NCBI GenBank assembly: GCA_011364925.1
Contig: RDOA01000035.1
Coordinates: 1 to 38,344, forward strand
Origin: Promethearchaeota archaeon
GTDB lineage: Archaea > Asgardarchaeota > Lokiarchaeia > Sigyniarchaeales > SOKP01
Direction of reading: 5' to 3'
Length of the DNA: 38,344 bases
The translations under genes were made by a program, and so were the position numbers. Below, in pieces: positions 1 through 38,344 of the stretch. Below the pieces are notes generated by a model, which did not search any database, was not told the origin of the DNA, and saw only the letters and a program-made list of their open reading frames with translations. The stretch's first letter is position 1. The number at the start of each line of letters is the position of its first letter.

Positions 1-1187
1 TCAACTTTTTCTAAACTTGAATCAAAAGAGAGATTCGCTTCAGTTTTGTCCCAGAAACTACTAAATCGTAATGTAACATTTTTCAATAAAACTCCATCCC
101 CAATCTTTAGGACTTTTGATAACTCCTCCGCTTTTTCTCTCCAAGCAGTGACCCGGATGCTATCTGTGTCGTCACTTATCGTAAAACTTAATAAAGGCAC
201 TTCATCTCCAGATTTAAGGGTAACCTCTCTTAAATCATCAACTGTAGTTATTACGCCCTGAAATGAAGCATAATCCTTTTCATTTTGAACATCTTCAATT
301 TTTTCGATGAATTTTGCGTTTAAATCTAACTTTTTATCCAATTTAGTAATTTTCGTCGATGAAGTTGCGTGTACATCGATTCTATTCTCTGTAAAATTGC
401 TTTTTCTTGGATTTAAGTTTGTCAGTGAAATAAAATCTCCTTCTTCAATATTTTCAATCTTTTCGATATCGTCATTCCAGAAAGTAATTCTAATTTTGCC
501 TGTAGAATCTCTCAGTATTATTGAACTTACTCTACCAATTTGACCATCTTTTCTAGTGAATTCTTTTGAAGGGAAGCGATTCATAACCTTTCCTTCCGTT
601 GATGTAGACTCTAAATTTTCGGTGATGTCTTTTATCTTCACGAATTTATCTTTTATTTTTGGGTATTTTTTATAATCGACATCCTCAGGAGACAACATAA
701 TTTTACTAAATCTACCAATATGAACCTCTAATCCATTATTTCTTCCAGTCCTCGCAGTACCGTTAAGAATCTTAACGATTCCATTTTTTTCAAACCGATC
801 ATCGTTAAAAATACTTACTTGATCATCCCATAAAACAATTCGGATATCACCTGTATTATCATGGAGTAAAAATGATCCTACATATCCTGTTTCGCCATTA
901 TTTTTGTTAAAACTATTTACGTTGTAAATTTCTTTAATTCTTCCTATAATTACTATATTTTTCATGTTTAATGTAATATCCGATATGTTTAACTCTACTT
1001 CATCGAGCAGTTCTTGGTTTTCGCTTGTTACATCTACGCCTAACTCCTTTGCGATTACAAATAAAGCACCTTCGTCAGAGATTAAACCTTTTAATTCTTC
1101 TTTTTTCTCTTCTACTAAAGTTTGAATCTCATTTTTAGAAAGCCCAGTTTCTTCTACAATTTTCTTTATATAAGCTTCAGTTTTCAT
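1..1187 (-). CDS. rpa1: Replication protein A large-subunit-like ssDNA-binding protein, C-terminus beyond the window
   Basis: Reading the minus strand from the ATG at 1187 gives an uninterrupted frame to the window edge (395 codons), so the stop and C-terminus lie outside. The short acidic N-terminal helical segment (MKTEAYIKKIVEETGLSK) is typical of archaeal RPA. At least three OB-fold repeats follow, at roughly residues 70-165, 185-275 and 300-395. Each carries the phrase pattern S-x-x-L-x-D-x-T-G-x-I-R-I-x-x-W-[DN]-D (seen around residues 110 and 235). Function by family: binds single-stranded DNA in replication, repair and recombination. A C-terminal zinc finger, common in this family, cannot be checked here. 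A second, RPA32-like gene lies at 23983-24741. Confidence 0.9.
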   Translation of the reverse strand, partial: MKTEAYIKKIVEETGLSKNEIQTLVEEKKEELKGLISDEGALFVIAKELGVDVTSENQELLDEVELNISDITLNMKNIVIIGRIKEIYNVNSFNKNNGETGYVGSFLLHDNTGDIRIVLWDDQVSIFNDDRFEKNGIVKILNGTARTGRNNGLEVHIGRFSKIMLSPEDVDYKKYPKIKDKFVKIKDITENLESTSTEGKVMNRFPSKEFTRKDGQIGRVSSIILRDSTGKIRITFWNDDIEKIENIEEGDFISLTNLNPRKSNFTENRIDVHATSSTKITKLDKKLDLNAKFIEKIEDVQNEKDYASFQGVITTVDDLREVTLKSGDEVPLLSFTISDDTDSIRVTAWREKAEELSKVLKIGDGVLLKNVTLRFSSFWDKTEANLSFDSSLEKV

Positions 1188-1358
1188 TTCTTCCACTATA
1201 TATATAGTTTTGTCTATTCAAAATAAATTTAGAATTTATTCTTTAAAAATAAAATTATTTAATAATTAATTAATGACTATTTTAAAAAAAAAAGAGTATT
1301 TCATATCTGTAATTTGTCAATGTTTTTTTAATCCAAAATAAATAATTTTGTCGTAGCT

Positions 1359-2099
1359 ATGAAAAATTTCAAAATCATACCAGTAATTGACATCCTAAAT
1401 TCTAAGGCCGTTCACGCAATTAAGGGTGAACGAGAGAAATATAAACTTTTGAAATCGGTATTAGTAAATGAAACTGACCCGATAGAAATTGTTAGGCAAA
1501 TGAAGGATACATATTCAATTCCCGAAATATATATTGCGGATTTAGATGCGATACTCAAAGGAGAACCTAATTTTCATTTATTAGCCAAAATCTTTGAATT
1601 TCCTGAAATTAAGGTAATGCTTGATCCTGGTATAATACTAGTAAAAAGCATCCTTCAATATTCAACCTATAATTTAGGTTCATTAATTTTAGGTTTAGAA
1701 ACCATTCAAGATTTAAGTGTTATTTCTAGTTGCTTAGAAATCCTTGGCGTAGATAAAACGATTGTTAGTGTAGACATGTACAAAGAAAATATTCAAACTA
1801 ATATAAAAGAGATACAGCAACAAAATCCGATTGAAATAATTAAAAGAATTGAAGATTTAGGGGTAGAAAAAATAATTTTACTCGATCTTTATAAAGTTGG
1901 GCAAAAAATTGGCGGAATACCACCACTTTATCTAAAGATTAGAGAAAATTTCAGTGGGCAAATCATAGTAGGAGGTGGTATTAAGGACATTAAAGATATT
2001 GAATTATACATGGATAAAAATTTCTCAGGAGTCCTAATAGGAACAGCATTACATGACGGAACTATAGAAATCGAAAAATTAAAGATTTTTTATTTATAA
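1359..2099 (+). CDS. HisA-related TIM-barrel protein (COG1411 type)
   Basis: 246 residues. The N-terminus IIPVIDILNSKAVHAIKGER matches the start of HisA/HisF barrels, with an Asp at residue 10 where HisA has its first catalytic Asp. A second Asp occurs in IVSVDMY mid-protein, and a C-terminal phosphate-binding stretch IIVGGGIKDIKDI is followed by GVLIGTALHDG. The sequence is too divergent, and no other his gene is nearby, to call it histidine biosynthetic HisA. COG1411 proteins recur with tetrahydromethanopterin/methanofuran genes in methanogens and methylotrophs, and mfnB lies 750 bp downstream, so a role in C1-cofactor synthesis is the better guess. The reaction is not known to me. Confidence 0.75.
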   Translation: MKNFKIIPVIDILNSKAVHAIKGEREKYKLLKSVLVNETDPIEIVRQMKDTYSIPEIYIADLDAILKGEPNFHLLAKIFEFPEIKVMLDPGIILVKSILQYSTYNLGSLILGLETIQDLSVISSCLEILGVDKTIVSVDMYKENIQTNIKEIQQQNPIEIIKRIEDLGVEKIILLDLYKVGQKIGGIPPLYLKIRENFSGQIIVGGGIKDIKDIELYMDKNFSGVLIGTALHDGTIEIEKLKIFYL

Positions 2100-2109
2100 A
2101 CTAGTCAAG

Positions 2110-2640
2110 TTAATCAATAAAAACTACGCCAGAACCTGAAACATTCAAAGATTTTTTACATACAGGACATGCATGTTTCATTCTAACCCAATCTGTAAAG
2201 TGATCCTTATGAGCTTTCGCTTCACAAATTGGACACCCCGCTACTTCATCAAAAATTTCAATATTCTTTCCGCAAACAGCACATTTTGTTTTCGATGCCG
2301 TAGAGATTTTAATCGTCTCTTTCTTAATGTCAAGTACGACGCTATCAGTATTTTCAGCAGTAGGATTAATCTGTTTTAATTCAGTTTTCGTATCAACACA
2401 GAAGATAGTTCCTTCACTATCGTCCTTCCGATTTCCAATCCAAACTACTTTTCCCTTGAAATAACTGGAACCTTCATTTTCTAACGAAAGGTTTAATCTT
2501 CGATCTTCCATTACAAATGTTTGAATTACTTTAGTGTATTTTAATCCATCTAAATGTGAGGATATCTGTTTAATTACATCAAATGGTTCTTTAAATACAT
2601 CATCTGTTATGTCTACTTTCGTGATTTCTTTCGGGGACAT
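2110..2640 (-). CDS. Small protein with C-terminal RING-like zinc finger
   Basis: 176 residues. The first ~110 residues form an uncharacterised alpha/beta region. The C-terminal ~60 residues hold eight possible metal ligands in the order C-x2-C-x12-C-x2-C-x4-H-x2-H-x10-C-x2-C, with W five residues after the second His and CPVC at the last pair. This resembles cross-brace RING or RING-variant fingers of ubiquitin E3 ligases, with the DHFxxWV...CPVC signature. Asgard archaea often encode ubiquitin-system components, but no ubiquitin, E1 or E2 gene is in this window, so an E3 role is inference. The gene converges on the COG1411 gene with a 10-bp gap. A non-catalytic zinc-binding adaptor is an alternative. 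Confidence 0.7.
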   Translation of the reverse strand: MSPKEITKVDITDDVFKEPFDVIKQISSHLDGLKYTKVIQTFVMEDRRLNLSLENEGSSYFKGKVVWIGNRKDDSEGTIFCVDTKTELKQINPTAENTDSVVLDIKKETIKISTASKTKCAVCGKNIEIFDEVAGCPICEAKAHKDHFTDWVRMKHACPVCKKSLNVSGSGVVFID

Positions 2641-2843
2641 AATACATACATAATTTTTTTGATATTTAATAATAATTATATAATTTAAATTTTTATATCA
2701 TAAGGTTCTCCACAAATTTTGATTTATTTACGTTAATCTTAAAACCCAAGAAATTTTATAGCTTAATAAATAAACTATCTATTAGTAAAATATTCTCTTC
2801 TCTATTATGTTCAAATTCTAATCATTCACACACTCCATAAATT

Positions 2844-3578
2844 ATGCAGAAAAGGATCAAACTGTTGGTTAGCCCTAAAAACTTGGATGAAGCTAAAGTT
2901 GTAATCAGACACAACGAGGTTGATTATATCGACTGTAAGAATCCAAGCGAAGGATCTCTTGGAGCAAATTTTCCATGGATTATCAAAAGCATGAAGAATT
3001 TAATTCCATCAAATAGCTCTCAATTACTTAGCGCAACAATTGGAGATTTTCCTAATTTACCCGGTTCTGCATCATTAGCAGCTCTGGGTGCTGTGGTGGC
3101 TGGTGCAGATATTATCAAAGTAGGACTTAAAGGACCGAATACAGAAGAAGAAGGAATTTTTTTAATGGAAAAAGTAGTAAAAACAGTTAAAGACCATAAC
3201 AAAAATATAAAAATCGTAGTAGCTGGTTATGCTGACAAGATACGGATGGAAAGTTCCCCAGAATTTTTATCTCTTCCTACCATCGCAGCTGAGTCTGGCG
3301 CTGACATCGTTATGCTTGATACATTTATAAAAGACAGCAAAAATTTATTTGACTTTCTCAAAGTAAGCCAATTGAAACTATTTAAAAATAAAGCAAAAGA
3401 ATTTGGTCTCGAAGTTGCGCTTGCAGGAAAATTAAGCAAACATTTGCTCCCTAAAGTTAAAGAAATCTGCCCAGATATTATTGGCGTACGAAGCATGGTT
3501 TGTGAAGGTTTCGATAGAAATAACGGAATGATTAAAGACGCTCTCATAAAAGATTTAAATGAAGAATTAAATGCCTAG
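2844..3578 (+). CDS. mfnB: (5-formylfuran-3-yl)methyl phosphate synthase (4-HFC-P synthase)
   Basis: 244 residues, the usual family length (about 235-245). It makes the furan phosphate precursor of methanofuran from two molecules of glyceraldehyde-3-phosphate. The family core is present: EVDYIDCKNPSEGSLGANFPW near the N-terminus with the Schiff-base-type Lys at residue 32, then LSATIGDFP, AGADIIKVGLKG, VMLDTFIKDSKNLFDF, ALAGKL and GVRSMVCEGFDRNNG. All positions I expect from the characterised methanogen enzyme (two further lysines in IIKVG and DTFIKD) are retained. The gene stands alone, 265 bp before proC. It suggests that the organism uses a methanofuran-dependent C1 pathway. Confidence 0.92.
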   Translation: MQKRIKLLVSPKNLDEAKVVIRHNEVDYIDCKNPSEGSLGANFPWIIKSMKNLIPSNSSQLLSATIGDFPNLPGSASLAALGAVVAGADIIKVGLKGPNTEEEGIFLMEKVVKTVKDHNKNIKIVVAGYADKIRMESSPEFLSLPTIAAESGADIVMLDTFIKDSKNLFDFLKVSQLKLFKNKAKEFGLEVALAGKLSKHLLPKVKEICPDIIGVRSMVCEGFDRNNGMIKDALIKDLNEELNA

Positions 3579-3686
3579 GGGTAATTAAATCAAATATCAA
3601 AAAATTAATCCATTCTATCTACTCTGTTTACCTTTTTTTAGTTTATTTTAATAACATTATTTTGGTTACATTGATAAACTCTTAAT

Positions 3687-4526
3687 ATGTATAAGAAAGA
3701 ATTAGGAATCATTGGAACTGGAAAAATTGGTTCTGCCTTATTAAGAAGGTTGATTTCGACTAATACAATTGATCGAAGTAAAATAATTATCTTTGATATC
3801 GACGAAGATAAACGGAATAAGTTGTCCGAGGAATATAAAGTCGAGATCGCTCTAAACAATAAAGAATTAGTAAGATCCTCTCAATATGTTTTAATAGCTA
3901 TAATCCCCCAAGTTATAGATTCTGTCTTAAAGGAAATTGGCTCACACATCACAAACGAACAAGTATTAATATCGATTGCTGCTGGAGTTTCCTTTAAACA
4001 CATTAATAATTTTATAAATCCTGATGTGGGATTAATAAGAATAATGACAAATACTCCAGCGCTTATTGGTGCTGCAGCTACAGCAATAGCTCATAATGAA
4101 TACATCAAAGATTTTCAAATAGAATATGTTAAACGATTATTTAGTGCCGTAGGAATGGTTGTCGATTTAGAAGAAAGGCATTTGGATGCGGTAACCGGTT
4201 TATCTGGGAGTGGCCCCGCATACATCTTCATTATAATTGAAGCACTAGCAGATGGGGGTGTTAAAATGGGTCTACCTAGGAGCATCGCTTTAAAACTAGC
4301 GGCTCAAACCCTTTTAGGCTCAGCAAAACTTCTGTTAGAAACGGATATACACCCCGCAGCACTGAAAGATATGGTCGCCACCCCCGGAGGAACGACTATA
4401 ACCGCGATACACGAACTTGAGTCAGCAAAATTAAGAGCAACTCTAATTAGAGCAGTGGAAGCTGCGACATTAAAATCAAAATCATTAAATTCGGCTAAAA
4501 ATAACCATAATTCGGGTGATTTTTAA
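3687..4526 (+). CDS. proC: Pyrroline-5-carboxylate reductase
   Basis: 279 residues, the normal length for ProC. It reduces pyrroline-5-carboxylate to proline with NAD(P)H in the cytosol. An N-terminal Rossmann motif (GIIGTGKIGSALL) binds the nucleotide. The C-terminal all-helical dimerisation domain carries the family signature, seen as GLSGSGPAYIF around residue 172 and MVATPGGTTITAIHEL around residue 230. The gene starts at ATG 3687 and has no close partner. The polar tail after residue 265 (KSKSLNSAKNNHNSG) is not part of the fold. Confidence 0.95.
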   Translation: MYKKELGIIGTGKIGSALLRRLISTNTIDRSKIIIFDIDEDKRNKLSEEYKVEIALNNKELVRSSQYVLIAIIPQVIDSVLKEIGSHITNEQVLISIAAGVSFKHINNFINPDVGLIRIMTNTPALIGAAATAIAHNEYIKDFQIEYVKRLFSAVGMVVDLEERHLDAVTGLSGSGPAYIFIIIEALADGGVKMGLPRSIALKLAAQTLLGSAKLLLETDIHPAALKDMVATPGGTTITAIHELESAKLRATLIRAVEAATLKSKSLNSAKNNHNSGDF

Positions 4527-4559
4527 TTTATTATTATTACTCTTTTAAATTTTTAGGGG

Positions 4560-4567
4560 TTTAAATA
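4560..4567 (+). promoter_or_regulatory. TATA box of nonapeptide gene A
   Basis: TTTAAATA preceded by GGGG (a possible BRE), 111 nt before the ATG of micro-gene A. The same octamer precedes the other three micro-genes, at 6189, 6445 and 18971, and the spacing of 111 nt is identical for gene B. A transcription start about 25 nt downstream would leave a leader of roughly 85 nt. Confidence 0.5.
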
Positions 4568-4677
4568 AGCGTTGTATAAGCATAAATTGTTTACATATAA
4601 AAGTTGAATAATAAAAAATTAAGTTATAGCAAAATAATGCTCTAATTTCTTACATTTTACCAATAAAGTGAGAAAAT

Positions 4678-4707
4678 ATGCCAGGACATAATCAAATTTT
4701 TCCATAA
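4678..4707 (+). CDS. Nonapeptide micro-gene A, MPGHNQIFP
   Basis: ATG, eight further codons and TAA encode MPGHNQIFP. The sequence AAAGTGAGAAAAT immediately precedes the ATG, and the same GTGA element precedes the start by 9-10 nt in all four micro-genes. The peptide shares MPG at the start, a hydrophobic residue at position 8 and P at position 9 with the copies at 6307, 6543 and 19034. It is the most divergent in the middle (HNQI instead of [DE]xGT). It has its own TATA box and terminator and lies 175 bp upstream of a DUF885 gene on the same strand. After Met removal, expected before Pro, an octapeptide would result. I do not recognise the family; a signalling peptide, modified peptide or regulatory leader are possibilities. 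Confidence 0.65.
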   Translation: MPGHNQIFP

Positions 4708-4748
4708 ATGATGATCGCAAGTTGACCATCATATATTTTCTTTTCTTT
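4708..4748 (+). terminator. Hairpin and T tract after nonapeptide gene A
   Basis: ATGATG at 4708-4713 pairs with CATCAT at 4727-4732, directly after the TAA. The T-rich run from 4733 to about 4752 follows. It separates the micro-gene transcript from the DUF885 gene. Confidence 0.55.
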
Positions 4749-4801
4749 TTTCATTGAACTTTATAAGCTGATATTTCTTAGTTCTTCCGATTTAGTTGAT
4801 G

Positions 4802-4809
4802 TTTAAATA
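4802..4809 (+). promoter_or_regulatory. Probable TATA box of the DUF885 gene
   Basis: TTTAAATA, 73 nt upstream of the ATG at 4882 and downstream of the micro-gene A terminator, so the DUF885 gene probably has its own promoter. Confidence 0.4.
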
Positions 4810-4881
4810 AATAGGCGTTAAATTCTGCTAAAATATACAATTTAAAGAATAATTTTTTTATATATTGTCGATTTCCTTTAA

Positions 4882-6099
4882 ATGTTTAAAATGGTAAACA
4901 TTACCAAGTTTGGAGAAGAATATTTGCTTTTAGCACTTCGGATTGGTAAACATATTAAAGGGTATGTTGATTTTTATATCGGTCCAAGAATTTTACAAGA
5001 TCGTGTTAATATTGAGGGCCTAGCTTCACCAAACAGACTTTTAACAGACTGTAAGAATCTTCAAAACAATTTGTTCGTTCAAGGCTATGACAAAAACCGT
5101 GAAAGATATTTAGAAAAAATGTTAATTGCTATGTCAACAACAATAGAATCATTAATCCATACAAATATACCTATTGAGGAGCAATTCTTAAGGTTGTATG
5201 ATGTTGTTTTACACCCAGTTAACGAGGTTGAGTTGGAGAATTTAAAAGAAGAAGTAGACGAAGCATATAAAGGTCAAGGAAGTCTTGAAGAAAGATTCGA
5301 AAGGTTAAGGTTAAAACGAAAAGTTCCAAAAGACAAGGTCTTCACATTTTTTAAAAGAGCTCTTAATATAACAGAAAATCGAACTGAAGAATTGTTTATT
5401 GATCTATTACCTAAAAATCAACAAATTTCGTTAGAGCTTACAAAAGATGAGCGTGAAGACAATATAAAATGGACATGTTATGAATGGTATTTAGGCAAAT
5501 GTCGTAGTCGATTAGTGGTTAATCCGAAATTTGATTTGTACTGGACAAATTTATTAACATTGTGCGCTCATGAAGGATACCCAGGACATCATACAGAATT
5601 TTCTTTAAAAGAATTAAAACTGTATCACGACTTAAATCAATTCGAACATTCAGTTTTACTCATAAATTCTCCTAAATTAATAATAAGTGAAGGAATAGCG
5701 GATCTTGCCGTAAATGTGCTTTTTTCTTATCGAGATCAAGTAGAAATTGGATTGAACGAATTTAGTCTAGATTTATTTAATGATGATCCTCTTGAAGTTA
5801 TGATTGCACAATATCGGTTAAAGCATAAAGTTTCAAGTTTTTGGTACAATTTTGCTTATCATGCTCTCATTGATAATTACACCGATGAGGAATTAATTAG
5901 CTATGGTAAATATTACGAGATTTTTAGTGAGAATACCCTAAGAAATCAAATAAAAAGATTAAATGATCCTGTATATTCAGTAAATTCTTTTACATATAAC
6001 CTAGGGATGAATATTATAAAAAAGAGGTATGGAGAGTTCCCTTCAGCCAAAAATTTTCGAACTCTATTGATTAATCCAATATTACCATCTGACTTGTAA
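4882..6099 (+). CDS. DUF885-family metallopeptidase-like protein, short form
   Basis: 405 residues. Around residue 231 it carries CAHEGYPGHHTEF, the metal-binding HE-x(3)-GHH hallmark of DUF885, and later LIISEGIADLA, which supplies the downstream Glu expected in this gluzincin-like fold. No signal peptide or membrane segment is visible, so it is probably cytosolic. It is much shorter than the second DUF885 protein of the window (540 residues at 35435), lacking most of the N-terminal region. The start may be ATG 4882 or the in-frame ATG at 4891. Three nonapeptide micro-genes flank it on the same strand (one before, two after). A link, for example peptide processing or degradation, is only suggested by proximity. 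Substrate unknown. Confidence 0.8.
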   Translation: MFKMVNITKFGEEYLLLALRIGKHIKGYVDFYIGPRILQDRVNIEGLASPNRLLTDCKNLQNNLFVQGYDKNRERYLEKMLIAMSTTIESLIHTNIPIEEQFLRLYDVVLHPVNEVELENLKEEVDEAYKGQGSLEERFERLRLKRKVPKDKVFTFFKRALNITENRTEELFIDLLPKNQQISLELTKDEREDNIKWTCYEWYLGKCRSRLVVNPKFDLYWTNLLTLCAHEGYPGHHTEFSLKELKLYHDLNQFEHSVLLINSPKLIISEGIADLAVNVLFSYRDQVEIGLNEFSLDLFNDDPLEVMIAQYRLKHKVSSFWYNFAYHALIDNYTDEELISYGKYYEIFSENTLRNQIKRLNDPVYSVNSFTYNLGMNIIKKRYGEFPSAKNFRTLLINPILPSDL

Positions 6100-6188
6100 T
6101 AGATATATCAAAATGCTAATTTCAGTTTTACCACTGTTTTGCCAAACTTATATTTCATTTTCATTGATCTCATACTATTTTTTCGTAT

Positions 6189-6196
6189 TTTAAATA
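6189..6196 (+). promoter_or_regulatory. TATA box of nonapeptide gene B
   Basis: TTTAAATA, 111 nt before the TTG start of micro-gene B, the same spacing as for gene A. The surroundings are very AT-rich, so this copy is the least certain of the four. Confidence 0.4.
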
Positions 6197-6306
6197 ATTA
6201 ATTTAAATTATAAAATTGAGTGAAGAAAAAATAGGGAAGTAAAATCGAAAATCGTATAAATTAATTAGATCTCTTCATAGTTTTAAAATCTAAAGGAGTG
6301 ATTAAA

Positions 6307-6336
6307 TTGCCTGGTGACGATGGTACATTACCATAA
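6307..6336 (+). CDS. Nonapeptide micro-gene B, MPGDDGTLP (TTG start)
   Basis: TTG followed by CCT GGT GAC GAT GGT ACA TTA CCA TAA encodes MPGDDGTLP. The ribosome-binding site GGAGTGA sits with GTGA exactly 9 nt before the start, as in copies C and D. Against copy C the differences GAC/GAT, ACA/ACT and CCA/CCT are synonymous, and the TAA falls at the same codon. TTG replaces ATG, which may lower expression. A 9-bp perfect hairpin and T-rich run follow. It lies 207 bp downstream of the DUF885 gene, and 236 bp start-to-start before copy C. Confidence 0.72.
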   Translation: MPGDDGTLP

Positions 6337-6345
6337 TTCGGTGTT

Positions 6346-6410
6346 ATAAGAGTGATTTAGATTGACACTCTTATTTATACGCCTCTTATTTTTCATTTTT
6401 TTTATAAAAA
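6346..6410 (+). terminator. Strong hairpin terminator after nonapeptide gene B
   Basis: ATAAGAGTG (6346-6354) and CACTCTTAT (6366-6374) form a perfect 9-bp stem with an 11-nt loop. T-rich tracts continue to about 6404. It begins 10 nt after the stop codon. Confidence 0.7.
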
Positions 6411-6444
6411 GTCATAATCATTAATTTCCAACTATTTCTAGGAG

Positions 6445-6452
6445 TTTAAATA
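6445..6452 (+). promoter_or_regulatory. TATA box of nonapeptide gene C
   Basis: TTTAAATA preceded by AGGAG, 91 nt before the ATG of micro-gene C. The purine-rich prefix resembles those at 4556-4559 (GGGG) and 18967-18970 (GGAC), as expected for a BRE. Confidence 0.55.
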
Positions 6453-6542
6453 TTGAATTTGATACATATGATGAGTGTAGAAAGAATATAATACTTCTAT
6501 TCTATATTCAGTTAGTTTCAAGATTTAAAAAGAGTGATAAAG

Positions 6543-6572
6543 ATGCCTGGTGATACGGGTACTATACCTTAA
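6543..6572 (+). CDS. Nonapeptide micro-gene C, MPGDTGTIP
   Basis: ATG CCT GGT GAT ACG GGT ACT ATA CCT TAA encodes MPGDTGTIP. AGAGTGATAAAG precedes the ATG, with GTGA 9 nt before it. It matches copy B at seven of nine residues and copy D at six, with Asp/Glu at position 4 and Ile/Leu/Phe at position 8. TATA box upstream, hairpin and T tract downstream, and no larger ORF overlaps it. It lies between the DUF885 locus and the convergent pantoate kinase gene. Peptide fate and partner are unknown. Confidence 0.72.
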   Translation: MPGDTGTIP

Positions 6573-6589
6573 ATTAGCACCGCTTAGTA

Positions 6590-6650
6590 GAGCAGTTCAC
6601 GTGAATGCTCATTTTAAGCTTATTCTTTACTTTTTTCTTTTTTTATAAGA
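6590..6650 (+). terminator. Hairpin terminator after nonapeptide gene C
   Basis: GAGCA (6590-6594) pairs with TGCTC (6606-6610), enclosing the palindrome TTCACGTGAA with one bulged G. Repeated T-rich runs follow from 6611 to 6645. The pantoate kinase gene ends at 6663 on the other strand, so the element may serve both transcripts. Confidence 0.6.
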
Positions 6651-6662
6651 AACAATATACTA

Positions 6663-7628
6663 TTACGACTTTACATTAAACTTGATAGTCTGGTTATCTT
6701 TAATTTTTAGATCAAATGTCTTAATTTCAGGCTTGTATGTGTTATAGACTTCAAATACTTTCTTTTCCTTTCCCTTTTTACAGAATACATAAACAGAGCG
6801 ACCTAACTGATTCATACTAGCACCTATAATATCCAGTTTGTATAATTCAATTAACAAATCCTCAATTTTATCCAAATGCAAAATTTCTAATATTTGTGTA
6901 TCTTGTACAAACTTTTTTGACACTTTAATAAAATTCTTGTAATTAGGTTTTAATAATAAACTATTCAAAGCAAATTTACCTGCCTGTTTTATCTTTGAAC
7001 TGAGGTATTCATCTGATAATATCGATTTGGTTTTTATTGGTCCAAAAGAACCACAAATAACTAAGAGATCCTCTGGACTCTTTAACCGTTCCTGCTTACA
7101 AGGATAACCAGGTTCCTTCAAAACACATAAACCACCTCCTAATTGCCCACAAACTGTCCCTAAACCTGTCTTATTCACAACCTCAGCAATATGAGCAATC
7201 CTTCCACATTCTAAATTCGTTAACTTTAAGTTCAATAATTTATTCAGTCCAAAAATCGTTCCTAATGCACCTGAACCACTAGCGCCATACCCACAACCAA
7301 CGGGAAGGTCAAAAAGGTGTTCTATTTTTACATTTATCGGGTGATCTATCAGCTTATTAACATAATTGAATATAAAATAAGTTGTCTCTGCTTTCTTATC
7401 CAATTTTTCTTCGTTGATATAAATAGTACACTGACTTTCCTCGCCCATTTCAAGTTTTTCATAGGATACTGCTGTTGTTCCTACTCCACTTACGTTAAAT
7501 CCAGCACCTCGAGAGCCGATCTTTTCCGGATTTGTAATAGGAACCCCATTTTCTTTATCTACGATTTCAAAAAAACCCGAAATGCGATGGGGAACTTCAA
7601 CGATAATTTTATTCTTACTGTTTACCAT
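6663..7628 (-). CDS. pok: Pantoate kinase (archaeal, GHMP superfamily)
   Basis: 321 residues, within the usual range for archaeal pantoate kinase (COG1829). It phosphorylates pantoate to 4-phosphopantoate in the archaeal CoA pathway. The N-terminus reads VEVPHRISGFFEI, followed by GSRGAGFNV. The GHMP ATP-binding loop is LPVGCGYGASGSGALG around residue 107. Its product is the substrate of the phosphopantothenate synthetase at 31212, and pantoate itself is made by the ketopantoate reductase at 32650. The gene diverges from the UMP kinase gene with a 73-bp shared upstream region. Confidence 0.9.
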   Translation of the reverse strand: MVNSKNKIIVEVPHRISGFFEIVDKENGVPITNPEKIGSRGAGFNVSGVGTTAVSYEKLEMGEESQCTIYINEEKLDKKAETTYFIFNYVNKLIDHPINVKIEHLFDLPVGCGYGASGSGALGTIFGLNKLLNLKLTNLECGRIAHIAEVVNKTGLGTVCGQLGGGLCVLKEPGYPCKQERLKSPEDLLVICGSFGPIKTKSILSDEYLSSKIKQAGKFALNSLLLKPNYKNFIKVSKKFVQDTQILEILHLDKIEDLLIELYKLDIIGASMNQLGRSVYVFCKKGKEKKVFEVYNTYKPEIKTFDLKIKDNQTIKFNVKS

Positions 7629-7701
7629 ATCCCGTAAAAATTTACACCATGCAATTTAATTATATGTATAATTAAAAAATAAAAGTCAATTATAGTTTAT
7701 T

Positions 7702-8409
7702 ATGACTAAGAATATTGTGATCAAGTTTGGGGGCTCTCTTCTCTTTTCTGAGGGGGGAATAATAAATTCTCAAAAAATCACTGAATTTTGCAATACTATT
7801 AAACATAAGAATGATTACAACTCAATTGTAATTGTATGTGGAGGGGGAACTATAGCTCGACAATATATTAGAGCAATTAGAGACCTTACTGGCAACGAAG
7901 TATTGTGTGATTTGGTAGGAATTGAAATATCTCGCGTAAACTCAAGATTATTTATTGCTGAAATGAAGGGATTAGCGTATCCTCAAGTTCCGACATCATT
8001 CGAAGAACTCTCACTTGCACTTGGAACACATAAAATAACAATAATGGGAGGTTTACAGCCGGGACAATCAACTACATCAGTAGCTATGACCGTTGCAGAT
8101 TATTTAAAAGCAGAAAAATTAGTTATTCTTACAGATGTCGACGGTATATACGATAAAGATCCAGATCTTCATAAAGATGCGAAATTAATGGAGACAATCT
8201 CGTACGATTCCTTACAAAAATTAATCTTAGACTCATCAGCAGATACGCAAGCTTCTGCTGGAGAATATCGAATTTTCGACGCAGTATCTTTACAAATTTT
8301 AAAGAGAAGTAGAATTAAAGTAATTGTAATGTCGGGAAAAAACCTTTCTCAATTCCAAAAATTATGGAATAACGAAAAACAGTTTATTGGCACGACAATA
8401 TCAAAATAA
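7702..8409 (+). CDS. pyrH: UMP kinase (archaeal type)
   Basis: 235 residues, amino-acid-kinase fold. It converts UMP to UDP with ATP. It begins KNIVIKFGGSLL (phosphate loop). It also shows VIVCGGGTIARQYI, the UMP-binding region DLVGIEISRVNSRL, MGGLQPGQSTTSVA, and the nucleotide-binding LTDVDGIYDKDPDLHKDAK. The spacing of these blocks matches archaeal PyrH rather than MfnE, another kinase of the same fold. The C-terminal GTTIS is the usual family ending. Divergently transcribed from pok. Confidence 0.9.
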   Translation: MTKNIVIKFGGSLLFSEGGIINSQKITEFCNTIKHKNDYNSIVIVCGGGTIARQYIRAIRDLTGNEVLCDLVGIEISRVNSRLFIAEMKGLAYPQVPTSFEELSLALGTHKITIMGGLQPGQSTTSVAMTVADYLKAEKLVILTDVDGIYDKDPDLHKDAKLMETISYDSLQKLILDSSADTQASAGEYRIFDAVSLQILKRSRIKVIVMSGKNLSQFQKLWNNEKQFIGTTISK

Positions 8410-8487
8410 GTTTTTAAATAATAAATTATTAAAATTTGCTACAATTTACTAGCATAGTTGAAAACTTCATAAATAAGAGAAAAAAGC

Positions 8488-8721
8488 ATGTCTCAATCTA
8501 CATGGAAAGATCAAATCAAGAAAAAATGGGGACCGCATAGTCATTGTCCAATCTGCGGAAAAGCTATGCCAATGGACAAACAATTTTGTAGTCAAAATTG
8601 CCGAGATAATTACTACGCAAGCCAAAAAAAACAGAAGAAAAAAAGTAGAATTCAAATGTTAGTTATGGTTGGCATGATGGCTGTTTTAATGGTGTTTCTG
8701 TTATTTTCTTCTGGATTTTAA
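8488..8721 (+). CDS. Small zinc-ribbon membrane protein (DUF2116)
   Basis: 77 residues. A zinc ribbon HCPICGKAMPMDKQFCSQNC spans residues 20-39 (C-x2-C and C-x3-C). A basic stretch QKKQKKKSR follows, and then one C-terminal transmembrane helix of about 20 residues (MLVMVGMMAVLMVFLLF). This layout is that of archaeal DUF2116/COG4068 proteins. By the basic flank, the finger faces the cytoplasm, as in a tail-anchored protein. The function of the family is not established. A Get3 homologue that could insert such proteins is encoded at 28794. Confidence 0.85.
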   Translation: MSQSTWKDQIKKKWGPHSHCPICGKAMPMDKQFCSQNCRDNYYASQKKQKKKSRIQMLVMVGMMAVLMVFLLFSSGF

Positions 8722-8847
8722 TGTTGAACTAACTATTTATAATTTTGTAACTGTAAAACATAAAAAACAAAATATTAAAAGTTAAATTAGAGTCAAAAAA
8801 TTTTAAAATACTTAGCAGGGATAACCAAGTTGGTCAACGGTGCCGGA

Positions 8848-8876
8848 CTTTTGTGAGAAAAATCTCGCAACACGGA
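8848..8876 (+). other. tRNA-Leu intron 1 (5' side of the anticodon stem)
   Basis: 29 nt. GGA occurs at both borders (8845-8847 and 8874-8876), so the exact boundaries can slide by three bases. It includes a short helix, TGTGAG with CTCGCA. Its removal restores the CCGGA/TCCGG stem. Confidence 0.75.
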
Positions 8877-8882
8877 TTCAAG

Positions 8883-8928
8883 ATCAATATTCAATTTATC
8901 CGTTGATTGACGGAGTTTCTGATGGGAT
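8883..8928 (+). other. tRNA-Leu intron 2 (canonical 37/38 position)
   Basis: 46 nt between G37 and A38. It contains the internal hairpin TCCGT-TGATTG-ACGGA. Removal closes the seven-base anticodon loop TTCAAGA. Confidence 0.75.
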
Positions 8929-8954
8929 ATCCGGTGAGGTAGCTCTACGTGGGT

Positions 8955-9344
8955 TCAAATCCCACTCCCTGTATCGTTTGTTTTACCATTTTGTGATATT
9001 TCATTTAATATTTCTTTTAAAAACGAAATTAGGGGTTTAATAATCTCTTGATCGTTACTTATTGACTTTAAAAAGAGCAACAATAATACGGGGGCGTTGA
9101 AAAAAGAAGATAATTTTTCAACGATTATATTGCTTAAAATTCTCTGTTGTACTCCAAATAATTGATGCGTTGCCGCTGATACTTTTACATTTTCAATTGT
9201 AGGAGGGATTCCTAAAGTCACATTCCCAATACCCATACTTTCCTGGTCAGAAATAAGAACAAGATAACTTTTATGTAATCTAAAAATTGAAACATAAATA
9301 TTTGTTTTATCTAGCTGCTTCGATCTCTCAATAAGCGACTTCAT
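8955..9344 (-). CDS. PAC4-like (proteasome assembly chaperone) small protein
   Basis: 129 residues. The pattern is a beta strand (NIYVSIFRLHKSYLVLIS), then VTLGIPP, then THQLFG, then RILSNIIVEKLSSFFNAPVLLLLFL. It ends in a long helix (PLISFLKEILNEI). This order resembles the PSMG4/PAC4 fold, where a V-x-x-F strand, an [ML]P segment and an xLAxRLxKKxxxxVFVSY block occur. The similarity is from memory and weak, so treat the family as tentative. A PAC2-family protein is encoded at 13698. The last seven codons lie antisense to the 3' end of tRNA-Leu. The gene sits 31 bp upstream of the ADH synthase stop, on the same strand but after it in transcription order. Confidence 0.5.
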   Translation of the reverse strand: MKSLIERSKQLDKTNIYVSIFRLHKSYLVLISDQESMGIGNVTLGIPPTIENVKVSAATHQLFGVQQRILSNIIVEKLSSFFNAPVLLLLFLKSISNDQEIIKPLISFLKEILNEISQNGKTNDTGSGI

Positions 9345-9375
9345 TTTTAGTATTATTATTTTTGAAATTTATAAT

Positions 9376-10185
9376 TTAGAGCTTGATATTTACTTCTTTT
9401 AAAGCCTCGTTTACTCCATAATTCTCATGAACGATAAGATACAACGCTTTTACAACTTTCATAGGATTCTCTGCTTGAAATACGTTCCTCCCGTAAGCGA
9501 CTCCTGCACCACCAACATCAATAGATTGTTTTGTAATTTCTAAAAGATCTTTAATCCCAGCTTTAGCTCCTCCTGCAATAATAACTGGGACCATACACCC
9601 ATCAACTACTTCTTTAAAAGAATCGGGATCTCCGGTCCAATTTGTTTTTACAATATCAGCACCGAGTTCTGCAGCAACTCTCGCAGCAATTTTAACGACT
9701 TGAACATCATGTTCGTCTTCGATATTTTCTCCTCGGGGATACATCATAGCTAAAAGGGGTATTCCAAATTCTCGGCAATCTCTCGAAACTTGACCTAAAG
9801 TTTCCAACATTTCTGCGTCAGTTTTTGTGCCTATGTTTACATGTAAAGAGACACCATCTGCACCAAATTTTACGGCTTCCACAACATCGTTAACTAATAC
9901 TTTATAATTGGAATCAGGACTTAGAGAAGTTGACCCCGATAAATGGAGAATCAAACCAATATCTGGACCATATCCTCTGTGAGCATAAAGAGGAATTCCT
10001 ACATGACCTAAAACTGCGTTTGCTCCGCCTAAAGCAACTTTATTAACCATTTCACCTAAATCTCGATCAAGCCCTTTAATTGGTCCCTCAGTCAAACCGT
10101 GATCCATAGGAATTATGATAGTTCTTTTTGTTTCTCGGTTAAAAATCCTCTCTAATCTAATTCTTTTACCAATATAACCAGATAT
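9376..10185 (-). CDS. 2-amino-3,7-dideoxy-D-threo-hept-6-ulosonate synthase (aldolase), non-canonical start
   Basis: Class I aldolase of the DhnA family: PMDHGLTEGPIKGL, GGANAVLGHVGIP, GADGVSLHVNIGT, LAMMYPRGENIEDEHD, GADIVKTNWTGD (Schiff-base Lys), VIIAGGAKAG and GGAGVAYGRNVFQ. In archaea this enzyme opens the aspartate-semialdehyde route to dehydroquinate; a fructose-bisphosphate aldolase activity is the alternative. The first ATG (10107) begins inside the conserved core. The frame upstream continues the family N-terminus (SGYIGKRIRLERIFNRETKR) back to a stop just before 10206, but without ATG, GTG or TTG. AAAGGTGG at 10193-10200 is a good ribosome-binding site 7 nt before ATA at 10185, chosen here as the likely start. 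ATA 10191 or a sequence error are alternatives. Confidence 0.82.
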   Translation of the reverse strand: MSGYIGKRIRLERIFNRETKRTIIIPMDHGLTEGPIKGLDRDLGEMVNKVALGGANAVLGHVGIPLYAHRGYGPDIGLILHLSGSTSLSPDSNYKVLVNDVVEAVKFGADGVSLHVNIGTKTDAEMLETLGQVSRDCREFGIPLLAMMYPRGENIEDEHDVQVVKIAARVAAELGADIVKTNWTGDPDSFKEVVDGCMVPVIIAGGAKAGIKDLLEITKQSIDVGGAGVAYGRNVFQAENPMKVVKALYLIVHENYGVNEALKEVNIKL

Positions 10186-10298
10186 CGCTATGCCACCTTT
10201 AAAGCAATGTTTTTAATATGTATTTTAACTTTAGAATAATATAATATAATAAGTAGCACATTTTTAACTCTTTTAAAATTTTTGAAACTCCAAGTTTT

Positions 10299-10529
10299 AT
10301 GCCGGAATCAAGCGAAAGTTGTCCCAGTAACGATGATGAAGAAATAAACAGTTGCTACAACTGTGGTTTTAAAATTATTAATGTAAATCAAAAAGTATGT
10401 CAGAATTGCAATACGATTCTAAATCCAAACGATCTTAAGTGGAAATCTAGTTTTATATCATTTCTCATTTTATTATGCCTGATACCAATTCTTATAGCAA
10501 TAATTTCTGTCTTGACCTTGAACGAATAA
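10299..10529 (+). CDS. Small zinc-ribbon, single-span membrane protein
   Basis: 76 residues. An acidic N-terminus precedes a zinc ribbon with C-x2-C (CYNC, residues 19-22) and C-x2-C (CQNC, residues 34-37). One hydrophobic helix at the C-terminus follows (FISFLILLCLIPILIAIISVL). The layout parallels the DUF2116 protein at 8488, but the finger is different. I do not recognise a family; a membrane-tethered zinc ribbon of unknown role. Confidence 0.7.
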   Translation: MPESSESCPSNDDEEINSCYNCGFKIINVNQKVCQNCNTILNPNDLKWKSSFISFLILLCLIPILIAIISVLTLNE

Positions 10530-10567
10530 TGAAATAATTTAGTTTTCTGATAGATTAATAACGTAAA

Positions 10568-11116
10568 CTATTTAGGAGAAAATACTACATCAGAAATACG
10601 CTGTCTGCGAATATCAAAATCATGATCAAGGTGAAGTGTAATGCAATGTTGATCCTTTTTTTGAGGATTTTTATGAACATAACTTATAGGGACAACAGGT
10701 AATTCAGATTTCAAAACAAAGGTCTTAGGGATAGGAACTGCAATAATTTCCCTACACCGCTCGCAATTTACTAACACAACTTTTGTTTTATCCGATTCAA
10801 GCTTTTTTATTTGTGTAATCAAATCAGCAGAGAGTCCAGGAGATTTAATAGTAATTTTATCCTTTCTTTTTGGTGATTCGGGAACTATTGGGATTTCTAA
10901 TTCTAAATCTTCTTGGATTGAGAAATCTCGTGTTTTGTCCTTAGGTATAGCTTTTTTTACATGAGTATCATGATTTTTAGAGGAAGTTTTATCTGAATGT
11001 TTCTTATCCTCTTCAGTTTTTGAACCTTTTTGAGTTGTTTTACCGGGATTCTCCACTATTCTCACTAATGCTGGTTGTTTAACTCCATATAAATTAAGCT
11101 TAATTACTGCTAACAT
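10568..11116 (-). CDS. Unknown protein downstream of a Roadblock gene
   Basis: 182 residues. A short N-terminal strand (MLAVIKLNLYGVKQPALVRIVE) is followed by about 75 residues of charged, probably disordered linker rich in K, D and T. A C-terminal domain from about residue 95 follows, containing VVLVNCERCREIIAVPIP (one C-x2-C), PISYVHKNP, and HCITLHLDHDFDIRRQRISDVVF. The C-terminal block looks like a strand-rich binding domain. It is 17 bp after the Roadblock-like gene on the same strand, so the two are probably co-transcribed and may work together. No family recognised. Confidence 0.65.
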   Translation of the reverse strand: MLAVIKLNLYGVKQPALVRIVENPGKTTQKGSKTEEDKKHSDKTSSKNHDTHVKKAIPKDKTRDFSIQEDLELEIPIVPESPKRKDKITIKSPGLSADLITQIKKLESDKTKVVLVNCERCREIIAVPIPKTFVLKSELPVVPISYVHKNPQKKDQHCITLHLDHDFDIRRQRISDVVFSPK

Positions 11117-11133
11117 ACAAACTAGGAATAATG

Positions 11134-11739
11134 TTATACTCCAAATATTTGCCGTAGCTCAGCATATATTTTTGAAAGCTCCGAAATAATTGATGTATTA
11201 TTTTGCTGCAGATAATAATTGATGTATCCCGATAATCCCTCACTATCCTTAATCCATTCTAAGAAAGATTCTATTTCGCCTTTTAATTGAGGATCGATAT
11301 TAGCGCTAACAGCAGTGTTTGGACCGCTTGCAGTCCCTAACTGAGATCCAGGTTCCATATAGTTTTGTTTTGAGCTTAATTGTGAGAGTGCTCTTGCAGT
11401 GTCCATTGTGGCTCCCATAGGTTCACCGTCGGGCTCGAGATAAATGAGTAACTTATGCTCATCATCTTTTGCTCCCAAAATGTGACCTTCGCCTCGGATT
11501 GAAGTAGCTACTAACCTTTCTGAAGTACACTGAAGTACGGAGTATTTTACGCCCGAAATTATGATAAATTGAGCGTTCATGCTATTCCAGGTGGATATAA
11601 CTTTACCAACATCAGCACTAATGTCCCAGTTATCTGTTGAGTAAATGATTGTATCTCGTCCTTGAACTACAGCAGCTGCAATAATGCTGGGATCTTTTTG
11701 TAATAAATTGTAAATTACTGTGGCTGGATCAGCGGGCAT
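11134..11739 (-). CDS. Roadblock/LC7-domain protein with C-terminal extension
   Basis: 201 residues. Residues 5-105 look like a Roadblock/LC7 (or related longin/profilin-like) domain: helix ATVIYNLLQKDPSIIAAAVV, GRDTIIYSTDNWD, helix ISADVGKVISTWNS, AQFIIISGVKYSVLQC, and a final strand HKLLIYLEPDG. A low-complexity linker (residues 125-150) leads to a helical tail. Roadblock proteins bind small GTPases and are numerous in Asgard archaea, but no small GTPase gene is in this window. The gene starts at ATG 11739. It probably forms an operon with the unknown gene at 10568. Confidence 0.7.
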   Translation of the reverse strand: MPADPATVIYNLLQKDPSIIAAAVVQGRDTIIYSTDNWDISADVGKVISTWNSMNAQFIIISGVKYSVLQCTSERLVATSIRGEGHILGAKDDEHKLLIYLEPDGEPMGATMDTARALSQLSSKQNYMEPGSQLGTASGPNTAVSANIDPQLKGEIESFLEWIKDSEGLSGYINYYLQQNNTSIISELSKIYAELRQIFGV

Positions 11740-11842
11740 TTTTTTTTCAATTTTTTAGATTTAATTATCCTAGTGCAAAAATAATAATAATATTAGTATA
11801 AATATAATTATAAAATTTGTATTAAAAATTTTGGTTAATTAA

Positions 11843-12331
11843 TCAATCTTCCTTTGAGGTCTTAATGTTTATCCTTCCAAACTTAGGTTTATATTGAAAT
11901 TCATTGTTTTCAGAGTTAAATTTCTTCTGCTCATCTTTCTCATTGAAAACCAATCTGTTGTTTGTGAAAAGAAAATGCTCTAAATCATCTTTTTTTCTTT
12001 CCTTAATGTGATTTTGTAGCGATGTTTCCGTTTTAAACATCTTTCCACACACGGGACAACTTAAATAAGGATTTTCTAACAGACCTTTCGGTGGTTTAAC
12101 CACAGTTGGAAATTTTTTTTTCCTGTTGAATAAACCTTGTTCTTTCCGACAATAATGCCTCTGTAATTTTCCATATGGTGGATACTCAAAAAAGATTTTA
12201 CTCCCGTGAGTACACTCCCAATAAAGTACATCTGCTCCACATTTTCTGCAAGATGTCTTAAATGATCGTAAATAACAGTGTTTTCCGTGACTTTTATAAT
12301 TATGTCGCATTATATAATTAGAAATTTCCAT
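11843..12331 (-). CDS. Protein with a zinc ribbon and a C2H2-like finger
   Basis: 162 residues. The N-terminal part has CRKCGADVLYWECTHGSKIFF...GKLQRHYC, a Cys/His cluster that occurs in several small archaeal and bacterial proteins. The central part has CPVCGKMFKTETSLQNHIKERKKDDLEH, which matches a C2H2 finger (C-x2-C-x(n)-H). The basic C-terminus is probably disordered. A nucleic-acid-binding role is plausible but not shown. It is divergent from tfb, with about 150 bp between the two starts. Confidence 0.65.
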   Translation of the reverse strand: MEISNYIMRHNYKSHGKHCYLRSFKTSCRKCGADVLYWECTHGSKIFFEYPPYGKLQRHYCRKEQGLFNRKKKFPTVVKPPKGLLENPYLSCPVCGKMFKTETSLQNHIKERKKDDLEHFLFTNNRLVFNEKDEQKKFNSENNEFQYKPKFGRINIKTSKED

Positions 12332-12490
12332 TTTATTAAAACATTTTGGTGAAACATCGTATACTAAAAATTGCTAATGTGTTTTTTATTAACTGATAAA
12401 TCCATAAAACGCAAACATTTAAAAGTATGAGTTTAATTATAGAATTTAAAGATTTGAAATATTTATGGGTATAAGTAATTGGATCTTTCA

Positions 12491-13408
12491 ATGCCTCAAA
12501 ACAATTTAAATTTATGCCCAGAATGTGGGAATACTAATTTAGTGGCTGACGACGCTCGCGGTGAAATTATATGCAATTTATGTGGACTTGTTTTAAGCCA
12601 AAAAATAATTGATTCTGGTCCAGAATGGAGAGCTTTTTCCTCAGAAGAGGCTAGTAAAAAAGTTAGAGTAGGAGCACCAACAACTTTAACTCTTCACGAT
12701 AAAGGATTAAGTACGATGATAGGTTGGAAAAATAAAGACGCATTTGGCAAAAGTATAAGTCCGAAAATGAAAGCTGAAGTGTATCGTTTGAGGAAATGGC
12801 ATGTAAGAACTAGAACCAATAAATCAATAGATCGCAATTTAGCTTATGCGATGAACGAATTGGATCGTTTTTCTTCGCAGCTTAATTTATCGAAAGAATT
12901 AAAGGAATCAGCAGCTCATATCTATAGAAAAATGGCGCATAAGAACTTAATAAGAGGAAGATCTATTGAGGCAATGCTTATCGCATCAATTTATTTATCC
13001 TGCAGACTAAACAACATCCCTAAAACTCTTGATGATTTTATTGAATTTGCACTAGTTGATAAAAAGAAGATAGCACGTTGCTATAGACTAATTTTAAACG
13101 AATTAAAAGTAAATATTCAAGTTTCATCCCCAATTAATTTCATTCCTCGATTTTGCGCAGAATTAAACCTCTCGGGGAAAACTCAAAATCGAGCTGCCGA
13201 ATTATTAAAATTGGCAAAAAAGTATCATATCACTGCGGGAAAAGCCCCCACTGGTTTAGCTGGAGCTGCTTTGTATGTTGCTGCAATCCAAGAGGGAGAG
13301 CGACGTACTCAGAAAGAGATATCACTAGCAGCAGGAGTTACGGAAGCTACAATAAGAAACAGGTATAAAGAGATTATTAATCACTTACGATTTGAGCTTA
13401 ACCCTTAA
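12491..13408 (+). CDS. tfb: Transcription initiation factor B (TFIIB homologue)
   Basis: About 305 residues. It recruits RNA polymerase to TATA/TBP complexes. The N-terminal zinc ribbon is CPECG...CNLCGLV. The B-reader/linker region SGPEWRAFSSEEASKKVRVGAP follows, then two cyclin-like repeats (about residues 110-200 and 205-300) with AHIYRKMAHKNLIRGRSIEAMLIASIYLSCR and AGKAPTGLAGAALYVAAI. The ATG at 12491 leaves the usual short N-terminus; an in-frame TTG at 12479 would add four residues. rpoP is encoded convergently 39 bp downstream, so two core transcription genes sit together. Confidence 0.95.
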   Translation: MPQNNLNLCPECGNTNLVADDARGEIICNLCGLVLSQKIIDSGPEWRAFSSEEASKKVRVGAPTTLTLHDKGLSTMIGWKNKDAFGKSISPKMKAEVYRLRKWHVRTRTNKSIDRNLAYAMNELDRFSSQLNLSKELKESAAHIYRKMAHKNLIRGRSIEAMLIASIYLSCRLNNIPKTLDDFIEFALVDKKKIARCYRLILNELKVNIQVSSPINFIPRFCAELNLSGKTQNRAAELLKLAKKYHITAGKAPTGLAGAALYVAAIQEGERRTQKEISLAAGVTEATIRNRYKEIINHLRFELNP

Positions 13409-13447
13409 AATATTCATAGAAGGGAATCGCCTTTTTTATAGGATATG

Positions 13448-13597
13448 TTATCGGACTTTTATCCTTTTTATTACATCAGGGCGTTTCTTATATAGGATGC
13501 GGAATCCACAGTGAGAGCATTTAATACCAGGTAGTGCGTTTAATTCAGTTTTAGAAACTTCTTTCCCACAGCTTTTTCTAGCACATACATATTTCAT
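13448..13597 (-). CDS. rpoP: DNA-directed RNA polymerase subunit P (Rpb12 homologue)
   Basis: 49 codons, read directly from the sequence. The protein starts MKYVCARKSCGKEVSKTEL, with C-x4-C rather than the usual C-x2-C in the first ligand pair. It continues LPGIKCSHCGFRILYKKRP and ends IKRIKVR. The zinc ribbon and the GxRILYKKRP block are diagnostic of the smallest archaeal RNA polymerase subunits. Length is normal. The two extra residues inside the first Cys pair (CARKSC) are unusual, although CGK could supply the second ligand of the knuckle. Convergent with tfb. Confidence 0.92.
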   Translation of the reverse strand: MKYVCARKSCGKEVSKTELNALPGIKCSHCGFRILYKKRPDVIKRIKVR

Positions 13598-13697
13598 ATG
13601 TGTAGAAATTAACCAAAGTTAAAATATTTTTCGTATTTAATTTCAATGGTTAGAAGAATTTCGAAAAAGGAAAAGAAACTAAGAAAATTAACTTAAA

Positions 13698-14513
13698 CTA
13701 GATATATAAGGACTTTCTCTTATCTTCAGTATCGATAAATTCAAAAGTATTGAGATCTTTTTCGAGTTGATCTCTTTTATCCTGAAGATTTTTGGTAATA
13801 TCATCGATATTATCTAAGGAATATTTCTTTTTAATTGGTAAAGTGAAAGATTTCTTAAGCATTTCTAATAAAGTTATTGAGGCTTTTAAATCGGTAACAT
13901 CCTCGTTTACCATAGCAATATTATCTGTTTCAGCTAAAAGAACAATTCCATCTAAATTAAACCTCGCTTTTGCTAACGTAGGGATTAAACCATTAGCACC
14001 TATAATTACTCCCTTCTGAATTTTTTCACAGTTATTTTTCTTTAGAAAATCGGTTAATAATTCTCGATTCGTCGAACTTACGTAAATTTTGGGAACTTTT
14101 ACATTTAGTTTTCGACTGTTTACTGGATACGCCCCTAAAGCTACTATCAGGTTTATTTTACTTTGGTAAATAATCTCTGCAAGAAAATTCGATATTTTAT
14201 ATATGCCTTTAGGTGTTAAACTTTGCGCATCGGCTGTGATTAAAAAGATATCTCTCTGTCTATTTGGATCTTTCCAGTATAATATCTCTGCTTTTGGAGC
14301 TGATAATAAACTATCATCAACTATAGCTCCCGCGGGGTAATCATCAAAAATAAAGTCCATAAAATTTTTCGCATCTAGTTGCCCAATTAAAGAATCTATT
14401 GCGAATTTTCCGACATCAGCAATTCCAGGCATCCCCAAAATGCAAATAGGGTTTACTATTTCACCTTCTTTAAAATCAAAGCGTTTAATTACCCTTATCC
14501 CAGACTCAGTCAC
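13698..14513 (-). CDS. PAC2-family proteasome assembly chaperone with HbYX tail
   Basis: 271 residues. PAC2/PbaB-type fold (PF09754): NPICILGMPGIADVGKFAIDSLI near the N-terminus, AGAIVDDSLLSAPKAEILYW, IFLITADAQSLTPKGIYKIS, LIVALGAYPVN and GANGLIPTLAKARF. The C-terminal 40 residues form a charged helix, and the protein ends SLYI. Its last three residues, L-Y-I, fit the hydrophobic-Tyr-any (HbYX) motif that docks chaperones and activators in pockets of the 20S proteasome alpha ring. Archaeal PbaA/PbaB proteins carry such tails. Possible partner: the PAC4-like protein at 8955. No proteasome subunit gene is in the window. Confidence 0.85.
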   Translation of the reverse strand: MTESGIRVIKRFDFKEGEIVNPICILGMPGIADVGKFAIDSLIGQLDAKNFMDFIFDDYPAGAIVDDSLLSAPKAEILYWKDPNRQRDIFLITADAQSLTPKGIYKISNFLAEIIYQSKINLIVALGAYPVNSRKLNVKVPKIYVSSTNRELLTDFLKKNNCEKIQKGVIIGANGLIPTLAKARFNLDGIVLLAETDNIAMVNEDVTDLKASITLLEMLKKSFTLPIKKKYSLDNIDDITKNLQDKRDQLEKDLNTFEFIDTEDKRKSLYI

Positions 14514-14714
14514 ATTTTTTCCCTTATGTCAATATTGTTGATAGTATTAGAGTCATAATTTTGGCTTTAAAATCAATGTATTATCCTAATAGACACATAA
14601 TTTATCGTAAAAGTAATATAAACATAATATCACAAAAAATTTATTTTTCAAAAAATCATTAAATATATCGGATTTTGTATCGATTATTTACAATACATTT
14701 TACATTTTTTAGAA

Positions 14715-15308
14715 TTGATTGGACTTCACTATAGTTGTATGAAATGCGGCACTTGTTGCCATGAAATTGAATTCAAAAAGAGAATTCCTCTATACCCTGA
14801 AGAAGCAGACAAATTAATAGAAATCGCAAAAGAACGGGGCATAGCCTTTAAGATCGTAGAAGATTTGGTTTTCCCTGATGTATTAAATAAAAAGATCCTT
14901 GTTGTAACTTACAAAATCAGACTGGACAATGAAACTCATGGTTGTCCCTTTTATGACCCAGAAAAAGGCTGTACAGTTCACGAAGTAAAACCATTAGCAT
15001 GCAAAGCATATCCCCTTGCTTTAAAACAAGTAGATGCTTTTAACTTTCAAATAAGCATTGATCCATTATGTAACTTTGTTGATGGTAATTACGATTTAAT
15101 AAAGGAAGCGGATTTTGCCAAAATAATAGAAATATTTAGGAATGAATACCCTAACGCCCAGGAACATCTTAAGAAAAACAAAAATCTAATGTTAAAAATT
15201 AAAGAACTCGAGTATGAGAAGAAAATAAAAATTTCGAGAGAAATATCGCTAGAGGAATTCAATAAATATCTAAAAGAATGGGACAGAGAAGAAATTACAA
15301 CAGAATAA
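14715..15308 (+). CDS. YkgJ-family cysteine-cluster protein
   Basis: 197 residues. The C-x2-C-x2-CC cluster (CMKCGTCC) at residues 8-15, GCPFYDPEKGCTVHEVKPLACKAYPL in the middle and a later Cys (DPLCNF) are the YkgJ/PF03692 layout, thought to bind iron, zinc or an Fe-S cluster. The TTG at 14715 is chosen as start because the first cluster Cys lies before the next ATG (14739). The C-terminal 50 residues are helical and lysine-rich. The ThiI-like gene begins just after it, suggesting co-transcription. Confidence 0.82.
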   Translation: MIGLHYSCMKCGTCCHEIEFKKRIPLYPEEADKLIEIAKERGIAFKIVEDLVFPDVLNKKILVVTYKIRLDNETHGCPFYDPEKGCTVHEVKPLACKAYPLALKQVDAFNFQISIDPLCNFVDGNYDLIKEADFAKIIEIFRNEYPNAQEHLKKNKNLMLKIKELEYEKKIKISREISLEEFNKYLKEWDREEITTE

Positions 15309-15313
15309 AACTG

Positions 15314-15958
15314 GTGATAACAGTAAGAAAATTCATATCTCTACTTTCTGGAGGTTTAGATAGCCCAATTGCAGCGTATGTGATGATGCAAAGAGGGTTT
15401 ACACCAATTTTTCTCTCGTTGCTAACTTCAGACGATTACGAACAATCAATGAAAAATAAAGTTCTAAACATTGTAAAAATTCTATCCGGATTTACCCAGA
15501 ATGAACTGAAAATATATTTTATTAACCACGATAATAACTTGGAAGGATTTAAACAGGTATGCGACCGGAAATTGACCTGTATTTTATGTAAAAGATTAAT
15601 GATTAGGATTGCTCAACAAATTGGAAGATTAGAAGGCACTAATATAATAGTTACTGGAGACATTCTGGGAGAACAAGCCAGCCAAACTTTGGACAATTTA
15701 TACTCATACCAAAATGTAATCCAAGATTTCATCCTTATCCGACCTTTAATAGGATGGGACAAACAGGAAGTAATTGATCTTAATAAAAAAATAGGGTTGT
15801 ATAAAATTTCTTCAGAAGCTTCAGCGGGATGTAAGTATAATCCTCAATACCCCGAAACTCACGCGAAATTATCTGAAGTTGAGGATTCAGAAAAAAAAGT
15901 TAATATTCCAAATCTAGTGAAAAAATCTGTTAATGATGCAGAAGTATTAAAATTTTAG
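15314..15958 (+). CDS. ThiI-like PP-loop tRNA thiolase lacking the THUMP module
   Basis: About 214 residues. The PP-loop ATP motif SLLSGGLDSPIAAYVM starts within 15 residues of the N-terminus, followed by LTCILCKRLMIRIA, VTGDILGEQASQTLDNL, RPLIGWDKQEVI and GLYKISSEASAGCKYNP. These are the blocks of the ThiI catalytic domain, which makes 4-thiouridine in tRNA. The NFLD and THUMP RNA-binding domains and the rhodanese domain are absent. Three cysteines (C-x2-C plus GCKYNP) match those that archaeal ThiI proteins use for sulfur or Fe-S chemistry. GTG 15314 is preferred because an upstream ATG (15278) would overlap the YkgJ gene. RNA recognition would need a partner. Confidence 0.8.
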   Translation: MITVRKFISLLSGGLDSPIAAYVMMQRGFTPIFLSLLTSDDYEQSMKNKVLNIVKILSGFTQNELKIYFINHDNNLEGFKQVCDRKLTCILCKRLMIRIAQQIGRLEGTNIIVTGDILGEQASQTLDNLYSYQNVIQDFILIRPLIGWDKQEVIDLNKKIGLYKISSEASAGCKYNPQYPETHAKLSEVEDSEKKVNIPNLVKKSVNDAEVLKF

Positions 15959-16339
15959 GTTTAAATCTTCAACCAGAGTATCAAAATCCTCATTTTCTAA
16001 CTCCAACTCATTAAAATCATTTAAACCTTCACAAATCGCTTGAGCAACTAGGTGTTTACAGAAATTTCTAGCTCGCGCTATTACAACATTCTTATAAAAA
16101 TCCTGGCAAGAGCAATATAATCTTGGATATATCATGTGTTCACAATTTTTTCCTAAAGCTACCCAAACAACGCGATTCGAAGGTTTGTAATAATATTTCG
16201 TAATCCCTTTTTTTATTACTTCTAAAACTTTTTCAACTTTCCCTGGAAATATTGAATCTATAAGGCTAATTAACTCGTCATCTATAGCACTTTTGTTTTT
16301 AGCCTTTAAATAAATATCAAATAATAAATCTTTAGACAT
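15947..16339 (-). CDS. SWIM zinc-finger protein
   Basis: 130 residues. A helical N-terminus is followed by a strand YYKPSNRVVWVAL and then the SWIM signature C-x-C-x(n)-C-x-H in YCSCQDFYKNVVIARARNFCKHLVAQAI. An acidic tail ends the protein. Small archaeal SWIM proteins have been linked to RadA-type recombination (Sws1-like), but no recombinase is nearby. The 3' end overlaps the ThiI-like gene by 12 bp in convergent orientation. Confidence 0.8.
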   Translation of the reverse strand: MSKDLLFDIYLKAKNKSAIDDELISLIDSIFPGKVEKVLEVIKKGITKYYYKPSNRVVWVALGKNCEHMIYPRLYCSCQDFYKNVVIARARNFCKHLVAQAICEGLNDFNELELENEDFDTLVEDLNLKF

Positions 16340-16388
16340 TTGATTATCATATAGTAATTATAATAGATAAATAAAAAGGATCTAAAGT

Positions 16389-17693
16389 TTGTACAATATT
16401 TTATATTTCCCTACGAGATATTATCCTGCAATATCTGGAGCAGAATTCTACATCCAAAGCATTGCCGAGATTTTTTACTTTAAATACAAATACGAGGTAA
16501 ACATCTTTACTTCCAATGCAATTGATTTTAAAGGATTAAGGGAATCGAAAGGAAAAGTTATAAACATCGGAGAAAAATACTACAATTGCGTAAATAATTT
16601 AAAAATTATGCGTTTTCCTGTTAACTATAACATTTCTTTAGATGACAAACTAAACTATGTAAAAAAAATTCCGTCTTACAAGGATTTAGGATTATCTGAC
16701 GAGTGTCTAACAGAATATTTAAGGAATGGGCCTTACTTGGAAACCTTACTTGAAGACCTAAAACGCTTCACTAACATATCAATTGATCTGGTTCACTCAT
16801 GTTTTTACCCCTATTTTAACATAATCATGGCTTTAATGATAGGAAAACTTGCCAATAAACCAGCAATTTGTACCCCCTTCTTCCATTTTTCAAATCCTAG
16901 ATACCTCAACAAGTTCTATTTCGAACCGTTACAAAAATTTGATAAGATTGTTGCTTGCACTCATCTTGAAAAGAAGATACTAGTAGAACAACTTAATATT
17001 CCTGAAGAAAAAATACAAGTTATTTCTATGGGTGTTGACTACAAGAAATTTACTTCACCTGTGAAACAGAAAAATAAAAGTTTCAATTTCAAACAAAAAT
17101 ATTTTAAGTCAAACGAAAAAAATTATAAAATGGTACTTTTCTGCGGGTATAAAAATTACGAGAAAGGGGCAATTTCGATATTGAAAACTATTCCTTACAT
17201 CTTAAAAAAACATAAAAAAGTCTATTTTGTTTTTATTGGACCTTCTACACTTGCGTTTAATAGAGAATTAGCTAAAATTCAAAGAGATCTTGACATTCGC
17301 GTAATAAATTTAACCCCAGACAATTTAACTGGGTATTATGATGCAAAAAAAATAGCAGCTTTTAACGAAACTGATGTTTTCTTGATGCCTAGTCGAAGCG
17401 ACGCTTACGGCATTGCATTTTTAGAAGCTTGGGCTTCAAGCAAACCGGTTATTGGTGCTAACATAGGGGCAACACCAGAGGTTATTAGAGAAAACATTGA
17501 CGGGTTACTTGTTAGATTTGACGATCCTATTGACATCGCTGATAAGATTGTAACGCTACTAAAAAAAAAGCGCTTAAGGAGAACTTTAGGTTCAAATGGG
17601 AAAGAAAAAGTTGAAAAAAATCTCTCTTGGGATGAGATTGCAAAAAAAACAAACAAAATGTACCAACAATTAATATATAAACAAGAGGATTAA
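16389..17693 (+). CDS. Family-4-type glycosyltransferase
   Basis: 434 residues, GT-B fold. The N-terminal domain reads YFPTRYYPAISGAEFYIQSIAEIF and includes VHSCFYP. The C-terminal donor domain has FCGYKNYEKGAISIL and the GT4 hallmark FLMPSRSDAYGIAFLEAWASSKPVIGANIGATPEVI, with the E-x7-E pair at the nucleotide-sugar site. It probably transfers a sugar in cell-envelope or glycolipid synthesis; donor and acceptor are unknown. The start is TTG at 16389, preceded by AAGGA. The next gene follows after one base, so the two form an operon. Confidence 0.88.
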   Translation: MYNILYFPTRYYPAISGAEFYIQSIAEIFYFKYKYEVNIFTSNAIDFKGLRESKGKVINIGEKYYNCVNNLKIMRFPVNYNISLDDKLNYVKKIPSYKDLGLSDECLTEYLRNGPYLETLLEDLKRFTNISIDLVHSCFYPYFNIIMALMIGKLANKPAICTPFFHFSNPRYLNKFYFEPLQKFDKIVACTHLEKKILVEQLNIPEEKIQVISMGVDYKKFTSPVKQKNKSFNFKQKYFKSNEKNYKMVLFCGYKNYEKGAISILKTIPYILKKHKKVYFVFIGPSTLAFNRELAKIQRDLDIRVINLTPDNLTGYYDAKKIAAFNETDVFLMPSRSDAYGIAFLEAWASSKPVIGANIGATPEVIRENIDGLLVRFDDPIDIADKIVTLLKKKRLRRTLGSNGKEKVEKNLSWDEIAKKTNKMYQQLIYKQED

Positions 17694-17694
17694 A

Positions 17695-18915
17695 ATGAAA
17701 ACGATATCGGGAAATCCTTATTTAACCAAAAAGGATGGAGCTTTGCTCATAGATAATATTTCACTCAATGAACTTCTGAAAACTTATTCTACTCCTTTTA
17801 TGATATTTTTAGAAAATAGAATTAGAAACAACATTACCACCTTTCTTAAAGTTTTTGAATCTGCTTTTAATAACGCTCAATGTTTTTACTCTTTCAAGGC
17901 TAATTTCCTTCCGGAGATTTGTAACATTGTCCAATCTGAAGGGTTAGGTGCCGAATTAATTGGATTACCAGAATTGAAGTTAGCCCTAAAACTGAATTTT
18001 CCACCAGAGAAGATAATTGTCGGCGGACCTTATTTACCTCAACAACTTATTGAAAAATGCGTTAAAGAAGAAGTCAAAGAAATAGTCGTGTACAATCTGA
18101 ACGATTTAGTTAGAATAAATAGAATCGCTAAAAAACACAATCATATCCAAAAGATTTGCTTAAGAATTATGAATCAAAAATACGGAGCTAAATTAGGCAT
18201 TTACCTAAACCAAATAAATGTGAACAAGTTAAAAGAAATAACTAAAGAATGCGAACACCTTCGAATTACTACACTATTATCTCACTATTCTTCTCAAATG
18301 AATAATTCTGAGTTATTCACTAAAAATCTGAAAGTCATTTTAGACAATGCAAAAATTTTGTTCAATGCTGGTATTAAAGTAGAAAACATAAACTTGGGTG
18401 GAGGATTTCCCGAAGCTGCAATAATGCCAGAGAATCAGTTGAGAGAACTTGCTAAGAAGATAAAATCGCTTATAAATAATTTTGAGTTTAATTTCAATAG
18501 CATATATTTTGAACCCGGGCGTTATTTAGTTGGAGATGCTGGGTTGCTTATTGCTAAAATTATTAATATTACTGAAGATAGATGGATTTTCCTAAATGTA
18601 GGTAATCATATTTGCCCCAAATTTGCAAAATCTTCTATGAGGTTTTATAACGCTTCTAGAATTGAGGAACCACATAAATTTAAAACATCAATAGCGGGTA
18701 TTATTCCAACTGATCAAGATGTGTTAGCCAAAGATTACTTCTTTACCAACGACTTAAAGGAAGGAGATTTAGTTGTTATAACAAATGTAGGTGCCTATAA
18801 CCTAACTTTTTCTAACCGATTTCCTTATCTCCTTCCCAACGTAATACTTGTTAAAGATATAACTGCTATAAATATTTTCAATCCTTCTGTAAATCATGAT
18901 TTTTCTATCAATTAA
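17695..18915 (+). CDS. Fold-type III PLP protein (LysA/ornithine decarboxylase-like) lacking the catalytic Cys
   Basis: 406 residues. It has the LysA-like alanine-racemase barrel: CFYSFKANFLPEI with the PLP lysine at residue 68, SHYSSQM, the glycine loop NLGGGFP, YFEPGRYLVGDAG and, near the C-terminus, GDLVVITNVGAYNLTFSNRFP. In decarboxylases the block before VLAKD reads P-x-C-E-S-x-D with the catalytic Cys; here it reads IPTDQDVLAKD, so the Cys is replaced. Ordinary diaminopimelate decarboxylase activity is therefore doubtful. A related carrier-bound or amino-sugar substrate, or a PLP carrier role, is possible. It begins one base after the glycosyltransferase stop, so both probably act on the same product. 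Confidence 0.8.
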   Translation: MKTISGNPYLTKKDGALLIDNISLNELLKTYSTPFMIFLENRIRNNITTFLKVFESAFNNAQCFYSFKANFLPEICNIVQSEGLGAELIGLPELKLALKLNFPPEKIIVGGPYLPQQLIEKCVKEEVKEIVVYNLNDLVRINRIAKKHNHIQKICLRIMNQKYGAKLGIYLNQINVNKLKEITKECEHLRITTLLSHYSSQMNNSELFTKNLKVILDNAKILFNAGIKVENINLGGGFPEAAIMPENQLRELAKKIKSLINNFEFNFNSIYFEPGRYLVGDAGLLIAKIINITEDRWIFLNVGNHICPKFAKSSMRFYNASRIEEPHKFKTSIAGIIPTDQDVLAKDYFFTNDLKEGDLVVITNVGAYNLTFSNRFPYLLPNVILVKDITAINIFNPSVNHDFSIN

Positions 18916-18970
18916 AATCCAAAGAAGATAGAATATAGCTATCGTATAAATTCTCTCTCTTTTTTAGGAC

Positions 18971-18978
18971 TTTAAATA
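18971..18978 (+). promoter_or_regulatory. TATA box of nonapeptide gene D
   Basis: TTTAAATA preceded by AGGAC, 56 nt before the ATG of micro-gene D. It gives the shortest leader of the four (about 30 nt). Confidence 0.55.
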
Positions 18979-19033
18979 GGTTTTTTGAGTTAATATATTG
19001 ATTCAAAAATTTATATATACAGGAGTGAGATAA

Positions 19034-19063
19034 ATGCCTGGTGAACTAGGAACATTTCCTTAA
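19034..19063 (+). CDS. Nonapeptide micro-gene D, MPGELGTFP
   Basis: ATG CCT GGT GAA CTA GGA ACA TTT CCT TAA encodes MPGELGTFP. AGGAGTGAGATAA precedes the ATG, with GTGA 9 nt before it. Against copies B and C, position 4 is Glu for Asp, GGA/GGT is synonymous, and position 8 stays hydrophobic. The 313-bp gap between the decarboxylase-like gene and ftsZ holds only this unit, its TATA box and a T-rich terminator. The same architecture 12.5 kb from the other three copies shows a dispersed family rather than a local tandem duplication. Confidence 0.72.
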   Translation: MPGELGTFP

Positions 19064-19105
19064 TTAAATTTATTTACATTGTTATATTTTTCTCTTTCTT
19101 TATTA
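19064..19105 (+). terminator. T-rich termination region after nonapeptide gene D
   Basis: No strong hairpin is visible, but TATTTTTCTCTTTCTTT at 19085-19101 is the type of T-rich tract that stops archaeal RNA polymerase. Confidence 0.4.
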
Positions 19106-19228
19106 ATATAAATAAATTCCCTAGAGCTTTCCCAGATATTTTGTAGGTAATATGTGAATATCATATTAATTCTAATTTTTTGTTTTTATTATTTCTATAA
19201 CTAAAATAATACGATCTGATGTTTTTTA

Positions 19229-20341
19229 ATGGAATCTCTAATAAGAAACGCTAAAAAACGAGATGTGGTTAGACCGGTTCGAGAGAATTTTGGATACGCT
19301 AATATAAAAATAGTAGGTTGTGGAGGAGCCGGAAATAATACGATAAATCGCTTAATGAAAATCGGGATAAGGGGTGCTAAGTGCGTAGCTGTGAATACAG
19401 ACCTTCAACACTTAGACAGTGTGGAATCTCATGTAAAAATGTTAATAGGAAAAAACTTAACACGTGGTTTAGGTGCTGGAGGGAATCCAGATATTGGTCG
19501 TGCGGCAGCAGAAGAATCACGAGAGGATATAACAAAAGTATTGAGAGAAGCAAACTTAGTATTTATTACATGCGGCGAAGGGGGTGGAACTGGAACTGGA
19601 AGCGCCCCTATAATAGCAGAAGTTGCCAAACTTGAGGGAGCGATAGTAGTTGGCGTGGTTACATTACCTTTTGATACCGAAATTGGGAGAATCGATAAAG
19701 CTCAAATTGGTCTTACCGAATTGAAAAAGTACGCAGATACATTAGTTGTTATCGACAACAATCGCTTATTAGATATTGCTCCAGATCTTCCAATAATAGA
19801 AGCATTCAGCGTCGCGGACGAAGTTTTAGCAACAATGGTCAAGGGAATAACAGAGACAATATCGTTACCATCACTTATAAACTTAGATTTTGCTGATGTC
19901 AGAACCATTTTGAGCACTGGGGGTGTAGCTATTGTAGGGGTAGGTGAATCAGGAGATAAGGATAACCGTGTAGAAGATGCTATCGAAGACGCACTTAACT
20001 CGCCTTTGTTAGATGTCTCCATCGATGGTGCAAAAGGGGCGTTAATTCATATATGTGGAGGAAATGATATGACTCTTGCGGAAGCAAATTCTGTAGCTAA
20101 AAAGATATCTGAAAAAATGGATGTAAACAATGCTATGGTGATATGGGGCGCTAGAGTTAATGACGAATTTGAGGGATATTTAAGAGTTATGCTCCTCATA
20201 ACGGGTATTAAATCTCCTCAAATTTTTGGAAAAAGTATATCAAGTCTTCCTTCTTTTGGTAGCACTGATTTACCCAAAAGCGTTAATGGGAGTAAATTGT
20301 CTAGCGACATTTTAAATATTAAAGAGCTTTCAGTTGATTAA
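19229..20341 (+). CDS. ftsZ: Cell-division GTPase FtsZ
   Basis: 370 residues. It polymerises with GTP at the division site. The N-terminal GTPase domain has KIVGCGGAGNNTINRL and VNTDLQHLD, then the tubulin signature GEGGGTGTGSAP (residues 116-127) and VTLPFDTE. The T7-type segment NLDFADVRTIL includes the catalytic Asp that completes the neighbouring subunit's site. The C-terminal domain has GGNDMTLAEANSVAKKI and VIWGARVND. The short, poorly conserved tail would bind partners. An unknown 119-residue gene follows after 40 bp. Confidence 0.95.
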   Translation: MESLIRNAKKRDVVRPVRENFGYANIKIVGCGGAGNNTINRLMKIGIRGAKCVAVNTDLQHLDSVESHVKMLIGKNLTRGLGAGGNPDIGRAAAEESREDITKVLREANLVFITCGEGGGTGTGSAPIIAEVAKLEGAIVVGVVTLPFDTEIGRIDKAQIGLTELKKYADTLVVIDNNRLLDIAPDLPIIEAFSVADEVLATMVKGITETISLPSLINLDFADVRTILSTGGVAIVGVGESGDKDNRVEDAIEDALNSPLLDVSIDGAKGALIHICGGNDMTLAEANSVAKKISEKMDVNNAMVIWGARVNDEFEGYLRVMLLITGIKSPQIFGKSISSLPSFGSTDLPKSVNGSKLSSDILNIKELSVD

Positions 20342-20381
20342 CTTCGTTTTTCGTACTCCTTTTTAAACTTATTTTGATAAT

Positions 20382-20741
20382 ATGTGTATGGATCGGAAAT
20401 ATAGTTTTGAAACTCAAAAAGAAATTAATACAGTTTTAGCGAGCTTTAACGAGTGGAAAAACTTATTTTCTATTAAAGTAGACTACTTCTACGAAGGATG
20501 GGGGATTTACTTGAAAGAAAAAAGCTTATATCCAAGAAGTATAGTGATTTTCAAGTCTTATTCAGAAAACAATTACGCAATTAAGAGTTTTGAAATACAC
20601 ACTAACAAAGGAAAAGAAATATATAAAGAACTTTACGTTAACGAGAATATTACCACTATGTCAGAGCTTTACACTGAAGTAAAAGAAATAATTTACGGGA
20701 AAGACATTCTGGGGTCAATTTCAAGCATTAGACAGGATTAA
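20382..20741 (+). CDS. Unknown 119-residue protein downstream of ftsZ
   Basis: The sequence alternates strands and charged helices (FYEGWGIYLKEKSLYP, SIVIFKSYSENNYAIKSFEIH, IYKELYVNENITTMSELYTEVKEIIYG). It is a small soluble alpha/beta protein with no metal-binding cluster or membrane segment. It lies 40 bp after ftsZ on the same strand, so co-transcription is likely. The start could be ATG 20382 or the in-frame ATG at 20388. No family recognised. Confidence 0.6.
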   Translation: MCMDRKYSFETQKEINTVLASFNEWKNLFSIKVDYFYEGWGIYLKEKSLYPRSIVIFKSYSENNYAIKSFEIHTNKGKEIYKELYVNENITTMSELYTEVKEIIYGKDILGSISSIRQD

Positions 20742-20777
20742 AAAGAGAGAATAATCATAAAACAAGGTTTTGAAATG

Positions 20778-21335
20778 TTAAAATTGAGGTTTATATAATT
20801 CCCTAAACTCTTCTTTCTTCTTTTCATTATACTTATTCTCTAAGAATTTAAATACTGAGTGGTGAGGCATCCCACTCAATAACATATTAACAGCCCTTCT
20901 TGCGATTTGCAAATTTTCATATTCTGCTATGATTGAGACCGTTTTTCCATAAACAGAAACATAACTCTCTGCGAACCTTTCTATTGCTTTACGCATTTCT
21001 CCATTTCGACCGATTATTCTTCCCTTTAGTCTCTTTATCTTCTTCTCAGACTTCCCTAACAAGTCGTACAAGTTAAAAACTTCTATATCAAATGTTTCAT
21101 CTAACAACTTCATAGCTTTTACGGGATTAAAACCTCTATTAATTGCGTTGACAACTTTTTGTGCCGTAAAAATGTTAAGTGGATTGTAATTTGAATGTCC
21201 AATCACAGGTTTCACTTCACAATCACCAGTTTTACTGTCCAAAACAATTTGAACGCCTAGAGTCTCTTCGATGTCTCCTTTTGTTTCTCCATTTTTTCCA
21301 ATAAGTACAGCAATTCTATTCTTTCCGATCTTCAT
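20778..21335 (-). CDS. Pno1/Dim2-like KH-domain RNA-binding protein
   Basis: 185 residues. Two KH domains: IAVLIGKNGETKGDIEETLGVQIVLDS (degenerate first repeat) and LKGRIIGRNGEMRKAIERFAESYVSVYGKTVSIIA (GxxG loop GRNG). The pattern AQKVVNAINRGFNPVKAMKLLDE between them, and ARRAVNMLLSGMPHHSVFKFLE at the end, are characteristic of archaeal Pno1 homologues (COG1094). In eukaryotes Pno1 acts in small-subunit 18S rRNA 3'-end maturation. Here it is the last gene of a minus-strand group with rio1 and nmd3, which supports a ribosome-assembly role. Confidence 0.9.
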   Translation of the reverse strand: MKIGKNRIAVLIGKNGETKGDIEETLGVQIVLDSKTGDCEVKPVIGHSNYNPLNIFTAQKVVNAINRGFNPVKAMKLLDETFDIEVFNLYDLLGKSEKKIKRLKGRIIGRNGEMRKAIERFAESYVSVYGKTVSIIAEYENLQIARRAVNMLLSGMPHHSVFKFLENKYNEKKKEEFRELYKPQF

Positions 21336-21384
21336 AATACCATTTTTAAACTAATATCTTCAATAATGAACCGTAGTTTTTTAT

Positions 21385-22245
21385 CTAATCTAAATTAATT
21401 ACCTCGTAATAAAAATCTTCGGGATTTGGTACCTCTACTCCAATTTTTTCAAAATAATTAAAGATGTTCGTAATATCTCTAGCCAGATAAATTTCTGCCT
21501 TTGGGTGATGAATGGTTACTGCTTGTGATATATCAATTATTACTGGCTTTTGGTTGTGATAAAGGATATTAAACTCAGACAAATCTCCGTGCACTAAACT
21601 CGCCTTTTGATACAAACCTTTAATAAAATAAAGGATCTCATTTAATAGATTAACTGGATCTTTTGGTTCTTTAACTTCCTTTAATATGGGGGCTGGAATC
21701 GATTCAAACCCGATATATTCCATGATTAAAAGGTTATTTTTCACATAAATTGGCTCTGGTACGCTCAAACCTGCCTTATATGCTCTTTTAAGATTTTTAT
21801 ACTCTTTACTTGCCCATAGATATATGATTTTTGATACATTGTTTGGTACTTTCTTAAATCTTGGATCTCCGATTATATAATTTCTCATCCATTTTGAAGT
21901 ATTAGTATCGATTTTGTATATTTTTACTGCATACTCTTCATTATTTGGACTGTAAGCAAGATATACATTTGCCTCTTTCCCCGCAGAGATAATTCCTTCG
22001 ATTCGGTCTATAGTACCAGCTTTTAATAAATTATTCAGTTGAAAATATATTCTTTCATCTAATACAGAATCTACTGTAGCCCGTTTTTTTGTTTGATCCA
22101 CTTTTTTAATTCGTTTAAAATCGATTTTTTTCTTTTCTAAATCGTCCAAATCCTTGTCAAATTTATCAATAGCATCATATTCATCAACTCCATTTTCAGA
22201 ATCGTCATCTTTATCACCTGAAAATTCTTCTTGTTTCTTATCCAT
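21385..22245 (-). CDS. rio1: RIO1-type serine kinase/ATPase
   Basis: 286 residues. The kinase-like core has GIISAGKEANVYLAY (nucleotide loop with STGKEA-like sequence), AVKIYKIDT (ATP lysine), RAYKAGLSVPEPI, the catalytic loop LVHGDLSEFNIL and the metal-binding VIIDISQAV. HGDLSEFN and IDISQ distinguish Rio1 from Rio2. The acidic N-terminal 80 residues are probably disordered. Rio1 acts in late small-ribosomal-subunit maturation. It starts immediately after the nmd3 stop (0 bp gap). Confidence 0.94.
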   Translation of the reverse strand: MDKKQEEFSGDKDDDSENGVDEYDAIDKFDKDLDDLEKKKIDFKRIKKVDQTKKRATVDSVLDERIYFQLNNLLKAGTIDRIEGIISAGKEANVYLAYSPNNEEYAVKIYKIDTNTSKWMRNYIIGDPRFKKVPNNVSKIIYLWASKEYKNLKRAYKAGLSVPEPIYVKNNLLIMEYIGFESIPAPILKEVKEPKDPVNLLNEILYFIKGLYQKASLVHGDLSEFNILYHNQKPVIIDISQAVTIHHPKAEIYLARDITNIFNYFEKIGVEVPNPEDFYYEVINLD

Positions 22246-23166
22246 CTATTCCTCCCCTGTCACTTTCTTAATTACGAGTTTCTCATCAAAGAAATAGGAA
22301 AAATTTTTTACATTTTTAGTCAATTTTTCGTCTCTTAATATAACTTTATTTTTAGTTAAATTCTCTACAAAGTACTTTGAATCATTGATAAGAATATATT
22401 CATTTTTATTAAATGGGAGAAATTTCATCAGCGCTTTCAACCTATAGATATTTCTTCCCCTTTGGATGTCTCTTCCAACTAACTTTTTGGTTCTTTTTAG
22501 AATAAAAAAAAATTTTGATTTAATATGCGATATTATATGGTTTAACAACTCATTTGTGCTTAAATAGAGATCTACTCCCAAATTTTGGTCTTCGACTTTA
22601 GCAATGTATTGTTTATCGTCTTTGCTAAAAAGATTCTCAACGAACAAGGAAATATCGTCTAATGCATCCTTAATAACATCAAATTGATTCTTATCACTGA
22701 CGCGTAGTTGAAGAATCGACAAAAAGTGCATTCCCCCTCTTAAATTACTACAATTCTTACATAACTCATAATCAATAGTTACTTTTAGCGTTTCTTGGTG
22801 AGTAAAACTACGATTTTTTACCATCTTTCCTGTAACTGTGACTTCTACAGAATTTAAAAGATTTCTGGTTGAATACATAAAATTATTAAATGAGAATGAA
22901 AAATCGATTAAACCTTGCTTAATATAATGCTTTAGCAGAAATCGGTTTAGAACATCTTCAATTATAAGAAGAGTATCATTTTCAGAAGGCTCATACCACT
23001 CTTCTTTCTTTGAATATTTAAAGCAGTCGTTACATAGCTTAAAATTGTAGCTTTTAGGTAACTCAAATAAAGGGTTTTCTTTTAAATAACAATTGAAGCA
23101 CATACCAAAATGAGGTGCACTTTCATCTAGTTCTGAACCGCAAATCGCGCAAAATCTGTGAGGCAT
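22246..23166 (-). CDS. nmd3: Nmd3-family ribosome biogenesis protein
   Basis: 306 residues. The N-terminal zinc-binding region has FCAICGSELDES...CFNCYL and KLCNDCFKY. The central part carries VTIDYELCKNCSNLRGGMHFLSILQLRV, the hallmark CxxC...R-G-G-[YM]-x-x-[AS]-I-L-Q-L-R of Nmd3. The C-terminal OB/SH3-like region ends in basic strands. Eukaryotic Nmd3 escorts the large subunit; archaeal forms, shorter and without export signals, are thought to act in large-subunit assembly. The start overlaps the DUF424 stop (TAATG), indicating translational coupling. Confidence 0.9.
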   Translation of the reverse strand: MPHRFCAICGSELDESAPHFGMCFNCYLKENPLFELPKSYNFKLCNDCFKYSKKEEWYEPSENDTLLIIEDVLNRFLLKHYIKQGLIDFSFSFNNFMYSTRNLLNSVEVTVTGKMVKNRSFTHQETLKVTIDYELCKNCSNLRGGMHFLSILQLRVSDKNQFDVIKDALDDISLFVENLFSKDDKQYIAKVEDQNLGVDLYLSTNELLNHIISHIKSKFFFILKRTKKLVGRDIQRGRNIYRLKALMKFLPFNKNEYILINDSKYFVENLTKNKVILRDEKLTKNVKNFSYFFDEKLVIKKVTGEE

Positions 23167-23465
23167 TAAAACATCATTTTTATTGCCATTGGAATATTAT
23201 TTATCTTTCTCACTCCCTCTTTTGGCAGGAGTTGTAAAGCTATTGCCTTATTAGTGATATTTTCACCTACGATATTAAAGTACGACGCTTCTTTTAGAAT
23301 CTCTGCTGCTTGATCTATGTGTAAGAGTTCTCCCCCAAAAAATTTGGAGTTAATTTCAATCCTTAAATTCCCCTCAACATAAATTTGATCTAATAAGTCC
23401 TCATCGCAACAAGCGACAGTCTCAATGTCATTTCTTCTATGAATTTTAAGGTATACTTTCATCAT
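23166..23465 (-). CDS. DUF424 family protein
   Basis: About 100 residues from the ATG at 23465 (ATG at 23462 also in frame). The sequence MKVYLKIHRRND, ACCDEDLLDQIYVEGNLRIEINSKFFGGELL, AAEILKEASYFNIVGE and AIALQLLP covers the whole archaeal DUF424 family (COG2412). The family recurs next to aIF2-beta in archaea; its function is not established. The longer frame back to 23525 overlaps the aIF2-beta gene and lacks family similarity, so the later start is preferred, leaving 17 bp between the genes. Confidence 0.88.
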   Translation of the reverse strand: MMKVYLKIHRRNDIETVACCDEDLLDQIYVEGNLRIEINSKFFGGELLHIDQAAEILKEASYFNIVGENITNKAIALQLLPKEGVRKINNIPMAIKMMF

Positions 23466-23482
23466 CACACAATATTTTACAT

Positions 23483-23896
23483 TTAGTTTTCTCTTATTTC
23501 TTCCCGTGCACCACAAGCAGTGCATTTAAGAAAATTCTTTTTGCCTTCACGTTGAATTTCAGTATCTGGTTTATTACATATATTACATAACACAAACATT
23601 TTTGAATATTGTTCAATTAGCCTATTCAGTACTTGTTCTTTATAGATTCCTTTTAGAAATAACTGTTGTCCTCTTATTTCTCCCATTGTTCCGACTTTTT
23701 TCAGAAAAATACCGATAAAATGCTTACGATCTCTATTTAAAGTATTAATTATTTTGTTAAAGTTTGTAATATACGTGTTTTTAGCTTCAATTCTTATCTC
23801 AACTTTCGGAATTTCAAATCTGGATAATTTCTTCACATTATCGGGAATATTTTCATAGCCTTTCTCTAATAAATCATCATAATTGTTGATATCCAT
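23483..23896 (-). CDS. eif2b: Translation initiation factor aIF2 subunit beta
   Basis: 137 residues, normal for archaeal aIF2-beta. The N-terminal helix YDDLLEKGYENIP binds the gamma subunit. The core alpha/beta domain includes IFLKKVGTMGEIRGQQLFLKGIYKEQVLNRLIEQY. The C-terminal zinc ribbon uses C-x2-C (CNIC) and C-x2-C (CTAC). aIF2 delivers initiator Met-tRNA to the small subunit; the initiator tRNA gene lies about 1 kb upstream on the same strand. First gene of the set aIF2-beta, DUF424, nmd3, rio1, KH. Confidence 0.94.
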   Translation of the reverse strand: MDINNYDDLLEKGYENIPDNVKKLSRFEIPKVEIRIEAKNTYITNFNKIINTLNRDRKHFIGIFLKKVGTMGEIRGQQLFLKGIYKEQVLNRLIEQYSKMFVLCNICNKPDTEIQREGKKNFLKCTACGAREEIREN

Positions 23897-23982
23897 ATTT
23901 ATCTACCTATCTTTCTATTTCTACAAATGTCAGTAATAAATCCTACAAAAATAATTTTACGGTTCTGAAAAATTAGGACAGT

Positions 23983-24741
23983 TCAATAGCATTGATATAT
24001 ATTTTCTTCTGTGGGATATATTCGTGATTCCATTACTAAATCGTTAATATATGTTTTAAGTTTACTCTCAGAAATCTTTAGCCGTTTTTGCAATTCTTCA
24101 AGGCTAATTCCGTTTCCGTCTTGGGAATATTCGTAAATTATGGAAAAGATATCTTCTTTGATAGAATCGACTTTAGAAGTCTCATTTTCTCCAAATATTT
24201 TATCAACATCAATATCGTCAGACAAATTATCAAAAAATGAATCTTCGTCTATAACAGCTTCAGATTCTTCAATATCTGGAATTTCATGCGTCTCTCCGAA
24301 TTTTATTTTTTTAATAACTTCAGCTTCCTGTAGTAAAACATAATTAGGATTGGTTATTTTTCTCATTGATTTAATAAAACGAATCTGTGATTTCTCATTA
24401 AATGATCCCACTCTACCTAAAACATCTACTACATCTCCTATATTGAAGTCTCGAAATTGATTTGGATCCACATCCCACTTAACAGCGGATATAATGCCTG
24501 TACCGTCATCAAGCTCAAACCTTAGATTTGTGTTTTCTTCTTCCGTCGGAGAATTTATATTATTTGTACTCCGACTAAGAAATTCTTCTTTATTAATAAT
24601 TGTCGCTATAAGTCTAATTCTTTTAAGTTCACCGAAAATAGTGAATAATGATTTTTCTTTGGCGTTATACCTACCTTCCATAAGATGTTTAACCCAACAA
24701 CGAATTGCGGGAGAAAACTCAAAAGTTCTAGATTCACTCAT
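23983..24741 (-). CDS. RPA32/Stn1-like OB-fold protein with winged-helix tail
   Basis: 252 residues. The N-terminus AIRCWVKHLMEG and FGELKRIRLIATIINKEEF, then LRFELDDGTGIISAVKWDVDP and FNIGDVVDVLGRVGSFNEKSQIRFIKSMRKI, form a single OB fold of the RPA2/Stn1 kind. An acidic linker (residues 155-190) leads to a C-terminal winged-helix domain (DIFSIIYEYSQDGNGISLEELQKRLKISESKLKTYINDLVMESRIY). This OB plus winged-helix layout is that of eukaryotic RPA32 and archaeal RPA-associated proteins. It may pair with the RPA1-like protein at the left edge. It is 86 bp upstream of aIF2-beta. Confidence 0.85.
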   Translation of the reverse strand: MSESRTFEFSPAIRCWVKHLMEGRYNAKEKSLFTIFGELKRIRLIATIINKEEFLSRSTNNINSPTEEENTNLRFELDDGTGIISAVKWDVDPNQFRDFNIGDVVDVLGRVGSFNEKSQIRFIKSMRKITNPNYVLLQEAEVIKKIKFGETHEIPDIEESEAVIDEDSFFDNLSDDIDVDKIFGENETSKVDSIKEDIFSIIYEYSQDGNGISLEELQKRLKISESKLKTYINDLVMESRIYPTEENIYQCY

Positions 24742-24873
24742 ATTTGTTTTAATATAAAGTTTTTTGCTAAATTACCTTATTATTGACTACAATCTAATAT
24801 AGAAATGATTATTAAGCGTTAAATATAACTAAATTTTGCTTATAGAAGAAAAGAAAAAGTAGCGGGGGTTCGA

Positions 24874-24907
24874 CTTTCATTCTGCTGGAACTCAGCAACG
24901 AAAGAAT
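24874..24907 (-). other. Initiator tRNA intron 2 (T loop)
   Basis: 34 nt at about position 59/60. Internal pairing CTTTC/GAAAG and TGCTG/CAGCA gives a hairpin. Removal restores the TTCAAAT loop. Confidence 0.78.
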
Positions 24908-24921
24908 TTTGAACGAACGAC

Positions 24922-24952
24922 TCTGACGCTAGCTCGTAAAAGGGCAAGCGTT
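24922..24952 (-). other. Initiator tRNA intron 1 (variable loop)
   Basis: 31 nt at about position 45/46. ACGCT near its 5' end pairs with AGCGT near its 3' end. Repeats of A and G at the borders allow a shift of one base (a six-base variable loop). Confidence 0.75.
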
Positions 24953-25160
24953 CTCAGGGTTATGAGCCCTGCGGCATAAACCAGGCTAGCCCACCCCGCT
25001 TAGGTTTTTTCTTATGAATACCACACTTGAGTTATAAATCATATAATTAACTTAACTTTTAATTTCTTATTATTTTTAGAAGCGATTGTTGTGGTGTTTT
25101 TTTAGTTTAATATATATTAACTTACAATTATTTAAAATAAACTTATGATAACGAAAAAAA

Positions 25161-25889
25161 ATGGTTGACTCGCATACAAAGACTTTTTTTGGGCAAAATA
25201 CAGGGATTATAGTAAGTAGTTTTTCACGCACGGATCCTTTTACCTTTATACATTTCTTTAAAAGAAAACCTGATGGAACATGGGAAAAACCGTCATCAAA
25301 GGAGGGAAAATCAATTAAATTTTCGTTAGAAGAAATCGTAATGATTTTGCGAGTATTAAATCGTCAAACACCTAGTTGGGATAGTCAACATAACTATAAA
25401 GACACGACTACTTCCATTTCGTTCAATTGGGAAGATGAAGAAACCGAAGCATTATGGATTAATATAGGAAAATACTCAAAAAGACTTAATCTTGCTCAAA
25501 TTGAAATCTTTAGGTTACTTCTATCTCACATCCTACAAGAAAAAGTAATTCACTCAACGCATCCAAAAAAGATTGAGGGAAAAAGTAAATCTAAGAAAAA
25601 TCTTTCGTTAGAGACTATAGAAACCATAGAGTTCAAGAATCCTCTTAGTGAGGTTATTAATGTTAATGTAAACGAGTCAATAAATAGTAAAATCATAGAT
25701 GATGGTACGAGTAACATCAATGGATCAATTGTAGGAGAAACCGGCAAAGCATTTCTAATAAAGTTTGAGAATAATGAAGAGTGGATACCAAAATCGACAA
25801 TTAAGAATCACACCATTATACAAAATGCCAATTCCCAAAATTTTTTAATAGATAATTGGATTTTAAAAAAGCTTAATTTAATATCTTAA
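25161..25889 (+). CDS. Unknown 242-residue protein with conserved N- and C-terminal blocks
   Basis: The N-terminal ~130 residues form a strand-rich domain (TGIIVSSFSRTDPFTFIHFFKRKPDGTWEKPS, IKFSLEEIVMILRVLNR, TSISFNWEDEETEALWINIGKYSKRL) followed by a helix (AQIEIFRLLLSHILQEKVI). This is reminiscent of single-stranded nucleic-acid-binding folds such as PC4-like proteins, but not convincingly so. A variable linker leads to a short C-terminal block (GSIVGETGKAFLIKFENNEEWIPKSTIKNH...FLIDNWILKKL) that looks like a small beta-barrel. No family is recognised with confidence. Confidence 0.6.
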   Translation: MVDSHTKTFFGQNTGIIVSSFSRTDPFTFIHFFKRKPDGTWEKPSSKEGKSIKFSLEEIVMILRVLNRQTPSWDSQHNYKDTTTSISFNWEDEETEALWINIGKYSKRLNLAQIEIFRLLLSHILQEKVIHSTHPKKIEGKSKSKKNLSLETIETIEFKNPLSEVINVNVNESINSKIIDDGTSNINGSIVGETGKAFLIKFENNEEWIPKSTIKNHTIIQNANSQNFLIDNWILKKLNLIS

Positions 25890-25982
25890 ATAGACTTGTT
25901 AATCCGAACCAAAATATATAAGCTTAATTGCTTTTTTTAATTATCACCATTAATTGTATAACAAGTGATTTAGCAATTCTTT

Positions 25983-27779
25983 ATGAGTTTATTTAATCTT
26001 ATTACAGATATCGTTCTGCATCCTTGGTTTATCATTTCATTGACCTTTTGGATTGTCGTGCTCATACTTGTTCTTACATTAAAAAATAAAAAGGAAGCAT
26101 ACAGCTTTTTTTTTCCGTTATTAATCATGTTTAGAACAAAAAAGCTTAACCATTTTATTAGAAGAATCTCCAAAAAAGCCCCACGATTTTGGCGCACATT
26201 TTGGAACATAGGGATTTTCATATCTTTTGGATTTACAATATTTGGTTTTTTTTTCTTTTATATAAACATAGTCCAATTGTTTGTTAAGCCAAGTCCGGGA
26301 AATGTAATTACTCCTCTCATTCCGGGAGTTACTATCGATCTACCCACTTTATTTTATATAATTTTACCTTTATTGTTTATTGTGACTACTCACGAGTTTG
26401 CACACGGGATTTCTGCTAATGTTGATGGAGTAGAAGTTAAATCAACAGGAGTTATGGGCGTAGGAGTTTTCTATTTAATTGGATTTGGTGCATTCGTTGA
26501 AGTTGATGAAAGAGAGTTAAGATCATCAAAATATCATAGAAATACTCGCTTAAGAATTGCAGCAGCAGGGACTTTTGTAAACGCAATAACCGCGGGTATT
26601 GCACTGTTATTATTAATAAGTTATCCACTTTTAGTCTCTCCTCAATATACTCAAGTAATCCAAATTGGCAGCGTGTTACCTGCTCAAGAAGGAGGTTTTA
26701 ACCAAGGGAACCTTGAACCTTTCGATGCTATTATCGCTATAAAACACTCGACGGACCCTGATACTGATTTCCTCGCTTTGGACTTAAACCAAGGCATTGG
26801 TCTTACTTCAGTGCTAAACAACAACACAAGAATAAAAGTCTCCATAGGTGATAATTTAACATTTGGAACGTATAATCCCACAACTGATATTTATTCAAAG
26901 AAAAATGTAACCCTAGGACCTCGCTATGACCTAGGAATCCGTTACAAATATTTCACAAATGGTACGGGAATAGAAATCACTTATAACTATACAAGTGATT
27001 CTAAAACTAGTATCTTAATTACTCATGTCAATGGAACAGCTATAAATAGGACAGGTGGTGCCACCTTGGAGTTGATGTTGACTAATTTTAACTTAAAAGG
27101 TCTTAATTTAACCTCTAATCTTGGTAAGGATTATATTTTAGATGTTGAGGCCGTAGGAGTATTTTTAGGTGTGACAAACACTTATTATTGGCTGCCTAAA
27201 ACGGATTTAGCTAAATTCTTTACCAGTAGTTGGCCAGATTTTTGGCTAAAAGAATTAATTTGGCTTTTTATGATATCACTTTCAATAACTTTGTTTAACA
27301 TGATGCCTGTACCTATATTTGATGGCGATCGATTCCTAAAGGAGTTATTAGATTGGAAAATTGGGTTCGATTACAGCTCTAAAAGGAAGAAAAAGGATCG
27401 ATTGATCTATAGAGGCGAAGATACTGATTGCAAGCTAACAGAATATCGAGTGGAAGGAGTAGAATCCGTGAAAATAATATTAAAAGACGCTCAGAAAGGA
27501 GATCCAAATAGTGAGATCATCGTAGGAAGAGATAACTATGAACTTGTTGACAAAATAGGAGATGGATTCAAAGACACTGTAGTAGTCAATTTACCGGAAA
27601 CCGCAACGCTCAAAAAAGGTTCCATATTTGAAGTTACTTACGAATATTGGCATGACGACAAACGAAAAATCAAGAGCATTATAATAAATACTATAAGAAT
27701 TATAACAACAGTGGTCATCATTGGGAACTTCGTATTATCTTTTATAAATTTCGGATTTGGTTTTCCTCTGATTCAATAA
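25983..27779 (+). CDS. Site-2 protease (M50) family intramembrane metalloprotease
   Basis: 598 residues with about six hydrophobic segments. The zinc motif HEFAH is at residues 137-141 inside a transmembrane segment (LFIVTTHEFAHGISANV), and the third ligand block FNMMPVPIFDGDRFLKELLD is around residue 440. The ~230 residues between hold a PDZ-like extracytoplasmic insert rich in N-x-S/T sites. A second soluble domain of ~110 residues follows, before one last membrane helix. S2P enzymes cut membrane-bound regulators within the bilayer; the substrate is unknown. No anti-sigma-type partner is adjacent. Confidence 0.88.
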   Translation: MSLFNLITDIVLHPWFIISLTFWIVVLILVLTLKNKKEAYSFFFPLLIMFRTKKLNHFIRRISKKAPRFWRTFWNIGIFISFGFTIFGFFFFYINIVQLFVKPSPGNVITPLIPGVTIDLPTLFYIILPLLFIVTTHEFAHGISANVDGVEVKSTGVMGVGVFYLIGFGAFVEVDERELRSSKYHRNTRLRIAAAGTFVNAITAGIALLLLISYPLLVSPQYTQVIQIGSVLPAQEGGFNQGNLEPFDAIIAIKHSTDPDTDFLALDLNQGIGLTSVLNNNTRIKVSIGDNLTFGTYNPTTDIYSKKNVTLGPRYDLGIRYKYFTNGTGIEITYNYTSDSKTSILITHVNGTAINRTGGATLELMLTNFNLKGLNLTSNLGKDYILDVEAVGVFLGVTNTYYWLPKTDLAKFFTSSWPDFWLKELIWLFMISLSITLFNMMPVPIFDGDRFLKELLDWKIGFDYSSKRKKKDRLIYRGEDTDCKLTEYRVEGVESVKIILKDAQKGDPNSEIIVGRDNYELVDKIGDGFKDTVVVNLPETATLKKGSIFEVTYEYWHDDKRKIKSIIINTIRIITTVVIIGNFVLSFINFGFGFPLIQ

Positions 27780-27831
27780 TCATATCGATGTGATCTTCAT
27801 AAACAATCTTAATAACACCTATAAAGTTTTT

Positions 27832-28791
27832 ATGAAAACTGCTTCTTGCGACTATTGTAAATCTAAAACTATCGTTGTTCATAGAAAATACTCTGGTGAG
27901 TTAATTTGTACCAATTGTTTTACAACTAGAATCGAGAAAAACATCTCCCAAACAATTTCTAAATATAAAATGCTAAAGCCTCACGATAAAATCGTTGCTG
28001 CAATTTCTGGAGGAAAAGATTCTCTTGCGTTACTTTACAATCTGATTAAAATTCAAGAAAAGAATTACCGTTCAAAACCGATTACAGCAATCACCATAGA
28101 TGAGGGGATTTATAATTACAGGAGCGAAAGCATTAAAAACGCGACTGAATTTTGTAAAAAGCATGATATCGAACACATAGTCGTATCCTTTAAAGAACAG
28201 CTTGGCAAAACTTTAGACGAAATAGTCGAATTTAAAAAGAACACACCAGAATATAAATACGCATGCAATTTTTGCGCAACTTTTAGAAGAAGATTGTTGA
28301 ACGAAACGGCAAAACTACTAAAAGCTGATGTTCTCGCGATGGGGCATAACTTAACCGATATGGCGGAAACATTTCTAATGAACATTCTATTCAAAAGGTT
28401 TAGATTAATAGCTAACCAATATATATTTAAAGAAGAGCGTACAGAAATAGAAAAATTTTTCGTGAAGAGGATTACTCCTCTAATGAAAATTCCGGAGGAG
28501 GAAATTTATCTATATTCAAACTTGAAAAAGTTAGAGTATTACCCATCGCACTGTCCTTATAGAGAACAAGATCCCATTTTGAGAAAAAGGGTTCTTGATT
28601 TCATCCAAGAATGCAAAAAATTAAGCCCTGAGATCGAATTCAATTTACTAAATGGCTTTTTAGAGATGTCAGAAATCTTCTTTAATAACTATTCATCAAG
28701 CTCTTATAGAACATGTAATGAATGTGGATATCCTTGCGGTAATACGGGCATGTGTCTCTACTGCTCTTACTTAAAAGGGATAAAAGAATAA
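27832..28791 (+). CDS. tRNA 2-thiouridine synthetase, Ncs6/TtuA family
   Basis: About 319 residues from the ATG at 27832; an in-frame GTG at 27790 would add 14 residues lacking family similarity. N-terminal zinc finger C-x2-C (CDYC) and C-x2-C (CTNC). The PP-loop IVAAISGGKDSLALLYNL and CNFCATFRRRLLNETAKLLKAD (Fe-S cysteines) follow, with MGHNLTDMAETFLMNILF. A C-terminal zinc finger CNECGYPCG...CLYC ends the protein. The enzyme thiolates uridine in tRNA (U34 or U54) using a ubiquitin-like sulfur carrier. It converges on get3 with a 2-bp gap. Confidence 0.9.
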   Translation: MKTASCDYCKSKTIVVHRKYSGELICTNCFTTRIEKNISQTISKYKMLKPHDKIVAAISGGKDSLALLYNLIKIQEKNYRSKPITAITIDEGIYNYRSESIKNATEFCKKHDIEHIVVSFKEQLGKTLDEIVEFKKNTPEYKYACNFCATFRRRLLNETAKLLKADVLAMGHNLTDMAETFLMNILFKRFRLIANQYIFKEERTEIEKFFVKRITPLMKIPEEEIYLYSNLKKLEYYPSHCPYREQDPILRKRVLDFIQECKKLSPEIEFNLLNGFLEMSEIFFNNYSSSSYRTCNECGYPCGNTGMCLYCSYLKGIKE

Positions 28792-28793
28792 GG

Positions 28794-29777
28794 TTAAGTT
28801 ATTAAATAATTTCCAAACTCCTTCAATTTTTCGTATTCTCTGACTTCTTCCCGGAAAAGTGGTACTTCAATTATATTCTTTTTGAATCCTTGTTCAAAAG
28901 TTTCCTTAATTTTTTCTAAATTACGATGTTGCATCTTTCGCCTAGAGATACAAAAATCACATAAATCATCTACATCTTGATATAGATTGTTTACAACAAC
29001 ATTCGAGACAGGAATATTATATTTATACAATTCGTTTAAGAGACGACCCGTCTCTGAAATCGCCATTTCTTCTGGGATCATAACCACTACAAAGGAATTT
29101 TTCGTGGGGTCAGTAAGATCGTCCCTTGCTTTGACAATAGATTCTTTTAAGCGTTCGAGTACTTCTAACGAATTATCTTTCTTTCTTTCCGTACTCGTAA
29201 ACAAGCTCTTCATTAATCCCATAAGACTTCCTAGCTTTAATCTCATTTTCAACAATTTACCAATCCATCCTGATAATGTTTCCGGTAAGCTTAAAAACCT
29301 TAGTGTATGACCTGTTGGAGCTGTATCGAATATTACTAAATCGTAATCATGCTCAGTTTCAATAAACTCAAGAACCTTCAATAAAGCAAAAGCTTCGTCG
29401 ATACCGGGAGGGCTCATAGTTGCCATTTCTTGTATATCTTCCATTAAAGGCATACCACCCATCAAATCGGGCATATCGCTTCCTTCCAAGGGATTTATAG
29501 TTGTAAGCCCCTTGTACTCTGAAAAATCCGCTTTTGGATCTATCTCCAAGGCGGTTAAATTCTTAACTCCTGGCACTGGTGTTGCCTCACCCGCGGGAAG
29601 CTCGATTCCAAGACTATCTCCGAGCGAATGAGCGGGATCTGTACTTATAATTAAGGTATTTCGTCCGTGCTCAGCAGCCCAAATAGCAGCACTCGAAGCA
29701 CATGTGGTTTTTCCTACACCTCCCTTGCCTCCAAACATAATCATATTGAGTGATAATAACATCTCTCTTAAAGACAT
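28794..29777 (-). CDS. get3: Get3/ArsA-family ATPase
   Basis: 327 residues. Deviant Walker A GGKGGVGKTT at residues 16-25, switch I STDPAHSLGDSLG, FDTAPTGHTLRFLSLP (switch II), and a C-x2-C pair (LCDFCISRRKMQ) that in Get3 binds zinc at the dimer interface. The methionine-rich segment MPDLMGGMPLMEDIQEMATM lies where Get3 has part of its hydrophobic client groove. It probably targets tail-anchored membrane proteins; candidates in the window are the C-terminally anchored proteins at 8488 and 10299. An arsenite pump ATPase is less likely: single domain and no ArsB nearby. Confidence 0.9.
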   Translation of the reverse strand: MSLREMLLSLNMIMFGGKGGVGKTTCASSAAIWAAEHGRNTLIISTDPAHSLGDSLGIELPAGEATPVPGVKNLTALEIDPKADFSEYKGLTTINPLEGSDMPDLMGGMPLMEDIQEMATMSPPGIDEAFALLKVLEFIETEHDYDLVIFDTAPTGHTLRFLSLPETLSGWIGKLLKMRLKLGSLMGLMKSLFTSTERKKDNSLEVLERLKESIVKARDDLTDPTKNSFVVVMIPEEMAISETGRLLNELYKYNIPVSNVVVNNLYQDVDDLCDFCISRRKMQHRNLEKIKETFEQGFKKNIIEVPLFREEVREYEKLKEFGNYLIT

Positions 29778-29843
29778 AATTAAATTTTCCTTATAATCTG
29801 CTTTTATGATATGAAAATGAAATATTTTTTATGTAAAATAATT

Positions 29844-31118
29844 CTAATAAGTTAATTTAAAGCGTAATATTCCGACAATCCCTCCAAAGGTACTATATAA
29901 TGCTTCTCCTGACTCTGTTTGGGGAGATATAATCACAACTTCTGTTCCTACAGTTTCTGCGATAGCACCTAACTCTTCAATTAAAGAAATGGTATCTGAA
30001 ATACTAAACGAATTAGAACTGCACTCTGGACATACTTCCTCTTGAATTGATGACTCTAATTTATCTAAATCCGATTCTTTAGTAATCCGATGTTCTTGAT
30101 ATCCACAATTAGCGCATTCTACAGTCACTTTGTACGTGTCTAACTTTTCAGAGAGGATAAGTAAATCAACAGCACCGATATTTAATGCTTTTTGTACCTC
30201 TGTTTGACCATATACTGCCATTCCAGTGTCATTAGAGATTTCTTTATAAAATCTGTCCATTACTTCTTTTTCCTTAATATATTTTACGTTCGCGATTTTA
30301 TCTTTTACTCTATCAACTAAAGCTCTAATTCCTTCTGATCCACCATATCCAAGATCCACTACATCAATAATTTTCTCTCGAAGACGATAGTCAAGACTCT
30401 CATCATTAACAAACTTATCTTTTGATTGACCCGGGCCACCTATAAAAATTCCTTCTAAATCATCCATATCTAAATATAATTTGTTAACATCTTCTGATAT
30501 TCTCCTATAAAACGCTTTTTCACCTTCTTCGATTAATCGTTCGAATCTTCTCTGGGACTGACCTCCTGCACTAAATTTTCCATGTATCCCTGAAGTAAAT
30601 TCCCTTATTATCTCAATTTGGGTTCCACGAATAAAGCCAACAGCCGCTTCAGCTCTACCAACAACTATTAGACCATATGTTTCTTTTGGGCTCAACATTT
30701 CTTCCAAAGGTTCCAAATAGAATTCACTCGCACATCGATATCTAAAAGTTATTACTTTTTCTGGAGGATTTATAATATATAATTCATTCTTTTCAGTGCC
30801 TGGTGTATTGTTCTGAGGAATCGCCCCGGAAAACATAACTAATCCATTTTCTGGGACTTCATTTATATTCTTAAGCTGTCCTAACAAACTAGCGATGCTA
30901 TCCAATACATTTTTTCTTGTTAACTTTGATTTTATGTTTTGACTCTCACTAACTTCGTTCTTTAAATGATTGGTAACATCTGAAATTTTGCGATCATGTG
31001 GAATATAAACTGAAACTAACTCAGTATGAAACCCTCTTTTTTTCCTTAACTTATCTAAAACCTTTTTCGTATGATATAATTGTAAGTCTTTGCTCTTCTT
31101 TTCTTGCTTCGAACTCAT
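29844..31118 (-). CDS. prf1: Peptide chain release factor aRF1
   Basis: About 424 residues, normal for archaeal RF1. It reads all three stop codons and releases the peptide. NIKS is at residues 61-64 of the stop-codon-recognition domain. The catalytic GGQ is at 185-187 in HGKFSAGGQSQRRFER. The C-terminal domain carries a zinc-ribbon-like mini-domain (CANCGYQ...CPECSS). The ATG at 31118 is preferred over the TTG at 31130. A TTTAAAAG box some 20 bp upstream suggests a very short or absent leader. It diverges from the pps gene. Confidence 0.95.
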   Translation of the reverse strand: MSSKQEKKSKDLQLYHTKKVLDKLRKKRGFHTELVSVYIPHDRKISDVTNHLKNEVSESQNIKSKLTRKNVLDSIASLLGQLKNINEVPENGLVMFSGAIPQNNTPGTEKNELYIINPPEKVITFRYRCASEFYLEPLEEMLSPKETYGLIVVGRAEAAVGFIRGTQIEIIREFTSGIHGKFSAGGQSQRRFERLIEEGEKAFYRRISEDVNKLYLDMDDLEGIFIGGPGQSKDKFVNDESLDYRLREKIIDVVDLGYGGSEGIRALVDRVKDKIANVKYIKEKEVMDRFYKEISNDTGMAVYGQTEVQKALNIGAVDLLILSEKLDTYKVTVECANCGYQEHRITKESDLDKLESSIQEEVCPECSSNSFSISDTISLIEELGAIAETVGTEVVIISPQTESGEALYSTFGGIVGILRFKLTY

Positions 31119-31211
31119 ATTAATCAACAAACTTTTAAAGGTTGCAAAAAATTAATAGTTTTTGTTTATTTAAAACTATATAAACCGCAAGTTAATTAAA
31201 ATGGGATAAAA

Positions 31212-32015
31212 ATGAGCTTGAATAATACTATTAATGACGAAGTTCCCTTGGATCACCCTCGCTATGAAAGCTTAAAACATAGACATGAAATCATTGAAGG
31301 GATGAAAAAATTAATCGTTGCTGAAGCAGGACTTATCGCCCACGGAAGAGGAGAATGCTTTGATTATATATTAGGAGAATCAACTAGTGAAAACGCAAAA
31401 GAAGCTATAAAGGCTGCCATCGCGCTACTATATCACGCGAAACATCCAGTTATAAGTGTTAATGGCAATACTGTTGCTTTATGCCCTAAAACGTTAGTAG
31501 AATTATCGAAGATTATAAATGCACCTTTAGAGATTAACTTATTTTATAGAAAAGAGGGAAGAATAGAAGCAATTAAGAAAGTTTTAGAGGATGCGGGAGC
31601 TGAAAAGATACTCGGCATTGACGATACAAATATGGTCGAAATAGGAGAATTAACTAGTAATAGAAGAAATGTCGATCCTAACGGCATCAAAATCGCTGAT
31701 GTTGTATTTGTCCCTCTAGAAGATGGAGATAGAACCGAAGCCTTAAAAAAAATCGGAAAAAAAGTAGTTGCAGTCGACTTAAATCCAATCAGTAGGACAT
31801 CCTTATGGGCGGATATAACCATCGTAGATAACATTGTAAGAACATTGCCAGAAATGATTAAAATTGCTAAAAAGTTTAAAAACACTGAAGAAGAAAAATT
31901 AAAGAAGATTCTTGATAAGTTTGATAATAAAAAGAATATTCAAGCTTCTCTAAATACAATAATTGAATATATTAAAAAACAAAAAAAAGATGCTTTCAAA
32001 ATCTTAAAAAATTGA
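31212..32015 (+). CDS. 4-phosphopantoate--beta-alanine ligase (phosphopantothenate synthetase)
   Basis: 267 residues, the expected size for COG1701. It joins 4-phosphopantoate to beta-alanine with ATP in the archaeal CoA pathway. The family core is LIAHGRGECFDYILGE, HPVISVNGNTVALCP and NAPLEINLFYRKEGRIEAI, then GELTSNRRNVDPNGIKIADVVFVPLEDGDRTEALKKIGKKVVAVDLNPISRTS and ADITIVDNIVRTLPEM. It acts after pantoate kinase (6663). AAAATGGGAT precedes the ATG. Confidence 0.93.
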   Translation: MSLNNTINDEVPLDHPRYESLKHRHEIIEGMKKLIVAEAGLIAHGRGECFDYILGESTSENAKEAIKAAIALLYHAKHPVISVNGNTVALCPKTLVELSKIINAPLEINLFYRKEGRIEAIKKVLEDAGAEKILGIDDTNMVEIGELTSNRRNVDPNGIKIADVVFVPLEDGDRTEALKKIGKKVVAVDLNPISRTSLWADITIVDNIVRTLPEMIKIAKKFKNTEEEKLKKILDKFDNKKNIQASLNTIIEYIKKQKKDAFKILKN

Positions 32016-32119
32016 ATTTAAAGCATTTTTCCATTTAAAAAAGCTTAAAAAGTCATAAAACAATATTTTAATTAACAATTGTTTTAAAGTCAAGAACAAA
32101 AATTCGAGCTTATGCGATT

Positions 32120-32644
32120 ATGGGTACAGACAAAGAGACGCGTATTAATTATTCTGACAACATCAGTGATAACAAGCCTATAATCATAAGGAGATGCACT
32201 TTAGAGGACCTAGAAGCCGTTATCGATGTAAACGAAAGAGAATTACCGGAAGATTATCCCTATTTTTTCTATAAAAGCATATTGGATAATTACCCTGAAT
32301 CTTTCCTTGTAGCTTGCGATGATACCGGAAAGGTCATTGGATACATTATGTGGAGAGTTGAAAAAACTCCCGCAATACACAGTTTAAAGCTAATTAATAA
32401 AGGGCATCTCGTGTCTATAGCAGTATTAAAAGATTTTAGACGCCTAGGAGTCGCTACAGCCTTATTAAACAATTCTATGAAAAGTGTTAAAAAACATAAG
32501 ATACACGAGTTTGTTCTTGAAGTTAGAGTAAGTAATTATTCAGCGATAAATTTGTATAAGAAGTTTAATTTTACTACTAACAGTATAAAGGATAGATATT
32601 ATCGAGATGGAGAAAACGCCTATTTCATGACTCTAAAACCATAA
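32120..32644 (+). CDS. GNAT N-acetyltransferase, RimI/Naa10-like
   Basis: 174 residues. PIIIRRCTLEDLEAVIDVNERELPEDYPYFFY opens the domain. GHLVSIAVLKDFRRLGVATALL contains the acetyl-CoA motif R-R-x-G-x-A. VLEVRVSNYSAINLYKKFNF is the substrate-side block typical of protein N-terminal acetyltransferases (RimI/Ard1), and YYRDGENAYFM ends it as in that group. It probably acetylates protein N-termini. The N-terminal 22 residues are an extension. It ends 5 bp from the convergent panE stop. Confidence 0.88.
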   Translation: MGTDKETRINYSDNISDNKPIIIRRCTLEDLEAVIDVNERELPEDYPYFFYKSILDNYPESFLVACDDTGKVIGYIMWRVEKTPAIHSLKLINKGHLVSIAVLKDFRRLGVATALLNNSMKSVKKHKIHEFVLEVRVSNYSAINLYKKFNFTTNSIKDRYYRDGENAYFMTLKP

Positions 32645-32649
32645 TCTCA

Positions 32650-33627
32650 CTACTCGAACGATTTCTCTAAACTTTTTACTAAAAAAGTCAATAACTCGTT
32701 TGCTGGGACTCTAATCCCTAAATCTTTAGCAAATTCTACAATTTTCCCGTTTAGAAAGTCGATTTCTGTAGGTTTACCCTTTAAAACATCTTGTAACATA
32801 GAGTTTTTATTGTCATATGTCCTTTCAGCAACCGAATACATAAGATCACAATAATTTCTATCTGAAAGGTTAATGCCTTTTAATTTTGCTACTTCTAAAG
32901 CTTCCTCAACAGTTCTACACATAAGTCGCTTCAAATCCTCGTTTTCTAAAAGCTGACCGTTCTTTAAGCGAGTTAGGGCACCTAACGCGTTTATTCCTAT
33001 GTTAACAAATGCCTTCTCCCAAGAACATCGACCTATATCTTCTACAATTTCAGTTTTTATTCCTCCCTTTTCCAATAATCTTTTGAATTGATGTAAATTC
33101 TCTTGAGATTGGGTAGGGAACGCAAATCCAATTTTTGTAAATCCTACACCCGTATGGGATACCACACCCGGGTTCTTAATCAGCGCACCATGCGATGTAA
33201 TAATTCTTATAATTTTGTTCTCACCGCAATTCTCTCTCACTTTTTCTTCGTTCCCTAATCCGTTTTGTAAAATTACTAACCAATGACACGACTTAACAAG
33301 TTCCTTGTATTCGATTAGTGCAGCTTCGCTATCGTACGCTTTAGTCGTTAAGAAGAGATAATCAAATTGATATTTTCTATTATTACCATCAACCTTGCTA
33401 AATTCTTCCATACTCTCATAAGCTTGAATATTAGGTAATAATGATTTTTTGTTAGTAGCGATTAATTCCAATCCATCCTTATTAATTGCGTCTCTATGAT
33501 CCTTTCTACAAAAAAATATAACCTTTAATGGATTCTCATCAGTATGAATTGAAGCAAGATAACCTCCAAATAAACTCCCAATAGATCCCGCTCCAATAAT
33601 GCCTATTTTCAACAATTCTCGGTTCAA
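32650..33627 (-). CDS. panE: 2-dehydropantoate 2-reductase (ketopantoate reductase)
   Basis: 325 residues. Rossmann motif IGIIGAGSIGSLFGGYLA at the N-terminus, TTKAYDSEAALIEY and LQNGLGNEEKV mid-domain, and the catalytic-lysine block CSWEKAFVNIGINALGALTRLKNGQLL. The C-terminal SMLQDVLKGKPTEIDFLNGKIVEFAKDLGI is the family signature. It makes pantoate, the substrate of pantoate kinase at 6663. Typical PanE length is about 300 residues. Confidence 0.93.
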   Translation of the reverse strand: MNRELLKIGIIGAGSIGSLFGGYLASIHTDENPLKVIFFCRKDHRDAINKDGLELIATNKKSLLPNIQAYESMEEFSKVDGNNRKYQFDYLFLTTKAYDSEAALIEYKELVKSCHWLVILQNGLGNEEKVRENCGENKIIRIITSHGALIKNPGVVSHTGVGFTKIGFAFPTQSQENLHQFKRLLEKGGIKTEIVEDIGRCSWEKAFVNIGINALGALTRLKNGQLLENEDLKRLMCRTVEEALEVAKLKGINLSDRNYCDLMYSVAERTYDNKNSMLQDVLKGKPTEIDFLNGKIVEFAKDLGIRVPANELLTFLVKSLEKSFE

Positions 33628-33692
33628 ACTCGAAAAAACTCTCCCTACTGATAAATGCGATCTGTGGATAATTTATAAGGTAAATTATTGGT

Positions 33693-34583
33693 TTAATTTA
33701 AAAATTTATCTAAGCCCGTTTGACCCGCTGAATAGGTTCCAGCTTTTTTCTTGATATCTAATAGGCTTACTTTATTAGGCTCGTTCCGCGGCTCTACATC
33801 TAATTCTCTCATCATCATTAAGGAATTTTTAGCTGCATATCCCGAAAAATGATTATTAAAATAAATTCCTACTCGATCGGTTCTATCTATTACTTCTTTA
33901 ATTGAAACAGCCCATTTTCTAATTTCTTCTCCCTTAAAAAAGTAATCAAACCAAATCTGTTTCCCATACCCGTGAAATCGTATATACGCAAGTTTTGGGT
34001 TTGTAATATCCATTCTAGGTGGTAATAAAGGTTCGATTACAGCACAATAAGTAAGTTCCTTCTTCTTCAGATAGTTAAAAACCTCGTCGTCCATCCAGGA
34101 TAAATGTCGGAACTCTAAAATTAAGTGATACCCCTCACTTTTCGGATTTCCCGGCCAATGTCGAATGAATTCTTTTAAAATACCAAAATGGTCAACCTTA
34201 TTAAAAGATGGCGGTAGCTGTATTAAAAAACCTAATAGTTTCTCAGACTTCATCAAAGGTTCCATCGCACCTAAAAATATGTCTAAATCATGTGAACATA
34301 AATCAACATCTAGCTTATTTTCGTGAGTTATCGACTTGAAAACTTTTGCAGTGAACAAAAAATCAGACGGGGTTTTATCTACCCAACTCTTTATAGTCCA
34401 CCTGGAAGGAATATTATAGAAAGTAGTGTTTATCTCATTCGTGTAAAAAATCTCCGAGTAGTAGGAAAGGTAATCTTCCTTCTTCAGACTTTTAGGGTAA
34501 AAAGGACCAACCCACTCATCGTAACCCCAACCAGAAGTCCCGATTAACACCTTGTTTTTCATGCTTCGCAAATTAAAAATCAA
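33693..34583 (-). CDS. DUF72 family protein
   Basis: 296 residues. LIGTSGWGYDEWVGPFYP at the N-terminus, YYSEIFYTNEINTTFYNIPS, FLFTAKVFKSITHE, FLIQLPPSFNK, ILEFRHLSWMDDEVF, YIRFHGYG and IYFNNHFSGYAAKNSLMM are the conserved blocks of DUF72 (YecE), a TIM-barrel-like family whose reaction is unknown. The start may also be the in-frame ATG at 34562, which would begin MKNKVLIGTSGWG and fits the family better. Stand-alone gene. Confidence 0.88.
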   Translation of the reverse strand: MIFNLRSMKNKVLIGTSGWGYDEWVGPFYPKSLKKEDYLSYYSEIFYTNEINTTFYNIPSRWTIKSWVDKTPSDFLFTAKVFKSITHENKLDVDLCSHDLDIFLGAMEPLMKSEKLLGFLIQLPPSFNKVDHFGILKEFIRHWPGNPKSEGYHLILEFRHLSWMDDEVFNYLKKKELTYCAVIEPLLPPRMDITNPKLAYIRFHGYGKQIWFDYFFKGEEIRKWAVSIKEVIDRTDRVGIYFNNHFSGYAAKNSLMMMRELDVEPRNEPNKVSLLDIKKKAGTYSAGQTGLDKFLN

Positions 34584-34721
34584 CTTGAATTAAGATAAGA
34601 TGAATATTAAAGATAGTTTTGTTAGTTTTTTAAAATGAAAGTGAGTCAAAGTATTATAAATCCAATTCAATATTAAATTCATAACTTTTTTTAAAATCTA
34701 ATTGAACATGATGTATTATAT

Positions 34722-35279
34722 CTATACTACTCCCTTGAACTTAAATTCCTCTTCAGAAATAATACTAGTTGGACCGGTTTTAAACTCAACCGTCCATATG
34801 GATTGAGCTTCGACATAGAAGGGTGCTCCCATTTCCATCTTAATATCTTCCTTAGCAATCTCAATCGCTTCTTCAACTTTATTTAAAGGAACATCTGTAG
34901 CAAGAGTGGAATGAGGAACCCATGTTTGAGGGTCATCTTCAGCTTGAAAATCCTCAAAAAGCTCAAAAATTTTTTGTTGAATATCCAAAAGTTCGTTATT
35001 TGTCTTAGGATTGAGAAAGATTACGCTTTCCTCTGAAGAGAAAAAGCCAAAACTGCTAAATTGTATTCTAAATGGATTAGTTTTAATACAAAATTGCTTT
35101 AATCTCACTGTTGCTACTTGTAGATCGATATTTTCGTAGGAAGTAAGGGTTATATGCGGTACTACTAACTCATAATACGAATTGAATTTACTCTCTTTAA
35201 GTTTTCTGTGAACACGATTCAAAACTGATGTGCTCTCGTCATCAAATCCTAAAATTATTGCGACTGGCATAGTTATCAT
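34722..35279 (-). CDS. 2H phosphoesterase / 2'-5' RNA ligase-like protein
   Basis: 185 residues. Two H-x-[TS] catalytic motifs, HITLTSY at residues 42-48 and HSTLATDV at residues 123-130, lie about 80 residues apart as in the LigT/2H superfamily. The bounded sheet is complete (VAIILGFDD at the start, SIWTVEFKTGP at the end). It probably cleaves or joins 2',5' or cyclic phosphate RNA ends; the physiological substrate is unknown. The ATG at 35270 (MPVAIIL) is an equally good start. Confidence 0.85.
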   Translation of the reverse strand: MITMPVAIILGFDDESTSVLNRVHRKLKESKFNSYYELVVPHITLTSYENIDLQVATVRLKQFCIKTNPFRIQFSSFGFFSSEESVIFLNPKTNNELLDIQQKIFELFEDFQAEDDPQTWVPHSTLATDVPLNKVEEAIEIAKEDIKMEMGAPFYVEAQSIWTVEFKTGPTSIISEEEFKFKGVV

Positions 35280-35434
35280 TCTTTTAAGGTTTTATAAAAC
35301 TTTTATAATTCTTCTCTAACTAAATATTTAATTGAAAAAGTTTAAATAATTCTCTCATCTAATATTAAACTGGCTTCGAATCTAAAATATTTCCGTCCCA
35401 AATTAAATCCAATACTTAAAAAAGATGAATATTA

Positions 35435-37057
35435 ATGGATGTAAACAAAGGTTTTGAAGATTTAGTTAAAAGAGGGATTGAAGAATATTTCAAACGTAAT
35501 CCAAGAATTGCTGTTCAATTTGGTAAAGAAGAATATGAAAGAATAGTAGAATCAGGATCGAAAGAACATATAGAGGAGAATCTAAAATGGTTTGGTCAGT
35601 GGATTAATGAGCTTAAGCAATTAGAAGTTGAAAAATTAAATTTCGAAAATAAAATTTCACTAAAAGCTCTAGAATACTATCACAATATCAATCTATTTAA
35701 CCATGAGGAGTTTCTTTTATGGAAAAGAGATCCTAATGGATTAGCATACTTTCAAGAGATTACATACCTTTTATTCCAGCGAAAGGGGCCAACAATAGAT
35801 TTAGCGGAAATTGTCATCATTCATATAAAAAAATTACCTAAATATTTAGAGGAATTCCAGTCTCGTTTTGATAAAACTCCGATTCCAATTGTATGGAGAG
35901 ATTTAGCTTTAGAAACAATTGAAACTACTCCTAAAATTTTAAAAGCTGTTGCTAAGGCATGTACCGAAACATCAGAAGTAAGCCCTACTCTTAAAAACGA
36001 ACTTCTTGAAGCCCTTAAAGAAGTTGAATCAGTTATCAAAAATCATGTAAAATGGATAAATAATCTACCCGTGGACACCAGCGAATTTGCCTGGGCTTTA
36101 GGACCTGAAAAATTCGATAAACTACTAAGTATACGGAAACTTCCTTGGGATCGAAAGACACTTCTATCAAAAGGGAATAGACTATTCAGCTTAGGATTTA
36201 AAAAAATTAAACGAATTCTTAAAGAACTCTATCCTGGTAAAACACTTAGCGAGGGAATTAAAGCATTTTTCGAAGAAGACTTAATCCCATCTTTTAAAGA
36301 AGTTCTCGAATACACTCAAAGTGAAGCAAAACGAGCAAAAAAATTCATAGAAAGCCATGATATTGCAACAATACCACTGGATAATTTGAAAATTATTGAA
36401 ACACCGCCCCATCTTGTACCAATCCTCCCAGCTGCTGCTTATGAACCAGCTCCCTATTTTAATAAAGAACAACCGGGAATCTTTATGATTAGTCCTACGC
36501 AAAAAGAATTTCAATCGTATACATATATTCCTCTTTGGATGGTCCATGAAGCTTATCCGGGACATCATTTGGATATCGCTAACAATAACGCTTTTGCTCC
36601 TCTCGTCAGACTGTTAGGGATATCTATGGAAACCGCCGAAGGATGGGCTATTTATTGTGAGGAAATGATGTTACAAGAAGGATTTTATAAAAATCACAAA
36701 AAAACCCAGCAATTAATTTCAGGAACTCAAGTAAGTGAAGCGATGACAATCATTTTGGATATCCAATTACACTGTAGGCAACGATCTATTTCAGATGCTA
36801 CTGAAACTTTAATGAATATATTATCAGTTAGTGAGGTTGCAGCTAAAGCGTCGATCGTTGATCATACTCGTGCTCCTGGCTATTCATCATCTTATCTTAC
36901 TGGAAAGCTCCTAATTGATGAATTACGTCAGGATCTAGAAGAAAAAATGGGAGACAAATTCACATTAAAATTCTTTCACGATACGATTCTTAGAAGTGGA
37001 GATTTACCATATTTCTTGTTGAAAGAGTATTTCGAAGAAAAAATAAAAAATCTATAA
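35435..37057 (+). CDS. DUF885-family metallopeptidase-like protein, long form
   Basis: 540 residues, close to the usual DUF885 length. The helical N-terminal two-thirds ends in FMISPTQKEFQSYTYIPLWMVHEAYPGHHLDIAN (HE-x(3)-GHH at about residue 370), followed by METAEGWAIYCEEMMLQEGFY with the downstream Glu ligand, then the family's arginine and tyrosine block (RAPGYSSSYLTGKLLIDELR). No signal peptide. It is the second DUF885 gene of the window; the first, at 4882, is 135 residues shorter. It ends about 500 bp before the 23S rRNA gene, on the same strand. Confidence 0.88.
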   Translation: MDVNKGFEDLVKRGIEEYFKRNPRIAVQFGKEEYERIVESGSKEHIEENLKWFGQWINELKQLEVEKLNFENKISLKALEYYHNINLFNHEEFLLWKRDPNGLAYFQEITYLLFQRKGPTIDLAEIVIIHIKKLPKYLEEFQSRFDKTPIPIVWRDLALETIETTPKILKAVAKACTETSEVSPTLKNELLEALKEVESVIKNHVKWINNLPVDTSEFAWALGPEKFDKLLSIRKLPWDRKTLLSKGNRLFSLGFKKIKRILKELYPGKTLSEGIKAFFEEDLIPSFKEVLEYTQSEAKRAKKFIESHDIATIPLDNLKIIETPPHLVPILPAAAYEPAPYFNKEQPGIFMISPTQKEFQSYTYIPLWMVHEAYPGHHLDIANNNAFAPLVRLLGISMETAEGWAIYCEEMMLQEGFYKNHKKTQQLISGTQVSEAMTIILDIQLHCRQRSISDATETLMNILSVSEVAAKASIVDHTRAPGYSSSYLTGKLLIDELRQDLEEKMGDKFTLKFFHDTILRSGDLPYFLLKEYFEEKIKNL

Positions 37058-37194
37058 TTGGTAACCTGATGAAATGACCACTTCTCCTTATTAAAGTTTA
37101 TTAATACTGACCATAAAATTTTTAATTGAGAGATGACTTAACTATTTCGTCGATGAACTATTAATTTGTGATTTCCGTTTATCCCTATTAGCAT
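37058..37194. other. AT-rich intergenic region before the rRNA leader
   Basis: No ORF of convincing character. TGATGAAA (37068-37075) and CTGA (37107-37110) could be C and D boxes of a guide RNA, but internal D'/C' boxes are missing. Confidence 0.3.
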
Positions 37195-37378
37195 CGACAA
37201 GTTATTGGATGTGAAAAATATCTCATCGATCCTGATGACGTACCGCCAATAATGGATACCGGCCCCGTGGAAGTGTATCAGAAGTGACTACGGTCAAAAT
37301 GCCTGATACTACAGGAAACAGGTGCCTAAGACGACCAATTCCTCGGTTAGCTTAGGGCTCCGGTTCAAGCACGAGCAA
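37195..37378 (+). ncRNA. GC-rich structured island upstream of 23S rRNA (candidate ncRNA or rRNA leader)
   Basis: Base composition rises sharply above the surrounding AT-rich DNA, as expected for structural RNA in this genome. Local pairings are visible: GATAC/GTATC (37254-37258 with 37275-37279) and CCTAAG/CTTAGG (37325-37330 with 37351-37356) around ACC/GGT. AGCACGA (37368-37374) pairs with TCGTGCT (37403-37409) across an A-rich 28-nt loop. It matches no 16S, 5S, SRP or RNase P RNA hallmark that I can recognise. It may be part of the 23S precursor leader or an independent small RNA. Confidence 0.4.
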
Positions 37379-37559
37379 AAAAAATGAAAAAAATGAAATG
37401 TTTCGTGCTCAAAGGAACATACTCCCCATAGTATGAAAATATACAATATTTTCGTCTCAATTTATAATTTCAAACGCAATTTCAATTTCGAAATTTGTTA
37501 GTATCGTCTCCGAATACACAAGCCTTTTCACAAGCAATCTGAATCTTTCCTCAAGTAGA

Positions 37560-38344
37560 CGCCAATACGCCTACGCTATTTGGTGGATATCTTGGCTTGG
37601 GCACCGATGAAGAGCGTAACAAGCTGCGATAAGCTCGGGTTAGTCGCACGTAGACGCTGACCCCGAGATCCTCGAATCGGACATCCGCTTGCGGTCCAAT
37701 AATCCGCAAGATTCCCATTAGGGAAAGGGAACCCTGGGAAGTAAAACATTTTAGTACCAGGAGGAAAAGAAAACAACCGTGATTCCGTTAGTAACGGCGA
37801 GCGAAAGCGGAACAGATCAAACCGAATCCCTCGGGGAAAACCCAAGGGAAATGTGGAGTGTGGACCCCGTACGGCCTAACCAACGAAGGTGAATATCCCT
37901 GAAAAGTCAAGCCATAGAGCGTGACAGCCGCGTAACCGTAACTTGGAAGGCTGCTGCGAGGTATCCCGAGTAGTGCGGGGTAGTTTTCTCGTACGAATGT
38001 GCCAGATACACGCTGGTAAATCTAAATATGTCCCAAGACCGATAGCGAAATAGTAGCGTGAGCAAAAGATGAAAAGAAACCCGGAAGGGCCGTGAAAAGC
38101 GCTTGAAACCAAATAGCTTAGTAAGGATGCAGCCTGAAAGGATAGATTCTGCGCGAATGAGTTCTGGTGACAGAACATCAAAGCGCAGAGGACTAGGGTT
38201 GCATCATCAGTCTGGAATCATTGGCCAGGGAGTTTATAGTAGTGGCGAGCTTAAGTGTCTCGCGGCACGTAGGCATAGGGAAACCAATATTCTTGCAATC
38301 TAATTATCACATTAGGATGACCTTCGTACCTCGGAGTAGTTCTG
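37560..38344 (+). rRNA. rrl: 23S ribosomal RNA, 5' portion
   Basis: Conserved 23S domain I sequence begins with a TGGTGGAT-type element (37581-37588). ACCGATGAAGAGCGTAACAAGCTGCGATAAGC (split here: CACCGATGA, AAGCTGCGATAAGC) follows, then GTAACGGCGAGCGAAAGCG, GACCCCGTACGG and AGTGGCGAGC. The 5' end is estimated by comparison with known archaeal 23S starts and may be off by some 10 nt. The gene runs off the right edge. No rRNA intron is visible in this part. No 16S gene lies in the 500 bp upstream, and protein genes precede, so the 23S gene is not in a classical 16S-23S operon here. Confidence 0.95.

Follow-up and report, generated by a model that had tools for sequence, protein, structure and literature searches.

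Our analysis of a 38,344-nt stretch of DNA (the window) points, at a probability of about 95%, to this genome's initiator tRNA gene being interrupted by two archaeal bulge-helix-bulge (BHB) introns, which would be removed in cis by a two-subunit splicing endonuclease (EndA) bearing a loop of the Crenarchaea-specific (CSL) type, with subsequent ligation of the exons. As an archaeal gene with BHB introns it is of an ordinary type, found here in an Asgard lineage; what is new, as read from the sequences, is the apparently rapid turnover of introns at one orthologous essential gene and a predicted ‘Crenarchaea-specific’ loop in a Lokiarchaeal EndA. Multi-intron tRNA genes, including what is apparently the sole initiator tRNA gene, are thereby extended to Lokiarchaeia, a lineage near the origin of eukaryotes, and are tied there to an EndA with a loop so far called Crenarchaea-specific.

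Layout of the gene and its spliced product

The initiator tRNA-Met(CAU) gene runs from 25000 to 24860 on the minus strand; the original prediction had the coordinates right and gave no strand. Exon 1 (24952..25000, 49 nt) comprises the acceptor 5′ strand, the D arm, the intact anticodon arm and positions 44-46, as in the intron-free orthologues. It is followed by intron 1 (24921..24951, 31 nt) in the variable loop at 46/47, exon 2 (24908..24920, 13 nt) with positions 47-59, that is the 5′ strand of the T stem and the T-loop letters UUCAAA, intron 2 (24874..24907, 34 nt) in the T loop at 59/60, and exon 3 (24860..24873, 14 nt), which extends from position 60 to the discriminator A73. All of these parts lie on the minus strand, and both introns are missing in orthologues.

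The joined exons form a 76-nt sequence in which every letter is the same as in the uninterrupted initiator tRNA of relatives (for example at loci L039 and L066), and the spliced form, in sequence and in fold, displays the anticodon CAU, the A1-U72 pair and three G-C pairs (29-31/39-41) of an initiator tRNA-Met. The claims that the anticodon loop is intact, that 31 nt and 34 nt interrupt the variable loop and the T loop, and that their removal leaves a 76-nt initiator tRNA with the expected pairs were all borne out, the product being equal to the intron-free orthologues. Shifted junctions had been named as a sign against this reading; at the sequence level, the junctions coincide with those implied by the intron-free orthologues.

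No tRNA was reported by ARAGORN for the window, and the Rfam tRNA model gave a sub-threshold match (21.9 bits vs. 29) that fits the 5′ half; multi-intron genes of this kind can escape standard tRNA finders. Upstream, an AT-rich, TATA-box-like stretch, AATTATATGATTTATA (25033..25048, minus strand), is common to sister species in side-by-side upstream sequences and is the presumed promoter, whilst the T-rich stretch TTTTTCTTTTCTTC (24845..24858, minus strand), directly 3′ of the gene, is likely an archaeal terminator. The CCA end is not encoded in exon 3; relatives vary in this respect, some having CCA encoded in the genome behind the initiator tRNA and others, like the window, lacking it.

Splice motifs and covariation

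The order comprises 79 genomes, 53 of which have one initiator tRNA gene with an intact 5′ half and were parsed, the 26 genomes that have none being left out. With inserts at 37/38, 46/47 or 59/60 taken out, each of the 53 parsed genes leaves a tRNA of 76 nt whose T stem has all 5 bp.

At the 59/60 site the T stem provides the outer helix, followed by the bulge AG|U, the helix UUCA:UGAA, the bulge AA|A and the upper helix UUC:GAA. This is a strict hBHBh′ motif, with two 3-nt bulges around a 4-bp helix and flanking helices, the tRNA being restored on removal. Across 24 distinct sequences, 97.9% of cells were paired and 43 double-change cells were counted against a shuffled mean of 10.3, with none of 500 shuffles as high; sliding the partners, as a control, destroyed the pairing.

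The 46/47 intron has the accepted relaxed form of the motif, and its removal likewise restores the tRNA. It possesses a central helix, CUGA:UCAG, the bulges GA|A and AG|U and an upper helix, CGCU:AGCG, and has no outer helix. The 3′ strand of the anticodon stem takes part in the central helix (CUG:CAG, with an additional A-U in the window), so that this stem would have to open in part for the cut. In the eight related sequences on which covariation at this site rests, 87.5% of cells were paired, with 15 double-change cells vs. 4.8 in shuffles (0 of 500 as high). Double changes occurred in seven of seven pairs of the upper helix, and the central helix has three firm pairs, the fourth being A-U in the window and A-G in seven of the eight variable-loop introns.

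Single-sequence folding, on which we do not rely, gives a minimum-free-energy structure of the precursor other than the BHB form; bulge-rich motifs are usually undervalued by this method. Chance is excluded as the source of the arrangement: excision of any inserts leaves 76 nt and an undamaged 5-bp T stem in each of the 53 parsed relatives, and no shuffle reached the covariation seen in the intron helices.

Intron turnover and alternative readings

Intron content differed widely between the 53 genomes: six had no intron, 16 had 37/38 alone, seven 59/60 alone, 15 both 37/38 and 59/60, five (from four genera) the 46/47 and 59/60 combination of the window and four 37/38 with 46/47, whilst none had all three. 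The 46/47 intron was exactly 31 nt long in all nine genomes that carry it. In seven of the 26 unparsed genomes the initiator tRNA was found via its anticodon arm, each time with a D-arm insert, in one genome (G076) in one of two copies only. D-arm introns seem to sit at several different points at seven loci, two of which (L049 and L072) have a T-loop intron besides.

The locus is orthologous, as in 11 of 12 related loci the initiator tRNA gene adjoins, and is divergent from, the same M50-peptidase gene. Species were ordered by a tree of EndA in which 13 of 24 branches are open and support is weak in parts. Four states (none, 37/38, 59/60 and 37/38 with 59/60) occur within a single clade of five close species (SH-aLRT 98), and two sisters (SH-aLRT 99) differ, 46/47 vs. 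59/60. The fewest changes on this tree are seven for 37/38, four for 46/47 and seven for 59/60, counts which are rough because the tree is built from one 200-aa protein and is partly unresolved. These comparisons indicate that the orthologous initiator tRNA gene gains and loses introns quickly among related species; close species that have no intron, one or two among the three sites of the same locus amount to a natural experiment on intron gain and loss.

Two further observations concern single introns. The 59/60 intron at locus L090 (genome G025) reaches 64 nt vs. 31-35 and retains a CTGAATTCCAG hairpin; it is possibly an intron within an intron. In three genomes (G052, G037 and G032) the first 7-10 nt of the 46/47 intron resemble the first nucleotides of the following exon (TCGTTCGTTC), which, among eight related sequences, might be a hint of alternative pairing or of local duplication as its source.

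A broader proposal makes the initiator tRNA of Lokiarchaeia a hot spot at which BHB introns are mobile and cassette-like, such that gain and loss among sisters reflect movement and not loss alone. It draws on the fixed 31 nt at 46/47 and the near-fixed hairpin motif at 59/60, from which selection beyond splicing would follow; we consider it rather unlikely. The introns may also have a role beyond splicing whether or not they move, with the T-loop hairpin binding a protein, guiding modification or controlling processing order, an idea to which we give a low probability. The hairpin motif UG-N3-U-C-CA is almost fixed, its UG:CA pairs and loop U being invariant in the 24 distinct T-loop introns and the following C present in 20, whilst neighbouring stem pairs change with compensation; the constant length of the 46/47 intron speaks for the same idea. 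However, the six intron-free and many single-intron relatives manage without one or both introns, and the motif may follow from common descent alone. Nor did models of either intron reveal a convincing second place in the genome, intron model R1 giving no good second match among the 150 of 5899 first-look candidates that were scored.

Copy number bears on whether the gene is instead a decaying pseudogene with two random insertions, the work being done by another initiator tRNA. The genome is a Lokiarchaeal MAG with 112 contigs and a total of 3.92 Mb, its completeness rated at 100%, and the protein adjoining the initiator tRNA gene matches Candidatus Lokiarchaeota records. Both the 13-nt anticodon-arm core GGGCTCATAACCC (as an exact pattern) and the 34-nt 5′ half of the tRNA occur once. 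A second, uninterrupted initiator tRNA gene, which the original prediction had named as evidence against itself, did not turn up in searches of the 112 contigs with the anticodon-arm pattern, the 5′-half pattern and, by BLAST, the whole mature tRNA. A lone CATAACCCTGAGA match on contig 25 was rejected as a second copy, there being no tRNA around it. An insertion disrupts the T loop, a standard tRNA finder misses the gene and, in a MAG, another copy could sit in an assembly gap; even so, the pseudogene reading is very improbable, given letter-perfect exons, insertions that covary and whose places and length are kept in other genera, and the lack of another copy in a genome rated complete. A further reading is that the tRNA is put together from permuted parts or from parts encoded apart, like the permuted initiator tRNA of Thermofilum and the split one of Nanoarchaeum; the break points of those genes are 37/38 and 59/60 (PMC3218864), the latter also a site here. 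It is refuted by colinearity, the three exons following one another on a single strand in a span of 141 nt, and has virtually no probability left.

The splicing endonuclease and known systems

Two EndA genes are present in the genome, encoding an alpha (200 aa) and a beta (205 aa) subunit. The best PDB sequence match of alpha is the Aeropyrum pernix EndA alpha (3p1z, E 3e-34); by alignment, the catalytic Y141, H149 and K181 are present and a K-P-R loop aligns with the Aeropyrum CSL. K58, P59 and R60 are invariant in 30 alpha sequences from the nearest relatives, and distant members of the order with readable frames keep K-P, followed by R, K or D (one sequence, L198, was set aside from this comparison). 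In beta the catalytic His is missing, as it is in four relatives. The AlphaFold model of alpha has a mean pLDDT of 76, low in loop 51-63, and a structure search with it returned Sulfolobus and Aeropyrum EndA first. A separate catalytic alpha, a non-catalytic beta and a conserved loop lysine are, at the gene level, the marks of a predicted (alpha-beta)2 enzyme of broad specificity with a CSL. The lysine of this loop has been tied to broad EndA specificity (PMC6379350, PMC12397907), in papers whose main texts do not mention Asgard archaea. A broad-specificity endonuclease had been anticipated from the introns, and this predicted pair of subunits fits. The argument that both introns imply it stands for 46/47, which calls for broad specificity because it has no outer helix, and not for 59/60, a strict BHB that might be cut even by a narrow enzyme.

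The processing that we propose would begin with a precursor in which the T stem and UUCA:UGAA form the strict bulge-helix-bulge around 59/60, whilst partial opening of the anticodon stem would allow a relaxed bulge-helix around 46/47. The two-subunit EndA with its CSL-type lysine loop would cut at both sites and an RNA ligase, which from general archaeal knowledge we take to be RtcB, would join the exons into the 76-nt initiator tRNA, to which CCA would be added. We infer that the gene is transcribed and its transcript cut and ligated, as well as the order in which the cuts are made.

Thermoproteales are known to have tRNA genes with more than one intron (PMC4090602, PMC4033280). As in our genome, introns of BHB or relaxed BHB form occupy canonical as well as non-canonical sites in Pyrobaculum and others, several per gene (PMC4090602, PMC4033280, PMC6379350), and these archaea have an (alpha-beta)2 EndA with a lysine loop of the kind predicted here. 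Their sites include 45/46 and 59/60, intron 1 here being at 46/47, and they differ in that the present host is an Asgard archaeon and the initiator tRNA was followed across one orthologous locus. In Atabeyarchaeia and Freyarchaeia, Asgard archaea of a different class that are likewise intron-rich in their tRNA genes, 92-95% of these genes are reported to have introns, often non-canonical, with several in more than half (PMC11291895); as far as excerpts of that account go, it covers neither a Lokiarchaeal initiator tRNA, nor intron turnover between sister species, nor EndA typing. The remark in the original prediction that multiple non-canonical introns are known mainly from Thermoproteales and some other archaea was incomplete, the host being a Lokiarchaeon and cases in other Asgard archaea having been reported in 2024 (PMC11291895). 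Thermofilum pendens (permuted) and Nanoarchaeum equitans (split) share an unusual initiator tRNA layout with breaks at 59/60 or 37/38 (PMC3218864), whereas here the pieces are colinear and would be joined in cis. The EndA of Aeropyrum pernix, an (alpha-beta)2 enzyme with the Crenarchaea-specific loop, shares the aligned K-P-R and the catalytic Tyr/His/Lys with our alpha, which differs in being a predicted Asgard enzyme of 200 aa with a longer N-terminus. Our search of the non-subscription literature found no description of Lokiarchaeal initiator tRNA introns, of their turnover or of a CSL in Lokiarchaeal EndA.

Other tRNA genes of the genome also contain inserts. A tRNA-Leu gene in the window (8815-8973, plus strand) has ca. 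75 nt inserted in its anticodon loop, a layout kept in three sister species; an intron on each side of CAAGA is the best reading of the insert, and the anticodon is probably CAA, the Leu anticodon unseen among the other tRNAs found. Short inserts occur in many further tRNA genes (17 loci), often outside 37/38, including T-loop inserts in two tRNA-Lys genes (L024 and L026).
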